From NCBI GenBank assembly GCA_016178595.1, contig JACOSY010000013.1, positions 1-64,000 on the forward strand: DNA of 64,000 nucleotides. Direction: 5' to 3'. Below, piece after piece: positions 1 to 64,000 of the stretch. Below the pieces are notes generated by a model, which saw nothing but the letters and a program-made list of their open reading frames with translations, searched no databases and had not been told where the DNA came from. The position numbers and the translations under genes are program-made. This stretch comes from Ignavibacteria bacterium. Lineage in GTDB: Bacteria > Bacteroidota > Ignavibacteria > UBA10030 > SZUA-254. The first letter of the stretch is position 1, and the number at the start of each line of letters is the position of its first letter.

Positions 1-94
1 CAAGGACATCCTTTACTCCTGCTCTGGTGAATGGAATGCTTCCCCGTGCAGGATATAGGGAATCTTCCAGCAATTTTCGTTTAGATTTTTCCAT
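1..94 (-). CDS. N-terminal fragment of an unrecognised protein
   Basis: A minus-strand reading frame opens with ATG at 94-92 and runs off the window start. A GGAGG Shine-Dalgarno site (CCTCC at 104-108 on the plus strand) lies 9 nt upstream, which is the main support for a real gene. The 31 visible residues are basic at the start (MEKSKRK) and contain no signal peptide or motif I can name. It is divergent from the asparaginase-family gene, so the roughly 110 bp between them must hold both promoters. Confidence 0.5.
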   Translation of the reverse strand, partial: MEKSKRKLLEDSLYPARGSIPFTRAGVKDVL

Positions 95-207
95 GAGGCA
101 ATACCTCCGTTTTATTTAGATTTTTAATGAGTCAATGCGCTTTTTTGCTTTTCACTGCCGTTCTTTCTACATTCGCTCACGTCTCCACTTCAGACAAGGA
201 TTCCGTC

Positions 208-1278
208 ATGGACCCGCTATCTCGTCGTGCATTCCTCAAAACCACTACCCTTGCCGGTGCCTCGACTCTCACTTCTGTCATATTCCCCAACGGCATTACA
301 GCCCAGGCAATGCCACAGTCGTCACCGGTGCACAAGCCGATTGTCGTTGGCAGCGCCAATAGCGCAATGGCATTTGAAAAGGTCATGGAGCTTCTCAACC
401 AGGGGAAGGATGCACTCGATGCCGTGATTGCAGGAGTGAACATTGTAGAAGACGATCCGAAAGACACGAGCGTCGGCTACGGCGGCCTGCCGAATGAAGA
501 AGGCGTTGTCGAGCTGGATGCAGCAGTGATGCATGGGCCAAGCTATCGTGCAGGAGCTGTCGCAGCAATTCGCAATATCAAGAATCCCTCGAAGGTCGCT
601 CGCCTCGTGATGGAGCGTACCGATCACGTCCTGCTCGTCGGTGAGGGCGCGCTCAAGTTCGCAAAGGCGCACGGTTTTCAGGAAGAGAACCTCTTAACCG
701 ATGAAGCGAGAGAAATTTGGCTGAAGTGGAAGGAAAATCTCAGCAACCAGGATAACTGGCTTCCCCCTCACTCCATCGATGATACGACGATTGGCGAGAC
801 CTTTGATGCGTATCTCCAGCACTATGGCACAATTCATTGCAGCGCTCTCGATCAGAACGGAAATCTTTCCTGCGTGACGACGACGAGCGGACGCTCGTTC
901 AAGATTCCCGGACGGGTGGGTGATTCCCCCATCATTGGCGCCGGTCTTTACTGCGACAACGAGGTCGGTTCTGCCGGATCAACCGGGCGTGGAGAGGCCA
1001 ACCTGCTGAACTGCAGCTCGGTCATGATCGTCGAATGGATGCGGCAGGGAAAGTCGCCCGAGGAGGCGTCCATGCTCGCGTGTAAGCGAATCAATGAGCG
1101 ATGCTGTGAGGCTCGGCTGAAAGATGAGAAGGGGCGGTTCAAACAGAATGTTGCCTTTTTCGCACTCACCAAGAGGGGCGAGTATGGAAGTGCCGCCATT
1201 TGGAATGACACGTATTATATGGTTCACGACGGCAGTAGTCCAAAGAAGCTCGAATGTGCGTATCTTTTTAAGAAATGA
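208..1278 (+). CDS. N(4)-(beta-N-acetylglucosaminyl)-L-asparaginase / isoaspartyl peptidase family (Ntn hydrolase), Tat-exported
   Basis: This is a glycosylasparaginase-family N-terminal-nucleophile hydrolase of 356 aa that would cleave asparaginyl or isoaspartyl amide bonds outside the cytoplasm. Such proteins self-cleave before a Thr that becomes the nucleophile; the matching site is the GTIHC motif with Thr near residue 208. A TSTNG-like loop follows (TTTSG) and a glycine-rich GSAGSTGRGEA segment downstream fits the family. The N-terminus has a twin-arginine signal (SRRAFLK) and a hydrophobic stretch ending near TAQA, so Tat export is likely. I chose ATG 208 because AAGGA lies 8 nt upstream and the Tat motif then sits at residues 5-11; an in-frame ATG at 127 has no such site. 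Exact substrate cannot be told. Confidence 0.85.
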   Translation: MDPLSRRAFLKTTTLAGASTLTSVIFPNGITAQAMPQSSPVHKPIVVGSANSAMAFEKVMELLNQGKDALDAVIAGVNIVEDDPKDTSVGYGGLPNEEGVVELDAAVMHGPSYRAGAVAAIRNIKNPSKVARLVMERTDHVLLVGEGALKFAKAHGFQEENLLTDEAREIWLKWKENLSNQDNWLPPHSIDDTTIGETFDAYLQHYGTIHCSALDQNGNLSCVTTTSGRSFKIPGRVGDSPIIGAGLYCDNEVGSAGSTGRGEANLLNCSSVMIVEWMRQGKSPEEASMLACKRINERCCEARLKDEKGRFKQNVAFFALTKRGEYGSAAIWNDTYYMVHDGSSPKKLECAYLFKK

Positions 1279-1328
1279 TTCCGGACAGTGCGCTGTCGAT
1301 TCCCCGGTGTAGTACACGATCGGCTCTC

Positions 1329-1359
1329 TTGCAAAAGAGAAATTCCTTGCCTACCTTAC
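1329..1359 (+). promoter_or_regulatory. Bacteroidota-type promoter candidate for the TlpA-like gene
   Basis: TTG at 1329-1331 is followed after 20 nt by TACCTTAC at 1352-1359, which resembles the TAnnTTTG -7 element of Bacteroidota promoters. The start codon is 23 nt downstream and preceded by AGAAGGAG. The same TTG-20-TACCTTA pattern recurs before the DUF4159 gene. Confidence 0.4.
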
Positions 1360-1381
1360 GATAGAAGGAGAATAATAAGAC

Positions 1382-1969
1382 ATGACATTTCTTCCTGTAC
1401 ATACTCTCGCCATTGTGGTACTCTTGCTGCTTGCGATAGGCTGTGGACAGAAGGATGATTCAAAGACCGAAGAACAACTGCGGCAAACACAGGTTCAAAG
1501 CACTGATACCAGCGGTAATGTCGCTGAAGTTTTCGGCGTCATCAAGAGACCCAATACAGTGCCGAACTTCTCATGGAAAGACAATGGCGGGAAGACGGTT
1601 GACTTTGACAATTTCCACGGCAAGGTTACGCTTGTCAACTTTTGGGCGACATGGTGCGGGCCCTGCAAGAGAGAACTTCCCGATCTCATCGCACTCAGCC
1701 AGGAACTCGCGGCACTGAACATCAAAATCCTCGGTGTTGCAACGGATCGTGCTCCGAACGCGGTGGACCTCGTTCGCACATTCGTCAAGGAACATGGAAT
1801 CCCCTATCAAAACATCGTGTCGAATGACGATCTCGAAGATGCCTTCGGGAATCCCCGCGCAATTCCAACGTCGTTCTTGGTCAACGCGAACGGAAAGATC
1901 ACCCAAACGATCATCGGCATCCGTTCGAAGGAATTCTACCGCCAGGCGATGACCGCGCTCGCGCAGTAA
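1382..1969 (+). CDS. TlpA-family thioredoxin-like lipoprotein
   Basis: A periplasmic, membrane-anchored thiol-disulfide oxidoreductase of the TlpA/ResA/AhpC-TSA type, 195 aa. The N-terminus is a lipoprotein signal peptide with lipobox LAIGC, Cys21 being the likely lipidated residue. After a polar linker, the thioredoxin fold begins near residue 60; the redox motif WCGPC lies at residues 91-95, with the usual FWATWCGPC context, and the cis-proline loop appears as AIPTSFLV. A GAAGGAG Shine-Dalgarno site precedes the ATG. It stands alone between the asparaginase gene and thiL. Such proteins usually keep cytochrome c or envelope thiols reduced; the partner here is unknown. Confidence 0.88.
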   Translation: MTFLPVHTLAIVVLLLLAIGCGQKDDSKTEEQLRQTQVQSTDTSGNVAEVFGVIKRPNTVPNFSWKDNGGKTVDFDNFHGKVTLVNFWATWCGPCKRELPDLIALSQELAALNIKILGVATDRAPNAVDLVRTFVKEHGIPYQNIVSNDDLEDAFGNPRAIPTSFLVNANGKITQTIIGIRSKEFYRQAMTALAQ

Positions 1970-1976
1970 CCGGCTG

Positions 1977-2007
1977 TTGTTTTTTATCCCCCCTTTCTGT
2001 AAGTTTT
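1977..2007 (+). promoter_or_regulatory. promoter candidate for thiL, nearly leaderless
   Basis: TTG at 1977-1979, 20 nt, then TAAGTTTT at 2000-2007 matches the TTG-N20-TAnnTTTG arrangement seen elsewhere in the window. The thiL ATG is at 2012, only 4 nt past the box, and no Shine-Dalgarno sequence is present, so a transcript starting at the usual distance would have little or no leader. Confidence 0.35.
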
Positions 2008-2011
2008 CTGC

Positions 2012-3079
2012 ATGGAACAGAAGCATACGACTATCACGTCGATTGGTGAATTCGCTCTCATTGATCGTATCAAAGAGATCGTCAACGTCCGTGTCGACGA
2101 CGCATCGCTTCACGACCAACTTCGACTCGGAATCTCCGACGATGCTGCAGTGTACCGCCCAACACCCGGAAAGGTTCAACTCCTCACCACAGATGCTTTT
2201 ATTGAAGGCGTTCACTTCGATCTCCTCTTCACGACATTCAGGCATCTCGGATGGAAGGTGATGGCTGCAAGCTTCAGCGACATCGCTGCGATGGGCGGCG
2301 CACCTCGCTACGCTGCATTGACGCTTTCCCTTCCTCAAAAAATATCGATTGAAATGGTAGAGGAATTGTACCGGGGTATTACATTCGCATGCAAGAAATA
2401 TTCGTGTCTGGTCATCGGTGGCGACACGACGGCAGCATCCGGTAACACGATGATTTCCGCCACGATCATCGGCGAAGCCGTGGAATCGAACGTCATTCAA
2501 AGGCGCGGCGCAAAGCCGGGAGATTATGTGTGCGTCACCGGCCATCTGGGAGCTTCGCTATCCGGATTGAAAATTCTTCTCCGCGAAAAAAATCGGTTTG
2601 CCCAAGCAGTGGATCCTTCGCACTTCAGAGCGGAGCTGGAGCCCTACGCTCCCGCAATCGAGAAACACTTGATGCCGAAGCCCCGCCTCGACATCTCGAA
2701 AATTCTGTCTGAACAAGTACAAATTCATGCGATGATCGATATCAGCGACGGACTTGCCTCCGAAGTCCATCATCTCTGTGCGTACAGCGGCGTTGGCGCA
2801 TCGATCTACGAACACAATCTTCCGGTCGAATCTATTACGCAACGAATTGCCGACGAATTCTCCGAATCCCCCGCCCACTACGCCTTGTATGGCGGGGAAG
2901 AGTACGAATTACTCTTTACGCTGACCGATGAGGAGTTCGCGAAGCTCGATAGACTTACCAACGATGTCACGATCATCGGACGAATCACTGAAAAAGAAAA
3001 AGGGATCGAGCTTGTCCATGAGAATGGTGAGCATGAAGCTCTCCCATTCGGCGGGTGGGATCATTTTAGTTCTCGGTAG
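2012..3079 (+). CDS. thiL: thiamine-monophosphate kinase
   Basis: ThiL phosphorylates thiamine monophosphate to thiamine diphosphate with ATP, the last step of cofactor synthesis. The 355-aa protein has the PurM/ThiL fold features: N-terminal GEFALIDRIKE, the metal-binding GISDDAAVY loop, the LTTDAFIEGVHFD segment, GGDTTA near residue 135, the MIDISDGLASEVHHL motif and the C-terminal YGGEEYELLFT signature. Length is close to the usual 320-350 aa. The ATG lacks a Shine-Dalgarno site. The TAG stop (3077-3079) lies inside a copy of the intergenic repeat GGTAGGACAG, so the last residue, Arg, is repeat-encoded. No other thiamine gene is adjacent. Confidence 0.93.
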   Translation: MEQKHTTITSIGEFALIDRIKEIVNVRVDDASLHDQLRLGISDDAAVYRPTPGKVQLLTTDAFIEGVHFDLLFTTFRHLGWKVMAASFSDIAAMGGAPRYAALTLSLPQKISIEMVEELYRGITFACKKYSCLVIGGDTTAASGNTMISATIIGEAVESNVIQRRGAKPGDYVCVTGHLGASLSGLKILLREKNRFAQAVDPSHFRAELEPYAPAIEKHLMPKPRLDISKILSEQVQIHAMIDISDGLASEVHHLCAYSGVGASIYEHNLPVESITQRIADEFSESPAHYALYGGEEYELLFTLTDEEFAKLDRLTNDVTIIGRITEKEKGIELVHENGEHEALPFGGWDHFSSR

Positions 3080-3311
3080 GACAGAAGTCCTCTCTGGTAC
3101 TGGGAGGGAGTTCCTACTCCCGACCATCGCTACGTGACAACTCCCGACCTAGGCGACTAAAAGGTCGGGAGCACAGCTCCCTCCCAGCAGACATAGGGCG
3201 ACCAGACTGGTAGCCCTTCTGTTTTTCTGCGTACTTTTTCCTACCTTTGGTTCATCGGTAGGACAGGACTCCTGTCCACCAGATGGACAGGCGAGAACGT
3301 CTGTCCATCCA
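3075..3311. repeat. palindrome-rich intergenic repeat block between thiL and the MFS gene
   Basis: The whole gap is built of inverted repeats. GGTAGGACAG opens it at 3075 and supplies the thiL stop codon. CTCCCGACCT (3141-3150) pairs perfectly with AGGTCGGGAG (3162-3171). A second GGTAGGACAGG copy at 3257 folds on itself as GGACAGG/CCTGTCC (3261-3277), and GATGGACAG pairs with CTGTCCATC (about 3283-3311), ending some 10 bp before the MFS start codon. No coding frame or T-run terminator is seen. Related copies flank pyrF at 34.5 kb. Confidence 0.7.
3242..3249 (+). promoter_or_regulatory. -7 element candidate upstream of the MFS transporter
   Basis: TACCTTTG at 3242-3249 is an exact match to the Bacteroidota -7 consensus TAnnTTTG. 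The matching upstream element is weak (CTG rather than TTG about 20 nt before, inside a T-rich stretch). The start codon is 71 nt downstream, behind two hairpin repeats. Confidence 0.35.
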
Positions 3312-3320
3312 CAGATAACC

Positions 3321-4508
3321 ATGAACAGACTTCGCACATCGCTCGGTCTTGAGCGCAACATCGTTGTGATGCTTGCAAGCATCATCGTCCTCGGCATCGG
3401 CGAGGAGTTGTGGACTCGCTTCGTTCCCAAGTATCTCGAACTCCTCGGCGCTACGACCTGGGTTGTTGCTTGGTACGGTACACTGCGTGACTTCCTCGAT
3501 GCAGTCTACCAGTATCCCGGCGGCTGGCTCGCAGACACGCTTGGTCGCCGTAAAGCGCTCGTCGCGTTCACCCTCATTGCAATAATCGGCTACCTGATCT
3601 TTGCTGTCGGCCGTCATTGGATATGGATATTGGTTGGAACGGTCTTTGTCATGGCATGGGGAAGCCTCACTTCGCCGGCCGTCTTTGCGATCATCGGCGA
3701 TAACCTTCCCAGGGCACGCCGCTCGATTGGCTTCGGCGTGCAATCGATTATCAAAAGAGTTCCTGTTGTCATCGCGCCAACGCTTGGCGGACTTCTTGTT
3801 GCGTCTCTCGGTTTCGTCGATGGCATTCGTGTTGGTGTCATCATTACGATAGTCCTGGCTCTCCTCGGTATCACGATTATCGGAAAATATTATCGGGAGA
3901 TTCACGTTGCTACGACAGACGGATCAACATTGAGAAGCATCTGGCGAGAAATGGATCCATACCTCAAACGGTTGCTCCTTGCCGACTGTCTCGCCCGGTG
4001 GGCGGAAGGCATACCGAAAGTCTTCATCATCCTCTATGCTCTCGATGTCTTGCACGTAAGTCCACTCGCATTCGGCACGCTCACAAGCCTCCAGATGGCA
4101 ACATCCATCATCGTCTATATTCCGATCGCAAAGCTGTCCGATACATTGAACCGGAAGCCGTTCGTTTTACTCACGTTCGCTTTCTTTGCTCTCTTTCCAT
4201 TGGTGCTTGCCGGTGCGGCAAGCTTTACATGGATTGTTCTCGCGTTTATGTTCGCAGGGTTGCGGGAAATTGGCGAGCCGGCACGCAAAGCGCTCATCGT
4301 CGATCTCGCACAAGAAACCGCACGCGGTCGCGCCGTCGGGATCTATTACCTGGTTCGCGGACTGGTTGTCTTCCCTGCTTCTCTCGCCGGTGGATTGTTG
4401 TGGACACTCGGCAAGCAACTTCCATTCTACGCTGCATTTGCTATCGGCACAATTGGATTCATCGTCTATGCACTGACTGGACCTGGTGAAAAATCGGTGC
4501 GTACGTAA
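3321..4508 (+). CDS. major facilitator superfamily transporter
   Basis: An inner-membrane secondary transporter of 395 aa with about 12 hydrophobic helices and the MFS loop 2-3 signature GGWLADTLGRRKALV near residues 70-84, repeated in weaker form after the central loop (AKLSDTLNRKPFV). The family moves small solutes driven by ion gradients; the substrate cannot be read from sequence. It is followed 19 bp later by a ChrB-domain protein with a good ribosome binding site, so the two may form an operon; ChrB-domain proteins are linked to chromate resistance, making an oxyanion or metal-related export role possible but unproven. No Shine-Dalgarno site is seen before the ATG, which follows a hairpin repeat. 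Confidence 0.85.
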   Translation: MNRLRTSLGLERNIVVMLASIIVLGIGEELWTRFVPKYLELLGATTWVVAWYGTLRDFLDAVYQYPGGWLADTLGRRKALVAFTLIAIIGYLIFAVGRHWIWILVGTVFVMAWGSLTSPAVFAIIGDNLPRARRSIGFGVQSIIKRVPVVIAPTLGGLLVASLGFVDGIRVGVIITIVLALLGITIIGKYYREIHVATTDGSTLRSIWREMDPYLKRLLLADCLARWAEGIPKVFIILYALDVLHVSPLAFGTLTSLQMATSIIVYIPIAKLSDTLNRKPFVLLTFAFFALFPLVLAGAASFTWIVLAFMFAGLREIGEPARKALIVDLAQETARGRAVGIYYLVRGLVVFPASLAGGLLWTLGKQLPFYAAFAIGTIGFIVYALTGPGEKSVRT

Positions 4509-4527
4509 ACTTCAAAAGGAGTTTCCT

Positions 4528-4959
4528 ATGAAATGGATTACGCGTGAGCACGTCAAAGTGGATCGGGTCGCATGCCCGTGGCTCATTAGAAAATTCGTCG
4601 ACCCGCAAGCGGAATTTCTCTTCCTCCCGGCGAGCGACGTTCTTGAGAGTGCACGACGAGAGAACGCCATTCCGTATGACGTCGAAGGAGTCGAGCTTGG
4701 CCACCATAACGGGAAGTGCAGCTTTGAAGCAATTGTTTCGAAGTATTCGATCGGTGATCCCGCTGTCCATCTCCTTGCAAAAATTGTTCACGGGGCGGAC
4801 GTGAAGGAGGATCTCTACGATCGTCCGGAGGCTCCGGGACTGAAAGCCATCGCAGAAGGATTCCGCTATCTCGGATTCAACACTGATCATGAAATTCTCG
4901 CCAAAGAGTTTATCATCTATGATGCACTGTATGCCTATTGTCAGACTCTGGCACAGTGA
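4528..4959 (+). CDS. ChrB-domain (chromate resistance) protein
   Basis: A 143-aa protein matching the C-terminal domain of ChrB (chromate resistance exported protein family): it opens with MKWITREHVKVDRVACPWLI, the conserved RVACPWLIRKF-like core with a Cys, and continues with FDVEGVELGHHNGKCSFE-type residues (GHHNGKCSFE here). The N-terminal regulatory domain of full ChrB is absent. ATG 4528 was chosen because AAAGGAG lies 7 nt upstream; a longer frame begins inside the MFS gene. It probably shares a transcript with the MFS transporter. The classical partner ChrA is not present, so a chromate function is only suggested by family. Confidence 0.8.
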   Translation: MKWITREHVKVDRVACPWLIRKFVDPQAEFLFLPASDVLESARRENAIPYDVEGVELGHHNGKCSFEAIVSKYSIGDPAVHLLAKIVHGADVKEDLYDRPEAPGLKAIAEGFRYLGFNTDHEILAKEFIIYDALYAYCQTLAQ

Positions 4960-5023
4960 CGATGGGCGGCGAAAGCGTGTTTGATTTGGCAACAGTTTCC
5001 ATCACTATTCTCAAAGGTGAATT

Positions 5024-5980
5024 ATGAAGCCATTCGTTGTTTTGATTTCTTCGTTGTTGATCATCGGCACCGTATGCGCCTGGCAACAGGAGAGTACGCG
5101 GACGGGCCGTACGAGCAATCGTGACTACCATGACGTTCTCTTATCGAATGTGCCTCTTCCACAGCACAATCAAGATTGGAAATCAGTCGAAGAGGTTTTC
5201 GATCGAAAAGGAACCGTACAGGGAGATGTCTTCAAAGTGACCTTCCCGAGGTCAGAGCTCAAAGTGAAAATGGGGAAGGTTACGATCTCGCCGGGTCTGG
5301 CGCTTACATCGTGGATCGCATTCAAGTCGATGGGAAACGAGACTATGGCTATGGGTGATCTTGTTTTGCTTGATAGTGAGATCGCGCCTGCGATGAAGAA
5401 GCTTATTGAAAATGGATTTGACGTCTCTGCCCTGCACAATCATATCATTGGCGAATCGCCGAACGTGATGTACATGCACTTCGAAGGTCGCGGTGAAGCC
5501 GCAAGGCTCGCCGGCGCTATGAAGAGTGTTCTCCAGCAGACAAAGACTCCGATAGGACCTCCACCCACCAAGGCAAAACAAACAACCACGCCTGATTGGG
5601 GAAATGCGGAATCCATTCTCGGACAGACGGGAAAGCGTAACGGCAAATTATTGCAATTCAGCATCCCACGCGCCGAAACGATTAGCGAAGACGATATGGA
5701 AATACCGCCGTTTATGGGTATGGCGACGGGCATTAACATGCAGATGGAAGGAAAGAAGGCGGCAACAACCGGCGACTTCGTCCTCCTCGCCGATGAAGTA
5801 AACCCTGTCATTCGCGCGCTCACGGAAAACGGCCTCGCTGTCACGGCGGTGCACAATCACATGCTCAACGAGATGCCGCGGCTTTTCTTCGTGCATTTCT
5901 GGGGTTACGACGATCCGGAGAAGATCGCACGCGGCTTGCGCGCCGCACTGGATAGAACCACCTCGGCACAGAAGAAGTAG
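5024..5980 (+). CDS. exported tandem DUF1259 (LppY/LpqO-like) protein
   Basis: A 318-aa secreted protein with an N-terminal signal peptide (hydrophobic residues about 4-18). The rest is two copies of the same roughly 130-aa domain, about residues 45-170 and 185-310. Each copy carries the pattern K.(L/V)..SIPR or TFPRSE, a G(M/L)...A...MQ/TSW segment, GD(L/F)VLL, and a His-rich end: ALHNHI...VMYMHF in copy 1 and AVHNHM...LFFVHF in copy 2. The clustered His residues could bind metal, but this is inference. The family is known as DUF1259/LppY-LpqO and has no settled function. AAAGGTG precedes the ATG. It follows the ChrB gene by 64 bp on the same strand. Confidence 0.8.
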   Translation: MKPFVVLISSLLIIGTVCAWQQESTRTGRTSNRDYHDVLLSNVPLPQHNQDWKSVEEVFDRKGTVQGDVFKVTFPRSELKVKMGKVTISPGLALTSWIAFKSMGNETMAMGDLVLLDSEIAPAMKKLIENGFDVSALHNHIIGESPNVMYMHFEGRGEAARLAGAMKSVLQQTKTPIGPPPTKAKQTTTPDWGNAESILGQTGKRNGKLLQFSIPRAETISEDDMEIPPFMGMATGINMQMEGKKAATTGDFVLLADEVNPVIRALTENGLAVTAVHNHMLNEMPRLFFVHFWGYDDPEKIARGLRAALDRTTSAQKK

Positions 5981-6049
5981 CATGTTTGTGTCTCTCCTAC
6001 CAAACTCGTATACTACGCGCACGTTCGACTTACAAGGAGAGACGCGTCC

Positions 6050-7312
6050 ATGCAATCAACCAGAAGAGGATTCATCAAACAGGTAGCGGGCGGCGTCGTC
6101 GGTTCGCTAACATTGAACACGCTGCCGGGAACCTCGGCTCTTCCCTTCATTGTTTCGCCTGACGATGAGGAGGCGTGGAAGAAAATCCGGGAACAATTTC
6201 CTCTCACACACAACCGCGTGTACTTCAACAACGGCACGATGGGACCATCTCCGTATCCCGTCATCGATGCCATCAAGCAAGCACTCGTGGATGTGGATAC
6301 ACGCGGAGAAGTCGACGGATGGGAAGCGGCGCGACCGAAGGCAGCTTCTTTCGTGAAAGTCGATTCAACCGAAATTTCTCTGACCCATAACACAACGGAA
6401 GGAATCAATATTGTCGCGTGGGGATTGCCGCTCAAACGGGGCGATGAAGTTATTCTTACAACGCACGAGCATGCCGGCAATGCACTCCCCTGGCTTAACC
6501 GCGCACACCTCGATGGAATTGTGCTAAGAACATTCACTCCTGCTTCAACTGCCGGTGAAACTCTCACTCGCATCAGCGATCTCATTTCACCGAAGACGCG
6601 AGCTATTGCGGTCCCGCACATAACGTGCACGGCTGGTCATGTCCTTCCTGAAAAAGAGATTGCAAAACTGGGACGTGAGAAAGGCTTGTGGACTTTCTTC
6701 GATGGCGCTCATGGTCCCGGTATGCTTCCGCTGGATTTGAAAGACATCGGCTGTGACTTCTACGCAGCGTGCGGACACAAATGGATGTGCGGGCCGAAAG
6801 GCACGGGCTTCTTGTACGTAAGGAAAGAAATGCTCGATGTGCTGCAAGCAAAATTCATCGGCGCATACTGCGATACCGGTTGGGACCTAACTACTGAGCC
6901 GCAGGAATTCAAAGGCTACGTACCGACCGCGCACAGATTCGACTACGCAACGCAAAGCGCGCCGGTGTTTATCGGCCTTGCGGCGACAGTCGATTTTCTG
7001 AATACGATTGGAAGAGAAAACATCAGCCAACGGAGCAGAGCACTTGCGGCACACTTGCAATCAAAGCTCCTCGAACTTGGAGACCGCATCGATATGCTGA
7101 CGCCGACTGAAGAAGGCTCGCGTGGTGCGATCGTCGGTTTCAGGATCAAGAAGATGCCGTACGATCGGTTCGGACAGTATGCGGCAAAGAAGGGCTTTCG
7201 GATTCGCCTCGTTCCGGAAAGTCACCTCAACTCAATCCGCGTTTCAACACATTTCTACAACAGCATGGAGGAAGTAGATCGGTTTGCGGAGGTGGTGAAG
7301 GAGGTGGCGTAG
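6050..7312 (+). CDS. Tat-exported class V aminotransferase family protein
   Basis: A pyridoxal-phosphate enzyme of the class V aminotransferase/cysteine desulfurase superfamily, 420 aa. Residues 4-8 form a twin-arginine motif (RRGFIK) followed by a hydrophobic segment to about residue 30, so export folded via Tat is likely. Visible fold landmarks are NNGTMGPSP near the start, THNTTEGIN, the DGAHGPGM aspartate motif that holds the cofactor ring nitrogen, and the GHKWMCGPKG lysine motif that binds PLP. AAGGAGA precedes the ATG. Exported members of this family are often near isopenicillin-N epimerase-like proteins; the substrate is unknown. Its 3' end meets pdxH tail to tail with a 2-bp gap. Confidence 0.87.
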   Translation: MQSTRRGFIKQVAGGVVGSLTLNTLPGTSALPFIVSPDDEEAWKKIREQFPLTHNRVYFNNGTMGPSPYPVIDAIKQALVDVDTRGEVDGWEAARPKAASFVKVDSTEISLTHNTTEGINIVAWGLPLKRGDEVILTTHEHAGNALPWLNRAHLDGIVLRTFTPASTAGETLTRISDLISPKTRAIAVPHITCTAGHVLPEKEIAKLGREKGLWTFFDGAHGPGMLPLDLKDIGCDFYAACGHKWMCGPKGTGFLYVRKEMLDVLQAKFIGAYCDTGWDLTTEPQEFKGYVPTAHRFDYATQSAPVFIGLAATVDFLNTIGRENISQRSRALAAHLQSKLLELGDRIDMLTPTEEGSRGAIVGFRIKKMPYDRFGQYAAKKGFRIRLVPESHLNSIRVSTHFYNSMEEVDRFAEVVKEVA

Positions 7313-7314
7313 AG

Positions 7315-7935
7315 TCACGGCGCCAGCCGTTGAATTTTCCACGACCCGTTGCCGCGCAATGTATACACGATTCGGTCATGGAGGCGCGACTGCCGTCCCT
7401 GCCAGAATTCGATTCGTGACGGCTTCACGCGATAGCCGCCCCAGTGCGGCGGGCGAGGAACCAGTTTACCTGCAAATTGCTTTTCCAGCATCTCCATCCT
7501 GCGATCAAGCTCTTCTCGTGTTGCGATAACGTCGCTTTGCGGGGAAGCATGAGCGCCAATCTGACTTTCGCGGGGTCGTGTCTGGAAGTATTCATCCGAC
7601 TCTTGGGACGAGACTTTTTCGACAACGCCTTCGATGCGCACCTGGTGCTCAAGCATCGGCCACCAGAATGCAAGCTCGACGTTTGGATTCAGCGCCAACT
7701 CCTTACTCTTGCGACTATTATAATTCGTGTAAAAAACAAAGCCGTGGGCGTCGAAGCTCTTCAATAAAACAATGCGCACCGATGGTTTTCCATCGGGCGT
7801 TGCCGTTGCAAGAGACATCGCATTGGGGAGGATGGGCTGCACTGCAGTCGCTTCGTCGTACCACGCCTTGAACTCAGTAATGGGATCGGGAGGAACAGTT
7901 TGTTCATCAAGTATGCGTTCGATGTGATCAACCAT
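7315..7935 (-). CDS. pdxH: pyridoxamine 5'-phosphate oxidase
   Basis: PdxH uses FMN and oxygen to turn pyridoxine or pyridoxamine 5'-phosphate into pyridoxal 5'-phosphate. The 206-aa protein shows the family blocks: MSLATATPDGKPSVRIVLLK, the FMN/phosphate-binding FYTNYNSRKSKELALNP, QVRIEG, the SRESQIGAHAS-like segment (RPRESQIGAHASPQS), PPHWGGYRV and FWQGRQSRLHDR near the C-terminus. I preferred ATG 7935 (MVDHIER), giving normal length; an in-frame ATG at 7980 adds 15 atypical residues. Neither has a strong Shine-Dalgarno site. It is convergent with a PLP-dependent enzyme gene, a neighbourhood that makes sense but does not prove a link. Confidence 0.92.
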   Translation of the reverse strand: MVDHIERILDEQTVPPDPITEFKAWYDEATAVQPILPNAMSLATATPDGKPSVRIVLLKSFDAHGFVFYTNYNSRKSKELALNPNVELAFWWPMLEHQVRIEGVVEKVSSQESDEYFQTRPRESQIGAHASPQSDVIATREELDRRMEMLEKQFAGKLVPRPPHWGGYRVKPSRIEFWQGRQSRLHDRIVYTLRGNGSWKIQRLAP

Positions 7936-8069
7936 GACGGTGTTTTGCGTTGTGGTAACGAAATAATATAGAAATTTCAAATATAGAACTCAAGAAATTC
8001 CACTTGATGCTTACCCATCAATTCTCTACATTCTTCATAGTCCCATCAAACATCCAGGAGATCGATAGC

Positions 8070-8588
8070 GTGCCATCTGAATCGTTTATAAGTAAAGCGG
8101 AGTTGTCCGATGTTGGAAAAGAATATATCTCCTACGTGCGTCGGCGACTTCTGAAGGAGTACCTGCCGCGAATCAAGCAGTGCATGAACGAACTATCCGA
8201 TGACGACATCTGGTGGCGAGCCCGCGAGACGGATAACAGCATCGGGAATCTTGTTCTGCATCTTAACGGTAATATTCGTCAATGGATTATCACAGGACTC
8301 GGCGGTACGGCGAACGTGAGAAATCGACAGTATGAATTTGCAGAACGGAATCATATCCCCAAAGAGGAATTGGTGTCGATGTTCGAGGCAACACTGCGCG
8401 AAGCCGACCAAGTACTCGAACATTTCGACCCGGCAGGGCTTCTCGAGACACGGCATATCCAAATCTACGATGTCACCTGTCTTGACGCCATCTCGCACGT
8501 TGTCGAGCATGTCGCGCAGCACCTCGGTCAGATCATCTACATCACGAAACTGCGTACCGGCAAAGATTTGAAGTTCTATAACCTGTAA
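8070..8588 (+). CDS. DUF1572 / DinB-superfamily protein
   Basis: A 172-aa cytoplasmic four-helix protein of the DUF1572 branch of the DinB superfamily. It has the usual pattern: YLPRIKQCMNELSDDDIWWR, then SIGNLVLHLNGNIRQWI with the first metal-type His, and DAISHVVEHVAQHLGQI with further His residues near the end, which in the superfamily bind a metal. Biochemical role is unknown; some relatives are thiol-dependent transferases. Start chosen at GTG 8070 because AGGAG lies 9 nt before it; in-frame ATGs at 8004 and 8007 lack such a site. Its last 13 bp overlap the convergent pseudouridine synthase gene. Confidence 0.72.
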   Translation: MPSESFISKAELSDVGKEYISYVRRRLLKEYLPRIKQCMNELSDDDIWWRARETDNSIGNLVLHLNGNIRQWIITGLGGTANVRNRQYEFAERNHIPKEELVSMFEATLREADQVLEHFDPAGLLETRHIQIYDVTCLDAISHVVEHVAQHLGQIIYITKLRTGKDLKFYNL

Positions 8589-9187
8589 TTTGAGGAGCGT
8601 TCGATAAGCTGTCGGAGCTTCTGCATCTCACGCGCAGCAAGCTCTCTCATCTCGCCAGGCGGGAGATCGCCGAGTGTCAGTGGTCCGATGGCAATGCGTA
8701 CCAACCGCAGTACCGGATGGCCGACTGCGGCTGTTATTTTCCGAACCTGGCGGTTCCGGCCTTCGTAGAGCGTAAGCTTGAGCCACGCAGTTGGGATATT
8801 TTTTCGGAATCGAATCGGGACAGAGCGCGGCGGTAGCCGGGGTTCAACATGGAGCAGCGCGACTTCGACAGGAAGTGTTTTCTTCCCTTCAATTATAACG
8901 CCGCGGCGAAGCTTGTGTAGCGCACCCCTGCCGGGGATTCGCTCCACTTGCGCGAGATAGGTTCGCGGATGCCGGTAACGCGGCTCGATGAGAAGATGCT
9001 TTAATCGTCCGTCGTTTGTAAGGAGAACAAGACCTTCACTGTCAGCATCGAGTCTGCCCGCAGGGTACGCATCTTTCGGAAACGGTCCATAGTCTGCCAG
9101 AGTCCGTCGCCCGGCACTATCGGTGAACTGAGAGAGCACACCATAGGGTTTGTTAAAGAGAGCATAGTGAAAGGATTTGTTCTGCAT
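8576..9187 (-). CDS. RluE-like 23S rRNA pseudouridine synthase
   Basis: A 203-aa enzyme of the RsuA/RluB/RluE family that isomerises a uridine in rRNA to pseudouridine. There is no N-terminal S4 domain: it starts directly at the catalytic domain (YALFNKPYGVLSQF), the layout of RluE, which modifies 23S rRNA. The catalytic Asp lies in the AGRLDADSEGLVLLTNDG motif near residue 46, and the KLTLYEGRNRQVRKI block is the second family signature. The E. coli RluE target is U2457; whether the same site is used here is inference. The gene overlaps the DUF1572 gene tail to tail. Confidence 0.88.
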   Translation of the reverse strand: MQNKSFHYALFNKPYGVLSQFTDSAGRRTLADYGPFPKDAYPAGRLDADSEGLVLLTNDGRLKHLLIEPRYRHPRTYLAQVERIPGRGALHKLRRGVIIEGKKTLPVEVALLHVEPRLPPRSVPIRFRKNIPTAWLKLTLYEGRNRQVRKITAAVGHPVLRLVRIAIGPLTLGDLPPGEMRELAAREMQKLRQLIERSSNYRL

Positions 9188-9222
9188 GCTTCATTCTCAT
9201 TCATCAGATATCATAACGTCTA

Positions 9223-9426
9223 GTGCATATGCATCTCGATGACGGTAAAACGATGACGTATGTCTGCGCATACTGCGGTGAGCAGAACGAAATCTTTGTC
9301 GATCCTTCCGGCGGTTACAAGCAATCATACACCGAAGATTGTGCCGTCTGCTGCAGACCCAACGTTATCCATATCATCATTTATCCGAATGGAACCGTTA
9401 CTCTGACGTCCGAATTCGAAGGTTAG
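9223..9426 (+). CDS. small CPXCG-type cysteine-rich protein
   Basis: A 67-aa (or 57-aa) protein of the CPXCG cysteine-rich family, a probable zinc ribbon. Two cysteine knuckles are visible, CAYCGEQ and CAVCCRPN, separated by about 25 residues that include the conserved FVDPSGGYKQSYTEDC run. It ends in a short beta-rich tail. Two starts are possible, ATG 9223 and ATG 9253, neither with a clear Shine-Dalgarno site; the shorter form fits family members better. Function is not known. Confidence 0.7.
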   Translation: MHMHLDDGKTMTYVCAYCGEQNEIFVDPSGGYKQSYTEDCAVCCRPNVIHIIIYPNGTVTLTSEFEG

Positions 9427-9521
9427 CCAGCTTCCTTGCCAACCCCGTCACACAGCACATATCCGACATCAGCTTTCGGGTGACCTGCCACACGCACGGT
9501 GATTACACCCACATTCTTCAT
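9423..9521 (-). CDS. possible 32-aa micro-protein
   Basis: A 33-codon frame on the minus strand with an unusually good ribosome binding site: AAGGAGAG lies 6 nt before the ATG at 9521. The product begins MKNVGVITVRVAGHP and ends GVGKEAG; I recognise no family. It runs tail to tail into the CPXCG gene with a 4-bp overlap, and starts 51 bp from a divergent micro-gene. With so little space for two promoters, one of the pair may be spurious. Confidence 0.35.
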   Translation of the reverse strand: MKNVGVITVRVAGHPKADVGYVLCDGVGKEAG

Positions 9522-9572
9522 TTCCGTCTCTCCTTTTATTGGAGGCAGAAACAATACAAAGGAGATCGTTGC

Positions 9573-9722
9573 ATGAAAATGAAATACCAATTCCGGGGCC
9601 TCACCAGAACACAGCGCGCCATGATTGAATATTTGTTGCTCGACGAAATGGTCCAGCAGAACTGGTACCAGATACTCTACCTCGATCTCTGGGGAACCGA
9701 GGGACTCATCTCTCTTCAATAA
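9573..9722 (+). CDS. possible 49-aa small protein
   Basis: A 50-codon frame with a strong Shine-Dalgarno site (AAAGGAG, 8 nt before ATG 9573). The product is MKMKYQFRGLTRTQRAMIEY followed by an amphipathic, Leu- and Trp-rich stretch (LLLDEMVQQNWYQILYLDLW) and a short tail. No family is recognised. It is followed 17 bp later by another small frame with an equally good site, so the two may be co-transcribed. Confidence 0.5.
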   Translation: MKMKYQFRGLTRTQRAMIEYLLLDEMVQQNWYQILYLDLWGTEGLISLQ

Positions 9723-9739
9723 TAACGCTTGGAGGAACT

Positions 9740-9895
9740 ATGAAACTCTGGACATTTGCCGGGATTGTCGCCGGTTTCTTTCTGCTGGCGCTTGCCGCGA
9801 AAAAATCGTCGCCTCGGACCGCGCCTGTTCGACAGCTGCATAACACGAACAACCGCTACGACGTTGACGACTTCGTCGCCGGCGAAGAGTTATAG
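9740..9895 (+). CDS. possible 51-aa single-span membrane protein
   Basis: A 52-codon frame preceded by GGAGG at 9731-9735, 4 nt before the ATG. The N-terminus is one hydrophobic helix (about residues 4-20) followed by KKSS and a polar, acidic tail ending FVAGEEL, so it is a likely small membrane or exported peptide. No family is recognised. It is the last of a run of tiny genes; the next gene is convergent. Confidence 0.5.
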   Translation: MKLWTFAGIVAGFFLLALAAKKSSPRTAPVRQLHNTNNRYDVDDFVAGEEL

Positions 9896-9946
9896 CGGTT
9901 AATCTCTCGATACAGCGAGCAGTCTCAACAGACGGATGCTGGCGCT

Positions 9947-10837
9947 CTATTTTGTATCGAGGATGATCGGAAGTCCGCTCTTTCCACTTCCAACAATTAC
10001 TACTTTCGTGTTATTCGATTCTGCAATCTTCAGTGTCGCTTCGATCCCCTTCCACCGCAGCAGATTTTCACTGATTCCCAGTGTGACGATTTTTTGGAAG
10101 TCCGAAATGCCTTGCGCCTCGATTCGCTTACGATCTGCTTCCTGGCGTTCCTTCGTTAAAACGAACTGCATCCTTTGACTCTCTTGTTCCATTCGCAGCT
10201 TCTCCTCAATCGCTGCAGACAATCCCGCGGGTAGTCCAACCCGGCGCATGGGAGTCGATTCGATTGTAACGCCACGCGGCTCCACAACTTTTTTCAAATC
10301 ATCGAAGATCAAACTTTCGAGCATTCCTCGTTCCGACGTATAGAGAGCTTTCGCTTCATAAAGCGCTGTTACGCTTCTGCAGACGGATCGAAACTGCGGT
10401 TCGAGGATAACCGGACTGTAATTCTGTCCGACTGTCTTATACACTTCGGCAGCACGATCAGGGTTGAGGTGGAAGAGAACGCTCACTTCAATCTGCGTGG
10501 TGAGTCCTTCCTTGCTCGGTGAGTCCATTGTCTCCTTGATTTCCTGAGTCTGGATGGACATCTTGATAATCTCTGCGAGCGGGTTCACGAAGTTAATTCC
10601 GGATTTGAGTGTAATCTCTTGCACAGTGCCGAAGAAATCGACAACACCGATGTGACCGGCCGGAATGACAGTAAAACATTGTGAGAGTGCTAGAAGTCCG
10701 GCAATGAGCGTCACAGCACCGCTGACTGCGGCACCAGCGCGAGAAGTCGTGTCTTGTGATTCAGCCGCGCGTTTTCTCGATGCCCTCCAAATAATGAACG
10801 CGACAAGCGCAACCATGAAGAAGAAAAGAAATATCAT
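9947..10837 (-). CDS. SPFH-domain (prohibitin-like) membrane protein
   Basis: A 296-aa stomatin/prohibitin/flotillin-type protein. It has an N-terminal hydrophobic helix (residues 1-17), a second one near residues 37-55, and then the SPFH domain starting at VIPAGHIGVVDFFGTV and running to about residue 220, followed by a charged helical stretch (LRMEQESQRMQFVLTKERQEADRKR in pieces) typical of the coiled-coil region. Such proteins form large ring-like assemblies on membranes and often guard membrane proteases. It is divergent from the LD-carboxypeptidase gene. The Cys at residue 54 is not in a convincing lipobox. Confidence 0.85.
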   Translation of the reverse strand: MIFLFFFMVALVAFIIWRASRKRAAESQDTTSRAGAAVSGAVTLIAGLLALSQCFTVIPAGHIGVVDFFGTVQEITLKSGINFVNPLAEIIKMSIQTQEIKETMDSPSKEGLTTQIEVSVLFHLNPDRAAEVYKTVGQNYSPVILEPQFRSVCRSVTALYEAKALYTSERGMLESLIFDDLKKVVEPRGVTIESTPMRRVGLPAGLSAAIEEKLRMEQESQRMQFVLTKERQEADRKRIEAQGISDFQKIVTLGISENLLRWKGIEATLKIAESNNTKVVIVGSGKSGLPIILDTK

Positions 10838-10974
10838 AGAAAATCCCTTTCAGACATGCGGTGATAGAAAGTGATGTCGAATGCTCGAACCATCTGCCGA
10901 CGAAGGTACTGAAGTTGTCGACCAATTGCAAAGGCTTTGATATCACATGGAATCTCAGTATCTTTTCCGGCATA

Positions 10975-11919
10975 ATGAGAATTATCAAGCCATCTGCACT
11001 CAAACGCGGCGACATCATCGGCATTTGTGCCCCGGCGAGTGCTCCCGACGCCGACGATACACTCGACAAAGGTATTCGTTACCTCGAACGACTCGGTTAC
11101 CGGATTGTGCTTGGGAATAACATCCACAAGAAGCGCGGCTATCTCGCCGGCACCGACGCACAGCGTGCATCAGATTTGAACGACCTCTTCGACGATTCGC
11201 GAGTAAAAGCAATCTTTACCGTGCGCGGCGGCTATGGTTCTCACCGTATCCTCTCGCTTTTGAATTACATGACGATCAAGCGCAATCCCAAAATTTTAGT
11301 CGGCTACAGCGATATCACGGCGCTCCAGCTCGCTATCTTCTCAAAGACCGCTCTCATCACTTTCGCCGGGCCGATGATATCATCCGACATGGGAAAGCGA
11401 TTTACCGGAGAAGCGGAAGAGTGGTTCTGGCAATGTATGACGTCAACGAAGAAACTTCCTCCGCTTTCTTATGAGAAGAATTCCCTCCAACAGCTCGGTA
11501 CAAAGAACGTTTCCAGTGGAATACTGCTGGGTGGAAACCTCTCTCTCGTTGCTGCACTTGTTGGCACACCCTACTTTCCACCGATCCAGGATATCGTCTT
11601 TCTTCTCGAAGAGATAGACGAGCGACCGTATCGCATTGATCGGCTCCTTCAACAAATCAAACTTGCCGGTCTGATTGATCGCTCAAAGGGAATTGCGCTT
11701 GGCACGTTCATTGGCTGCACACCTGCCAAAGGAAAATCCTCTCTTACCCTCCGCGAAGTGTTTCATGAAACGTTCCATGATTACTCTTATCCCATCCTTT
11801 CGGGTTTCCGGCATGGCCATCTGAAGAATCCCGTGACAATCCCGATTGGAATCCGGGTGAGACTCAATGCCCGACGAGAGCGGATGGAATTTCTTGAGCC
11901 AGCCCTTTCTTTAAAATAA
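10975..11919 (+). CDS. LD-carboxypeptidase, S66 family (LdcA/MccF-like)
   Basis: A 314-aa serine peptidase of family S66, which removes the terminal D-alanine from murein tetrapeptides during cell-wall recycling, or in the MccF branch inactivates microcin. The nucleophile is the Ser in GYSD near residue 112; the partner Glu lies in LLEEIDERPYRIDR and the His in GFRHGHLKNP, the usual Ser-Glu-His order. Length matches the family. I chose ATG 10975 (MRIIKPSALKRGD) because homologs start there; a longer frame from 10861 has no support. No strong Shine-Dalgarno site is present. Confidence 0.88.
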   Translation: MRIIKPSALKRGDIIGICAPASAPDADDTLDKGIRYLERLGYRIVLGNNIHKKRGYLAGTDAQRASDLNDLFDDSRVKAIFTVRGGYGSHRILSLLNYMTIKRNPKILVGYSDITALQLAIFSKTALITFAGPMISSDMGKRFTGEAEEWFWQCMTSTKKLPPLSYEKNSLQQLGTKNVSSGILLGGNLSLVAALVGTPYFPPIQDIVFLLEEIDERPYRIDRLLQQIKLAGLIDRSKGIALGTFIGCTPAKGKSSLTLREVFHETFHDYSYPILSGFRHGHLKNPVTIPIGIRVRLNARRERMEFLEPALSLK

Positions 11920-11946
11920 TTTCATGTGACAAAGAGCGCCTTCTGG

Positions 11947-11977
11947 TTGACTCTTCTGCAAATAATCACTAACTTTG
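11947..11977 (+). promoter_or_regulatory. Bacteroidota-type promoter for purN-purH
   Basis: TTG at 11947-11949, a 20-nt spacer and TAACTTTG at 11970-11977 give an exact match to the -7 consensus TAnnTTTG with the expected spacing. The purN ATG is 34 nt downstream. This is the clearest promoter of its type in the window. Confidence 0.6.
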
Positions 11978-12011
11978 GTTCGAATTGAGAAGGTTATACT
12001 CGTTGCCCGCT

Positions 12012-12638
12012 ATGTTGAACATTGCGGTCTTTGCATCCGGGAAAGGGTCGAACTTCAAGGCGATTCTTGAGGCGATCGAAGAAGGAACAATCTCCAATGC
12101 GCGTATCGTCTGTGTCATCAGCAACAACGCCGGGGCCGGTGCACTGATGATCGCTCGCGAGCACTGCATTCCTGCGATTTACCTGAATCGAAAGCACTTC
12201 GAAACCGATCAGGTATTCAACCAAACGCTACAGACAACATTGCAAACGCATGGTGCGAATTTCATCGTGCTGGCCGGCTATTTGAAAAGGATCGATCCAT
12301 CGCTTATTCAAGCATACAGAAACAGGATCGTGAACGTCCATCCCGCCCTCTTACCGGCATTTGGCGGAACCGGAATGTACGGGATACGCGTTCATCAAGC
12401 CGTCATCGCTAGTAAAGCGAAACAGTCCGGTGCAACAGTTCATATTGTCGATGAAGAGTACGATCAAGGTGCAATCGTTCTCCAGCGAACAATCGACGTT
12501 ACAGAAAACGATACCGTAGAAACCCTGTCGGCGAAAGTGTTAAAAGTTGAACACGAGTTGTATCCGGAAGCGATTCGGCTTTTTGCCGAAGGAAAGGTCA
12601 GCATCGACGATCACCGGCACACCACTATTGCGCAATGA
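12012..12638 (+). CDS. purN: phosphoribosylglycinamide formyltransferase
   Basis: PurN transfers a formyl group from 10-formyltetrahydrofolate to GAR in purine synthesis. The 208-aa protein opens with the phosphate-binding FASGKGSNFKAI, has VISNNAGAGAL, the catalytic NVHPALLPAFGG block (Asn and His), and the Asp of DEEYDQGAI, all in family order; the usual AGFMRIL is AGYLKRI here. ATG 12012 starts at the conserved MLNIAVFASGKG; an upstream TTG in frame is less likely. The stop overlaps the purH start (ATGA), so the two steps of the pathway are translationally coupled. Confidence 0.93.
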   Translation: MLNIAVFASGKGSNFKAILEAIEEGTISNARIVCVISNNAGAGALMIAREHCIPAIYLNRKHFETDQVFNQTLQTTLQTHGANFIVLAGYLKRIDPSLIQAYRNRIVNVHPALLPAFGGTGMYGIRVHQAVIASKAKQSGATVHIVDEEYDQGAIVLQRTIDVTENDTVETLSAKVLKVEHELYPEAIRLFAEGKVSIDDHRHTTIAQ

Positions 12639-14188
12639 ATTCTCTTACGATCAAGCGCGCGCTTATTAGTGTCTCTGATAAGAGCGGTATCGTCGAGTTC
12701 ACGCGAAAACTCCTGCACTGGAACATCGAAATCATATCGACGGGGGGAACTCTGAAGACGCTTCGGGAAGCCGGTATTCAAGCACGATCGATTTCTGAGG
12801 TGACGGGTTTCCCGGAGATTCTGGATGGCCGCGTGAAGACACTTCATCCGAAAATCCACGCCGGACTTCTTGCCGTGCTCGATAACCCAACACACCAGCA
12901 ACAGCTTGCGGAATATGACGTAACACCCATCGACCTCGTTGTTGTAAACCTCTATCCGTTCGAGCAAACGATTGCAAAGAAGGGCGTCTCGTTGGATGAT
13001 GCCGTCGAACAAATCGACGTTGGCGGTCCGTCGATGCTTCGCGCTGCGGCAAAGAATTTCAGATTTAAAACAGTCGTGACAAATCCGGCAGATTACCAAG
13101 GTATCATCACAGAGATGGGAAAATATGCTGGAGCGATTTCCGAGGAAACCCGCTTCGAGCTGGCAAAGCAAGTCTTCTTCCATACCGCAAAGTATGATAC
13201 GGCAATTGGGAACTACCTTGCGAAGGTCGATCGAACGGCCGGATCGGATGCGTTGTCCGAAGTTTTTTCCATTACGCTTCCGAAGGCTGGAGGACTGCGC
13301 TACGGTGAGAACCCACACCAACGCGCGGCACTTTATGGCAACTGTGGAGATTTCTTCGCCAAACTTCATGGCAGGGAACTCTCCTACAATAATGTCGTCG
13401 ACATTCAGGCGGCTGTGGAGCTTCTCGAAGAATTCGCCGAGCCGACAGTCGTCATCATTAAACACACAAACCCGTGTGGAGTTGCTTCCGCGTCAACTCT
13501 GGCAGACGCATACCCGAAGGCGTTCGCCACAGACCCGAAATCGGCGTTTGGCGGGATTGTTGCAGTGAACCAACCGCTCGACATGATGACGGCGCTACTC
13601 ATTGACAAGCTATTTACTGAAGTCATCATCGCGCCGGAGTACCCGGACGATGTTCTTGACTTTCTCAAGAAGAAAAAAGAACGCCGCGTGATCCAGCAAC
13701 TGAAGCCGTTTCATTCGGAGATGCATGTCGTGATGAGGCATGTGGCGGGTGGCGTGCTTGTCCAAACACCGGACGATGTGACGCTGAAAGGAGATCAACT
13801 AAAGATCGTTAGCAGTCGCACACCGACAGCCGTCGAACAAGCAGGGATGGAATTTGCCTGGCGGGTTGCAAAGCATGTGAAATCGAATGCGATTGTCTAT
13901 GCGCGATCGGATCGCACGATCGGAATTGGAGCCGGACAAATGTCGCGCTTCGATTCGTCGCGCATTGCAGTGCTGAAAGCGAGAGATGCCGGGCTTGATC
14001 TGACAGGAACGTCCGTCGCCTCGGATGCCTTCTTCCCATTCGCCGACGGATTGCTGGAAGCGGTGAACGCCGGTGCAACGGCAATCATCCAACCAGGCGG
14101 ATCGATTCGTGACGACGAAATTATCAAGGCCGCAGACGAAAATAATATTGCAATGCTTTTCACCGGCATCAGGCATTTTAAACATTAA
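12635..14188 (+). CDS. purH: bifunctional AICAR formyltransferase / IMP cyclohydrolase
   Basis: PurH carries out the last two steps to IMP: formylation of AICAR and ring closure. The 517-aa product has the N-terminal MGS-like cyclohydrolase domain (KRALISVSDKSGIVEF, then STGGTLKTLREAGI and VKTLHPKIHAGLL) and the C-terminal transformylase domain with the catalytic KHTNPCGVAS motif near residue 268 and SDAFFPFADGLLEA near 470. Length is normal. Its ATG overlaps the purN stop codon by 4 bp. Confidence 0.95.
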   Translation: MNSLTIKRALISVSDKSGIVEFTRKLLHWNIEIISTGGTLKTLREAGIQARSISEVTGFPEILDGRVKTLHPKIHAGLLAVLDNPTHQQQLAEYDVTPIDLVVVNLYPFEQTIAKKGVSLDDAVEQIDVGGPSMLRAAAKNFRFKTVVTNPADYQGIITEMGKYAGAISEETRFELAKQVFFHTAKYDTAIGNYLAKVDRTAGSDALSEVFSITLPKAGGLRYGENPHQRAALYGNCGDFFAKLHGRELSYNNVVDIQAAVELLEEFAEPTVVIIKHTNPCGVASASTLADAYPKAFATDPKSAFGGIVAVNQPLDMMTALLIDKLFTEVIIAPEYPDDVLDFLKKKKERRVIQQLKPFHSEMHVVMRHVAGGVLVQTPDDVTLKGDQLKIVSSRTPTAVEQAGMEFAWRVAKHVKSNAIVYARSDRTIGIGAGQMSRFDSSRIAVLKARDAGLDLTGTSVASDAFFPFADGLLEAVNAGATAIIQPGGSIRDDEIIKAADENNIAMLFTGIRHFKH

Positions 14189-14224
14189 ATGACTTATTCA
14201 CCATTTCGATGAACTAACACACTC

Positions 14225-15250
14225 ATGGGTCTACTCTCGCTCTTCTCCGCCGACCTCGCAATCGACCTTGGGACAGCCAACACGCTCATCCACATGAAAA
14301 GCAAGGGGATCGTCCTGAACGAACCCTCCATCGTTGCTTTCGATCGGAACACGAAAAAGATTGTTGCCATCGGCAACGAGGCGCGTGAGATGCTGGGCCG
14401 AACACACCGCGACATCCGTACCATCCGACCGATGAGGGACGGCGTCATCGCCGACTTCGAAATTGCAGAAGGGATGCTGCGTGAATTCATCAAAAAGGTC
14501 TCTTCCAATTGGATGCCGAGCCGGCGGATCGTTGTCTGCGTTCCGAGCGGTGTGACTGAAGTGGAAAAGCGCGCTGTGCGCGATGCGGCAGAACATGCCG
14601 GCGCGAAGGAAGTGCACCTCATTGCCGAACCAATGGCAGCAGCGATCGGCATCGGATTGGATGTCGATGCACCGGCAGGCAACATGGTTGTCGATATCGG
14701 AGGCGGCACAACGGAAATTGCCGTGATTGCGCTCTCCGGCATCGTCAATGAAGAGTCGGTTCGCATTGCCGGCGATGAGATGAACAACGCTATCATCCAG
14801 TTCTTCAAGAAAAACCACAACATCTTAATCGGCGAGCGTACGGCAGAAGCGATCAAGTGTGAAGTCGGCTCCGCCATGCCGCTGAAAGAGGAAATTACAA
14901 TTCAGGTGAAAGGGCGAGACCTTGTGAACGGTATTCCGAAGACGACGGAAGCAAGCTCGGTGGAAATCCGCGAGTCATTGAGCGAGACGATCCAGCAAAT
15001 CGTCGATGCAGTTAAATTGACGCTCGAGCGGACACCGCCTGAACTCTCGGCGGATATTTTGGATCGCGGCATCATGCTCTCCGGTGGCGGTGCCCTCTTG
15101 AAACAGCTCGATGAACGCCTGCGCCTGGAAACAAGTCTTCCCGTGCACGTTGCCGATGATCCGCTCACAGCCGTGGTACGCGGCACGGGCAAGGTGCTCG
15201 AGCACTTGAGTCACTACTCCAAGGTATTAATCAAGAGCCGAAGGTACTGA
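14225..15250 (+). CDS. mreB: rod shape-determining actin homolog MreB
   Basis: MreB forms membrane-bound filaments that steer cell-wall synthesis along the cylinder. The 341-aa protein has the actin-fold nucleotide motifs: IDLGTANTLIH near residue 11, VCVPSGVTEVEKRAV, VDIGGGTTEIAVIA near 155 and the SGGGALLKQLDERL block near 285. No Shine-Dalgarno site is visible before ATG 14225. It opens the mreB-mreC-mreD-mrdA-rodA cluster; the 73-bp gap to mreC holds a hairpin repeat also found behind ftsZ. Confidence 0.96.
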   Translation: MGLLSLFSADLAIDLGTANTLIHMKSKGIVLNEPSIVAFDRNTKKIVAIGNEAREMLGRTHRDIRTIRPMRDGVIADFEIAEGMLREFIKKVSSNWMPSRRIVVCVPSGVTEVEKRAVRDAAEHAGAKEVHLIAEPMAAAIGIGLDVDAPAGNMVVDIGGGTTEIAVIALSGIVNEESVRIAGDEMNNAIIQFFKKNHNILIGERTAEAIKCEVGSAMPLKEEITIQVKGRDLVNGIPKTTEASSVEIRESLSETIQQIVDAVKLTLERTPPELSADILDRGIMLSGGGALLKQLDERLRLETSLPVHVADDPLTAVVRGTGKVLEHLSHYSKVLIKSRRY

Positions 15251-15255
15251 ACTTC

Positions 15256-15316
15256 GAGCGAAGAGCAGAGAGCATAGAGTTATCATCGACTCTTGGCTCT
15301 CCGCTCACTGCTCTCC
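15256..15316. repeat. inverted repeat between mreB and mreC
   Basis: The left arm GAGCGAAGAGCAGAGAGC (15256-15273) can pair with the right arm within 15289-15316: AGCGAAGAGCAGAGAGC against the reverse complement AGCGGAGAGCAGTGAGC, two mismatches in 17. It begins 6 bp after the mreB stop. A close copy of the left arm occurs at 40622-40639, just past the ftsZ stop. It lacks a T-run, so it may stabilise or process the mRNA rather than end it. Confidence 0.6.
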
Positions 15317-15323
15317 GCTACTC

Positions 15324-16157
15324 ATGCAACGACTCATCAACATACTGTTGATTTTTAAGGAGTACGTCGTCCTCGCTCTCCTTCTCATCGTCTCCCTGAT
15401 CCTCTTGAGTCTCAACGACAACAACCAGATTCGCGCAATCCGATCCTATACCGTTGGATTCATCGGAGTCATGCAGGATGCGCTTTCCATCATTCCAAAC
15501 GTGTTTGAGCTGAAGCGCGAAAACGAAGTCCTTCGTCAATTGAATGTTAATCTCTCCAACGAAGCCAATCTCTTACGTGAAGCGCGGCTGGAAAACATTA
15601 AGCTCCGCGCGATGCTTGGCTTGAAGGAACATTCTACACACTCGTTCATTGCTGGTGATGTCGTTGGGAAAAGTCTTCTCCTCCTTCGCAACACGATTAC
15701 GCTGAACATCGGCGAACAGGACAGCGTACGGATAGACATGCCGATCATTTCCGAAGCAGGCTTGGTCGGAAAAGTGATTGCAACAAGCGTCCATTATTGT
15801 ACCGGTCAACTGATGTTCAACAAAGACTTCAGGGCAAGTGCGAAAATCCAGCGGAGCCGTGTGGACGGCATCATCTCCTGGGACGGCGGTGAGTTCCTGA
15901 AGCTGAAAAGTGTTGCCAAGACTCAGGATGTTCGCGAGGGAGACGTCGTGATCACGTCGGAGTATAGCAATGTCTTCCCGCGCGATATCAGGATCGGTAT
16001 TGTCGCAAAAATTTCAGAGAAAACAGGAAGCCTTTTTCGGGATATCGACGTAAAGCCAAGCGTCGACCTCTCTTCCCTCGAGCAGGTCTTCGTGGTTACC
16101 ATGATGCGCGACACTGAGCGTACCCTGCTTGAAAAAAAAATTACGCCAACGAAATGA
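15324..16157 (+). CDS. mreC: rod shape-determining protein MreC
   Basis: MreC links MreB filaments to the periplasmic elongation complex. The 277-aa protein has one N-terminal transmembrane helix (about residues 10-30, VVLALLLIVSLILLS), then a coiled coil (LKRENEVLRQLNVNLSNEA region, residues 55-90), and the MreC beta-barrel core with GDVVGKSLLLLRNTITLN and SEAGLVGKVI. Its 3' end overlaps mreD by 4 bp (ATGA). Confidence 0.92.
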   Translation: MQRLINILLIFKEYVVLALLLIVSLILLSLNDNNQIRAIRSYTVGFIGVMQDALSIIPNVFELKRENEVLRQLNVNLSNEANLLREARLENIKLRAMLGLKEHSTHSFIAGDVVGKSLLLLRNTITLNIGEQDSVRIDMPIISEAGLVGKVIATSVHYCTGQLMFNKDFRASAKIQRSRVDGIISWDGGEFLKLKSVAKTQDVREGDVVITSEYSNVFPRDIRIGIVAKISEKTGSLFRDIDVKPSVDLSSLEQVFVVTMMRDTERTLLEKKITPTK

Positions 16158-16642
16158 TTTCGCGCGCTATCAAATACGTCATCTTCACCGTGATCTTGGT
16201 GATCCTTCAGACGAAACTCATGCGGCTGTTGAGTCTCGAGGGCATCACTCCCGATATTCTCACAATTTGGATTGTCTATATTGCGCTGAAGGAAGGACAA
16301 CTTCCAGCGACGATCTGGGGGTTTTGCGTTGGCTTGTTTTTCGATTTCGTGACAGGAAATTTTATCGGTCTTGCCGCTCTGACAAAAACTGTATGTGGAT
16401 TTACGGCTGGATACTTCTACAACGAAAATAAGACGACAAGCATGCTCTCGAGCTATCGCTTCCTCATTGTTGTGCTCGTCGTGTCGTTCATCCACAATAC
16501 AGCGTACTTTATCATTTACACGCGCGGCACTGATATTGGAATCTTGCAAGCTGTACTGCAGTTCGGACTTGCAACGACCTTCTACACGACAACATGGTCG
16601 CTATTGCCGATGTTTGCTTTTGCACGCAAATACTTGAGCTGA
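16154..16642 (+). CDS. mreD: rod shape-determining protein MreD
   Basis: A 162-aa integral membrane protein with five or so hydrophobic helices, in the standard mreD position between mreC and the PBP2 gene. Family marks are the short N-terminus leading straight into a helix, the SLEGITPDILTIWIVYIAL segment and GFCVGLFFDFVTGNFIGL. MreD works with MreC and RodA/PBP2 in lateral wall growth. Translationally coupled to mreC by an ATGA overlap. Confidence 0.88.
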   Translation: MISRAIKYVIFTVILVILQTKLMRLLSLEGITPDILTIWIVYIALKEGQLPATIWGFCVGLFFDFVTGNFIGLAALTKTVCGFTAGYFYNENKTTSMLSSYRFLIVVLVVSFIHNTAYFIIYTRGTDIGILQAVLQFGLATTFYTTTWSLLPMFAFARKYLS

Positions 16643-16649
16643 GCTTGCC

Positions 16650-18476
16650 ATGGAGAATACCGAATCGCCGAAACGCAGGATTGCCTTCATTGTCGCCATC
16701 GGATTTATGTTTATTGTGCTCTTGGGGCGACTCATTCAGCTTCAGTTCCTCTACCAGGATGTGTACGGCAAGAAATCTGAAGAGAATAGTATTCGCCAGA
16801 TTGCGCGCGATCCAATCCGCGGTTACATCTACGACCGCCGCGGTACGCTTCTCGTGGATAATCGTCCATCCTATACGGTCACAATCACGCCATCGGAATT
16901 CAAGGAGAAAACCATTCCGTACTTGGCACAGGTTCTCGGCGTCGATACTGCTTTTGTCCACGAACGGCTTCGGAAAGGAAGAATCTACAATCGCTTCGCG
17001 CCGATGAAGGTCAAGCGCGATATCGATTTCCCAACGCTCTCGCTCATCGAAGAGAATCGGGATAAGCTCTCGGGTGTCGATTACCAGATCGAAACGAAAC
17101 GCTTTTATCCGACAAAAGCGAAAGCAACACACCTTTTCGGTTACACGAAGGAGATCTCGGACGCGCAATTGCAGGAACTCGGCAGCGAGTACCGCCTCGG
17201 CGACCTGATCGGTGCAACGGGACTTGAAGCAGCCTACGAGCACAACCTCCGCGGGCAGAAGGGGTATGAGTTCCTCACGGTGAATGCAAAGGGACAACTA
17301 CTCGGGGCGTACAATGAGGGGAAGAGCGATTTTCTGGCGAAGGAAGGAAGCGATCTTATCCTTGCGATTGATGCGGATTTGCAGGCACTCGCTGAATCTC
17401 TGCTCGCGGACAAGCGCGGTGCCGTCGTAGCAATCGATCCTAATAATGGCGGCGTCCTTGCCCTTGTGAGCAAGCCCGATTATGATTTGGCAAAGTTTGG
17501 AAGCGTCACGTCACCGGATGTATGGAATGCACTTCTTACTGATTCGACAAAGCCAATGTTCAATCGCGCAACAATGACGCGTTATCCACCCGGTTCAACG
17601 TTCAAGATGGTGCTTGCGGCTGCAGCGCTGCAGGAAGAAGTTATCTCGCCAAACTATAGAATTCAATGTAATGGTGCGTTTCATTACGGCACGCGTGTCT
17701 TCAAGGATCATATCGCTCACGGCTCGACCGATCCAATCGAATCGATCCAGCGGTCGTGCAATGTGTTCTATTACACCGTTATGCTGAAGACGGGCTTGGA
17801 GCGGTGGACACGTTACGGCGAAGAATTCGGCTTCGGTCAGCCGACTGGGATCGATATTCTCGAAGAAACAGCCGGTCTTCTTCCGTCAGAAGAGTATTTT
17901 GATCGCATCTACGGTAAAGGGCGTTGGACGCAAGGCTACCTCGTAAGCCTCGCGATTGGGCAGGGTGAGGTAGGCGTCTCACCGCTGCAGATGGCATGTT
18001 ACGCCGCGGCGCTTGGCACACGCGGCATCTGGCACCAGCCGCACGTCGTAGAGAGAATTCGCGACAAAGAGAGCGGGCAGACTGTGGAGGTCAAGACGGA
18101 GACGCGCAACATCGAACTGTCCGACCGGGTGTGGAACATCATTCACGAAGGCATGTACCGGTGCGTGAATGAGCCGGGCGGGACGGCATTGATCGCAAAG
18201 GTCAGGGGTGTGAAGGTTGCGGGAAAGACCGGCACCGCACAGAATCCCCACGGGAAAGATCATGCATGGTTCATCGGGTACGCGCCAGTCGAGCATCCGA
18301 AGATCGCCATCTGCGTGCTCGTGGAGAATGCCGGGTTCGGCGGTGTTATCGCTGCACCGATTGCAAGCATGTGTATAGAGCAGTACCTTTATGGCGAGCT
18401 TATCCGGAACAATGCCAACCAACCTATCGTGGCCGCAAAGGACGAACAGAAACAGGTCGAAGCGGATCAGGAATAA
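16650..18476 (+). CDS. mrdA: penicillin-binding protein 2 (elongation transpeptidase)
   Basis: PBP2 cross-links peptidoglycan in the elongasome. The 608-aa protein has an N-terminal membrane helix (residues 10-28), the dimerisation region with RGYIYDRRGTLLVDNRPSY, and the transpeptidase domain with the active-site serine in PPGSTFK, the SCN motif in RSCNVFYY and KTGTAQ near residue 530. The order mreD-mrdA-rodA and the RodA partner directly behind it support elongation rather than division. The gap to mreD is 7 bp; the stop codon abuts the rodA ATG. Confidence 0.94.
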   Translation: MENTESPKRRIAFIVAIGFMFIVLLGRLIQLQFLYQDVYGKKSEENSIRQIARDPIRGYIYDRRGTLLVDNRPSYTVTITPSEFKEKTIPYLAQVLGVDTAFVHERLRKGRIYNRFAPMKVKRDIDFPTLSLIEENRDKLSGVDYQIETKRFYPTKAKATHLFGYTKEISDAQLQELGSEYRLGDLIGATGLEAAYEHNLRGQKGYEFLTVNAKGQLLGAYNEGKSDFLAKEGSDLILAIDADLQALAESLLADKRGAVVAIDPNNGGVLALVSKPDYDLAKFGSVTSPDVWNALLTDSTKPMFNRATMTRYPPGSTFKMVLAAAALQEEVISPNYRIQCNGAFHYGTRVFKDHIAHGSTDPIESIQRSCNVFYYTVMLKTGLERWTRYGEEFGFGQPTGIDILEETAGLLPSEEYFDRIYGKGRWTQGYLVSLAIGQGEVGVSPLQMACYAAALGTRGIWHQPHVVERIRDKESGQTVEVKTETRNIELSDRVWNIIHEGMYRCVNEPGGTALIAKVRGVKVAGKTGTAQNPHGKDHAWFIGYAPVEHPKIAICVLVENAGFGGVIAAPIASMCIEQYLYGELIRNNANQPIVAAKDEQKQVEADQE

Positions 18477-19694
18477 ATGGATAGCTGGTTTAAAAAAAAT
18501 ATAGACTATACAACTGTTACCGTCGTTCTTTTACTGCTGATCATCGGTATCGCGTCCGTATATAGCGCAACATACGACGCCGGAGCATCGGTGTACTTCA
18601 ACCGGCAATTGATCTGGGGAGGAATCGGTTTTTTACTGATGTTCTCTATCATGTTCATTCCCTTTCGGACGCTGCAGCTCATGTCGTATCCGCTGTACGG
18701 CATCTCGATCATGATTCTGTTGATCGTGCTCGCGGCAGGAAAAGTTGTTGCCGGATCGAGGAGCTGGTTCGGCGTTGCCGGATTCGGCTTGCAACCGTCG
18801 GAGATTGTGAAGGTAACGACGATTCTCGCGCTCGCTTCGTATCTCTCCAATAGAACCGTGAACCTGGGTCGCCTCAAACACATTGCGGTTGCATTCGGCA
18901 TTGTGATCGTGCCGGTCGTTCTCATCCTGCTGCAGCCGGATATGGGTACGGCGATCATCTACATAGTAATGCTCGTTGTCATTCTCTACTGGGCGGGGGT
19001 ATCGAACTTTCTTCTCATCACACTTATCGCGCCGGTTGCTGCTGCGATTGCAACGCTTTCGGGCACGACGGCATTTGTGATTGTCCTGGCATGTACTGTG
19101 TTGATGCTTGTGTTGCTTCGTGAAAACCGGCTTTTCTCTGCCCTTGTTTTCTCCGGCACTGTTTTCATGGGTGCCTCGGTTCAGTACATCTTTGGCAAGC
19201 TTGCCCCTCACCAGCAGAAACGCATCCTCACCTTCCTCAACCCCGATGCCGATCCCCTCGGCGCAGGCTATAATGTTATCCAGTCGAAAATTGCTATCGG
19301 TTCGGGTGGACTCTTCGGCAAGGGCTATTTGCTCGGCACACAAACACAGCTCAATTTCCTTCCTGCGCAATGGACGGACTTCATTTACTGCGTGCCGAGC
19401 GAAGAGTTTGGCTTCGTCGGTGCGTTCGCCATTCTCTCGCTTCTCACCATTCTCCTCATTCGCGGTGTGCAGACTGCATCAACAGTGAAGAGCCGCTACG
19501 CAAGTATCGTTGCCATCGGCGTTGTTGCAGCCATCGCAGTGCATACGGTTATCAACATCGGTATGGCAATGGGCATCATGCCGGTCATTGGCGTCCCACT
19601 TCCGTTCATGAGTTACGGTGGATCAAACCTTCTCACCAACATGGTCATGGCCGGACTTCTTTTGAACGTGTACGCGAATAGGAAGGAATACTGA
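18477..19694 (+). CDS. rodA: rod shape-determining glycosyltransferase RodA
   Basis: RodA is the SEDS-family glycosyltransferase that polymerises lipid II together with PBP2. The 405-aa protein has ten or so transmembrane helices, the conserved SRSWFG-x-FGLQPSE run (GSRSWFGVAGFGLQPSEI), the LLQPDMGTA motif and the C-terminal GVPLPFMSYGGSNLLTNM signature. Position next to mrdA separates it from the ftsW in the dcw cluster. The ATG directly follows the mrdA stop codon, with AGGA inside the upstream gene as a likely ribosome site. Confidence 0.94.
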   Translation: MDSWFKKNIDYTTVTVVLLLLIIGIASVYSATYDAGASVYFNRQLIWGGIGFLLMFSIMFIPFRTLQLMSYPLYGISIMILLIVLAAGKVVAGSRSWFGVAGFGLQPSEIVKVTTILALASYLSNRTVNLGRLKHIAVAFGIVIVPVVLILLQPDMGTAIIYIVMLVVILYWAGVSNFLLITLIAPVAAAIATLSGTTAFVIVLACTVLMLVLLRENRLFSALVFSGTVFMGASVQYIFGKLAPHQQKRILTFLNPDADPLGAGYNVIQSKIAIGSGGLFGKGYLLGTQTQLNFLPAQWTDFIYCVPSEEFGFVGAFAILSLLTILLIRGVQTASTVKSRYASIVAIGVVAAIAVHTVINIGMAMGIMPVIGVPLPFMSYGGSNLLTNMVMAGLLLNVYANRKEY

Positions 19695-19755
19695 GTAGTA
19701 GCGGGTCCTCAGACTCGCGCTCCTCGGGTACGCCGATCTGTCCCGAATGTCCTAA

Positions 19756-19774
19756 GGACTCCTTCGGAGGGTCC
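19756..19774 (+). terminator. hairpin behind the rod-shape operon
   Basis: GGAC and GTCC close a short stem over an inner TCC-TTC-GGA hairpin (with a two-base bulge), and TTCGGAC repeats just after. It lies 62 bp past the rodA stop in a 209-bp gap. There is no T-run, so intrinsic termination is doubtful; the gap otherwise shows only a TATAAT-like word near 19878 upstream of the protease gene. Confidence 0.3.
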
Positions 19775-19903
19775 TTCGGACGTGGCGGCAAGTATTGGTC
19801 TACGACTCGTCGAGTAGTTGAGGGCAATTTGCCATTCTCACAAAACGTCCGTATTTTCTGGTCGCTTGCACGTTCTTTATAATCAAACATTCGCAACTTG
19901 TCA

Positions 19904-22339
19904 ATGGCAAAATCCAGATCCGCACAAGAAATTCCCATCACGCAGCTCCGCTGGCGCTGCGATCCGAAAAGCCTCGGCATTGCCACGACGAACGACATCA
20001 AACCGACCAAAGAGATCATCGGACAGGAACGCGCTCTCAAAGCCATCCGTCTCGGCCTTACTATGAAGCATCCGGGGTACAACGTTTTTGTCACCGGCTT
20101 TTCCGGCACCGGACGCATGACCACCATCAAGCGGATGCTGACTGAATTCCAGCACGCGTCGATCCCGCTCAAGGATCGCTGCTACGTCCATAACTTCAAG
20201 AATCCCGACCAGCCCATACTCATCACGCTTGCTGCCAAACAGGGAAACAGCTTCCGCAACGCGATGGAGATGCTCGTCAGTGATCTCATCAAGAACATAC
20301 CGGCGGCATTTGAGCGGAAGCGCTTCAAAGACGAACGGAAGCGCACGATGGAACATTTCCACGAACGCCAGCAGAGTGTTCTTCACGATTTCGAATCGAA
20401 AGTCAAGGAGAAGGGCTTCGAGGTCATCCAGGTACAGATTGGCGGATCAATGCGGCCGGATATTACGCCGGTCGTCAACGGGCAACCCGTCACGTTCGAG
20501 CAGCTAGAAACCCATCTGAAGCAGGGAGACGTCACCAAGGAACAGGTCGAACAACTCTCGAAAGATCGCCAGGCGCTCGAGGGCCAGATGGAACTGATCT
20601 TTCGCGAGCTGCGAAACATCGAGCGCAAAGCACGCGAGTCGGTGAATGAGCTTGCCCAGCAATTCATTCTTCCCATTGTCCGGGAAAGCATCGACGAACT
20701 GCGAAAAGAGTTCCAGAACGAGAAGATGTACCGCTACCTCGACGATGTGCAAGACGACATCATGCACAACCTCAACCGGTTCCATCCGCCGGAGGATCAG
20801 CCGCATCCGGCCACTCCTTTTGAACTGCAGGACACGCCGTTGGAGGATGATAATTTTCTCGAATACCGCGTCAATGTCGTCGTTGATAATTCAACGACAA
20901 CAGGTGTTCCGATTATCATTGAGACGAACCCGCGATTCAAGAATATCTTCGGCACCATTGAGCGTCAGGTCGACCGCAATGGCACATGGCGTACAGACTT
21001 CACGCTGATCAAGCCCGGTTCACTTCTCCAGGCCGATGGCGGATACCTTGTCATTAATGCCGTCGATGCACTGGTCGAACAAGGAGTATGGCAAAATTTG
21101 AAGCGAACGCTCCGCAACGAGCTTCTCGAAATACAATCTCTTGAAACCGGGGTCTTGGGCGCAAGCTCCGCCTTCAAGCCGGAGCCAATCGAGATAGACG
21201 TGAAAGTCATAATGCTCGGCGATGCATACGTTTATTTCACGCTCTACGAGCAGGACGAAGACTTCAAGAAGATATTCAAGGTTCGGGCCGACTTCGACAT
21301 CGAGATGCCGAAAGTCCCGCAATCAATACGAAAGTACGTGAGTTTCATCAAGATGATTTGCGACGATGAGAAGCTCCTTCCATTCGACCGCGCAGGCGTT
21401 GCGGCAGTGGTCGAGCACGGCGTCAGGCTTGCCGGCAGACAGAACAAACTTTCCACCCGCTTCAATGTTATCGCCGACGTGCTTCGCGAATCGAGCTACT
21501 GGGCTTCAATGGAACAGAAACCGATCGTAACGGCAGAGCACGTTCACGAAGCGATCCGCGAACGCATCGAGCGCATGCAGCTTGCCGAGGATAAGATGCG
21601 CGAGATGATCCGGGACGGCCTTGTCATGATCGACACCGAAGGGGCTGTCGTCGGGCAGGTGAATGGCCTCACGATCTTTGACATGAAAGAGTATCTGTTT
21701 GGTCTTCCGACACGCATTACTGCAAAGACCTCGATTGGTCGGCAAGGAATCATCAACATCGAACGTGAAGTGCACTTGAGCGGGCCGTCGCACAACAAAG
21801 GCGTCCTCATCATCAGCGGTTACTTGCACAGCATGTATGCCCAGACCAAGCCGCTTGCCATGAACGCCAGCATCACATTCGAGCAATCCTACAGCGGCGT
21901 GGACGGCGATAGCGCCTCTTCCACGGAAATCTATGCTGTTCTTTCCAGCCTCGCGAATCTCCCCCTGCGGCAAGATATTGCCGTGACTGGCTCTGTGAAT
22001 CAGAAAGGTGAAATTCAACCCATCGGCGGCGTGAATCAGAAAGTGGAAGGATTCTTTGACATCTGCTGCGTGCGCGGACTCACCGGGACACAAGGCGTCC
22101 TCATCCCTCATCAAAACGTCAAAGACCTGATGCTGCGCGATGACGTCATCGATGCCGTGCGGGAAGGCAATTTTCATATTCATGCGATCAAGACGATCGA
22201 TGAGGGATTAGAGCTTCTCACCGGTGTAAAAGCAGGCAAACGATATTCAGATGGTGGATTTGAAAAGAACACCGTGCATTTCCTTGTCGATCAGACACTC
22301 ACACGGTATGCAGAACATTGGAAAGAGCTTTTCGCCTGA
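19904..22339 (+). CDS. Lon-family protease with degenerate ATPase site (AAA_32/LonC-like)
   Basis: An 811-aa cytoplasmic serine protease of the Lon superfamily, of the type with an AAA_32 domain rather than classical LonA. The protease dyad is clear: Ser670 in GDSASS and Lys713 in NQKVEGF, 43 residues apart exactly as in E. coli Lon (679/722). The N-terminal AAA domain has the P-loop GFSGTGRMTT at residues 65-74, where Arg71 replaces the usual Lys, so ATP hydrolysis may be weak or absent, as known for LonC. A long helical insertion lies at about 150-280. No transmembrane helix is seen, unlike archaeal LonB. ATG 19904 (MAKSRSAQ) chosen over TTG 19898. Stands alone upstream of thrA. Confidence 0.88.
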   Translation: MAKSRSAQEIPITQLRWRCDPKSLGIATTNDIKPTKEIIGQERALKAIRLGLTMKHPGYNVFVTGFSGTGRMTTIKRMLTEFQHASIPLKDRCYVHNFKNPDQPILITLAAKQGNSFRNAMEMLVSDLIKNIPAAFERKRFKDERKRTMEHFHERQQSVLHDFESKVKEKGFEVIQVQIGGSMRPDITPVVNGQPVTFEQLETHLKQGDVTKEQVEQLSKDRQALEGQMELIFRELRNIERKARESVNELAQQFILPIVRESIDELRKEFQNEKMYRYLDDVQDDIMHNLNRFHPPEDQPHPATPFELQDTPLEDDNFLEYRVNVVVDNSTTTGVPIIIETNPRFKNIFGTIERQVDRNGTWRTDFTLIKPGSLLQADGGYLVINAVDALVEQGVWQNLKRTLRNELLEIQSLETGVLGASSAFKPEPIEIDVKVIMLGDAYVYFTLYEQDEDFKKIFKVRADFDIEMPKVPQSIRKYVSFIKMICDDEKLLPFDRAGVAAVVEHGVRLAGRQNKLSTRFNVIADVLRESSYWASMEQKPIVTAEHVHEAIRERIERMQLAEDKMREMIRDGLVMIDTEGAVVGQVNGLTIFDMKEYLFGLPTRITAKTSIGRQGIINIEREVHLSGPSHNKGVLIISGYLHSMYAQTKPLAMNASITFEQSYSGVDGDSASSTEIYAVLSSLANLPLRQDIAVTGSVNQKGEIQPIGGVNQKVEGFFDICCVRGLTGTQGVLIPHQNVKDLMLRDDVIDAVREGNFHIHAIKTIDEGLELLTGVKAGKRYSDGGFEKNTVHFLVDQTLTRYAEHWKELFA

Positions 22340-22341
22340 CG

Positions 22342-22353
22342 TTATCATGATAA
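22342..22353. promoter_or_regulatory. perfect 12-bp palindrome before the threonine operon
   Basis: TTATCATGATAA is a perfect palindrome 2 bp after the protease stop and 84 bp before the thrA start. It could be an operator, but nothing else supports that. The rest of the 97-bp gap shows no attenuator hairpin and no Thr/Ile-rich leader peptide. Confidence 0.2.
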
Positions 22354-22436
22354 GACACGCCAGCATATCCAGGTTTATTCTTTTGCATCAATCTCGTCGC
22401 TCGTTTGCTTCTCATGATTTTCGATGAAAGGAAACG

Positions 22437-24899
22437 ATGAAAGTCATGAAGTTCGGCGGCTCGTCCGTCTCTACACCGGAACGCATCAAGGACGTTGCGG
22501 AGATCGTTCTCCGTAGCGCAAAAAAAGAACGCACGCTGGTCGTCGTCTCGGCGTTTCAGGGAGTGACCGACCTGTTGCTGGAGTGCTCACAGCAAGCCTC
22601 CTCCGGCGATGCCGCATACGAAACACTCTACACGAAACTCGCCAAGCGTCATCGGGATGTAATCAAAACCCTGCTCGGCAAGCGGACGCCAATGGCCACG
22701 CTCAACCGGCTTGAAGAGCACTTGGAGGAGCTTCGCAATGTCTTCCGGGGAGTTTACCTTTTGCGCGATTGTCCGCCGCGTGCACTTGATATCGTTGGGA
22801 GTTTCGGCGAGCGTCTCTCCGCAATCATCATCGCCTCCTACCTCCAGCGGAAACATTCTGCACAGTATGTCGATGCCCGGCAGCTCATCGTTACCGACGA
22901 TCAGTTTACGCACGCGTCCGTCCTCTTTGATCGGACAAATGCTAAAACGAAATCGTATTTCAAGAAGCTCTTTGCCGGAGGGAATTCCCGGACTCTTCCG
23001 GTCATTACAGGATTCATTGCATCGACAGAAGACGGCCGCACCACGACGATCGGGCGTAACGGCTCCGACTACACCGCTGCCATTATCGGGGCAGCAGTCG
23101 GCGCCGACCTTATCGAAATCTGGACCGATGTCGATGGCATGTATAGCGCCGACCCGCGAATCGTTCCTTCTGCATTCGTTCTCCCGCAGCTTTCCTACGA
23201 AGAAGCGATGGAACTTTCGTACTTCGGTGCAAAGGTACTTCACTCGGCAACGATTGCGCCTGCTGTCGCAAAGACCATTCCTATTCTCATTAAGAATACG
23301 ATGAACCCGTCGGCACCGGGGACACTCATCTCACAGCGCGCCGGTACGCACGATGAAATCGCAAAAGGAATTACGTCGGTCGATGATATCACGCTCCTTA
23401 CACTGCGCGGGATGAGCATGGTCGGCGTGCCGGGAACCGCCGAGAGACTGTTCCGTGCGCTCGCGTCAAACAACGTGAGTGTCATCGTGATTTCGCAAGC
23501 CTCATCCGAACACACTATTTGTTTCGCCGTGCGGAGTGCCGATGTCCCACGGGCACGGAAAGCGATCCACTATGAATTTCGGTACGAATTACAACACTCG
23601 CTCACCGCACTCGATGAAAAGCATTCACAGACGATCGTTGCAATCGTCGGCGAAGGAATGAAAGGAAAGCCCGGCGTTGCCGGAAGTGTCTTCCAATCCC
23701 TGGGACGAAACAATATCAACATCAACGCAATCGCGCAGGGGGCGTCCGAGCTGAACATCTCCTTCGTCACCGATTCCGGCAGCAGCACACGTGCATTGAA
23801 TGTCATCCACCAGGCATTCTTCGAGAAGCGGAAACATCTCGCACTCTTCGTCATTGGCATCGGGAATATCGGTTCTGCACTCTTGGGACAGCTTCAACGG
23901 CAGCAGTCCTTCCTCCACACGCAAGGCTTCGATGTACGCGTCTGCGGAATTGCCAACAGCAAACAATTCATTATAAATCAGGAAGGATTGAATCTGGCAC
24001 ACTGGCAGGAAGAGCTTTCCAAGAGTACTCGTGCGTTCCAGCCATTGTCTCTTGCTGAACATGTTGCGACAATGAAGCTCACGAATATCGCGCTCGTCGA
24101 TTGCACGGCAAGTGCGGACGTTGTTGCCGTCTATCCGGAATTTGTCAAAGCGAATATGCACATTATCACGCCAAACAAGAAGGCGAATGTTCTGCCGTGG
24201 AGGGGATACAACCGGCTGATGGAACTTCTCAGGCAACGGCAGAAACATTTTCTCTATGAAGCAAACGTCGGTGCGGGTCTCCCGATCATTTCGACGCTGC
24301 AAGATTTGATTGCAAGCGGCGATACGATTGTGAAGATCGACGGCATTCTCTCCGGCACCCTCAGTTATCTCTTTAATACTTTCGATGGACGAAAACCGTT
24401 CAGCGAGCTAATCCGTGACGCCCATGCAAGAGGGTTCGCGGAGCCTGATCCGCGAGACGATCTTTCCGGAATGGATGTTGCGCGAAAACTTCTGATCCTG
24501 GCCCGGCAGCTTGGATCGAAGATGGAGCTGCGCGATATTCGGGTCGAAAGCCTTGTCCCGAAAGAGCTTCGCACGGGGAAATTTTCAGAAAAATTCTATG
24601 CGCGTCTTGCTCGCTTTGATTCAGTCATGCAGCATCGCGTTGAAAAAGCACGATCGCGCAACATGGTATTGCGCTACGTCGGCACGTTCTGCGATGGCGC
24701 CGCACGTGCCGGTTTACAGGAAGTGCCGGTAACTCATCCGCTCGCATCCACGAAGGGAAGCGACAATATTATCGTCTTCACGACACATCGCTACAGTAAT
24801 ACGCCGCTTGTGGTACAGGGTCCAGGCGCGGGTGCCGATGTTACCGCTATGGGCGTCTTCTCCGACATCCTGAAACTCCTTCATTATCTCCCGTCCTGA
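22437..24899 (+). CDS. thrA: bifunctional aspartate kinase / homoserine dehydrogenase
   Basis: ThrA catalyses the first and third steps from aspartate towards threonine. The 820-aa fusion has the aspartokinase domain (MKVMKFGGSSVSTPERI; later TTTIGRNGSDYTAAI), two central ACT-type regulatory units (about residues 320-465, GMSMVGVPGTAERLFRAL and GEGMKGKPGVAGSVF), and the homoserine dehydrogenase domain from residue 470 (FVIGIGNIGSALL nucleotide-binding loop, TPNKKAN, and GILSGTLSYLFN). ACT domains predict feedback control by threonine. AAAGGA precedes the ATG. Its stop codon is followed at once by the thrB ATG. Confidence 0.95.
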   Translation: MKVMKFGGSSVSTPERIKDVAEIVLRSAKKERTLVVVSAFQGVTDLLLECSQQASSGDAAYETLYTKLAKRHRDVIKTLLGKRTPMATLNRLEEHLEELRNVFRGVYLLRDCPPRALDIVGSFGERLSAIIIASYLQRKHSAQYVDARQLIVTDDQFTHASVLFDRTNAKTKSYFKKLFAGGNSRTLPVITGFIASTEDGRTTTIGRNGSDYTAAIIGAAVGADLIEIWTDVDGMYSADPRIVPSAFVLPQLSYEEAMELSYFGAKVLHSATIAPAVAKTIPILIKNTMNPSAPGTLISQRAGTHDEIAKGITSVDDITLLTLRGMSMVGVPGTAERLFRALASNNVSVIVISQASSEHTICFAVRSADVPRARKAIHYEFRYELQHSLTALDEKHSQTIVAIVGEGMKGKPGVAGSVFQSLGRNNININAIAQGASELNISFVTDSGSSTRALNVIHQAFFEKRKHLALFVIGIGNIGSALLGQLQRQQSFLHTQGFDVRVCGIANSKQFIINQEGLNLAHWQEELSKSTRAFQPLSLAEHVATMKLTNIALVDCTASADVVAVYPEFVKANMHIITPNKKANVLPWRGYNRLMELLRQRQKHFLYEANVGAGLPIISTLQDLIASGDTIVKIDGILSGTLSYLFNTFDGRKPFSELIRDAHARGFAEPDPRDDLSGMDVARKLLILARQLGSKMELRDIRVESLVPKELRTGKFSEKFYARLARFDSVMQHRVEKARSRNMVLRYVGTFCDGAARAGLQEVPVTHPLASTKGSDNIIVFTTHRYSNTPLVVQGPGAGADVTAMGVFSDILKLLHYLPS

Positions 24900-25847
24900 A
24901 TGAAACAAAAAAGCGTCAGAGTGTATGCACCTGCAAGTATCTCCAACCTCGGTCCCGGATTCGACGTGCTTGGTCTTGCCATCGACAGGCCGGGTGATTA
25001 TGCAACTGCACGGCGAACAGATGAGCCTGGTTTGCATTTTTCAATTCGAACAGAACATGATGGAATTCCATCGTCCGCAAAAGAGAATGTAGCTGGTCAT
25101 GTCGCATCGCTCATGTTGGAGGAATTCAAGCCGCCGTTTGGCGTTGACTTGTTACTTGAGAAAAAGATGCCGCTCGGCTCCGGACTTGGAAGCTCGGGCG
25201 CAAGCAGTGTCGCAGCGGCAGCTGCCCTCAATGTACTGCTTCCTAAATCGCTGAAGAAAACCGATCTTCTCCGATTCGTTGTGGAAGGGGAACGCAAGGC
25301 GTCCGGCTCACCTCACGCAGATAATGTCGCACCTTCATTGCTGGGTGGCGCATGTCTTATCCGATCCTACGATCCGCTTGATGTTATCCAGCTGCCGATT
25401 CGGAATACGATTGTATGGATTATCGTACATCCTCATGTTGTCGTTCGAACACAGGAAGCACGAGACGTGTTGCCGACATCCATTCCACTCACGGCGGCGA
25501 TTCGGCAGTGGGGAAACGTGAGCGGGGTAACGGCAGGGCTTCTCGCCGGCGACATCCGGCTGCTCGGAAAGTGTATCGAGGATGTGATCGTCGAACCGGT
25601 CCGCGCTCGATTCATTCCCGGCTTTGATGAGGTGAAGCGTGCCGCACTCGATGCAGGTGCATACGGCTGTTCTATTTCGGGATCCGGCCCATCAATGTTT
25701 GCCATTGCGCACACCAGGATTGCCGGAACGATGATCGGCAGGGCAATGGTAACCGCTTTTCGCCGGCACGGCAATATTCATTGCGACACGTACATTTCAC
25801 ATGTAAATATGCACGGCGCGAAGATCGTTTGGACGAAAGAACGATGA
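24900..25847 (+). CDS. thrB: homoserine kinase
   Basis: ThrB phosphorylates homoserine with ATP. The 315-aa GHMP kinase begins VRVYAPASISNLGPGFDVLG, has the ATP-binding glycine-serine loop MPLGSGLGSSGASSVAAA near residues 90-107, and ends with the SGSGPSMFAIA motif. It sits directly behind thrA (no gap) and overlaps thrC by 4 bp, so the three genes form one operon in pathway order. Confidence 0.94.
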   Translation: MKQKSVRVYAPASISNLGPGFDVLGLAIDRPGDYATARRTDEPGLHFSIRTEHDGIPSSAKENVAGHVASLMLEEFKPPFGVDLLLEKKMPLGSGLGSSGASSVAAAAALNVLLPKSLKKTDLLRFVVEGERKASGSPHADNVAPSLLGGACLIRSYDPLDVIQLPIRNTIVWIIVHPHVVVRTQEARDVLPTSIPLTAAIRQWGNVSGVTAGLLAGDIRLLGKCIEDVIVEPVRARFIPGFDEVKRAALDAGAYGCSISGSGPSMFAIAHTRIAGTMIGRAMVTAFRRHGNIHCDTYISHVNMHGAKIVWTKER

Positions 25848-27136
25848 AGTTCGTTAGCGTCAACGGCGGAAGTGGTGCGACAACCTTCGATCAGGTCATC
25901 TTGCAGAGCATCGCATCCGATGGCGGTTTGTATGTTCCGGAATCCACTCCACGGCTCACTCCGGAATTCTTGGGCAAACTTCACTCGCAATCTCTCGAGA
26001 GTATTGGATTAAAAATTACCTCTCTTTTTCTGGAGGAAATTCCATCGAACGACCTCTCAAAGATAATCGAAAGGGCGTGGAATTTTCCGATCCCTCTCAC
26101 TCGCCTTGAGAACGGTCTGTATCTTCTCGAACTCTTCCACGGACCGACACTCGCATTTAAAGATGTCGGTGCACGATTCATGGCCGAAGCGCTCTCGTTT
26201 TTCCTCGCACAACACCATCGGCACATCACCATCCTCGTTGCAACATCCGGCGACACCGGAAGCGCAGTTGCACATGGATTTTTCAATACACCACACATCG
26301 ACGTGTTTATTCTCTACCCTTCCGGCAAGGTCAGCCGGTTGCAAGAACAGCAAATGACAACGCTCGGTGGAAATATTCGCGCGCTGGAAGTTGACGGAAC
26401 GTTCGACGATTGCCAGCGACTCGTCAAGCAAGCACTCGTCGATCCGGACATCAACCGATCTCGAACACTTACCTCTGCAAACTCCATCAATCTTGCCCGT
26501 CTCCTGCCGCAGATGACGTACTATGCATGGGGGATTGCGCAATGGCAGAAGAATTTTCGAAGAGATAACGAAGTACCGATGGTCGTTGTTCCGAGCGGCA
26601 ACTTCGGCAACCTTACGGCGGCCGTTTATACGAAATGGATAGGAGTTTCGATCAATAAACTCGTTGCAGCGACGAATGCCAACGACGTCGTTCCACAATA
26701 TTTCTCGACAGGGCAGTACGCACCGAAGCCGTCGATTCAAACACTATCGAACGCGATGGATGTCGGAAACCCAGGAAATTTCGTACGGCTTCAATATCTC
26801 TACAAGAACGACATCGAGGCAATGCGAAACGACATCAGCGCCGTCAGTATCACCGACCAGCAAACTGTGGAAGAAATCCGTCGAACGTATGAACACACCG
26901 GACGCATCATCGATCCGCACACAGCGGTCGGTGTTGCAGCAGCACGGCAGTTCGGCCTCCGGCCATCCATCGTCGCTGCGACGGCACATCCGGCAAAGTT
27001 TCCAGAAGTGATCAAGAAAGCAATTGGCATTGAGATGCCGCTTCCCCTTTCTCTCAAATCTGTACTCAAGAAGCGGAAGCAGAGCGTCACGATTCCTAAC
27101 AATTATCAGGAACTGAAACATTTACTTCTTTCGTAG
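25844..27136 (+). CDS. thrC: threonine synthase
   Basis: ThrC converts O-phosphohomoserine to threonine with pyridoxal phosphate. The 430-aa protein starts MKFVSVNGGSGATTFDQVIL, and the PLP lysine lies in the HGPTLAFKDVGARFM motif near residue 107. ATSGDTGSAVAHGF and VPSGNFGNLTAAVY follow as cofactor-phosphate and substrate loops. It belongs to the branch without the large allosteric N-terminal domain of plants. ATG 25844 overlaps the thrB stop; a longer frame is not needed. Confidence 0.95.
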   Translation: MKFVSVNGGSGATTFDQVILQSIASDGGLYVPESTPRLTPEFLGKLHSQSLESIGLKITSLFLEEIPSNDLSKIIERAWNFPIPLTRLENGLYLLELFHGPTLAFKDVGARFMAEALSFFLAQHHRHITILVATSGDTGSAVAHGFFNTPHIDVFILYPSGKVSRLQEQQMTTLGGNIRALEVDGTFDDCQRLVKQALVDPDINRSRTLTSANSINLARLLPQMTYYAWGIAQWQKNFRRDNEVPMVVVPSGNFGNLTAAVYTKWIGVSINKLVAATNANDVVPQYFSTGQYAPKPSIQTLSNAMDVGNPGNFVRLQYLYKNDIEAMRNDISAVSITDQQTVEEIRRTYEHTGRIIDPHTAVGVAAARQFGLRPSIVAATAHPAKFPEVIKKAIGIEMPLPLSLKSVLKKRKQSVTIPNNYQELKHLLLS

Positions 27137-27377
27137 TTTGCGCACCCACCTTCTCACCTCACGTGCCAGTAAGCATCTTTCGCCGCATGATCCGTTTCTT
27201 GGATGGGAAAATGAGCTATAGAAAGCGGCATAAATCTAAGTATTAGCAAATATTTTTGCATTGTATATCTCGCAAATCTAATATTGAACCGGTAGATTTC
27301 TTAGCCAGAAATTTTGATTTTATCCGCCAAATCATTAAATTTCCTATCATCTCTTTGAGGCGACGAGTCTCATTGAC
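27137..27377. other. AT-rich intergenic stretch before the accessory genes
   Basis: No convincing gene, tRNA or hairpin was found. Composition changes here from about 50% G+C to clearly AT-richer DNA, marking the left edge of the accessory strip. The only strong structure is the terminator hairpin that follows at 27378. Confidence 0.5.
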
Positions 27378-27409
27378 CCCGAGTGGCGAATGCCCTCGGG
27401 ATTTTTTTT
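27378..27409 (+). terminator. strong intrinsic terminator or attenuator in front of the NYN gene
   Basis: CCCGAG-T-GGC-GAAT-GCC-CTCGGG (27378-27400) forms a 9-bp stem with one bulged base and a four-base loop, followed by eight T residues (27402-27409). It lies only 19 bp before the NYN start codon, with the ribosome site GGAGGA in between. It could end transcription from the thr operon or act as an attenuator in a leader. An upstream GAGTC (in CGACGAGTCTC, from 27361) could pair with GACTC in the ribosome-site region GGAGGACTCC. Confidence 0.75.
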
Positions 27410-27428
27410 ATCTGCTGGAGGACTCCAA

Positions 27429-28040
27429 ATGAATCGAGTTGTATTTTTCGTTGATGGATTTAATTTATATCATTCGATCAACGACAATCCCGCCTACCAC
27501 AAGTACAAATGGCTAGACATCGCGAAACTGGCCCGTGCATTTCTAACACAGCAAGATCGGCTTGAAGACATTTTTTACTTTACTGCGCTCACTACTTGGA
27601 ACTCTCCAAAGATGGCCAGGCATAAGTTGTTCATAAAGGCTTTGGAGCTGAGAAATGTAAAAGTTGTTTACGGAGAATTTCGCTCGAAAGATAGATTTTG
27701 CTCTCTCTGTAAGAAAACCTACAGGGTGCACGAAGAAAAACAAACGGATGTCAATATTGCCATTCATCTCTTTCGATTGGCAATCGAAGATCGGTATGAT
27801 ACAGCTTTAATCATCTCTGGTGACAGCGATCTCCTTCCATCTATCAAGGCTGTCCAGTTGGCATTCCCGACAAAGAAGATAGGAGTAATTATTCCTTTTG
27901 GTAGAAGAGCAGAAGAACTTAAGCAGGTTTGCGATCGCCACATGAAAATCAAACTCCACCACTTAGATTCAAGCATGTTTCCAGATGAAATTGACCTAGG
28001 AAATGGCCAGAAGCTACATCGTCCAGTCACATGGAGATGA
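27429..28040 (+). CDS. NYN-domain (PIN-like) nuclease
   Basis: A 203-aa protein of the NYN/LabA branch of the PIN nuclease superfamily, expected to cut RNA with metal-bound Asp residues. The acidic sites are visible: FFVDGFNLYHS at the N-terminus, KQTDVNIAIHLF near residue 102 and IISGDSDLLPSI near 125. A CSLCKKTY pair of Cys lies near residue 90 and may bind zinc. ATG 27429 is set by GGAGGA, 6 nt upstream. Codon use is AT-rich compared with neighbours, which suggests transfer. Its target and any partner are unknown; it is the first gene of the accessory strip. Confidence 0.82.
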   Translation: MNRVVFFVDGFNLYHSINDNPAYHKYKWLDIAKLARAFLTQQDRLEDIFYFTALTTWNSPKMARHKLFIKALELRNVKVVYGEFRSKDRFCSLCKKTYRVHEEKQTDVNIAIHLFRLAIEDRYDTALIISGDSDLLPSIKAVQLAFPTKKIGVIIPFGRRAEELKQVCDRHMKIKLHHLDSSMFPDEIDLGNGQKLHRPVTWR

Positions 28041-28140
28041 CCCCCTCGATTTTCTTCTTTCAAACTTATACATTACCGGATTTTTGTTTCCTCCCCTCAA
28101 TTTAGTACATTCATGCCATTCACCAATAGAAGGTACCGCC

Positions 28141-28524
28141 ATGAAATATCTATGTATTGCCGTAGCTTTGTTCGCTTTGTCAGGATGTGCTGGTTCTGTG
28201 GCATGGCATAGTATGAGAATGGGTTCTACAAACGGAGAGGCTGAAGATAATAACAAGAAAATGATGCAGCTCGAAATCGGTCAGCCCAAAGATTCAGTCT
28301 TAGCGATAATGGGACAACCAACCCGAAGAGAGGCGTATAGATTGGATAACAACCGAGCGGTAGAGTTCCTATTCTACCGGACTCGTGGTTGGTCAAACCA
28401 AGAGTCTGCAGACAATGACGAGCAATTCACTCCGATGGCGTTCGAGGATAAGAAGCTAATCGGTTGGGGAAGAAACTTCTATGATAACATTGTAAAAATA
28501 GCCGTTCAAATAAATGGAAAGTGA
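28141..28524 (+). CDS. lipoprotein with DUF3192/SmpA-like domain
   Basis: A 127-aa lipoprotein: signal peptide with lipobox LSGC, Cys16 lipidated. The mature part carries the LEIGQPKDSVLAIMGQPTRRE pattern (in pieces LEIGQPKDSV and MGQPTRREA), the fold seen in SmpA/BamE and DUF3192 proteins, then FLFYRTRGW and a KKLIGWGRNFYDN end. The FYRT...GWG layout resembles DUF3192. Function unknown. ATG 28141 chosen for the signal peptide and a GAAGGT ribosome site; an upstream in-frame start overlaps the NYN gene. AT-rich like its neighbours. Confidence 0.6.
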   Translation: MKYLCIAVALFALSGCAGSVAWHSMRMGSTNGEAEDNNKKMMQLEIGQPKDSVLAIMGQPTRREAYRLDNNRAVEFLFYRTRGWSNQESADNDEQFTPMAFEDKKLIGWGRNFYDNIVKIAVQINGK

Positions 28525-28554
28525 TTTTACCCGCTTACGAAAAGGAGGACGTAC

Positions 28555-29112
28555 ATGGATTCTTACCTTAGTATATTCGTTTCTGCGCTGTTTACTCTTC
28601 TCGTCGGATGGATTCTAAGATTTGTTATTCCGAAATCCCGGCTGGTCTGGTGGGTATCGCACGATTTCCAATTCATACTACCACCGCCCGGCGGTTCCGA
28701 TCCTTCGATCCAGCCCTTTCCGCTAAAAACACATGCGCTAACAATTCAGAATATTGGAACCGAGATAGCTCATGGAATCGAAATTGCCCACAGAACAAAA
28801 CCGGACTTGTTCAAATTAAACCCAGAACGTATCTACAGTGAACCACCAATACCCTCTGGCGAACATCTCTTAACCATACCGAGTATAGCACCAGGAGAAT
28901 TCATTACGATTGAATTCCTGAGCTATGGAGTTTATCCACAGTTACTGTATGTGCGCTCAGATTGGGGACACGCAAGAAAAATCGATATTCAGCCTCAGCA
29001 AGTTATGCCAAAATGGGCAGCAAGGATTTATCAAATCTTGCTCTATGCTGGAATATACTTCGTCGCCTATTGGGTCATAAGAATCATCCTATACTTCTAT
29101 GGCCACCTTTGA
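28555..29112 (+). CDS. unrecognised membrane protein with two helices
   Basis: A 185-aa protein I cannot assign. It has an N-terminal hydrophobic helix (about residues 3-22), a soluble middle of about 120 residues rich in Pro and Ile, and a C-terminal helix (about 160-182). The middle has a beta-rich look (THALTIQNIGTEIAHGIEI), like small immunoglobulin-type domains between membrane anchors. AGGAGG lies 7 nt before ATG 28555, the best ribosome site in this region. Same strand and AT-rich composition as the two genes before it. Confidence 0.55.
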   Translation: MDSYLSIFVSALFTLLVGWILRFVIPKSRLVWWVSHDFQFILPPPGGSDPSIQPFPLKTHALTIQNIGTEIAHGIEIAHRTKPDLFKLNPERIYSEPPIPSGEHLLTIPSIAPGEFITIEFLSYGVYPQLLYVRSDWGHARKIDIQPQQVMPKWAARIYQILLYAGIYFVAYWVIRIILYFYGHL

Positions 29113-29245
29113 TAACGATGCCTCCAAAAGTAAGATGCTCCATATTGGATTCCCTTGTTGTAGTTATTCCACAGGCGAACAAGTGTCCTTACGAATTTCA
29201 GTGAGTACTATTTCATATTAGGACAGCACCTGGTTTACGCCCACC

Positions 29246-29275
29246 TTGCTTCCCGAACAAATTTTGCTACATTAT
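29246..29275 (+). promoter_or_regulatory. promoter candidate for dcd
   Basis: TTG at 29246-29248, 19 nt, and TACATTAT at 29268-29275 resemble the TTG-N20-TAnnTTTG pattern. The dcd ATG is 45 nt downstream. The remainder of the 208-bp gap between the membrane protein and dcd shows nothing else. Confidence 0.3.
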
Positions 29276-29320
29276 TGAATCATAAGGGCATTTCTATCCG
29301 TTTTCGCACACGATTCCACC

Positions 29321-29860
29321 ATGATTCTTACAGACAAGCAGATACTCGCCGAGATGAAGCGAGGCACTATTGTCCTCAAGCCTTTCAATCGCAAGTATCT
29401 CGGCTCCAACAGCTACGACGTTCATCTTGGCGCGTGGATGGCCCTATACAACGACGAGATCCTGGATGCGAAACTTCACAACGACGTCCACCATTTCAAA
29501 ATCCTTACTGAAGGAATGATCCTCGTTCCGAGCAAGCTCTACCTCGGCGTTACGCAGGAGTACACGGAAACACACAAGCATGTTCCCTTCCTCGAAGGGA
29601 AGAGCAGCATCGGCCGGCTCGGCATTGATATTCATGCGACAGCGGGAAAAGGTGATGTCGGGTTTTGCAACACGTGGACGCTTGAGATCTCAGTCCGGCA
29701 GCCTGTTCGTATTTACGCCGGTATGCCAATCGGCCAGCTCATTTACTTTGAGGTGAGCGGTGAAGTAGATGTTCCGTACAACAAGAAGAAGTCTGCAAAA
29801 TACAACCGTCGATCCATCAAGCCTGTAGAGTCGATGATGTGGAAAAACTTTTCCAAATGA
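29321..29860 (+). CDS. dcd: dCTP deaminase
   Basis: Dcd deaminates dCTP to dUTP for thymidylate synthesis. The 179-aa protein has the family blocks MILTDKQILAEMKRG, YLGSNSYDVHLG, the SSIGRLGIDIHATAG nucleotide loop and the catalytic Glu in TWTLEI near residue 127. G+C and codon use match the chromosome. The last 84 bp (29777-29860) are repeated, with differences, at 31260-31340, and the restriction gene begins inside its stop codon. Dcd homologs can also act in phage defence, but this one looks housekeeping. Confidence 0.92.
   Translation: MILTDKQILAEMKRGTIVLKPFNRKYLGSNSYDVHLGAWMALYNDEILDAKLHNDVHHFKILTEGMILVPSKLYLGVTQEYTETHKHVPFLEGKSSIGRLGIDIHATAGKGDVGFCNTWTLEISVRQPVRIYAGMPIGQLIYFEVSGEVDVPYNKKKSAKYNRRSIKPVESMMWKNFSK
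29777..29860 (+). repeat. direct repeat, left copy (3' end of intact dcd)
   Basis: The first 39 bases, from TACAACAAGAAGAAG, are identical to the copy at 31260. After that come four substitutions and a 3-bp difference, almost all in third codon positions or conservative (Ile/Val). Left boundary of the restriction-modification insert. Confidence 0.9.
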
Positions 29861-30504
29861 AGGTTATGGCTAAACCGGAAACCTTAAAGATCAAAGAACT
29901 GTTCCGTAGAGTATCGGAGCTTTATGAACACCACGACTATCATCATGCTCTGGCCATTCTCTCAACAGACTTTCCAATTGAGTTTAGTGAACTTTGTAAT
30001 GCACTGATAGAGTTTCGTTTAACTAAAGAACAAATCAAGAAACCTGGTGGCAATGAGAGCGAGATTCCCAAAGCATTCTCACATCTATTGCGGAAAAAAG
30101 GGTGGGAGGAAAGAAAACTAACCGCAAAGCTCGTCGTTGATGAGAGTGACGTGGTTTCGGAAGATACGCACTTGATTGATTTTGTAAAAGGCAGAGTCGC
30201 TTTTGACCTTGAATGGAATAGTAAGGATCAAACATTCGACCGGGACCTTTACGCATTCCGAGCATTCTTCGAATATAACAAGATTAGCGTTGCAGTCCTT
30301 GTTACCAGAAGCAACGATCTTGACGGGTATATTGATGCTTTGGGTGAATACAGTGACAAACATGGCGAGACACGAACGTACAAATCAAAGTTTGGTGCAA
30401 GCACAACTCACATGGGTAAACTTATCCCACGCCTAAATGCTGGACGTGGGGGTGGTTGCCCTGTACTCGCAATGGGAATCACGAGGAAGCTCATTCATGA
30501 ATAA
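29857..30504 (+). CDS. BglII/BstYI-family type II restriction endonuclease
   Basis: A 215-aa restriction enzyme of the BglII/BstYI family; known members cut AGATCT or RGATCY. The family core is clear: THLIDFVKGRVAFDLEWNSK with acidic residues (Asp, Asp, Glu) for metal binding, KDQTFDRDLYAFRAFFEYNK, ISVAVLVTRS, and the C-terminal SKFGASTTHMGKLIPRL plus GRGGGCPVLAMGI. The ATG at 29857 overlaps the dcd stop (ATGA); another ATG at 29866 is possible. The cognate methyltransferase follows after 24 bp. Composition is AT-richer than dcd. Actual specificity is not readable. Confidence 0.85.
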   Translation: MKVMAKPETLKIKELFRRVSELYEHHDYHHALAILSTDFPIEFSELCNALIEFRLTKEQIKKPGGNESEIPKAFSHLLRKKGWEERKLTAKLVVDESDVVSEDTHLIDFVKGRVAFDLEWNSKDQTFDRDLYAFRAFFEYNKISVAVLVTRSNDLDGYIDALGEYSDKHGETRTYKSKFGASTTHMGKLIPRLNAGRGGGCPVLAMGITRKLIHE

Positions 30505-30528
30505 AGTAGCAATAGGGAGGCTATCAAT

Positions 30529-31242
30529 ATGACGCATGTGAATCGGATACCGCATCCATCTGCGGCACAAGATCTTTTGGGAAAAGTTAGCGGATTGTAC
30601 GAAACAGTGTTGGCTGATCCACCATGGCGCTTTCTGAACCGAACAGGCAAAATGGCTCCCGAACACAAGAGGCTTCTTCGTTATCCTACTTTAGAGTTCG
30701 AGGAAATATACGAGCTTCCTGTTCGCCAACTCGCTGCTGCAAAAAGTCACCTATACCTTTGGGTACCTAATGCACTGATTGCAGAGGGACTTGAAACTAT
30801 GAAACGATGGGGCTTCACATACAAGACAAATATAGTCTGGTACAAGATACGGAAAGATGGTGGACCCGATGGTCGTGGTGTCGGATTCTATTTTAGGAAT
30901 GTCACGGAGCTCTTGCTATTTGGAGTTCGAGGTGGAATGAGAACACTTTCTCCGGGTAGACGACAAGTCAATATAATTTCTTCTCGGAAAAGAGAGCATT
31001 CACGGAAACCCGATGAAGTCTTTGATATCATCGAATCTTGCAGTCCTGGCCCATATCTCGAACTCTTTGCACGACATCCTCGTCGGGGATGGGTACAGTG
31101 GGGCAACGAGATTGTAGAACAACGCGTATTCCAGCCTGTGGATGAAAGATTTACACCTTTAAGAAAAGGGCCAGCATTTCAAAAGGCAGCCCAACTTGTT
31201 CTGCTGGATCCGAGGACCAAATATCGCCGACGAGCAAAGTAG
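30529..31242 (+). CDS. MT-A70 family adenine-N6 DNA methyltransferase
   Basis: A 237-aa S-adenosylmethionine-dependent N6-adenine methyltransferase of the MT-A70 group. The catalytic DPPW motif is in TVLADPPWRF near residue 30; YLWVPNALIAEGLETM, FTYKTNIVWYKI and ELFARHPRRGWVQWGNE are the other family blocks. GGGAGG lies 8 nt before the ATG. Behind the BglII-type endonuclease, it should protect the host DNA by methylating the A of the shared site. The gene ends 18 bp before the diverged dcd 3' copy. Confidence 0.87.
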   Translation: MTHVNRIPHPSAAQDLLGKVSGLYETVLADPPWRFLNRTGKMAPEHKRLLRYPTLEFEEIYELPVRQLAAAKSHLYLWVPNALIAEGLETMKRWGFTYKTNIVWYKIRKDGGPDGRGVGFYFRNVTELLLFGVRGGMRTLSPGRRQVNIISSRKREHSRKPDEVFDIIESCSPGPYLELFARHPRRGWVQWGNEIVEQRVFQPVDERFTPLRKGPAFQKAAQLVLLDPRTKYRRRAK

Positions 31243-31244
31243 GA

Positions 31245-31340
31245 ATGGTGGAAACTCCCTACAACAAGAAGAAGTCTGCAAAATACAACCGTCGATCCGT
31301 CAAGCCGGTGGAGTCGATGATGTGGAAGAACTTCAAATGA
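31245..31340 (+). pseudogene. dcd 3' remnant, right copy of the direct repeat
   Basis: From about 31248 the sequence reads in frame VETPYNKKKSAKYNRRS then VKPVESMMWKNFK and stop, the end of a dCTP deaminase. The intact gene ends VDVPYNKKKSAKYNRRSIKP...WKNFSK. Strong nucleotide identity covers 31260-31340. There is no start codon, ribosome site or upstream half, so this is a gene remnant. Differences to the intact copy are mostly synonymous, so both ends were shaped as coding sequence before the event. Confidence 0.9.
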
Positions 31341-31376
31341 CAATTCAAGAGTAAAAAAATCACTTCGGGAAAAGCC

Positions 31377-33491
31377 ATGACGCACATCTCATATCGCACA
31401 TCGCACATCAAACCGAGATTGTTTCTCTACGCTCTTTGCTCTCTGCTCTTAGCTTTCAACTCACTCGCTCAGACAAAACGACCAATGGAACTCGAAGACA
31501 TGTTCCGCGTGAAGCGTGTGACAGATCCGCAGTTCTCGCCGGATGGCAAATGGGTCGCCTTTGTCACTACCGTGGTCGATAAGCCAAACAACAAGACCAA
31601 CAGCGACATCTGGATAATTCCTTCGGATGGCAGGGGCGAACCACGACAGCTTACAAACTCGCCGAAGCACGATCGCCATCCCCGGTGGTCGCCGGACGGG
31701 AAGTCGATTGCATTCGAGTCGAACCGTGACGGTTCCTACCAAATTTATATTCAGAACGTCGATGGTGGAGAAGCGCGCAAGCTCACTTCCATCTCCACGG
31801 AAGCCAATCAAGCAATTTGGTCGCACGATAGAACAACCATCGCATTCGTTTCAGCCGTGTTCCCGGAATTTTCCGACAAGCCGTACACAGAAAGCGATGC
31901 ACTGAACAAGAAGAAACAAGACGAGCGCGACAACGGCAAAGTGAAAGCACGCACAATGGACAAGCTCCTCTATCGTCACTGGGATAGTTGGGTGGATGAC
32001 AAACGACAGCACATCTTTATCGTGCCCGCCGATGGAAATGGCGATCCTCGCGACGTGACGCCGGGAGAGAACGATGCGGTTCCAACCTCATCGACATTTT
32101 CTGCCGGCGATGATTTCGATTTCTCCCCCGATGGAAAAGAGCTTGCATTCACTGCGCCGCCGATTCCCCTTCGTGAACAGGCATGGAGGACAGATCACAA
32201 TATTTACACCGTCAATCTCCAAACAGGAGAACGAAAACAGATCACCACGAATCCGGCGGCAGACGGCTATCCACGCTACTCATCGGATGGAAAGTATCTC
32301 GCGTATCGCGCGCAGTCGCGCGCGGGCTTCGAGGCCGACCGGTGGCAGTTGATGGTGTATGATCGGAAGAAGGAAACGGTTCGGAGCCTGACGGAGAATT
32401 TCGATTCCAATGTCGAAGCATTTGAATGGGCGCCGGACGGCAAGAAACTCTACTTCGATGCTGAAGAGAAAGCAAACAAACCGCTCTGGTCCGTTTCACT
32501 GAAAGGCAACGACGTAACAAAGATCGTCGATAATGCGGTGAACGGCGATGCCGGCGTTTCATCCAACGGCAAGGCGCTCATCTTCGCTCATCAATCGTTT
32601 ACACATGCGGCGGAAGTGTACACCGCTTCTTCAAACGGGAAGAATGTCAAGCAGCTCACGCACGTAAACGACAGTCTCTTCGCACAGATTCAGTTCACCG
32701 AGCCGGAATATACATGGGCAACAAGTAAGAACGGCGACAAGATTCAGATGTGGATCATCAAGCCGCCGATGTTCGATGCGACGAAGAAGTACCCGCTCGT
32801 TTTCTGGGTGCATGGCGGTCCGCAGGGCGCCTTTATGAGCTCGTGGTCGACGCGTTGGAATCCGCAAGTCTGGGCTGCGCAAGGGTATGTCGTTTCACTC
32901 TCCAACCCCCGCGGCAGCACGGGCTTCGGACAAAAATTCACCGACGAGATCAGTCACGACTGGGGCGGCAAGGTGTTTGAAGATCTCATGGGCTGTCTTG
33001 ACAAGATGATGCAGCAGCCGTATATCGACACGAGCCGTATGGCTGCCGCAGGCGCATCGTACGGAGGTTACATGATGAACTGGTTCCAGGGACATACCGA
33101 CAAGTTCAAGACGCTCATCACGCACGACGGTGTGTTCGACTTCTACAGCATGTATGGCACGACCGAAGAGGTGTGGTTCGATGAGTGGGAACACGGCAAA
33201 CCCTGGGAGAATCCTGACTTCGACAAGTTCTCGCCGCACAAGTACGCAGCAAATTTCAGGACGCCGAACCTGATCATCCACAACGAGCTTGATTACCGCG
33301 TGCCCTTGACCGAGGGACAGCAGCTGTTCACGACGCTGCAACGCAAAGGTATTCCATCGAAGCTTCTCTATTTCCCGGATGAAGGGCACTGGGTTTTGAA
33401 GCCTGCGAACAGCGAAGTCTGGCACAAAACCATTTTCGAATGGCTGAAGGAGTATCTGAAACCTGAAGCGCCGAAGAGCGGCAGTCAGTGA
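31377..33491 (+). CDS. S9-family serine peptidase (prolyl oligopeptidase type)
   Basis: A 704-aa exported peptidase of the dipeptidyl-peptidase/acylaminoacyl-peptidase branch of S9. The N-terminus is a signal peptide (LFLYALCSLLLAFNSLAQ). Residues about 35-420 form a WD40-like/PD40 beta-propeller (repeats such as FSPDGKWVAF, WSPDGKSIAFES, SPDGKELAF). The C-terminal alpha/beta hydrolase has Ser561 in GASYGGY, Asp639 in ELDYRVP and His671 in EGHWV. It likely trims peptides in the periplasm. The DNA coding for the first 25 residues is made of low-complexity words (CGCACAT; CTCTTTGCTCT) shared with intergenic repeats, so the true start is slightly uncertain. Confidence 0.9.
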   Translation: MTHISYRTSHIKPRLFLYALCSLLLAFNSLAQTKRPMELEDMFRVKRVTDPQFSPDGKWVAFVTTVVDKPNNKTNSDIWIIPSDGRGEPRQLTNSPKHDRHPRWSPDGKSIAFESNRDGSYQIYIQNVDGGEARKLTSISTEANQAIWSHDRTTIAFVSAVFPEFSDKPYTESDALNKKKQDERDNGKVKARTMDKLLYRHWDSWVDDKRQHIFIVPADGNGDPRDVTPGENDAVPTSSTFSAGDDFDFSPDGKELAFTAPPIPLREQAWRTDHNIYTVNLQTGERKQITTNPAADGYPRYSSDGKYLAYRAQSRAGFEADRWQLMVYDRKKETVRSLTENFDSNVEAFEWAPDGKKLYFDAEEKANKPLWSVSLKGNDVTKIVDNAVNGDAGVSSNGKALIFAHQSFTHAAEVYTASSNGKNVKQLTHVNDSLFAQIQFTEPEYTWATSKNGDKIQMWIIKPPMFDATKKYPLVFWVHGGPQGAFMSSWSTRWNPQVWAAQGYVVSLSNPRGSTGFGQKFTDEISHDWGGKVFEDLMGCLDKMMQQPYIDTSRMAAAGASYGGYMMNWFQGHTDKFKTLITHDGVFDFYSMYGTTEEVWFDEWEHGKPWENPDFDKFSPHKYAANFRTPNLIIHNELDYRVPLTEGQQLFTTLQRKGIPSKLLYFPDEGHWVLKPANSEVWHKTIFEWLKEYLKPEAPKSGSQ

Positions 33492-33683
33492 GACGTGGAA
33501 TATCCGATGTTAGATGTTGGATGTCCTGTGTTGGCAATGGGATACATGATACTTGATACGGGAAGAGGGCGAGGGTTACAGGTCGCTCATATTTTGTACT
33601 CGACACTCAATACTCGAACTTTGCCCTCGGCTGCTCACAAGCTCGGCCACTTTTTACTTTTTCATTTTGACTTTTGAATTGGA
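33492..33683. other. low-complexity spacer upstream of pyrF
   Basis: The 192-bp gap contains repeated words (GATGTTAGATGTTGGATGT; TACTCGACACTCAATACTCG) and no gene or clear hairpin. Similar words appear inside murF and between other genes of the window, suggesting a dispersed simple-sequence family. Confidence 0.4.
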
Positions 33684-34505
33684 ATGAACTTCCTCCAAAA
33701 ACTCAGAAACATACAGCGCAAGCACAACTCGCTCCTCTGCATCGGTCTCGATACGGAGGTAGCGAAAGTGCCGGAGTTCCTGTACGCTTACGGTGACCCT
33801 CAGTTCGAGTTCAATCGCCGCATCATCGATGCGACGAAGGACATCGTCTGCGCCTATAAGCTCAACGTCGCATTCTACGAATCGGTGGGCGAGCATGGCT
33901 GGTACACTGTTCACCAAACGCTTGCGCGTATCCCGGAAGAGATCGTCACCATCGGGGACGGGAAGCGCGGCGACATTCCGAACTCGGCCGAAAAGCAGGC
34001 GCTCCTGCTCTGTGAAGATTGGGAATTCACGGGCGTCACGGTCAACCCATATATGGGAAAAGACTCCATCGAGCCGTTCATGAAGCGAAGCGACCAGTGC
34101 GCGTTCATCCTCGCCGTTACATCCAACAAAGGAGCGAAGGATTTGCAGTATCTCAAGGTACAAGGCCGACCGCTCTACGAGCACGTGGTGAAGCTCGCAA
34201 AAAAGTGGAACACGAAGAAGAACGTCGGCCTGGTTGTCGGTGCAACACGACCGGCAGAATTGAAACGCGTCCGTTCGCTTGCACCTGAGATGCCGATCCT
34301 CATTCCGGGCGTCGGCGTGCAGCGAGGCGATCTCGAGTCGGCGGTTCGCTATGGCTGCAACACAAAGGGAGAGCTTGCCATCATCAATATCGGTCGAAGC
34401 GTGATCTACGCGTCTAACGGAAACGACTTCGCCGAGAAGGCACGCGAGGCGGCGCTAAAAATTCGAAATCAGATCAACACGTACCGGGAAAAATATTTCA
34501 GGTAG
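33684..34505 (+). CDS. pyrF: orotidine 5'-phosphate decarboxylase (subfamily 2)
   Basis: PyrF decarboxylates OMP to UMP, the final pyrimidine step. The 273-aa length and the motif set fit subfamily 2: LCIGLDTEVAKVPEF, the catalytic DGKRGDIPNSA block near residue 93, GVTVNPYMGKDSIEPF, VVGATRPAELKRVR and the phosphate-binding LIPGVGVQRGD plus IINIGRSVIYAS. No ribosome site is obvious. The TAG stop lies inside the repeat GGTAGGACAG, exactly as in thiL, so the last residue Arg comes from the repeat. Confidence 0.93.
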   Translation: MNFLQKLRNIQRKHNSLLCIGLDTEVAKVPEFLYAYGDPQFEFNRRIIDATKDIVCAYKLNVAFYESVGEHGWYTVHQTLARIPEEIVTIGDGKRGDIPNSAEKQALLLCEDWEFTGVTVNPYMGKDSIEPFMKRSDQCAFILAVTSNKGAKDLQYLKVQGRPLYEHVVKLAKKWNTKKNVGLVVGATRPAELKRVRSLAPEMPILIPGVGVQRGDLESAVRYGCNTKGELAIINIGRSVIYASNGNDFAEKAREAALKIRNQINTYREKYFR

Positions 34506-34584
34506 GACAGGACTCTTGACGAGTCGTTGATCTGCCTTATCTACTCACACAACTATAAGGACAGGAATGGATTCCTGTCCTACC
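34501..34584. repeat. 84-bp element with 12-bp inverted ends between pyrF and DUF2851
   Basis: GGTAGGACAGGA at 34501-34512 is matched by its exact reverse complement TCCTGTCCTACC at 34573-34584. The right end also forms a tight hairpin, AGGACAGGAAT against ATTCCTGTCCT (34558-34581). The left end contributes the pyrF stop codon. Related copies are at 3075 and 3257. No reading frame lies inside. Confidence 0.75.
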
Positions 34585-34607
34585 GATCACTTACATGGGA
34601 GGCACCA

Positions 34608-36134
34608 ATGGCATCACACCGTCATCATCACGTGCCGGAACGATTCCTCCGGCAGCTCTGGAAACACAAGCAATTCGAAACGACGGATCTCTCCACCACC
34701 GACGGCAAACAGATCGAGATTCTCTCTCCGGGCATATTGAATACGGATGGAGGTCCGGATTTCTCCGATGCGCTCATCCGTATTGGCGGGATTCTCTATC
34801 GCGGAACCGTTGAATTGCACCAGCACTTCGACGAGTGGACGACTCACAGTCATCACCTCGATCCGAAGTATAATGCCGTTATTCTTCACGTCGTCTTGCA
34901 CGGCCACACGGCTGTAACCGCCAACATGACTGAGAGCAATCGTCTTGTGCCGGTGCTCGTGCTCGATCGCTATCTCACGCAATCATACCGCGAAACGTGG
35001 GATGCGATGATTCTCAGCGAGCGAGCGGAGCGGCTCTCTACGATCAAGTGTTATAGCGGAAACGACGGTATCGAGTCGTCAACCATTCATGCGTGGCTGG
35101 AGAAACTCGCGGTGGAACGCGTGGAGCTGAAGGTACGGCGGTTCGAGGAACGACTTAAAGAGCTTTCCGAGGAGAAGTGGCTCCACCTTCATGAGCCTCC
35201 GCCGCGATACCAGGAAATCCCTTTCGGACTCAATCCCGAAGACTTGCCTTCGCCGTTGCCGAGCTTCTCACCTCATGACTTCAACGACGCACACCTCTGG
35301 GAGCAACTCCTTTACGAAGGCATCATGGAGGCGCTTGGCTATACCAAGAACCAGCAGCCATTTCTCACGCTTGCCCGCAACGTCCGACTACAATTCCTTG
35401 TTCAGCACAGCATCGATGCATCATCGACCGACGCGCAAGAAAAAAAGGAAGCGATTCTCTTCGCTGCGGCCGGGCTCCTTCCATCACTGCTTCCTACGAT
35501 GGAGAAAGAAAGCAAACGGTATCTCACCCTGCTCAAACGGCACTGGAAAGAGATCCGCACATCGTATCACGGATCGATTGTGAATGAGGCAGAATGGCAG
35601 TTCTTCCGCTTGAGACCGGAGAATTTTCCCACCGTGAGAATTGCCGGAGCGGCGCGGCTTATCTCAAGATTATTCGAGAAGAACTTCTTCAAGCTCATCA
35701 TCCAGCTCATCAAGCATGATGCACGATCAGTCGGAGAACAATACAACGCCCTGCGAGAGTTACTCGTCGTTCCGTCAAATGGATTCTGGTCAAATCATTA
35801 CCGCTTCGGGGAGCCGGCAAGGCTGCATCTCAAGACACTCATCGGAAAGAGCCGCGCCGATGAGATCATACTCAACGCCGTTATTCCGGTGTGCATGCTC
35901 TATGCAAGAATCTTCAAGGATAAAGCCGTTCGGGAAGGAGCGCTGAAACTTTACAAATGTTCTCCTGTTCTCAGTGAGAATACAATAACAAGGACGATTG
36001 TAGCTCAGTTGTTGAAAGGGAAGCTCGCGCTCGATTCGGCGATGCTGCAGCAGGGCGCCCTGCAACTCTACAAATTCTACTGCGTGGAAGAACGATGTAC
36101 AGAGTGTGCGGTAGGACGGAAAGTGTTTGAGTGA
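34608..36134 (+). CDS. DUF2851 family protein
   Basis: A 508-aa cytoplasmic protein of the DUF2851 family, common in Bacteroidota and of unknown function. The family opening is visible: ERFLRQLWKHKQF, then GILNTDGGPDFSDALIRIGG and the GTVELHQHFDEWTTHSHHLD region with several His and Asp residues that recall a nuclease-like metal site, followed by NAVILHVVLHG. The C-terminal half is helical and ends with a CVEERCTECAVG cysteine cluster. ATG 34608 is set by GGGAGG 8 nt upstream; an earlier start would lie inside the repeat element. Confidence 0.78.
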   Translation: MASHRHHHVPERFLRQLWKHKQFETTDLSTTDGKQIEILSPGILNTDGGPDFSDALIRIGGILYRGTVELHQHFDEWTTHSHHLDPKYNAVILHVVLHGHTAVTANMTESNRLVPVLVLDRYLTQSYRETWDAMILSERAERLSTIKCYSGNDGIESSTIHAWLEKLAVERVELKVRRFEERLKELSEEKWLHLHEPPPRYQEIPFGLNPEDLPSPLPSFSPHDFNDAHLWEQLLYEGIMEALGYTKNQQPFLTLARNVRLQFLVQHSIDASSTDAQEKKEAILFAAAGLLPSLLPTMEKESKRYLTLLKRHWKEIRTSYHGSIVNEAEWQFFRLRPENFPTVRIAGAARLISRLFEKNFFKLIIQLIKHDARSVGEQYNALRELLVVPSNGFWSNHYRFGEPARLHLKTLIGKSRADEIILNAVIPVCMLYARIFKDKAVREGALKLYKCSPVLSENTITRTIVAQLLKGKLALDSAMLQQGALQLYKFYCVEERCTECAVGRKVFE

Positions 36135-36169
36135 TGTAGATTGGGGATGGAAAAAGTTGTCAGTTACCT

Positions 36170-36203
36170 GTTATTGGTTATCGGATAACCTATAACGAAT
36201 AAC
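36170..36203. terminator. AT-rich hairpin between convergent genes
   Basis: GGTTATCGGATAACC (36176-36190) is an inverted repeat with a 3-base loop, flanked by GTTATT and AATAAC that extend the stem imperfectly. It lies between the converging DUF2851 and DUF4175 genes in a 141-bp gap and could serve as a two-way transcription barrier. No long T-run follows. Confidence 0.35.
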
Positions 36204-36275
36204 ACATTTGTTACTGGTGAGTTGTACCATATATGCGATGCTCCTACATTCGCTCACTACACGATTACCTCTCGT

Positions 36276-39200
36276 CTACTGTTTCGCGTCTTCCTTCTCC
36301 AACTGTTCGAAGTACTTCTTGATGAGCGTTTCGTAATCCTTGGAGTACTTGCTTTCGAGAACTTTCAGAAGTTCCTGGTGAAGTTTATTCTTTCCTTCCT
36401 GCGTGGTCAGGTCGATCTCCGCAGGGCTTGTCCGCTGGATGTTCTTGCCGGCATCTGCCTTGCGGCGCTTTTCATAGTCACGCTCACGCATCGAGCGCTG
36501 GGAGTCGAGGAGCCGGGAAAGAATATGATCCTGCTTCCGGATCGTATTCGGATTGACGCTCCCCTGTTCGAGATCGGTTTGCACTTCCGACATCTCCTTC
36601 GCGATGCGATCGAGATCCCCGAGGAGCTTGCTGAACTCGCCTGCATTTTTCGCTTCGTTCGACAGTTCCTCAAGCGACTTCTGCGCCGCAGCCTGTTGAC
36701 CGGCGAGCCTGCCGTACTCGGCCTGTTGCTGTGGTGAGAGCTGACCCTGACCCTGTCCGGCACCTATCGCATCCTTCGTGCTCTGATTAATATCACCCTG
36801 CTGACCGCCAAGCTGGCCAAGCCGTCCCATAAGACCGGCCATGCCCATGCCGCCTTGTCCGCCGTTCATCATGCCGTTCAGGGCCTGCTGCATCATCATG
36901 GCGGCGCGGTTCAGCGATCCCATTGCATCGCCCTGGTTCTCGGAGGAACCGCCGGGATTACGGCCCTCCATCTGTTCCATCGCCTTATCCATATTCTTCA
37001 TCGCGTCGCCAAGCTCACGAGCCATCTCGGGACTTACGGCAAATGTTTTCTTCCCAAGCTCCGACATTTTATTGGCGACATTGTTCAGGTCGTTCCGTAC
37101 CTCGTCCTGTTGTTGTGCGTTTTCCCGGAAGCGCTGCGAGTTGGGATCAAGATTCTTTGTCTCATTTTTCAACGTCTCTTCACGCTTCGAAAGCTCGAGC
37201 GTATTCTGGAGCTGCTTGCGCATCTCATTTACAATCTGCTTCGTCTGATTGTCGCGCATGGACTTCTGTACTTGTTTCATCTGCTCCTCGAACTCACTCA
37301 AGTCCTGCTCGCTCTGTTCTTGCTGCTGCTGCGATCCTTGCATCTCACCGGATTGCATTTGCTGGGCAGACTTTTGCATCTTCTGCTGTACCTTGCTTTG
37401 CTCGAGCTGCTGCTGCGCCTTCGACATTTGTTCAAGCGGCATTTCCTTCGGAAATTCCTCCATCTTCTTCTTCAGATCGGAGGCTTCCTTCTGTAGTGAT
37501 TCTGCCTGCTTCTGCAAGTCTTGTTGTTTCCGTGCCAACTCGTCTCGCTTTTGTTGGTCGGATGGATTCGTCTGCTTCGATTGTTCTTTCAACGCTTCTT
37601 GCTGCTTCTTCATCTCTTCTGCACGCTTGACAAGCTCATCGACCTTTTGCTCAATATGAATACGCTTGAGAAGCTCGATCGTTCGCTCGAGGCTTTGCCG
37701 GAACTGCTCTTCTGAAAACTTCAGTTGCTCCATCGCCTTTTTCATTTCCTCGGGCGAGAGCTGTTTCATTGATTCCTGCAATTTCTTCAACGCCTCTTGC
37801 AGCTCCGGCGACTTCAGCTCCTCCATCAGCTTCTGGAGTTCTTGATACTTTTCAAGCGTTTTTTCGGAAACGAGCTTGTTATCCTCCATCTGCTTCGTCA
37901 TCTCTTCCATCCGCTTAGCAGTCTCGTCGAGCTTCTTTTTCACCGCTTCGTAGCGCTGCATCATCTCTTCGGCCTTTTTCTGCTGCTGCCAGTCCATCTT
38001 CTCGCGGTCTTTTTTCATCTCGCGCTGTAAGTCCTCCATCTCACGCTTGAGTTGCTGGGTTTCCTTGGCAACGCTCTGCATCGATTCCAATGATTGTTCG
38101 TGACTCTGCGATACGTCGGAAAAGACTTCTTCAAGTGACGGAAGGCGAACGATGTATGTCTCACTGACGCCGGACTTCGGACCGTTCACATTGTCGTTGT
38201 CAAATACTTCGACGTAGTACGCCACGGCATCTTCCGGTACCAGGTGGAGCGATGAGAGATCCCAATGATGCCATAATTCCGCCGGACTTTGTTGATTGTG
38301 CTGGAGCGGGATATCGACGAACGAAAATTCTTTTGCAGGCTGCTCATAGTGCGATTGTGCGAGCCGGTAAGCAAGCCGCAGCTTCGAAAACCCGAAGTCG
38401 TCTTTGATGCGGATGAAAAGATCGAGCTTCATCTGCTCGGTCAGATCGATATTTTTCGCCGGAGAAAGTATCTCGGCGGCCGGGAATTCATCCGGCACAA
38501 CTTTGATCGCATATTCTACCGGCTCGATATTCGGCAGATTGTCCTTATCGTTGAGGAGGAAATGATAGGAAGCATTCTTCTTTACGACAAACGATCCATG
38601 CGCGTCGGCACCCGATGTTGCAAGATCAATTGACGCGTTGTCCTTCAAGACGATCGATGCGCTTGAGAGATCTTTGCTGGATCTGATATCCACGTTTACT
38701 TTCGTTCCGGGGTATGCACTCACATCGCCGACGTTTTCGTCAAGTGACCTTGCGGGAAGCCGCGTGTAAGCAGGAGGAGTCACAGTCAGGGCGAATGTTC
38801 GAACGAGCGGGCGATCCAATACGTTAAGCGTAAATGTTCCGCTCTTAACATCCTCGACCGAAGCATAATATTCCGTTGAGAGTTTAATGTTCGGGATTTC
38901 CGTTCGGAAGATACCATTCTGCAACTTGACGGTCTGCTGATCGAAATCCACTTGTCCTTTCTGCCGTGTTTGCAGCGTGATACTTTGGACCGGTTTCCCT
39001 TGCGTTCGGATCACAACAGGCACAGTTTGGCCTCGGACGACATCGACATTCCCCGGCTCGACGACGAATTCGATCGGCAGCGGCGGCGCGAACGACTGGT
39101 TGTAGTGGACAACACGATAGAGCGAGTTGAAGAACCCCGACGGTGAGATAACAAGAATCAACATAGCCATGCCGAAAGCGTATCCAACGATTTTCCTCAT

Positions 39201-39689
39201 CCTGCGGACGCGGAAATTGTTCACCGCTTCGCTGAAATCGATCGGTTGGATGAGCTGGTAAAGATCAACGAAGGATGCATCGATTAATTCCTCGGAGTAC
39301 TGTCGTTTGAGCGCATCACGGCCCTCGTACATCTGAAGTGCATCGAGCAGACGATCACGAATGTGGGGGAAATACTTGCCGACTTTACGAGCAATGGTTT
39401 CATTGTTATCTGATCTCAGGATTCCAAATAAACGCAGCAAAGGACGAACGAGAAACCATCCTATCGCCGCGGCAATTCCAAAAGCGGCTGACACGAAGAG
39501 AATTGCTCTTCCAATCATACCGAACGAAAAGAAACCTTCGAGGATAACAACAAAGAAAAGTAGAACGAGAACCGAAAGGATTGTCGTTAGCGCGCCGTAG
39601 AAAAGCGATAGATTGTTCTCCTTTCGCCTGACGCCGCTCAGTCGTCGTACAATTTCGTAATGAAAGGTTGAGAGATGTTCAGTCGCCAT
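36276..39689 (-). CDS. DUF4175 membrane protein with long coiled coil
   Basis: A large 1137-aa envelope protein of the DUF4175 family. Two or three transmembrane helices occur in the first 95 residues and another near 170-185; then a beta-rich extracytoplasmic region with Ig-like strands (about 200-520). From about 560 to 900 it is an extended coiled coil, very rich in Glu, Lys, Gln and Met, followed by a Gly/Met/Gln-rich stretch (about 940-1030) and a charged helical end. GGAGGG lies 11 nt before the ATG. The role is unknown; in Bacteroidota such genes sit with DUF4159, DUF58 and MoxR genes, and a DUF4159 gene is upstream here on the same strand. Confidence 0.8.
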   Translation of the reverse strand: MATEHLSTFHYEIVRRLSGVRRKENNLSLFYGALTTILSVLVLLFFVVILEGFFSFGMIGRAILFVSAAFGIAAAIGWFLVRPLLRLFGILRSDNNETIARKVGKYFPHIRDRLLDALQMYEGRDALKRQYSEELIDASFVDLYQLIQPIDFSEAVNNFRVRRMRKIVGYAFGMAMLILVISPSGFFNSLYRVVHYNQSFAPPLPIEFVVEPGNVDVVRGQTVPVVIRTQGKPVQSITLQTRQKGQVDFDQQTVKLQNGIFRTEIPNIKLSTEYYASVEDVKSGTFTLNVLDRPLVRTFALTVTPPAYTRLPARSLDENVGDVSAYPGTKVNVDIRSSKDLSSASIVLKDNASIDLATSGADAHGSFVVKKNASYHFLLNDKDNLPNIEPVEYAIKVVPDEFPAAEILSPAKNIDLTEQMKLDLFIRIKDDFGFSKLRLAYRLAQSHYEQPAKEFSFVDIPLQHNQQSPAELWHHWDLSSLHLVPEDAVAYYVEVFDNDNVNGPKSGVSETYIVRLPSLEEVFSDVSQSHEQSLESMQSVAKETQQLKREMEDLQREMKKDREKMDWQQQKKAEEMMQRYEAVKKKLDETAKRMEEMTKQMEDNKLVSEKTLEKYQELQKLMEELKSPELQEALKKLQESMKQLSPEEMKKAMEQLKFSEEQFRQSLERTIELLKRIHIEQKVDELVKRAEEMKKQQEALKEQSKQTNPSDQQKRDELARKQQDLQKQAESLQKEASDLKKKMEEFPKEMPLEQMSKAQQQLEQSKVQQKMQKSAQQMQSGEMQGSQQQQEQSEQDLSEFEEQMKQVQKSMRDNQTKQIVNEMRKQLQNTLELSKREETLKNETKNLDPNSQRFRENAQQQDEVRNDLNNVANKMSELGKKTFAVSPEMARELGDAMKNMDKAMEQMEGRNPGGSSENQGDAMGSLNRAAMMMQQALNGMMNGGQGGMGMAGLMGRLGQLGGQQGDINQSTKDAIGAGQGQGQLSPQQQAEYGRLAGQQAAAQKSLEELSNEAKNAGEFSKLLGDLDRIAKEMSEVQTDLEQGSVNPNTIRKQDHILSRLLDSQRSMRERDYEKRRKADAGKNIQRTSPAEIDLTTQEGKNKLHQELLKVLESKYSKDYETLIKKYFEQLEKEDAKQ

Positions 39690-39732
39690 GGTTTTTAGCC
39701 CTCCGGACTATTATAGTTCAATTCGAAATTCG

Positions 39733-40407
39733 TCAATGGGTTAACGCCCATACGACAATGTTTGTTCCGAAACGCAGCGCTTCCTCGCGCTTCTCGGGAG
39801 GATCACCGTGAACTTCGGGATCATTCCATCCATCGCTCGGGTTCGATTCGTATGTATAATAGAGAACAAGTCTGCCGCTGTGGAAAAGACCGAACCCTTG
39901 AGCGGGTTTTCCATCGTGCTCGTGTGTCTTTGGCGCTCCGTTTGGAAAATCGTAGTGGGAATGGTAAAGGCCAAATGAGAATGGAAGTTCCATCAACTCC
40001 TGATCGGGAAACACTTTTTTGATTTCACGGCGGAATGCTTTATCCATCCCGTAGTCGTCATCGGCATAAATGAAGCCTCCGTTTTCCAAGTACGTGCGAA
40101 GCCGCTTCACTTCGAGATCGGTAAACGCCATGTTGCCGTGACCGGTGAGAAAGACGAACGGATACGTAAAAAATTTTTCGCTCGTTATGTCGACGAACTC
40201 GTAGACGGGATCGACGTCGATGAGCGTGTTCTGCCGGATAAACTTAAGAAGGTTGGTTTCTTCCTGGGGGTCGTTGTACCAATCGCCGCCGCCGCTATAC
40301 TTAAGCCGGGCGATTTTGAACGAACTGCTCGGTCGTGCCGCCTGGGAGAAACCATCGAATGAGAGAAGCAGAACGACAGTAATAATGATGGTGAACCGCA
40401 CTCGCAT
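39733..40407 (-). CDS. exported DUF4159 protein
   Basis: A 224-aa protein with an N-terminal signal peptide (FTIIITVVLLLSFDGFSQA). The rest is the DUF4159 domain, a flavodoxin/glutamine-amidotransferase-like fold: IARLKYSGGGDWYNDP, the YPFVFLTGHGNMAFT strand-turn, LRTYLENGGFIYADDDYG and the closing FGTNIVVWALT. No enzyme residues can be assigned. ATG 40407 was taken because it starts the signal peptide; a longer frame to 40482 passes through a promoter-like sequence. The stop is 43 bp before the DUF4175 start, so the two are probably co-transcribed. Confidence 0.78.
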   Translation of the reverse strand: MRVRFTIIITVVLLLSFDGFSQAARPSSSFKIARLKYSGGGDWYNDPQEETNLLKFIRQNTLIDVDPVYEFVDITSEKFFTYPFVFLTGHGNMAFTDLEVKRLRTYLENGGFIYADDDYGMDKAFRREIKKVFPDQELMELPFSFGLYHSHYDFPNGAPKTHEHDGKPAQGFGLFHSGRLVLYYTYESNPSDGWNDPEVHGDPPEKREEALRFGTNIVVWALTH

Positions 40408-40413
40408 ACATTT

Positions 40414-40444
40414 ATAAGGTATGAAATGGGGGTGGAAGATGCAA
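40414..40444 (-). promoter_or_regulatory. Bacteroidota-type promoter for the DUF4159-DUF4175 pair
   Basis: On the minus strand, TTG (40444-40442), 20 nt and TACCTTAT (40421-40414) repeat the pattern seen before the TlpA-like gene. The ATG at 40407 follows only 6 nt after the box, so the transcript could be leaderless. Confidence 0.4.
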
Positions 40445-40621
40445 GAGGTTCTCCTGCAGAGGTGCGCTTCAGAAACCGGCACATCTCTTTGAAATCAGCA
40501 CCTTACGATGAGTCTTCGAAAATGGGGGAAAATTCAATAAGGACAGCGCATCAGCCACTCGACATGGCCGACACGCCATCCTATGCTTAGGAGAGTACGA
40601 TAGGAAATAGCATTGAGCTTG

Positions 40622-40690
40622 GAGCGGAGAGCAGAGAGTTATTCGCAACGAGTTCGAACTCTCGACTCCACGCTCTTCGCTCTGCGCTTC
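40622..40690. repeat. inverted repeat just downstream of ftsZ
   Basis: GAGCGGAGAGCAGAGAGT (40622-40639) can pair with the CTCTCG and CGCTCTTCGCTCTG stretches up to 40690, and the centre holds the perfect palindrome GAGTTCGAACTC (40650-40661). The element abuts the ftsZ stop codon. Its first 18 bases differ from the mreB-mreC element at only two positions. The remaining gap to the DUF4159 gene (40445-40621) shows no gene. Confidence 0.6.
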
Positions 40691-41866
40691 TTAATCCATA
40701 ATCTTGCGGAGGAACGCCGGTTTCTCCGTATCGATCTTCTCGGCAACTCTTGGCAACTCTGCTTCGTCAGTCTTGTATGGATTGATGGAGATGTCAATGC
40801 CTTTGCGCATGAACGCAGGCTCATCGAGCTTCTGCAAGTCGTGCAGGCCTGCTGGAATCCGGTCGATCACCTTCGCCGTCGGCTTGGCGAGGCGCACCGC
40901 TCCGGGCTGCCGCTTGTTGAAGCCCGTTGCAATCACGGTCACCATCATCTCATCGGCAAGGTTCTCGTCGATCACCGCGCCCATGATGACGTTCGCCTCT
41001 TCACCTGCCGCTTCGTGAATGACACTGACCGCTTCATCAACTTCTACCAGCGACATCGTCGGGCCGCCGGTGACGTTGACCAACACTCCGAGTGCGCCGG
41101 AAATCGAGACGCCTTCAAGCAGTGGACTTGAGATTGCCGCGTGTGCCGCTTCGATGGCGCGGTTCTCGCCTGTAGCGACGCCGGATCCCATCAGCGCATC
41201 GCCCATCTCGCGCATGATCGTCCGAACATCGGCAAAGTCGACGTTGATGAGGCCGGGAACGGTGATCAGTTCGGAAATGCCGCGCGTCGCATTGTAGAGA
41301 ACATCATTCGCCCGGTCAAAGGCTTCCTGCAGCGGCGTGTTCCGCTCCACGATTGACAGCAGCTTTTGATTCGGGATGACGATGAGCGTGTCGACTTGTT
41401 TCTTCATCTCCTCGAGGCCGGTATCGGCCTGCGACATACGCTTCTTTCCTTCACAGGTGAACGGCTTGGTCACGATTCCCACAACAAGTGCGCCGATGCT
41501 CTTCGCAATATTGGCAACAACAGGCCCGCCGCCGGTGCCGGTGCCGCCGCCCATTCCGGCTGTCACGAACACCATGTCGCTTCCGGCTAATGCGCGTGCG
41601 ATCTCGTCGCGATCTTCTTCAACGGCTCGCTGGCCGATGGAAGGATCCGCGCCGGCGCCAAGCCCGCGTGTGAGATTCTTGCCGATTTGAATTTTGTTGG
41701 GCGCTTTGTTCCGCTCCAGCGCCTGCATATCGGTATTGACTGCAAAGAAATCCACCCCTTGCAATCGTTTGTCGATCATGCTCGTGACGGCATTCCCGCC
41801 GCCGCCGCCGACTCCTACCACACGGATTTTTGCTCCGTGATCGAAGTAATTGTCGAGTTCTATCAC
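40691..41866 (-). CDS. ftsZ: cell division tubulin homolog FtsZ
   Basis: FtsZ polymerises with GTP into the Z-ring that organises division. The 391-aa protein has the glycine-rich [15 protein letters not shown] loop, the tubulin signature [17 protein letters not shown] near residue 105, [11 protein letters not shown] and a C-terminal variable linker ending with a short conserved tail (DIPAFLRK-like: [11 protein letters not shown]) for FtsA binding. Start is GTG 41866 with AAGGAG 8 nt upstream. Last gene of the dcw cluster, 74 bp behind ftsA. Confidence 0.97.
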
Positions 41867-41940
41867 TATCGTTTCTCCTTATGATGTTGATAGTTGTGAG
41901 TTATTGGTTAATGCTACTTTGTATTCGAGTAATGAAAATG

Positions 41941-43185
41941 TTACAGCTCGTCGAACCAACTCTTCATTTTTACAAAAATCTTTTTCATCGATCCGCCGCC
42001 TTTACTGCCATTGTTGAAGTTCAGCCCGCTGTTTGTTTCTTTGCTACGAAGACCATGGAGAACAAGCCCGACGCACGTTGAGTAGATAGGATTTTCGATC
42101 TCGCGAACAAGCCCCGCATTGAAACCGCCGGGAATACCGATCTTCACCGGCATACCGAGCACTTCGCGCGCAAGCTCGGCTGCGCCTTTGATAAGCGCAC
42201 CACCGCCTGTGAGCACAACACCGGCCGCGAGATGACGTGAATAGCCTGAGCGTTTGATCTCCATGCCGGCAATCTCAAAGATTTCCTCCATTCTCGGCTG
42301 GATGATTTGCGCCAAAAGCCGCTTGTCGATTTCGAGCGGCGGCCGACCTCCGATGCCGGGGATCGTGATCGGCTCGTCATCGACGACGCTTGCCGCGTAC
42401 GCAAACCCGTGTTGACATTTCAGGCGCTCTCCCTGTTCAGTCAGTACACCCAAACCTTTCCGGATGTCGTTCGTGACCTGGTTTCCGGCAAACGGAATCA
42501 CTGCCGTATGACGGATCGTTCGGTCCTCAAAGACTGCAAGGTCTGTCGTTCCGCCACCAACATCCAGGAGTGCGATACCGACTTCCTTCTCTTCTTCTTC
42601 GAGCACTGCGTAACTTGACGCGAGCGGCTCGAGCACCATGTCGCGGATATGCAGCCCGGCTCGCTGCACACACTTGTAAATATTCTGCGCAGCGGTAACA
42701 AGTCCGGTAATAATGTGCACGTTCGCTTCGAGCCGAACACCCGACATTCCAACCGGATCAAAGACGCCATCCTGCCCATCAATTATAAATTCTTGTGGGA
42801 TGACGTGAATAATCCTTCTATCGGACGGAAGAGCAACTCGCTTCGTATCTTCGATCAGCCGGTTGACATCCGCCTGCGTGATTTCGTTTTCCCTACCACT
42901 GATAGCGATCACGCCGCGACTCTGGAAACTCTGAATATGATCGCCGGCTATTCCCACAATCACGGACTGTATCTTGATCCCCGAACGCGATTCCGCTTCC
43001 GCTACTGCACTCTGGATGGAACGAACAGTCTTATCGATGTTCGTGACGACGCCGCGCGTCAATCCATCGGACGGACTCCGGCCCACTCCCAACACGTTGA
43101 AGCGGCCACCCTCATCCGCTGCGGCAACAACTGCACACACTTTCGTCGTCCCGATATCGAGCCCGACGATAATTTCCTGTTCCAT
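41941..43185 (-). CDS. ftsA: cell division actin homolog FtsA
   Basis: FtsA tethers FtsZ to the membrane. The 414-aa actin-family protein starts IIVGLDIGTTKVCAVV, has the inserted SHS2/1C subdomain (about residues 80-160), the LLDVGGGTTDLAVF nucleotide loop near 206 and VVLTGGGALIKG near 320. The C-terminus ends with an amphipathic KKIFVKMKSWFDEL helix, the membrane-targeting sequence. GGAAAGGA precedes ATG 43185, 21 bp behind ftsQ. Confidence 0.96.
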   Translation of the reverse strand: MEQEIIVGLDIGTTKVCAVVAAADEGGRFNVLGVGRSPSDGLTRGVVTNIDKTVRSIQSAVAEAESRSGIKIQSVIVGIAGDHIQSFQSRGVIAISGRENEITQADVNRLIEDTKRVALPSDRRIIHVIPQEFIIDGQDGVFDPVGMSGVRLEANVHIITGLVTAAQNIYKCVQRAGLHIRDMVLEPLASSYAVLEEEEKEVGIALLDVGGGTTDLAVFEDRTIRHTAVIPFAGNQVTNDIRKGLGVLTEQGERLKCQHGFAYAASVVDDEPITIPGIGGRPPLEIDKRLLAQIIQPRMEEIFEIAGMEIKRSGYSRHLAAGVVLTGGGALIKGAAELAREVLGMPVKIGIPGGFNAGLVREIENPIYSTCVGLVLHGLRSKETNSGLNFNNGSKGGGSMKKIFVKMKSWFDEL

Positions 43186-43206
43186 ACGGGAGTTCCTTTC
43201 CGCTAA

Positions 43207-44043
43207 TTAGAGCGACGCCTTCTTCGGAAAATGTTCCGTTTGCTGATCCCACTTCACGACCACCTGTTCATCGAATCGCAGGTCGACATAACGCAGCTTC
43301 TTCGGGTCCTGCGATTTGATAATCGTGTTCCAGAACGATTGCAACGTTACGAGTTTTTTTGCCACATCGCCACGACCGAGGATGATCGGCACGCCGACAT
43401 CAGCAGAGTAGATTGTGATGTCGCCGCCATTATTCATATTCACTTCCGAGATGAAACGGTACTGCGATGAATCGATTGCCTGCGATGTCTTCAGGATGTC
43501 GATTGCCTGGTAGACGTCGTTGTTCGATGCAACTTCACCCGTCCGCACGTGCTCAATACCATTGATGCCGCTGATGACCGGAACATCGAGCTTCTCACTC
43601 GATTGAGTGTAGGGTAGCAGCACACCGTCGATGTCGACGTAATACATTTGGTGCCCGATGTTCAGAGAAGCGATTGGATCTCGTTCGGTTACCTGGACGC
43701 GAAGCACATCGGGCATTTGGCGAGTCACGGTTACCGACTTAATGAAAGGTTGTGCAGCGATCTTTTCCTGAATGATCCCGATATCCGTTCCATACATTGA
43801 TGCGTCTTTCGAAACCACCGCCTGTGCAATCATTGCGATTTCCTGCTTTGATACTATGCGAATCCCCAGCACATCGTACTTCCGAATCGTGAGCGAGTCC
43901 TTCCACTCCGTCATGAAAATAAAGAGCAGAATGAAACTCACACCCAGTGGCGCAAGAAGCCATACGCCAAGCCGACGGCGCGTCAGTTTCCGTTCCGCAA
44001 CAACTCTTTCATCAATCTCGTTGTGTACATTTTCATCATCCAT
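43207..44043 (-). CDS. ftsQ: cell division protein FtsQ
   Basis: FtsQ is a bitopic division protein that bridges early and late divisome parts. The 278-aa protein has a short basic cytoplasmic tail, one transmembrane helix (about residues 28-46, WLLAPLGVSFILLFIF), and the POTRA domain starting IRKYDVLGIRIVSKQEI, followed by the FtsQ beta region with LRVQVTERDPIASLNI. The ATG overlaps the murB stop as TGATG. Order murB-ftsQ-ftsA-ftsZ supports the call. Confidence 0.9.
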   Translation of the reverse strand: MDDENVHNEIDERVVAERKLTRRRLGVWLLAPLGVSFILLFIFMTEWKDSLTIRKYDVLGIRIVSKQEIAMIAQAVVSKDASMYGTDIGIIQEKIAAQPFIKSVTVTRQMPDVLRVQVTERDPIASLNIGHQMYYVDIDGVLLPYTQSSEKLDVPVISGINGIEHVRTGEVASNNDVYQAIDILKTSQAIDSSQYRFISEVNMNNGGDITIYSADVGVPIILGRGDVAKKLVTLQSFWNTIIKSQDPKKLRYVDLRFDEQVVVKWDQQTEHFPKKASL

Positions 44044-44954
44044 CACGCGGCTTCCTTCGCTTGTGTAAATCCGATAAGCTTTACTTCCAACTCGAGAGTA
44101 ATGCCGAATTTTTCGAGCACCGTTTTCCGGGCAAGCTCGATCAGATCCACGACATCGCGCGCAACCGCGCCTCCAAGATTAACGATAAAGTTGGCGTGTC
44201 GCTCGGAAATTTGAGCGTTACCTCGTCTGACTCCTTTCAGTCCGGCGTCCTCGATTAACTTGGCTGCATATGTGCCATGCGGATTTTTGAACATGCTGCC
44301 CGAGTTCGGCATGTTAACGGGTTGTGCACGATTGCGCTTCAAGAGCAGCTCGCGTCGCGCTCTCATGACTTCGGCCTTGTCGCCGACGGTAAGCCTGAAA
44401 CGCGCGCCGAGAACGATTGCATCCTTGAAGTTGGATCGACGATACGCAAAGCCGGCATCCTCTTTTTTCAGACAGGCGATCTTTCCGTTACGCAATACTT
44501 CGACATCGACGAGAAAATCGGAAATTTCTCCCCCGTAGGCGCCTGCATTCATGATTACCGCGCCGCCGATCGTGCCGGGGATGCCGGATAGCATTTCCAC
44601 TCCTTTGAATCCATGTTGGATACAGAAGTCGACGAAACGCGCCATCGTGACTCCTGCGTCCACGGAGACAATATCTCCTTCAACTCTCATTGAGCCAAGA
44701 CCATGTTCCAGGTTAATGACAGCGCCGCGCACGCCGTCATCGCTTACGAGCACGTTACTTCCCTTCCCCATCATGAGGAACGGGAAGTTTTGCCGCTGCA
44801 AATACGTAATGATGTTCACGACGTCTTCCTTGTCCGTGGGCTCAAGGAAGTAATCCGCCGGACCGCCGATGCGGAACGAGGTGTACTTGCTGAGCGGTTC
44901 GTGGAGCGCGATCCGTCCCTGAAAAAAAATTTTAATGTCGTCGATGTTGACCAT
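44043..44954 (-). CDS. murB: UDP-N-acetylenolpyruvoylglucosamine reductase
   Basis: MurB reduces the enolpyruvyl group with NADPH and FAD to make UDP-MurNAc. The 303-aa length, without the extra YLR domain, fits type II MurB. Motifs: YTSFRIGGPADYFLEP, the FAD loop MGKGSNVLVSD, EMLSGIPGTIGGAVIMNAGAYGGE and the proton-donor serine in NSGSMFKNP. The family order murC-murB-ftsQ is kept. Its stop overlaps the ftsQ start. Confidence 0.95.
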   Translation of the reverse strand: MVNIDDIKIFFQGRIALHEPLSKYTSFRIGGPADYFLEPTDKEDVVNIITYLQRQNFPFLMMGKGSNVLVSDDGVRGAVINLEHGLGSMRVEGDIVSVDAGVTMARFVDFCIQHGFKGVEMLSGIPGTIGGAVIMNAGAYGGEISDFLVDVEVLRNGKIACLKKEDAGFAYRRSNFKDAIVLGARFRLTVGDKAEVMRARRELLLKRNRAQPVNMPNSGSMFKNPHGTYAAKLIEDAGLKGVRRGNAQISERHANFIVNLGGAVARDVVDLIELARKTVLEKFGITLELEVKLIGFTQAKEAA

Positions 44955-44998
44955 TGAATCACGTCAAAATTCAAATGCTAAACGTAACGGTGCCTGTG

Positions 44999-46393
44999 TC
45001 ACTTTTTTACTTTTTGTTTTATTAATTGATTCAAGAACTCTTCTCCGTACTTCCAGATATCGCCTGCGCCCATCGTAACGACGATGTCGTTGGGCTTCAC
45101 GATGTTCATAAGCGTTGCAGGAATCTTTGTTTTCTCCGGCACATAATGAACTTCTTTGTGGCCGTACTGCTTTGCCGCATTCACAATCAATTCACCCGTT
45201 ACACCCTGAATTGGCTCTTCGCGCGCAGGGTACACATCGGTCACAATGAGCACGTCGGAAAGGAGAAATGCTTTCCCGAACTCCTCATAGAAATCTCTTG
45301 TTCGAGAATACAAATGCGGCTGGAAGACACACACGACGCGTCTTCGCCAACCGGCCTTCACGCCGGAAAGCGTCGCCCTGCACTCCGTCGGATGATGGGC
45401 ATAATCATCGTAGAGTGCAATGCCGTTCACATCGCCCTTTTTTTCCCAGCGCCGGTAGACGCCGGCAAATTTTTCAATTCCTATTTTTACCTTTTGAAAT
45501 GGCACGCCGAGCTCCAACCCGACGGCAATCGCCGCAAGAGCGTTCTGAACATTGTGTTTACCCGGAAGCTGGAGTGTTACATGTCCGAGATCGCGATCGT
45601 CTCGTACGACGGTAAAGCGCGTCGTGTTATCCTTTGGCGCGATATCCCATGCCTGGATGTCCGCCTGGGGATTCAATCCATACGTGAGAATCTTCTTCTT
45701 ACTGAGATGCGGCATGATATCCTGCAGCGCCGGCTCGTCGAGACAGAGGACAATAAAACCATAGAACGGGACTTTATTTGCAAATTGAATGAACGCGTTC
45801 TTAATGTCCTCGAGGTCGCGATAGCAATCAAGGTGATCGGTCTCGAGCGTTGTAAGAACGGAAATCGTCGGTGTGATCGAGAGGAATGAACGATCGAACT
45901 CATCCGCTTCGACAACGATAAAATCGCCATGACCGAGGCGCGCGTTCGTTCCACCAAGGCCGCTCAACTTCCCGCCCACGATGACTGTCGGATCGAGTCC
46001 ACCTTCCATCAACACCAGACTCACCATGGAAGTCGTCGTTGTCTTTCCGTGTGTTCCGGCAATGCCGATGCCGTATTTCAAGCGCATCACTTCTGCGAGC
46101 ATCTCGGCGCGACGGATGATAGGAATCTTCCGCCGCTGCGCTTCAACGATTTCCGGGTTATCCAATGCGACAGCAGACGAATAGACGAGCGCGTCGACAT
46201 CCGGACAGATATTCTCTGCGCGGTGACCTTCGGAAACCTGTGCGCCAAGTTTTACCAGGCGCTCGGTCACTTCGCCAAGCGAGCGATCCGAGCCGCTTAC
46301 CGTGAATCCCTGATCGAGCAGGATTTCAGCGATGCCGCTCATGCCGATGCCGCCAATGCCAACAAAGTGTATTTTCTTGATCGAGCTGAACAT
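44999..46393 (-). CDS. murC: UDP-N-acetylmuramate-L-alanine ligase
   Basis: MurC adds L-alanine to UDP-MurNAc using ATP. The 464-aa protein has the N-terminal Rossmann loop HFVGIGGIGMSGIAE, the ligase P-loop GIAGTHGKTTTTSM near residue 110, EADEFDRSFL, and the DDYAHHPTE motif near 327 that is specific to MurC. No Shine-Dalgarno site is seen. A 67-bp gap with an imperfect hairpin (about 46425-46457) separates it from the half-size TauE gene upstream. Confidence 0.96.
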   Translation of the reverse strand: MFSSIKKIHFVGIGGIGMSGIAEILLDQGFTVSGSDRSLGEVTERLVKLGAQVSEGHRAENICPDVDALVYSSAVALDNPEIVEAQRRKIPIIRRAEMLAEVMRLKYGIGIAGTHGKTTTTSMVSLVLMEGGLDPTVIVGGKLSGLGGTNARLGHGDFIVVEADEFDRSFLSITPTISVLTTLETDHLDCYRDLEDIKNAFIQFANKVPFYGFIVLCLDEPALQDIMPHLSKKKILTYGLNPQADIQAWDIAPKDNTTRFTVVRDDRDLGHVTLQLPGKHNVQNALAAIAVGLELGVPFQKVKIGIEKFAGVYRRWEKKGDVNGIALYDDYAHHPTECRATLSGVKAGWRRRVVCVFQPHLYSRTRDFYEEFGKAFLLSDVLIVTDVYPAREEPIQGVTGELIVNAAKQYGHKEVHYVPEKTKIPATLMNIVKPNDIVVTMGAGDIWKYGEEFLNQLIKQKVKK

Positions 46394-46460
46394 ACTGTAA
46401 TCTCATTGCATTCTCATCTCACATCCCCTCCGATGATGGGAGAAGGAAGGGAGTGAGGGT

Positions 46461-46823
46461 TCATTTTCCAACAATCAATTTCAACGAAATAAGGAACAAT
46501 GCCACGCCGAAAATTTTACGGAGTGTCGCGGCGGGTAACTGGTTGGCGAAGAACCCGCCAAAGTACCCGCCGACAAAAAATCCGATGCACAGAAGGCCGG
46601 CAACCTTGAGGTCAACGTGTCCGGCCTGGTAATACTGCCACGCGGCGAGGATGCCGATCGGTGGAACCAGCATCGCGAGCGTTGTGCCTTGCGCCAGATG
46701 CTGTTCCCATCCGAAGACGTAGACCAGTACCGGAACGACGAAGACAGCGCCTCCGATCCCGAGAATTCCTGCAAGAACTCCTGCAAACAATCCGAGAACA
46801 ATAAACTGTATCACCTGCACCAT
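46461..46823 (-). CDS. half-size TauE/SafE-family membrane protein
   Basis: A 120-aa protein with four hydrophobic helices, matching one half of a TauE/SafE sulfite-exporter-type transporter. The repeat signature is visible: GLFAGVLAGILGIGGAVFVVPVLVYVFG near the N-terminus, then GTTLAMLVPPIGI and the GGYFGGFFANQLP turn. Full-length members have two such units, so this one probably works as a dimer. ATG 46823 has GAGAGGG 7 nt upstream. It lies inside the dcw cluster between murC and a PH-like membrane protein, an unusual place; the substrate is unknown. Confidence 0.78.
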   Translation of the reverse strand: MVQVIQFIVLGLFAGVLAGILGIGGAVFVVPVLVYVFGWEQHLAQGTTLAMLVPPIGILAAWQYYQAGHVDLKVAGLLCIGFFVGGYFGGFFANQLPAATLRKIFGVALFLISLKLIVGK

Positions 46824-46855
46824 GTCAGTACCCTCTCTTTGCAATATCCATTCAT

Positions 46856-47362
46856 CTACACGCCGTCAAAAGAAAACCGTCTTCCTTTCGGCGTGCGCTG
46901 TGCAATTCGCTGTATCTCCAGCATTAAGTCTCGTGCACGCTCATAACGCCCGACGCGAATTCGGAATAGACGGCGGCGGCTTTTCACTTTAAAGACGATC
47001 ACCTGCGAGCGTCCTGCCGTTCGTACTCTCCGTTCACGGCCGATGTGCAACCATTCAATTTCCGCGATCGGAATCTCGTGTTCATGGAATTTATTATGGA
47101 AGATCATTCGATCATCCGCAATAATCAGTTTCCGGTCCCGTGCACGATTCAGCACCAAGACCACGAACGAGATAAGAACGAACGCGATAATAATATAGAG
47201 TATCGGGTCTGCCGTCAAGGACGGCAGTTGCTCGAACGTAAACGTTCCCCGGATTCCCGCATACAGCAGCAGCGTCACCACGTACAACAGCGCTTGCTGG
47301 TAATAGAAATCGAGCTTGTATCTGAACACTTTCGATCCGGCCGGCCATCGACGCTCGTCCAT
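46856..47362 (-). CDS. membrane protein with PH-like C-terminal domain
   Basis: A 168-aa protein with two transmembrane helices (about residues 25-45 and 55-75) followed by a basic C-terminal domain of about 85 residues. That part has the strand pattern of bacterial PH domains: RKLIIADDRMIFHNKFHEHEIPIAEIEWL in pieces, then VIVFKVKSRRRLFRIRV and a final helix. No family name is certain. It starts 3 bp after the murG stop and lies 32 bp before the half-size TauE gene, so it is part of the dcw transcript. A link to wall synthesis is only positional. Confidence 0.6.
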   Translation of the reverse strand: MDERRWPAGSKVFRYKLDFYYQQALLYVVTLLLYAGIRGTFTFEQLPSLTADPILYIIIAFVLISFVVLVLNRARDRKLIIADDRMIFHNKFHEHEIPIAEIEWLHIGRERRVRTAGRSQVIVFKVKSRRRLFRIRVGRYERARDLMLEIQRIAQRTPKGRRFSFDGV

Positions 47363-47365
47363 ACG

Positions 47366-48475
47366 TCATGCCGCTGTCCGTGCCAGTTGAACGATTCGCC
47401 CGGCAATCTCTCGTGCTGCATTGGGGCGCCCCAGCTTCGCACTCGCTTCACTCATCGCTCGCAGCTTCTTTTCATCAAGCAACGAGAGCACTGAAGACAC
47501 AAACTTCTCCGAGAGTTCATGGTCGTCGATGATCTCCGCCGCTCCGGCTTCGGTCATGGCGCGCGCATTTTCAAACTGATGGTTCGCAGCGGCGAACGGA
47601 TACGGAACGAGGATTGCAGGTTTCCCGAGTCGTGTCAACTCCGCGATCGTCGTTGCACCGGCACGGCAGATCACCAGATCGCTCGCTGCATAGGCATAAT
47701 CCATCCTATCGATGAAGGCATTCACCCATAGACGTCCACTTGGCAACCGATCGCACATGTGTTTCGCGCGTTCGTAATCTTCATTTCCAGTCTGCCAGAT
47801 TATGCGAAGTCCGTGTTGGATCAATTGATCAAGCGCCTTTTCAACCGCCTGATTGATCATACGCGCGCCCAGACTTCCACCAAATACCAGAATTGTTTTA
47901 CGGCCTCGTTCGTCGAATATAAAATATCGGAATGCTTCTGATCGATGTGCAACCTCAAGATCTCCTCTGGTTGGATTGCCGCTGATGACGACATTATCGA
48001 TTCGTTCAAGAAACCGCTTCGAGCTTTCGAACGTGAGGTGCACTTCCGTTACTCGCTTTGCAAGCAGTCGTGTCGTCACACCAGGATAGCTGTTTTGCTC
48101 CTGAATGAGCGTTGGAATCTTCTTTCGCGATGCCGCATAGAGTACCGGGCCGGAGATATAACCTCCGGTTCCCACAACTATGTGTGGCTGGAACCTCTGT
48201 AGAATAGAGTATGCTTGCATCAGTGACACCACAACTTTCATTGGAAACACGATATTACCCGGAGCGAAACTGCGGCGAAACCCGCCGATCCAGATTGTCT
48301 CGAACTGGTACCCTTTCTGGGGCACGACTCGCGCTTCGATTTTATTTTTCGTCCCGACGAAAAGAATCTCGGCGTCAGGCACAAGTTTTCGTACTTCATC
48401 GGCAATGGCAAGCGCCGGGAACAGGTGCCCGCCCGTTCCGCCGCCTGCAAAGACGACACGCAATGGTGCAGCCAC
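47366..48475 (-). CDS. murG: UDP-GlcNAc:lipid I N-acetylglucosaminyltransferase
   Basis: MurG makes lipid II by adding GlcNAc to lipid I on the inner face of the membrane. The 369-aa protein has the VVFAGGGTGGHLFPALAIA loop at the N-terminus, GTGGYISGPVLYAA, and the donor-binding VICRAGATTIAELTRLGKP near residue 270. GTG 48475 was chosen: AAAGG lies 9 nt upstream and the conserved domain starts right after; an in-frame ATG at 48511 would overlap ftsW by 35 bp. Order murD-ftsW-murG is the standard one. Confidence 0.94.
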   Translation of the reverse strand: MAAPLRVVFAGGGTGGHLFPALAIADEVRKLVPDAEILFVGTKNKIEARVVPQKGYQFETIWIGGFRRSFAPGNIVFPMKVVVSLMQAYSILQRFQPHIVVGTGGYISGPVLYAASRKKIPTLIQEQNSYPGVTTRLLAKRVTEVHLTFESSKRFLERIDNVVISGNPTRGDLEVAHRSEAFRYFIFDERGRKTILVFGGSLGARMINQAVEKALDQLIQHGLRIIWQTGNEDYERAKHMCDRLPSGRLWVNAFIDRMDYAYAASDLVICRAGATTIAELTRLGKPAILVPYPFAAANHQFENARAMTEAGAAEIIDDHELSEKFVSSVLSLLDEKKLRAMSEASAKLGRPNAAREIAGRIVQLARTAA

Positions 48476-48476
48476 A

Positions 48477-49649
48477 TCAGTACACCTTTCCGACGTTCGG
48501 CTCACCTGCATTCACCGAACCCATCACCGGCACCTGCCGCGCGCGCGGGTACAGGTCGGTCTGCGACGATATATTCAAGAGCACACCAATGGCACATGCC
48601 GAGAAGACCATCGACGAGCCGCCGTAGCTCACGAATGGCATCGGCAGTCCCGTTGTCGGGAAAAGCCCAAGTGTGACCCCTGCGTTGATCAGCGCATACA
48701 ACGTGATCGCACAGGTAATTGCGATTGCGAGGTTGCGGCCAAACGCATCGACGGCGTGTTTTGCGATTTTGAATCCACGGTACATGATCGACAGAAAGAG
48801 AATCATGAAGAACATCGTTCCTATAAATCCATACTCTTCGCCGACGATAGAGAAGACAAAGTCGCCATACGATTCCGGAAGGAAGAAGTCGCGCTGCTTG
48901 CTTTCACCCGGACCGACACCGAAAATTCCGCCGTTCCCGAACCCCAGCATTCCCTGCCAGAGCTGGTAATGACCCTTCCCGGCTCCGCCGCTACTTCCGT
49001 TCAGAAATGCCATGATGCGCGCGCGCCGGTATTCGGCGCTGAGCATGTAGAGTGCAAGCACCGGAACGAGCACCACAAACGTGAGCGCAAGGTGCGACAA
49101 CTTCGCCCGGCCGATAAAAAGCATCACAAGGCTCAGCAAAAAAATCATTGCGCCCATACTGAAGTTGGGCTGGAGAAGAACAAGCCCGGTCACCGCACCA
49201 ATCCACACCATCATTGGGATGAAGCCGCGTTTGAAGTCGCGAGTCACTTCACCTTTCACAGCCATGAGCGTGCAGAGATGGAAGAGGAGCGCATACTTTG
49301 CAAACTCCGATGGCTGAATACCGATGCTGCTGTAGCGCAGCCAGCGTGTAGCGCCTTTCGCCTCGCCGCCCAATACCAATGTGACCAATAGAAGCGCAAC
49401 AGCGCCGATAACAGCAAACTTCGTTAAGCGTTGCAGCTTGTGGTAATCGATCCGCATGCCGACAAAAAGTCCCATCATGCCGAGAAGAACCTTGATGGCG
49501 TGACTCAAAAGCATCTTCTCGCTCTCGCCGTACTTCGCCAGCGCGTACGTCGCCGACGCGCTGTATACAATCCCGAGGCTTAAGAGCATTAGCGTCAAGA
49601 CTGCAATGAGCGTCACAAGGTCGATATGATTTCGGAGCATGTGCTTCAT
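48477..49649 (-). CDS. ftsW: division septum glycosyltransferase FtsW
   Basis: FtsW is the SEDS glycosyltransferase of the division complex. The 390-aa protein has about ten transmembrane helices, GATRWLRYSSIGIQPSEFAK, LLQPNFSMGAM and the C-terminal GLPMPFVSYGGSSMVFSAC signature. Its place between murD and murG marks it as FtsW; the rodA at 18.5 kb is its elongation counterpart. The start lies 6 bp past the murD stop. Confidence 0.94.
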   Translation of the reverse strand: MKHMLRNHIDLVTLIAVLTLMLLSLGIVYSASATYALAKYGESEKMLLSHAIKVLLGMMGLFVGMRIDYHKLQRLTKFAVIGAVALLLVTLVLGGEAKGATRWLRYSSIGIQPSEFAKYALLFHLCTLMAVKGEVTRDFKRGFIPMMVWIGAVTGLVLLQPNFSMGAMIFLLSLVMLFIGRAKLSHLALTFVVLVPVLALYMLSAEYRRARIMAFLNGSSGGAGKGHYQLWQGMLGFGNGGIFGVGPGESKQRDFFLPESYGDFVFSIVGEEYGFIGTMFFMILFLSIMYRGFKIAKHAVDAFGRNLAIAITCAITLYALINAGVTLGLFPTTGLPMPFVSYGGSSMVFSACAIGVLLNISSQTDLYPRARQVPVMGSVNAGEPNVGKVY

Positions 49650-49655
49650 CGTGCG

Positions 49656-51047
49656 TTACAACGCATGAACGATTTGTTTGAAGACTTTGCCGCGGTGCTC
49701 GTAGTTTTCGAACCAGTCGAACGAGGCACACGCGGGCGACAAGAGCACGACATCTCCTGCCGTGGCAAGTTCGGATGCAACCAGCACCGCTTCTTCCATT
49801 GAGGATGCCTTCTCAATCGGTTTCACGCCGGAGAACGCGCCGACGACCTTCTCGGCAGATTCGCCGATGGCAACAATCGCTTTCGCATGTTTCCGGACAA
49901 GCTCGTCGAGCTTCGAGTAATCATTTCCTTTGTCGCGCCCGCCGAGCAACAACACGATTGGCTCCGCGAATGACTGGAGCGCATACCAGACTGCGTCAAC
50001 ATTCGTCGCTTTCGAATCATTGACATACTTGACGCCATTCACCTCGCGCACGAACTCCAGCCGGTGCTCGACTCCTTTGAAGTTTCTCAATGTCGCGCGG
50101 ATAGACGGCACGCCGACGCCCATCGATTGCACTGCGAGTGTCGCCGCCATCGAGTTATAGAGATTGTGGATGCCGCGAATACTGATCTGCTCTGTTTCCA
50201 CTATCTCGCTTCGCCTTTCATCGATGACCGTCACAAGTTTTCCCTCTTCGATAAATGCACCTTCATCGAATCTCCGGTCGACGCCAAAGGCAAGTTGCTT
50301 CACTGCAGTTGCACGCTCAACGGCACGTTGTGTTTCTTTGTCATCATAGTTATAGATAAGCACATCGTCAGGCCCCTGGTTCTCGAAGACCCTGCACTTG
50401 GCGGCAACGTACTGTTCCATCGATCCTTGGTACCGGTCCAAATGATCCGGCGTAATATTGAGAATGACCGAGACGGCGGGATGAAAATGTTCGATCTGTT
50501 CGAGCTGGAAGCTGCTCACTTCCAGCACAGCAATCGAATCGCCATCAAGTTCGTTTACAAGCGACGAGAACGCCGTACCGATATTTCCACCGACGACATG
50601 TTTTTTCTTCGCATCATGAAGCATTCTACCAACAAGCGCCGTCGTCGTTGTTTTCCCGTTCGTGCCGGTAATCGCAATAATGGGCGCCGGACAGAACCAG
50701 CTCGCGATCTCCAGCTCGCTTACAATATGAATCCCGCGCCGCTGGGCTTCCTTCACAATCGGAATTGTGGAAGGAACGCCGGGACTGACGACGATCAAGT
50801 CCGAGTTGAGCGCGCGTTCGGTATGCTGTCCGAGTTCGAATTCCACGCCAGCCGATTCAAGAGATGAGATGCTGGGTGCGAGCTTCTCACCCGAACCGCT
50901 GTCACTCACGAACACACGTGCGCCGTTTGCTTTCAAGAGTTCGGCAACGGCGACGCCGCTTCGAGCAGCACCAATGACCGTCACCTTTTTTCCGGCAACA
51001 TCCGTATCCTTCGTCATTTTCACGTGCGTATCGGCTGCAATTTCCAT
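49656..51047 (-). CDS. murD: UDP-N-acetylmuramoylalanine-D-glutamate ligase
   Basis: MurD adds D-glutamate to UDP-MurNAc-L-Ala. The 463-aa protein has an N-terminal Rossmann-like domain (KVTVIGAARSGVAVAELL), the ligase P-loop IAITGTNGKTTTTALV near residue 130, the NITPDHLDRYQGSMEQY stretch, YVNDSKATNVDAVWYAL and the final LLSPACASFDWFENYEHRG signature. An in-frame ATG at 51017 is an alternative start. Lies between mraY (9 bp upstream) and ftsW. Confidence 0.95.
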   Translation of the reverse strand: MEIAADTHVKMTKDTDVAGKKVTVIGAARSGVAVAELLKANGARVFVSDSGSGEKLAPSISSLESAGVEFELGQHTERALNSDLIVVSPGVPSTIPIVKEAQRRGIHIVSELEIASWFCPAPIIAITGTNGKTTTTALVGRMLHDAKKKHVVGGNIGTAFSSLVNELDGDSIAVLEVSSFQLEQIEHFHPAVSVILNITPDHLDRYQGSMEQYVAAKCRVFENQGPDDVLIYNYDDKETQRAVERATAVKQLAFGVDRRFDEGAFIEEGKLVTVIDERRSEIVETEQISIRGIHNLYNSMAATLAVQSMGVGVPSIRATLRNFKGVEHRLEFVREVNGVKYVNDSKATNVDAVWYALQSFAEPIVLLLGGRDKGNDYSKLDELVRKHAKAIVAIGESAEKVVGAFSGVKPIEKASSMEEAVLVASELATAGDVVLLSPACASFDWFENYEHRGKVFKQIVHAL

Positions 51048-51056
51048 ACAACGTCG

Positions 51057-52181
51057 TTAGCGAACTTTGAATGTTGCGAGACTCACGATCATCAAGAGAA
51101 TCGCAATGATATAGAACCTTGTTACGATCTTCGGTTCCGTCCATCCACACAACTCGAAGTGGTGGTGGAGCGGAGCCATTTTAAAGACGCGGCGTCCTTC
51201 GCCATACTTGCGCTTCGTGTACTTGAAGTAGAAGCGCTGGATGATCACCGACACCGTTTCCATGAGAAAGACACCGCCGAGTGTCGGCAAGAGCAATTCC
51301 TTTTTCACCAGCACGCAGAGCGCGCCGATTGCGCCACCGAGCGCGAGCGATCCCGTATCGCCCATGAACACCTGTGCCGGGTACGCATTGAACCACAGAA
51401 ACCCGAGCGACGCTCCTACCAGCGCCGCACAGTAAATGCTCAACTCACCGTTTCCGCGAAGGAACGGAATCGTCAGGTACTGACTTACATCGGGACGACC
51501 CGAGACGTAACACATCACGGCGAGTGTCAGCCCGACGATGCCGACAGTACCGGCCGCCAAGCCATCGAGACCATCTGTCAGGTTGACGGCGTTACTCGTG
51601 GCTGCAATCACAAAGACGACCATCGGGATATAGAGTATCCCGAAATCGACTTCCATATTCTTGAAGAACGGCATGGTCGTGCTCGACTTCAACTTCCACA
51701 AGTCGGCATCAATGAACTGTGGATAGAAATAGATGATACCGCCGACAATGAGACCGATTGCTATCTGACCGGTCAGCTTGTATTCTTCGATGAGCCCCTT
51801 GCGTTTTTTTTTGACTACTTTTAGATAATCATCGAGGAATCCAACGGCGCCAAGCCATGCTGTGACAACAAGAATAATGATCACATACCCATTCTTGATA
51901 TCCGCCCAAAGAAGCGACGGAATCAGAATGGCAAGGAGAACAATTAAGCCGCCCATCGTGGGCGTGCCGGCTTTATTCAGGTGCGTTTTCGGCGCTTCGA
52001 GCTTTGCCGCTTCACCGATCTGGTGCTCCTTGAGCTTGCGAATGATCTTCGGGCCGAGCCAGAAGGCGATGATCAACGCTGTCACGGCAGCCGCACCGGC
52101 GCGAAACGTGATATAGTGGAAAACACCAAAACCCGGCGGATGCGCGATACGATTCAGATAATCAAACAAATAATAGAGCAT
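51057..52181 (-). CDS. mraY: phospho-N-acetylmuramoyl-pentapeptide transferase
   Basis: MraY transfers the muramyl-pentapeptide to undecaprenyl phosphate to form lipid I. The 374-aa protein has about ten transmembrane helices, the GTPTMGG loop near residue 74, the catalytic Asp pair in VGFLDDYLKV, NAVNLTDGLDGLAAG and the FMGDTGSLALGG and MAPLHHHFELCGW motifs. Its ATG overlaps the stop of the lipocalin-like gene as TAATG. Confidence 0.96.
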   Translation of the reverse strand: MLYYLFDYLNRIAHPPGFGVFHYITFRAGAAAVTALIIAFWLGPKIIRKLKEHQIGEAAKLEAPKTHLNKAGTPTMGGLIVLLAILIPSLLWADIKNGYVIIILVVTAWLGAVGFLDDYLKVVKKKRKGLIEEYKLTGQIAIGLIVGGIIYFYPQFIDADLWKLKSSTTMPFFKNMEVDFGILYIPMVVFVIAATSNAVNLTDGLDGLAAGTVGIVGLTLAVMCYVSGRPDVSQYLTIPFLRGNGELSIYCAALVGASLGFLWFNAYPAQVFMGDTGSLALGGAIGALCVLVKKELLLPTLGGVFLMETVSVIIQRFYFKYTKRKYGEGRRVFKMAPLHHHFELCGWTEPKIVTRFYIIAILLMIVSLATFKVR

Positions 52182-52687
52182 TACTGCACATGCCGGTAAT
52201 AGCGTCGTTCAGTACGGGTCGAATCGTTCCCTTCATATTTCTGTGTTACCAGAATGAGCAGCATATTCCGTTTCCCTTTTTGCCATACATCCGTCTCGGT
52301 ATACCGTACTTCCTTCGGACCGGCACGCTGGATGACGCGGCTCGTGACAATCAATTTCTGTTCCGTCGTTGCCCACATGGCTTTGGTCCAGCGTTCCGAG
52401 CCTCGCAGCGTATCGTTGTAGTAAACCTCGGTGCCGTCGAACTTGTACATTGTTGGCGGGAATGTTTGCGTTTGTCCCGCACCTACCATCGTCCGCGAAA
52501 TGACCATCGAGTCTTTCGACTGTTCGATGTTCATGACGAATGACTCAACCTTTTCGAACGACTTCGGCAGATTGTCACTCCGTTTCATATCGAGCTTCCA
52601 TAAACCCGACATATCCAATCGCTGTGAGTGCTGCTGGAAGCCGAGAACACTCACACTGACGAGAAGTATTCCGACGATATATTTCAT
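52181..52687 (-). CDS. exported lipocalin-like protein inside the dcw cluster
   Basis: A 168-aa protein with a signal peptide (KYIVGILLVSVSVLGFQQ). The mature part looks like a small beta-barrel of alternating strands: MSGLWKLDMKRSDNLP, MNIEQSKDSMVISRTM, YKFDGTEVYYND, LIVTSRVIQ and a closing LLILVTQKYEG. I recognise no named family. It is tightly embedded: ATGA overlap with murF before it and TAATG overlap with mraY behind it, so it must be translated with the wall genes. Its place suggests an envelope role, but that is inference. Confidence 0.7.
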   Translation of the reverse strand: MKYIVGILLVSVSVLGFQQHSQRLDMSGLWKLDMKRSDNLPKSFEKVESFVMNIEQSKDSMVISRTMVGAGQTQTFPPTMYKFDGTEVYYNDTLRGSERWTKAMWATTEQKLIVTSRVIQRAGPKEVRYTETDVWQKGKRNMLLILVTQKYEGNDSTRTERRYYRHVQ

Positions 52688-54075
52688 TCTGCTCTGTTTC
52701 CTATTCGTTCTTGTAAGAATGTGACAACGTCTTCCATCGTCATACCCCGCGATCCTTTTATCAGGACGATATCGCCCGGCGCAACGAGCTCGGCAGCGTA
52801 TTCGGCCAGCGCATTTTTCTGGTCGTAATGGAGATTCAGTTCAATTCCTTTCGCAGCCGCGTTGATATGTTGCGCCATCGGGCCGTAGGTAAGAAGAGTG
52901 TTGAATCCCATCTCCTTAACGGCATAGCCGATGCGCTCATGTTCCGCTTGTGCGGCGTCACCCAACTCCAACATATCGGCAAGGATGACAATTTTTGAAC
53001 CCGGGCATTGCATATCGTGTAACGTCTCAAGCGCTGAGAGCGTGGAGTCCGAGTTCGCGTTGTAGGTATCATTCAATATCGTAATGCCGCCGAGCTTTAC
53101 TATTTCCATTCGCTTCCCGATCGGGCGAAATCTCTTCAGTGATTGTTGGATGCTCTTTGCGGGAACATCGAATGCAAGTCCAACAGCCACCGCCGCGAGT
53201 GCATTGCTCATCGCATATTTACCCGGCATGCGGAGCTGCACATCGAACGACTTCTTGTTCCGGGCTTTCACAGAGAACATTGCACAGCCGTCTGTGCCCG
53301 GCGTTTTCAGTATTCCCCGAACCTTCGCATTGCTGAAAAATCCATACGTCGCTTTCTTGCGGAGGCTTTTTGACTGGGGAGCGACCCGCGTGTCGTCCGC
53401 GTTCACAAATCCAATTCCCGTCTTCCCGAGTGCTTGGAATAATTCACCCTCCGCTTGAGCCACGCCTTCAAGATCGTTAAAAAATTCCAAATGTTCCCGT
53501 CCGATATTCGTGATCAGGCCGTGTGTCGGTTCAAGAATCTGGCAAAGGTTCATAATCTCGCCGAAGTGATTTGTCCCGACTTCGACAACCGCAATCTCGT
53601 GCCTCTTCGTCAATCGGAACAGTGTCATCGGCACGCCGATGTGATTGTTCAGGTTTCCCTGCGTACGCAATACGCTATACTTGGTACTCAATACTTCGGC
53701 AATCATTTCTTTCGTTGTCGTTTTCCCATTGCTGCCGGCGATTGCCACGATCGGGATTGAAAATTTCCTTCGATGCGCCCGTGCAAGTTGTCCAAGCGCT
53801 TTCGTGGTATCCCGTACAACGACGTGCGGCCGATCCTGATACGATGCACGATCGGCGCGTTCATCGACAACCGCACACGCTGCACCTGTTTCGAATGCCC
53901 GCTTCACAAACGCATGGCCATCCAGTTTTTCGCCGCGAATCGCAATGAAGAGATCGCCTGCGCCGATTGTCCGGGAATCAATTGACACGTCTCTAAAAGT
54001 TCGCGTGCGCACTGACGACACGTTCTGCACATCAAGATATTCCATACTCAGCACGTCTTTCACGGTAACACTCAT
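52684..54075 (-). CDS. murF: UDP-N-acetylmuramoyl-tripeptide-D-Ala-D-Ala ligase
   Basis: MurF adds the D-Ala-D-Ala dipeptide to complete the muramyl-pentapeptide. The 463-aa protein has VSIDSRTIGAGDLFIAIRG, the P-loop IVAIAGSNGKTTTKEMI near residue 110, LRTQGNLNNHIGVPMTL, EVGTNHFGEI and LNDTYNANSDS near 330. The DNA for LSTKYSVLRTQ resembles a simple repeat seen in the gap before pyrF. ATGA overlaps join it to murE and to the lipocalin-like gene. No ddl gene is in this cluster, so the dipeptide must come from elsewhere. Confidence 0.95.
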   Translation of the reverse strand: MSVTVKDVLSMEYLDVQNVSSVRTRTFRDVSIDSRTIGAGDLFIAIRGEKLDGHAFVKRAFETGAACAVVDERADRASYQDRPHVVVRDTTKALGQLARAHRRKFSIPIVAIAGSNGKTTTKEMIAEVLSTKYSVLRTQGNLNNHIGVPMTLFRLTKRHEIAVVEVGTNHFGEIMNLCQILEPTHGLITNIGREHLEFFNDLEGVAQAEGELFQALGKTGIGFVNADDTRVAPQSKSLRKKATYGFFSNAKVRGILKTPGTDGCAMFSVKARNKKSFDVQLRMPGKYAMSNALAAVAVGLAFDVPAKSIQQSLKRFRPIGKRMEIVKLGGITILNDTYNANSDSTLSALETLHDMQCPGSKIVILADMLELGDAAQAEHERIGYAVKEMGFNTLLTYGPMAQHINAAAKGIELNLHYDQKNALAEYAAELVAPGDIVLIKGSRGMTMEDVVTFLQERIGNRAE

Positions 54076-55586
54076 GCGCGCAAGCGGATGAATTCCTCGA
54101 CAACTTCCCGATCGCTAAAGTGAATTTTCTCGTCGCCGAAAATCTGATAATCCTCGTGTCCTTTACCGGCAATGAGGACGACGTCCCCGGGAACGGCGCG
54201 TGCGAGCGCTTTTGCGATTGCCTTCCGGCGATCGGTTTCAGTATAGACTTCTTTTCCAGGCACCACTCCGAACTTTGTTTCCTCGATGATGACATCGGGA
54301 TCTTCATGCCGCGGATTGTCGGACGTTATGAACGTAATATCGCTCAACGTGGTGGCGATGTGCGCCATCTTTGGTCGCTTCGTGCGATCACGATCTCCGC
54401 CACATCCAAATACGGTGATGGTGCGTCCGCGATTCGTCGCTGAACTGCGCATATCTTTGATCGCGCCGAGTGTTTTCTCAAGCGCATCCGGCGTGTGGGC
54501 ATAGTCGATAACAGCCGTCCACCCATTCGGTGAGACGACAGGCTCAAACCGGCCGCGCACGGATTTCATGGAATGAATGGCATTCCGTATCGTTGATTTT
54601 GGAATGCCGAGCGCTATCCCGGCACTGAAAGCCGCCAAAATATTGCTCACGTTAAACCCGCCGATGAGCGGGGACGTGATCGGCGTTTCTTCACGCCCAT
54701 GGACGATTGTCATTCCGGTGCCTTGCATCGACAGCGATACCTGCGTCGCCTTCACGTCTGCGGCGGCTACTTGAATGCCGTAGGAGATTGTTCGCGAACG
54801 CGTCGATTCGAGAAATCGTCTGCCGTATGGATCATCGAGATTTACAATCGCCCACGATTCCGGTGAAAGTTGCTCGAAGAGAATTTTCTTGGCGTTGAAA
54901 TACGCTTCCATCGAGCCGTGATAATCCATGTGGTCCTGCGTCAAATTCGTGAATACTGCTATGCGAAACGGCACGCCTTCGACGCGGTGCTGATGCAGGG
55001 CATGCGACGATACTTCCATCACCGCGGCAGTGCAATCGCGTTCCACCATCTGTGCAAGCAATTCGTTCAGCTCCAACGATTCCGGTGTCGTGTGTGTCGC
55101 AGGGAACGATTCACCGCCAATGACATATTCAATCGTACCTATGAGACCAGTCTTCATTCCCCCGGATTCCACTACCGATGTGATCAGATGTGTTGTCGTC
55201 GTCTTCCCATTGGTTCCCGTAACACCAATCATTGTCAGTCTGCTTGCCGGCTTGCCATAAAAATTCTTCGCGATCTGTGCCAGCGCGATGCGCGTGTTCG
55301 GCACGACGACTTTGGCAACGCCTGTGTGCATGAAGTAGGAATCTGATAGCGCTGCATCATCCTGGAGAACGACGACTTTAGCGCCCTTACTAATAGCGTC
55401 GGTGATATATGCGTGCCCATCCTGCCCGGTTCCCTTCATGGCAACGAATACATCGCCGTGCGTGATCTTGCGCGAATCGTATTGGATGCCATGCACCTCC
55501 ACATCGTGCGTGACGACCATCTGACCATACAGGGTCTGAAACATCTTCGTCACACGGACACCGTCAAGTACGCTCGAGAGATTCAT
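54072..55586 (-). CDS. murE: UDP-N-acetylmuramoyl-tripeptide synthetase
   Basis: MurE adds the third residue of the stem peptide. The 504-aa protein has YDSRKITHGDVFVAMKG, the P-loop VTGTNGKTTTTHLI near residue 107, the HTTPESLEL segment and the amino-acid motif TSDNPRHEDP. DNPR is the version found in enzymes that add meso-diaminopimelate, so DAP-type peptidoglycan is predicted. I chose ATG 55586 (MNLSSVLDG) for family length; in-frame ATGs at 55631 and 55649 would add 15 or 21 residues. None has a clear Shine-Dalgarno site. Confidence 0.93.
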   Translation of the reverse strand: MNLSSVLDGVRVTKMFQTLYGQMVVTHDVEVHGIQYDSRKITHGDVFVAMKGTGQDGHAYITDAISKGAKVVVLQDDAALSDSYFMHTGVAKVVVPNTRIALAQIAKNFYGKPASRLTMIGVTGTNGKTTTTHLITSVVESGGMKTGLIGTIEYVIGGESFPATHTTPESLELNELLAQMVERDCTAAVMEVSSHALHQHRVEGVPFRIAVFTNLTQDHMDYHGSMEAYFNAKKILFEQLSPESWAIVNLDDPYGRRFLESTRSRTISYGIQVAAADVKATQVSLSMQGTGMTIVHGREETPITSPLIGGFNVSNILAAFSAGIALGIPKSTIRNAIHSMKSVRGRFEPVVSPNGWTAVIDYAHTPDALEKTLGAIKDMRSSATNRGRTITVFGCGGDRDRTKRPKMAHIATTLSDITFITSDNPRHEDPDVIIEETKFGVVPGKEVYTETDRRKAIAKALARAVPGDVVLIAGKGHEDYQIFGDEKIHFSDREVVEEFIRLRA

Positions 55587-55670
55587 GCTTTCAACAGAGA
55601 CACCATTGTATTCGTCATGTACTGAATTCATTATCGCTCGGTCATTCACGCGGAGAAGTTCGTCGACGGC

Positions 55671-57719
55671 TCAGTTGGCGCTTAAACTTTTCGGCTGGCA
55701 TGTGAGGAACACTTTCGTGCCGGGTTTTGCAAACTGCCCGGCTTCTGGCGACTGCTGGATAACAATGCCGGAGCCGTTCACCACAGGCTCCAGCTTTCCC
55801 GTTGTCAGAACACCGACCGCGCGACGCAGACTGTATCCGCGGACATCGGGTACGATTCCACTCTTGAGCTTCGGTGTTGTTTGTTCCGCGACTGTATTAG
55901 CCAACGCTTCCTGTCCTTCTCCATCCTTCATATTGGATTGCGGCTCGTTCTTTGTGATAATTGTGCGTGCCTGCGCCATTGGTGCAAAAATATTTGAGAT
56001 ACTCATGGCACGCTCGACAATTGCGCGGAAAACCGGCGCACTCACCGTTCCGCCCGTGTAATTGCCGCCTCGCGGATTATCCAGCATCACCAAGCATACC
56101 AATTGAGGATCATCTGCCGGGACGTACCCAACAAACGATGCCGTGTAATTTCCTTGTTCGTAACGTCCCTCAATCAACTTACGAGATGTCCCCGTCTTAC
56201 CTGCGACTTTCATTCCCGGAAGCGCTGCCGGTTTGCCCGTGCCTCGCTCTACAACGCCTGTAAAAAAGTCGGTCAGTGTCTTTGCCGTTTGTTCAGAAAC
56301 GACGCGACGAATGACCTGGGGCTGCGATGTACGAACGATGAGTCCATTGTCATCGATCTCACGGGAGAAGAGATACGGCTTCATCAATATACCACCATTC
56401 GCAACTGCAGCGTAGGCGGCGGCGATCTGGAGCGGGGTTACACCCACTTCATAACCGAACGCAATAGTGTTGAGCGTAGTACCGGACCACTCCACCGGCT
56501 TTTTGAGAACACCTTTCACTTCACCGGGAAACTCGACATTGGTTGCGATACCGAAGCCGTAGTCGCGCGCCATCTTATAGAGCCGTTCGCTGCCGATAAT
56601 TTCGCTCGCCTTTGCCATGACAATGTTGCTTGAAACTTCTACCGCCTGCTGGAAGGTAATCCAGCCTTCCTTGTGCGTATCCGTAATCGTACGCGACTTT
56701 CCTGAAGCAGCATGGACGATGTACGTCCCGTTTTCAGCAAAGAACTTTCGGTCCGGCTGGACAAGATTGTACTCCAGCGCGGCTGACGCCGTGACGATCT
56801 TGAATACTGATCCGGGTTCGAAGATATCGGTTGCGGCCCGGAGCCGTTGATCGTCAGCTTCATATTTGCCGAAGTTATTCGGATCAATGCACGGGTATTG
56901 TGCAAGCGCAAGAATCTCGCCTGTCTTCGGTTGCAGCATGACGACGATGCCACGGTCTGCCTTGCTCTGTTCGACTCCACGCTTCACTTCCTTCTCGGCA
57001 ATCGCCTGCAATCCCATGTCAATCGTTAGAGCAATGCTATTTCCGTCGATCGGTTCAATACGTGGATAATCGACTGTGGGACGCGCGCGTCCAAGACCAT
57101 CGCGTTGGAAAATAACATATCCATCCGCCCCGCGGAGTTCTTGATTGAACTCAAGCTCTAACCCGGCGATGCCATTATTGTCGATGTCTGTACAACCGAT
57201 CAGTTGGCCGGCGACTTGATCGTGGTAGTAAAGACGTTTCGGCTCGTTTCGGGCAATGACCCCTCCGAGTTTCATCTCGGCAATTCTCTTCGCTGTATTG
57301 CCGTCAACTTGCCGCTCGAGCCAGACGAAACGTGAATCAGATCGAAGTTTCTCCAGGTAGTAGCTTTTCGGCTTTCCGAAGAGCTTTGCGAACGTTGTGG
57401 CTATAGCGCGAGCGTCCTCGACCGCAACTTTCGGATCAGCGGCGAAGGAGACGAAGACCGAGTTCGTCGCAATTGTGTTCTCATTCCTGTCAACGAATGC
57501 CCCTCGTGCCGCGGGAAGGATAACTTTTGATTGGTACTGCTTCTGGGCAATCTCACGAAACTTCGGACTCTCGACAACCTGGATTTGAATCAACCTCAGG
57601 CAAACGACGGCAAAGAACACGAGAATTCCGGACTGCAGCAAGCGTACCCGTATACGTGCGGAGCGTGCAGGATCGACAGGTTGATCTACGTGCAGTATGT
57701 CATGTTCAATTCCAGCCAT
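55671..57719 (-). CDS. ftsI: division transpeptidase PBP3/FtsI with PASTA domain
   Basis: FtsI cross-links septal peptidoglycan with FtsW. The 682-aa protein has one N-terminal helix (about residues 27-45), the dimerisation domain with RGAFVDRNENTIATN, and the transpeptidase domain with the active serine in EPGSVFK, SSN in EVSSNIVMAK and KTGTSRK near residue 515. The last 65 residues form one PASTA domain (VPDVRGYSLRRAV, then QSPEAGQFAKPGTKV), as in Bacteroidota and Gram-positive homologs, which may bind wall fragments. Four bp separate the ftsL stop from its ATG. Confidence 0.94.
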   Translation of the reverse strand: MAGIEHDILHVDQPVDPARSARIRVRLLQSGILVFFAVVCLRLIQIQVVESPKFREIAQKQYQSKVILPAARGAFVDRNENTIATNSVFVSFAADPKVAVEDARAIATTFAKLFGKPKSYYLEKLRSDSRFVWLERQVDGNTAKRIAEMKLGGVIARNEPKRLYYHDQVAGQLIGCTDIDNNGIAGLELEFNQELRGADGYVIFQRDGLGRARPTVDYPRIEPIDGNSIALTIDMGLQAIAEKEVKRGVEQSKADRGIVVMLQPKTGEILALAQYPCIDPNNFGKYEADDQRLRAATDIFEPGSVFKIVTASAALEYNLVQPDRKFFAENGTYIVHAASGKSRTITDTHKEGWITFQQAVEVSSNIVMAKASEIIGSERLYKMARDYGFGIATNVEFPGEVKGVLKKPVEWSGTTLNTIAFGYEVGVTPLQIAAAYAAVANGGILMKPYLFSREIDDNGLIVRTSQPQVIRRVVSEQTAKTLTDFFTGVVERGTGKPAALPGMKVAGKTGTSRKLIEGRYEQGNYTASFVGYVPADDPQLVCLVMLDNPRGGNYTGGTVSAPVFRAIVERAMSISNIFAPMAQARTIITKNEPQSNMKDGEGQEALANTVAEQTTPKLKSGIVPDVRGYSLRRAVGVLTTGKLEPVVNGSGIVIQQSPEAGQFAKPGTKVFLTCQPKSLSAN

Positions 57720-57723
57720 GGTG

Positions 57724-58176
57724 TCACTTCAGTTGGAGCCGATCGAGATCATTGTTGTTCACATCAAACCATACGGGCTGCTCTTTTGGGTTCGTGAGCC
57801 CGAGTTGCGTCGCAAGGTTGCCAATTCGCTCAAGGCTTGACTTTCGATTGATATCCGCCCGGAGGACGTCGTTTGTACTCAATATTTTTTGATACTGGTT
57901 CTGCAGGTCGTTGACCTCGATGAGGAGTTGATTGACCGTTATCTTGTTCCAAACATAAAAAACTATGAGCAACGATACTACAACCAGTGCTGTTATAATG
58001 TTGAAGGGCGAACGCTTCCGGCGCTTGACGGCTCTATTTCCACGCGGAGCAATATCGTGTGGCTCAGTTGGCGCTGTTGGAAGTTCACCGTTGTAGATGT
58101 ACCGCCGCTCAGTCAGTTCTGAACTTGGCACTGCTGCCCGCACATCCGATGCTGAAGGTACCTGTGGTCTCGCCAT
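57724..58176 (-). CDS. ftsL: FtsL-like cell division protein
   Basis: A 150-aa bitopic protein in the ftsL position between rsmH and ftsI. After a long Pro- and Arg-rich cytoplasmic tail of about 57 residues comes one transmembrane helix (PFNIITALVVVSLLIVFYVW) and a short periplasmic coiled coil (NQLLIEVNDLQNQYQKIL) with a final RIGNLATQLGLTNPKEQP segment, typical of FtsL. Sequence conservation of FtsL is low, so position carries much of the call. ATG 58176 is 4 bp past the rsmH stop; an earlier ATG at 58251 would overlap rsmH. Confidence 0.82.
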   Translation of the reverse strand: MARPQVPSASDVRAAVPSSELTERRYIYNGELPTAPTEPHDIAPRGNRAVKRRKRSPFNIITALVVVSLLIVFYVWNKITVNQLLIEVNDLQNQYQKILSTNDVLRADINRKSSLERIGNLATQLGLTNPKEQPVWFDVNNNDLDRLQLK

Positions 58177-58180
58177 ATAC

Positions 58181-59110
58181 TCAGATTCGCTCGGCTGCGC
58201 GCAGCTTTGCACTGCGCGCGCGTGTGTTTTGTACGGTTTCCTTCTCGCCAACCGTAATGGGTTTTTTCGTCAATATTCGCAATCGCGGCTCTGCAGGTTG
58301 ATCCGGCACATACTTTGAGCCCGACGGGAGAAACTTTCTTGATTCTTTCTTGAAAAAATCTTTTACGATCCGGTCTTCGAGTGAGTGATACGCGATAACA
58401 ACCAGCCGTCCACTCGGACGGAGGACATCGACGGCATCGCAAAGCGCAGATTCAAGACTCTCCAATTCGCGATTCACTTCAATCCGAATCGCCTGAAAAA
58501 TTCTCGCCAACGATTTCTGCAGAAATTCTCCGCCTACGACGCGCTCCACAATAGCATTCAGATCGTGCGTCGTATCAATCTGCTTCTGCTTTCGTTTTTC
58601 AACAATCACGCGGGCAATTCTTCGGGAGTTCAATTCTTCTCCATATTTCCAGAAGATATCTACAAGCTTGTCCTGATTGTAGCTGTTAATTACCGTCCAC
58701 GCATCGAGTGTTTGGCGTCGGTCCATGCGCATATCCAGGCGGCTGTTTCGCTGAAAGCTAAAACCGCGCGACGCTTGATCAATCTGAAACGACGAGACAC
58801 CCAGATCCAACACGATGCCATGGACCTCTTGAGTATCGAGGTCCGATAACCGCTTTTTTATATGTGAGAAATTGTCCTGCACGAAAACTATTTGCTCATG
58901 GAAATTTTCCAATCGCTGCTGTGCGAATCGGATTGCATCGGCATCCCGATCGAAGGCGATGAGTCGTCCGCGCACGGAGAGTTTTTTGATAATCGATTCG
59001 GCATGTCCGCCCCCGCCGAGTGTTCCATCCACATACGTGCCATCGGGAATAAGCTGAAGGTAGTGGAGAACTTCATCGCGGAGTACTGGAGTGTGATAGC
59101 CATCGGTCAT
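58181..59110 (-). CDS. rsmH: 16S rRNA (cytosine-1402-N4)-methyltransferase
   Basis: RsmH (MraW) methylates C1402 in the 16S rRNA decoding centre. The 309-aa protein starts with YHTPVLRDEVLHYL, has the SAM-binding DGTLGGGGHAESII near residue 28, GIVLDLGVSSFQID, the SRGFSFQRNSRLDMRM block and AYHSLEDRIVKDFF. It follows mraZ by 27 bp, the usual order. Confidence 0.96.
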   Translation of the reverse strand: MTDGYHTPVLRDEVLHYLQLIPDGTYVDGTLGGGGHAESIIKKLSVRGRLIAFDRDADAIRFAQQRLENFHEQIVFVQDNFSHIKKRLSDLDTQEVHGIVLDLGVSSFQIDQASRGFSFQRNSRLDMRMDRRQTLDAWTVINSYNQDKLVDIFWKYGEELNSRRIARVIVEKRKQKQIDTTHDLNAIVERVVGGEFLQKSLARIFQAIRIEVNRELESLESALCDAVDVLRPSGRLVVIAYHSLEDRIVKDFFKKESRKFLPSGSKYVPDQPAEPRLRILTKKPITVGEKETVQNTRARSAKLRAAERI

Positions 59111-59137
59111 TAGTCCATGGAATTCAAATGTCGACGA

Positions 59138-59578
59138 TTACTTCATCACACGAGCAGCAATACTTTCGTATGACTCGGGCTGACCGTTCTTATATTCATC
59201 GTAGATATTAGGATTCCACAATTCGATTTTGTCCAGCGTGCCGATGACGCGAACTTGATCTTGGATATTCGCATACTCTCGAAGCTCCTGTGGTATTGAA
59301 AGGCGCGCCTGTCCATCAAGTTGGCTTTCGGAAGCGAGTTCTAAAAGCGTGCGGATGAATCGTCGATGCTCTGGATCGTAACTCGAGAGGTTCCGTAGAT
59401 TTCCTTCGAGCTTGTTCCATTCATCAACCGGATAGATGAAGAGACACTTTTCGAACCCACGCGTAATCACGAACGTGTCGTTGGCTTCTGGTGAGACGTA
59501 CTTCCGCAACTTCGCAGGGAGATTAACGCGTCCCTTCTCGTCAACTGCGTACATATATGAACCTTTGAACGATGACAT
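59138..59578 (-). CDS. mraZ: transcriptional regulator MraZ
   Basis: MraZ is a ring-forming DNA-binding protein that represses the dcw operon in other bacteria by binding TGGGN repeats. The 146-aa protein has two AbrB-like half domains: YMYAVDEKGRVNLPAKLRKY at the N-terminus and SQLDGQARLSIPQELREYA near residue 85. It opens the cluster, and three matching repeats lie 53-77 bp upstream of its start, so self-control is likely. The ATG lacks a strong Shine-Dalgarno site. Confidence 0.95.
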   Translation of the reverse strand: MSSFKGSYMYAVDEKGRVNLPAKLRKYVSPEANDTFVITRGFEKCLFIYPVDEWNKLEGNLRNLSSYDPEHRRFIRTLLELASESQLDGQARLSIPQELREYANIQDQVRVIGTLDKIELWNPNIYDEYKNGQPESYESIAARVMK

Positions 59579-59630
59579 TATGGAATTATTATTGTCTTGC
59601 TAATAACGTGCTAAAACAAAATATTTTTTA

Positions 59631-59655
59631 CTCCAAAATTCCCCACTTTTCCCCA
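59631..59655 (-). promoter_or_regulatory. MraZ operator: three TGG repeats at 10-bp period
   Basis: On the minus strand TGGGG (59655-59651), TGGGG (59645-59641) and TGGAG (59635-59631) are spaced by exactly 5 nt, the arrangement of MraZ boxes (TGGGN direct repeats with 5-nt spacers). They lie just downstream of the promoter, where bound MraZ would block transcription. Confidence 0.75.
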
Positions 59656-59665
59656 CCGTGACTTT

Positions 59666-59695
59666 CCAATTTAGACTTTTTCGAGTGAAAGTCAA
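59666..59695 (-). promoter_or_regulatory. promoter of the dcw cluster
   Basis: On the minus strand TTG (59695-59693), 19 nt and TAAATTGG (59673-59666) match the Bacteroidota -33/-7 layout with one mismatch in the box. The same DNA can be read as a sigma-70-like TTGACT-16-TAAATT. The MraZ repeats start about 10 bp downstream. Confidence 0.5.
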
Positions 59696-59718
59696 GTTAA
59701 AATCCTAAGATTTCGACA

Positions 59719-59792
59719 GTTTTGGGCAGTTCTATAGCTCGTATGACTAAAATGAAGTCAAAAACATCTATTTATGCGGGTTTTGGGCAGTT
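59719..59792. repeat. two copies of GTTTTGGGCAGTT upstream of the dcw promoter
   Basis: Identical 13-mers at 59719-59731 and 59780-59792, 61 bp apart, lie in the 337-bp gap 59579-59915 between the phosphoesterase gene end and mraZ. The gap otherwise holds the MraZ boxes and promoter; no gene or terminator is clear. Confidence 0.55.
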
Positions 59793-59915
59793 TTGCCGGT
59801 GGAGAAGAAGGGGTGGAAAATCTGAAAAATTTGTCGTTATAGCAGTGTATCTGGCCATCAGGCATGTTTTCATCCGACAAGAATAGTTTGGCTTAACCTG
59901 TGTCAAGTCGTGGTA

Positions 59916-60596
59916 TCATAAAAATTTCTGGCGAGAGAAGAATCGCTGACGGTTTGCAATAGCGATCTTCTCTTCAATTTCAATAATGGCAAAATATCCG
60001 TTTGAGGCCGAACCACAATTTACAATGCGCGTCGTTCCGATCGAATCTTGACCGCGTGCTTCATGAATATGTCCGCAGATGACAATATCTGGTGTATGAT
60101 CTTCTATAAAATCACGTACTGCCGTGCTTCCGACATGAATGCCTGCACGGGTGATATCGAGCTTCGTACAGTACGGTGGGGCATGTGGGATAAAAACCTT
60201 TATGCGCGCTTGTTCCGCAGCACTCCATCCCGCGTGGATTCTCGCGGTGATTTCTTCTTCAGAGATTTCATACGGTGTGTGAAGTGCTGAATACGGGGCC
60301 GCTGAGACACCGAAGAAAGCAACATGGTCGACCTGCACTGCGCGACCGTTCAACGAAACGCCGAGTCTCACGAATAACTCATCGTGTTGAGGAAGATCCA
60401 TATTGCCTGCGATGGAATAGACGTGCCGACAGATTTCCTGGAATTTTTTAACGGCATCCTCAGCTTCCCTCACCGTCCCAATAGTCGTGAGGTCGCCACC
60501 GATGATGACGACATCCGGCAATTCATCGGCAATAATTTCTTTCGCTATTGTGTACGCTCCGTGGATGTCGGTAAGCCCGAGTACTTTCATAGTCAT
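59916..60596 (-). CDS. calcineurin-like metallophosphoesterase
   Basis: A 226-aa cytoplasmic metal-dependent phosphoesterase. The metal-binding motifs are in order: GLTDIHG at the N-terminus, IIGGDLT near residue 34, AGNMD near 63 (in place of GNHD), HAPPYCT near 136 and ICGHIHEARG near 171. The substrate cannot be told; relatives act on cyclic nucleotides or nucleotides. ATG 60596 (MTMKVLG) starts the domain, with GGAG about 12 nt before; the open frame continues upstream without support. Divergent from the YjbQ-family gene. Confidence 0.85.
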   Translation of the reverse strand: MTMKVLGLTDIHGAYTIAKEIIADELPDVVIIGGDLTTIGTVREAEDAVKKFQEICRHVYSIAGNMDLPQHDELFVRLGVSLNGRAVQVDHVAFFGVSAAPYSALHTPYEISEEEITARIHAGWSAAEQARIKVFIPHAPPYCTKLDITRAGIHVGSTAVRDFIEDHTPDIVICGHIHEARGQDSIGTTRIVNCGSASNGYFAIIEIEEKIAIANRQRFFSRQKFL

Positions 60597-60662
60597 GTTG
60601 TGTTTGTTCTCCAAATAATTTAACTTGTTTTTGAAATAAATCAAAGAGATTGAAACAACGCA

Positions 60663-61082
60663 ATGCCTGTTCACTCGTCGACGATTATTTGCTCCACAGA
60701 AGGTTTCATCGACGTTCATGATCTAACATCCGATGTTCGCAAGATAATTTCGGAATCGCATGTTGCCAATGGAACGGTCATAGTATTTGTACCGGGCTCC
60801 ACGGCTGGAATCACAACGATCGAGTTTGAGCGCGGCGCTATCGAAGATCTTAAGAAAGCCATTGAGCGCATCGCACCACAAGACATCCACTATGCTCATA
60901 ATGTGCATTGGAACGATGGAAACGGTTTTGCGCATGTTCGAGCAGCTCTCCTCGGTCCATCGCTTGCCATCCCTCTCAAAGATGGCAACCTGCGGCTTGG
61001 CACGTGGCAACAAATTGTACTTATAGATTTTGATAATAGGCCGCGGTCGAGAGAAATTCACGTACAAATCATCGGCGAATAG
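60663..61082 (+). CDS. YjbQ/UPF0047 family protein
   Basis: A 139-aa protein of the YjbQ (UPF0047) family, some of whose members show weak thiamine-phosphate synthase activity in vitro. Conserved parts: FIDVHDLTSDVRKII, the GTVIVFVPGSTAGITTIEFE block with the family PxxTAxI/T pattern, HNVHWNDGNGFAHVRAALLG with its His residues, and LRLGTWQQIVLIDFDNRPRSRE. Its natural role is not settled. It is divergent from the phosphoesterase and followed 20 bp later by a TauE-type transporter. Confidence 0.87.
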   Translation: MPVHSSTIICSTEGFIDVHDLTSDVRKIISESHVANGTVIVFVPGSTAGITTIEFERGAIEDLKKAIERIAPQDIHYAHNVHWNDGNGFAHVRAALLGPSLAIPLKDGNLRLGTWQQIVLIDFDNRPRSREIHVQIIGE

Positions 61083-61102
61083 CCTCGGCCACCGGACGCT
61101 CA

Positions 61103-61858
61103 ATGGAATTTCCCCTTATCTCTGTCCTTCTGATCTGTGGTTTATTTTTCCTTGTTGCATTGTTATATTCGTCAGTTGGCCATGGCGGTGCGTCAGGCTA
61201 TCTCGCTGTCATGTCCCTCTTTGCTATGACGCCAAAAGAAATGGCATCAACGGCGCTCATCCTCAACATCCTCGTGGCAGGAATCTCACTCATCGCCTAC
61301 ATCCGAGCTGGCCATTTCTCTTTCCGATTGTCGCTGCCGTTTCTCATCTTATCGATACCGCTTGCGTTCATCGGTGGGATGTCTCACGTGAGCACGACGA
61401 TATACGTCGTACTCTTGACGATTGCGCTCGTCGCTGCTGCCGTTCGACTCATCGTGCAGTTTGAACAACTGTCTGGTCTCAAGAATTACTCCGCACCGGC
61501 ACCGATTGCTGCGGTACCAGTGGGAGGGGCAATAGGATTTATCTCCGGAGTTGTTGGCGTTGGCGGCGGTATATTCCTCAGCCCTTTGATGCTCCTGCTA
61601 CGATGGGCAGATCCGAAGAAAACAGCCGCGACATCTGCATTCTTCATCGTCGCAAACTCATGCGCCGGGATTGCTGGTAGGATCTCACAAGGGAATTTTT
61701 CCGCCACGACATCTCTGCCATTCCTGATCGCTGCCGTTGTAGGTGGATTGCTCGGTGCTCGATGGGGAGCGACGAGATTTTCAAATCTTACATTGCGTCG
61801 TTTACTCGGCCTCGCGCTTATGATCGCTGCCGTGAAACTCCTTCTTTCGGTTTTTTAA
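61103..61858 (+). CDS. TauE/SafE-family membrane transporter
   Basis: A 251-aa full-length member of the TauE/SafE (sulfite exporter) family with seven or eight transmembrane helices in two repeats: SSVGHGGASGYLAVMSLF in the first half and the GAIGFISGVVGVGGGIFLSPLMLL repeat in the second. The family exports sulfite, sulfoacetate or related organic anions, but the substrate here is unknown. Compare the half-size member inside the dcw cluster at 46.5 kb. It follows the YjbQ-family gene by 20 bp and may share its transcript. Confidence 0.85.
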   Translation: MEFPLISVLLICGLFFLVALLYSSVGHGGASGYLAVMSLFAMTPKEMASTALILNILVAGISLIAYIRAGHFSFRLSLPFLILSIPLAFIGGMSHVSTTIYVVLLTIALVAAAVRLIVQFEQLSGLKNYSAPAPIAAVPVGGAIGFISGVVGVGGGIFLSPLMLLLRWADPKKTAATSAFFIVANSCAGIAGRISQGNFSATTSLPFLIAAVVGGLLGARWGATRFSNLTLRRLLGLALMIAAVKLLLSVF

Positions 61859-62026
61859 AAGGTATCTCGAATGTCACGCGTATCGTGAAGACTCCGGCGA
61901 ATCCAGTTCGTACTTTCAACACATTTGATTCCCTAGAGATAGATTCTTACATTGTCAGGCCGATTCGTACTATCCAATTCCAAGCACTTGTTCTTCCACC
62001 GGTCATACATTTTTTGGGGGAATCCT

Positions 62027-64000
62027 ATGAGGCTTCTCGCTCTCACGACCTTCATGATACTCTCGCTGCACTTCGTCTCCGCTCAGGATGCATTTTCCCT
62101 CAGCGAGAACGGCGAAGCGCCAAGCCGATCATACGACGTCCTCCATTACAAGCTTGTTATTTCTATCGATGAGCAGCACAAATCCATTGTGGGAACAACA
62201 ACCATTACCCTTGTTCCCATTTTTCCGAAGCTTGATACCGTTATCCTCGATGCAAGTGACATGGCGATCAAGAGCGTCGCGCTCGGATCGACGCGAGAGC
62301 TGCACTTCGAGACGACATCCAACAAGCTCGTCGTTCACCTTGACACCACGTACTCGTTCAACGATACATTGCGCATTGTCATTGCATATTCCTGCACACC
62401 GAAGAAAGGAATAACGTTTACCGGACCGGACTCCGGCTATCCGCACAAACGCTGGCAGGTATGGTCGCAGGGTGAAGATACGACAAACCATTACTGGTTC
62501 CCCTGCTACGACTTCCCGAACGACAAAGCTACGAGCGAGATCATCGCAACAGTGCGCAATAACTTCACCGTGCTTTCGAACGGCACGCTCGTGAGCATGA
62601 AAGAGAATAAGAAAGCCGGAACGAAAACATTTCACTGGCTGGAAAGCAAGCCGCACGCATCGTACCTCATCATGTTTGCCGCCGGTGAATACTCCGTCTT
62701 GCGAGATGCCATCGGAAAGCTGCCGCTCGAGTTCTACGTCTACCCGGACGATACGCTCAATGCACGCATTTGCTTCAAGCAAACCGCGGATATGATCGCG
62801 TTCTTCAATATGAAGACCGGCTTCACATACCCGTGGGAGAAGTACGGGCAGATTATTCTTCAAGACCATTTCGGCGGGATGGAAAATACCAGCGCGACCA
62901 CACTTGCCGATCTCGCAACTGTTTATGACGAGCGCGTTCGGATCGATAATTCTCCGACAAGCTTGATTGCACATGAACTTGCTCACCAGTGGTGGGGCGA
63001 CGTCGTCACATGCAAAGATTGGAGACACATCTGGCTCAACGAAAGTTTTGCCAGCTACTTCGATCCACTCTACCATGAATACTACCGCGGTCGCGACGAG
63101 TTCGATTACACCATGTACAACAGCCAGCAGGATGGAATTCGAGTGGACACTGCGCGTGGACGCCGTCCAATCGTGAGCGTTGAATCATACGGCGAAAATA
63201 TTTATCCGCGAGGCGCTGAAGTTCTTCACATGCTTCGTTTTCTCCTCGGCGACGAACTCTTCTTCCGCGCAATTGCTCACTACATTACAAAGTTCCAATT
63301 CCAGCCTGTCGAAACCAACGACCTCAAAGTTGCAATCGAGGAAGCAACGGGACAGAATCTCTACTGGTTCTTCGACCAGTGGGTGTACAAAGCAGGGCAT
63401 CCCATTTTCAACCTGTCTTACACCTGGTGCGGGGAAGAAAAATCTTTACTCCTCTCCGTTCGGCAAGTGCAGGCAATGGATAGTCTTACCGGCATCTTCC
63501 GTATGCCCGTCGATGTTGAGGTAACATCTTCTAACGGCACAACGACACAACGGGTCAACATCCTCAGCAAAGACACAACTTTTGCGATTCCATCAAATGA
63601 GCAGCCGCGACTTGTTATATTCGATAAAGGCAGCTGGCTCCTGAAGGAATTAAAGTGGACAAAGACACAAGAAGAGTGGGAATACCAGGCAGAGTTCGCT
63701 CGAAATCCGATTGACCGTATCCGCGCATTGCAAGAGTTGGTGAAGCTCGAACGAAATGCACAGTTCGTCGCGCTTTTTGCCCGCGTGATGGTGCAGGACA
63801 CCTTTTGGGCTCTGAGACGTGAAGCGATCACTCAGTCGGAGAAGCTCGACGTGAACAGCGATTCACTGAAAGCGCTGCTCAAAGATGCGCTCCTCATAGC
63901 AGCGAGGGAAGCGAAGCGATCTGCCGTTCGAGATGCGGCGACAGGGCAACTCAAGAGGTTTCGCGGAGACAGTACTGTCATCAGTGCACTCCAGGCAGCG
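62027..64000 (+). CDS. M1-family aminopeptidase, C-terminus cut by window end
   Basis: An exported zinc metallopeptidase of family M1; 658 residues are visible and the frame is open at the window edge. A signal peptide (LLALTTFMILSLHFVSA) is followed by the N-terminal beta domain (about 35-210). The exopeptidase motif GGMEN is at residues 283-287, and the zinc site HELAHQWWGD with Glu339 in LNESFA gives His316, His320 and Glu339 (HExxH-x18-E). A helical C-terminal domain has begun. GGGGGA precedes the ATG. The 168-bp gap upstream shows no gene. It probably trims peptides in the periplasm, as the S9 peptidase at 31.4 kb may. Confidence 0.92.
   Translation, partial: MRLLALTTFMILSLHFVSAQDAFSLSENGEAPSRSYDVLHYKLVISIDEQHKSIVGTTTITLVPIFPKLDTVILDASDMAIKSVALGSTRELHFETTSNKLVVHLDTTYSFNDTLRIVIAYSCTPKKGITFTGPDSGYPHKRWQVWSQGEDTTNHYWFPCYDFPNDKATSEIIATVRNNFTVLSNGTLVSMKENKKAGTKTFHWLESKPHASYLIMFAAGEYSVLRDAIGKLPLEFYVYPDDTLNARICFKQTADMIAFFNMKTGFTYPWEKYGQIILQDHFGGMENTSATTLADLATVYDERVRIDNSPTSLIAHELAHQWWGDVVTCKDWRHIWLNESFASYFDPLYHEYYRGRDEFDYTMYNSQQDGIRVDTARGRRPIVSVESYGENIYPRGAEVLHMLRFLLGDELFFRAIAHYITKFQFQPVETNDLKVAIEEATGQNLYWFFDQWVYKAGHPIFNLSYTWCGEEKSLLLSVRQVQAMDSLTGIFRMPVDVEVTSSNGTTTQRVNILSKDTTFAIPSNEQPRLVIFDKGSWLLKELKWTKTQEEWEYQAEFARNPIDRIRALQELVKLERNAQFVALFARVMVQDTFWALRREAITQSEKLDVNSDSLKALLKDALLIAAREAKRSAVRDAATGQLKRFRGDSTVISALQAA

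What the first reader, a model, noticed from the sequence alone, without database searches (positions are those of the whole stretch)
29777..31340. Restriction-modification pair bounded by a duplicated dcd 3' end
The BglII-type endonuclease and MT-A70 methyltransferase fill exactly the space between the intact dcd end (29777-29860) and a second, start-less dcd end (31260-31340). The first 39 bases of the two copies are identical, and later differences are mostly synonymous plus one 3-bp change. Restriction-modification genes inserting with long target duplications have been described (Helicobacter pylori comparisons). The divergence also allows gene replacement: an incoming dcd-R-M block displaced the native dcd and left its tail. 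Either way the cassette hooks onto a housekeeping gene without breaking it.
Basis: partly seen in the sequence, partly recalled or inferred. Interest (0 to 1): 0.8.

Follow-up and report, generated by a model that had tools for sequence, protein, structure and literature searches.

The report
Restriction-modification pair with duplicated gene end
A two-gene DNA-cutting and DNA-protecting defence unit has slipped in behind the housekeeping gene dcd, leaving a second copy of dcd's last ~85 bases on its far side; the same kind of scar flanks related units in unrelated bacteria, so this is a further case of a known but mechanistically unexplained way in which such units move.

Summary
The end of dcd (29777-29860) is repeated at 31260-31340 (39 bp identical; blastn 91% over 88 bp, E 9e-25) and the 39-mer occurs nowhere else in the 3.1 Mb genome. 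Between the copies lie only a BglII/BstYI-type endonuclease (PF09195) and an MT-A70 methyltransferase. All 11 family genomes examined downstream of dcd have dcd directly before the S9 peptidase, and none of 97 other genomes of the order has the endonuclease, so the right copy is the original junction and the pair is a later arrival.

New evidence: among 99 related R-M loci, 5 have flanking direct repeats (0 of 290 control positions). One is a dispersed repeat. Two have empty sites in congeners: at the end of an isocitrate dehydrogenase gene (44-66 bp) and a gpsA-like gene (~160 bp, past the stop); in the first the intact gene is clearly native.

This matches 'insertion with long target duplication', published for R-M genes. 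I favour it over gene replacement, which the mostly silent differences between the dcd copies keep alive and which cannot be excluded without a congener. New member of a known kind; the recurrence in one R-M family is the interesting part.

The parts
29321..29860 (+). intact dcd (dCTP deaminase); its 3' end 29777-29860 is the left copy of the repeat
   Evidence: PF22769 5e-33, TIGR02274 9.6e-29 above cut-off; orthologues 79-86% identical in 12 family genomes, followed by the S9 peptidase in the 11 whose downstream sequence is held; GC3 63%, host-like
29857..30504 (+). BglII/BstYI-type restriction endonuclease; ATG overlaps the dcd stop (ATGA); alternative start ATG 29866
   Evidence: PF09195 2.6e-49; D108, E119, N121, K123 invariant in 14 homologues; profile reaches BstYI 1sdo at E 0.01 only; GC3 41%
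30529..31242 (+). MT-A70-family adenine methyltransferase, partner of the endonuclease; stop abuts the right dcd copy
   Evidence: PF05063 1.6e-30, PADLOC MTase_II 1.4e-91, DPPW motif in the translation; adjacent to the endonuclease in nearly all of 106 homologous loci; GC3 38%
31243..31259 (+). junction, weakly dcd-like (GMVETP against GEVDVP)
   Evidence: tblastx alignment
31260..31340 (+). right copy: 3' end of dcd with stop, joined to the original dcd-S9 intergenic DNA
   Evidence: position before S9 matches the uninterrupted junction in relatives
31377..33491 (+). S9 peptidase, the original downstream neighbour of dcd
   Evidence: PF00326 5e-62; directly after dcd in 11 family genomes

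Best explanation
A horizontally acquired type II R-M pair (BglII/BstYI-like endonuclease plus MT-A70 N6-adenine methyltransferase) inserted as a bare two-gene unit, with no transposase, integrase or terminal inverted repeats, at the 3' end of dcd, and the event duplicated about 85 bases of target ('insertion with long target duplication'). The left copy keeps dcd whole; the right copy is a non-functional tail joined to the original junction with the S9 peptidase. Shown: the duplication, foreign composition of the pair, absence from relatives, empty junction in relatives, and two parallel insertions of homologous pairs with congener empty sites. Inferred: that dcd here is native, that the pair is expressed by read-through and translational coupling from dcd (ATGA overlap), that it restricts DNA at a GATC-core site, and the molecular route (joining of the fragment at a widely staggered or resected break whose ends are filled in).
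For: Uninterrupted dcd-S9 in 11 family genomes; endonuclease in 1 of 98 order genomes and 12 of 247 phylum genomes, this genome included in both. R-M GC3 38-41% against 51-71% for native neighbours and 63% for dcd. Flanking repeats at 5 of 99 homologous loci and 0 of 290 control positions. L112: isocitrate dehydrogenase tail repeated (44 bp identical, 66 bp at 91%); relative G145 has the empty site, its gene stop being followed by what follows the right copy in L112, and L112 is 95% identical to it across the gene and upstream DNA, so that gene was not replaced. L099: ~160 bp repeat running past the stop of a gpsA-like gene; congeners have gene and next gene contiguous. Published R-M insertions have target duplications 'in the order of 100 bp' (PMC3874152). 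RGATCY is the most depleted R....Y palindrome in 223 kb of this genome (0.75; 0.93-0.94 in two relatives).
Against: In a discarded tail, random changes would be about 21% synonymous; 3 of 4 are, and the indel is in frame, about 3% by chance if all arose in the right copy. All changes lie in the last 45 bases (P about 0.03). The extra codon (FSK) sits in the functional copy, while the nearest relative and the right copy have FK. These fit two formerly functional alleles slightly better.
Confidence: 0.55

Rival explanations
1. Gene replacement: a block carrying a foreign dcd allele followed by the R-M pair recombined into the native dcd by homology on the left and joined illegitimately on the right within the native tail, so the intact dcd is wholly or partly foreign and the right copy is what remains of the native gene.
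For: Differences between the copies are silent, conservative or in frame; right copy ends FK like nearest relative G009, left ends FSK; weak dcd similarity upstream of the right repeat. In L110 both repeat copies are selB tails unlike the host's own selB, so gene ends can travel with such a pair.
Against: In L112 the intact gene is native by uniform identity. dcd has host-like GC3 and no foreign placement, though the tree is unresolved. A 39-bp identical block between diverged alleles is not expected.
Confidence: 0.3
2. Remnant of an integrase-type element: the 39-bp block is a crossover core, the element brought its own dcd end, and the integrase acts in trans or was lost (a CIME-like element).
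For: Identical core with diverged arms and a restored gene 3' end fit attachment sites; isocitrate dehydrogenase and selC ends are known integrase targets (own knowledge). CIMEs are described as elements keeping attL and attR only (PMC5704250). The genome has 6 Phage_integrase matches, one of them a 34-position fragment.
Against: Targets differ at every locus (dcd, isocitrate dehydrogenase, gpsA-like); the 39-mer occurs only at these two places in the genome; in the relatives dcd runs straight into S9 or pyrF with no room for an integrase; repeat lengths vary (44-160 bp).
Confidence: 0.08
3. Local duplication in place: dcd and its tail duplicated first and the R-M genes entered later, or the repeat is an assembly join.
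For: No congener shows an intermediate state.
Against: The pair fills the space to the base on both sides; the copies differ, so it is not a simple assembly repeat; the same architecture occurs at independent loci with congener empty sites.
Confidence: 0.04

Closest known systems
Insertion with long target duplication of R-M genes (Nobusato et al. 2000, H. pylori; Furuta et al. 2010; summarised in PMC3031569, PMC3874152, PMC1643837)
   Same: R-M genes without a visible transposase, flanked by direct repeats of a target of the order of 100 bp, absent in relatives with an empty site
   Different: Different R-M family and host; target is the dcd 3' end; copies differ by 4 substitutions and a 3-bp indel; ends coincide with the start and stop codons of the pair. 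The two original papers were not held and were not read.
CIMEs (cis-mobilizable elements with attL/attR only; PMC5704250)
   Same: Cargo between two related gene-end sequences, no recombinase inside
   Different: No related integrase element at dcd found; target gene and repeat length differ from locus to locus
BglII/BstYI type II restriction endonucleases (PF09195)
   Same: Pfam family match with invariant D...E-x-N and K residues
   Different: Sequence far from the solved BstYI (E 0.01 with a profile); specificity not known

Membership tests
Insertion with long target duplication (R-M) | direct repeat of target sequence, tens to ~100+ bp, flanking the R-M genes | tested here: met
   78-88 bp repeat, 91-94%
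Insertion with long target duplication (R-M) | related genome with a single uninterrupted copy of the target | tested here: met
   11 family genomes have dcd directly before S9, but only at family level; no congener is held
Insertion with long target duplication (R-M) | both copies derive from the recipient's own target | tested here: inconclusive
   copies differ by 4 substitutions and a 3-bp indel, mostly silent; no congener to polarise
Insertion with long target duplication (R-M) | no transposase, integrase or terminal inverted repeats in the insert | tested here: met
   only two genes; no inverted repeat pairs the ends
BglII/BstYI-type R-M system | PF09195 endonuclease with conserved catalytic residues | tested here: met
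BglII/BstYI-type R-M system | cognate methyltransferase gene adjacent | tested here: met
BglII/BstYI-type R-M system | cleaves and methylates a GATC-core site | tested here: inconclusive
   indirect only: RGATCY observed/expected 0.75 against 0.93-0.94 in two relatives
CIME / integrase-type element | attL/attR related to a recombinase-bearing element at the same gene | tested here: not met
   39-mer only at the two copies; dcd runs straight into S9 or pyrF in the relatives' loci

The most novel reading that the evidence does not exclude
BglII-type endonuclease/MT-A70 pairs form a transposase-free mobile unit, sometimes trimmed to little more than the two reading frames, that repeatedly inserts across gene 3' ends with 45-160 bp target duplications in unrelated phyla, the endonuclease possibly helping to open the target; the recurrent empty sites would make the mechanism of long target duplication experimentally accessible.
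Probability: 0.25. Interest if true: 0.65.

Novelty: new member of a known kind. Interest (0 to 1): 0.42.

Why it matters
Long target duplication by R-M genes was inferred from H. pylori comparisons and, in the papers read here, has no stated mechanism. Finding the scar at several independent loci of one R-M family, two with congener empty sites, gives defined sequences with which to test how a gene pair without a transposase moves.

Tried and rejected
Repeat by chance: rejected (E 9e-25; 39-mer only twice in the genome). dcd tree as a test for a foreign gene: unresolved around this genome. L106 looked like a clean case (87 bp, 99%) but its repeat is dispersed in that genome, so it is not counted as a target duplication. 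L069 (51 bp, 78%, partly terminator-like) and L154 (short, 69%) are weak. L110 is complicated: both copies are selB tails unlike the host's selB, one followed by tRNA-Sec. A 13-bp motif flanking the pair in L112 (GGGTRGCGTCCCC) is not shared by other loci. Phage and plasmid collections hold only endonuclease relatives under 60% identity. No duplication accompanies the other low-GC insert between thrC and dcd.

Full report
The last 84 bases of dcd (29777-29860) recur at 31260-31340, with 39 identical bases followed by three synonymous changes, one Ile/Val change and one in-frame 3-base indel. blastn gives 91% over 88 bp at E 8.7e-25, and a search of the whole genome with up to three mismatches finds the 39-mer only at these two places. 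The endonuclease ATG at 29857 overlaps the dcd stop codon, and the methyltransferase stop at 31242 touches the right copy, so the pair fills the space completely.

The two genes are a BglII/BstYI-type endonuclease (PF09195, E 2.6e-49) and an MT-A70 methyltransferase (PF05063, E 1.6e-30). Residues D108, E119, N121 and K123 are invariant in 14 homologues, so the endonuclease looks intact. The pair is found together, mostly endonuclease first, in about 100 loci from many phyla. In this genome its GC3 is 38-41%, against 51-71% for the neighbouring native genes and 63% for dcd. RGATCY, the BstYI-type site, is the most depleted palindrome of its form in 223 kb of this genome (146 found, 194 expected), less so in two relatives without the pair (0.93, 0.94). 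This is suggestive only: other palindromes are depleted as well, and a third relative avoids GATC strongly without this pair.

The relatives show the state before insertion. dcd is found in 12 of the 14 other family genomes held, and in the 11 whose downstream sequence is held it is followed directly by the S9 peptidase, with pyrF and DUF2851 next where the contig reaches. The endonuclease is in none of 97 other genomes of the order and in 12 of 247 across the phylum, this one included. The right copy is therefore the original junction, and the pair is an addition.

To see whether the scar is peculiar to this locus I searched the flanks of 99 homologous R-M loci for direct repeats, and 290 positions elsewhere in the same loci as controls: 5 against 0. 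One of the five, L106, proved to be a dispersed repeat. Two were resolved by comparison with congeners. In L112 the end of an isocitrate/isopropylmalate dehydrogenase-family gene (taken to be isocitrate dehydrogenase; PF00180) is repeated; relative G145 has the gene followed at once by the sequence that follows the right copy in L112, and L112 is 95% identical to G145 through the gene and its upstream DNA, so the gene is native. In L099 about 160 bp, running past the stop of a gpsA-like gene, is repeated, and several congeners have that gene and the next one contiguous. In L099 the endonuclease starts within a few bases of one repeat, and the methyltransferase reading frame ends inside the other.

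[quoted passage not shown] also PMC3031569, and PMC1643837). The two original papers (Nobusato 2000, Furuta 2010) were not held and are cited through these. How it happens at the molecular level is inference; joining at a widely staggered or resected break followed by fill-in would give such repeats.

What stays open is whether dcd itself was replaced. The differences between the copies are mostly silent and in frame, where a discarded tail should collect mostly non-synonymous changes (79% expected), and all fall in the last 45 bases. That mildly favours two formerly functional alleles. Against replacement stand the native gene in L112 and the host-like composition of dcd. The dcd tree cannot decide, and no genome of the same genus is held. 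I put target duplication at 0.55 and replacement at 0.3. A site-specific element remnant is less likely, because targets and repeat lengths differ between loci and no recombinase element using dcd was seen.

Noticed in passing
window 27137-29320: A second low-GC3 (42-43%) insert between thrC and dcd: a NYN-domain gene (PADLOC HEC-09, 2e-62), a DUF3192 gene and an unknown 185-aa gene. Three relatives have only 37-141 bp here, while G012 has a NYN gene just upstream of dcd, so both sides of dcd take up foreign genes; no repeat flanks this insert.
   Followed up: partly
L110:4584-6440: Salinicola: the R-M pair lies between two selB tails, both unlike the host's own selB; the left one is fused to an aconitase-X-like fragment and followed by tRNA-Sec.
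   Followed up: partly
L082:4297-5579: Two BglII-type endonuclease genes head to head, 39% and 56% identical to the window's, with no MT-A70 gene detected beside them.
   Followed up: no
G003 (L264-L271): Strong avoidance of GATC (0.12), GGCC (0.12) and AGCT (0.23), suggesting other active R-M systems in this relative.
   Followed up: no
G000 contig C15: GAGCTC (0.30) and CAGCTG (0.42) are more depleted than RGATCY, hinting at another R-M specificity in this genome.
   Followed up: no
L112:2053 and 3670: A 13-bp motif GGGTRGCGTCCCC lies just inside both gene-tail copies; absent from the other R-M loci.
   Followed up: partly
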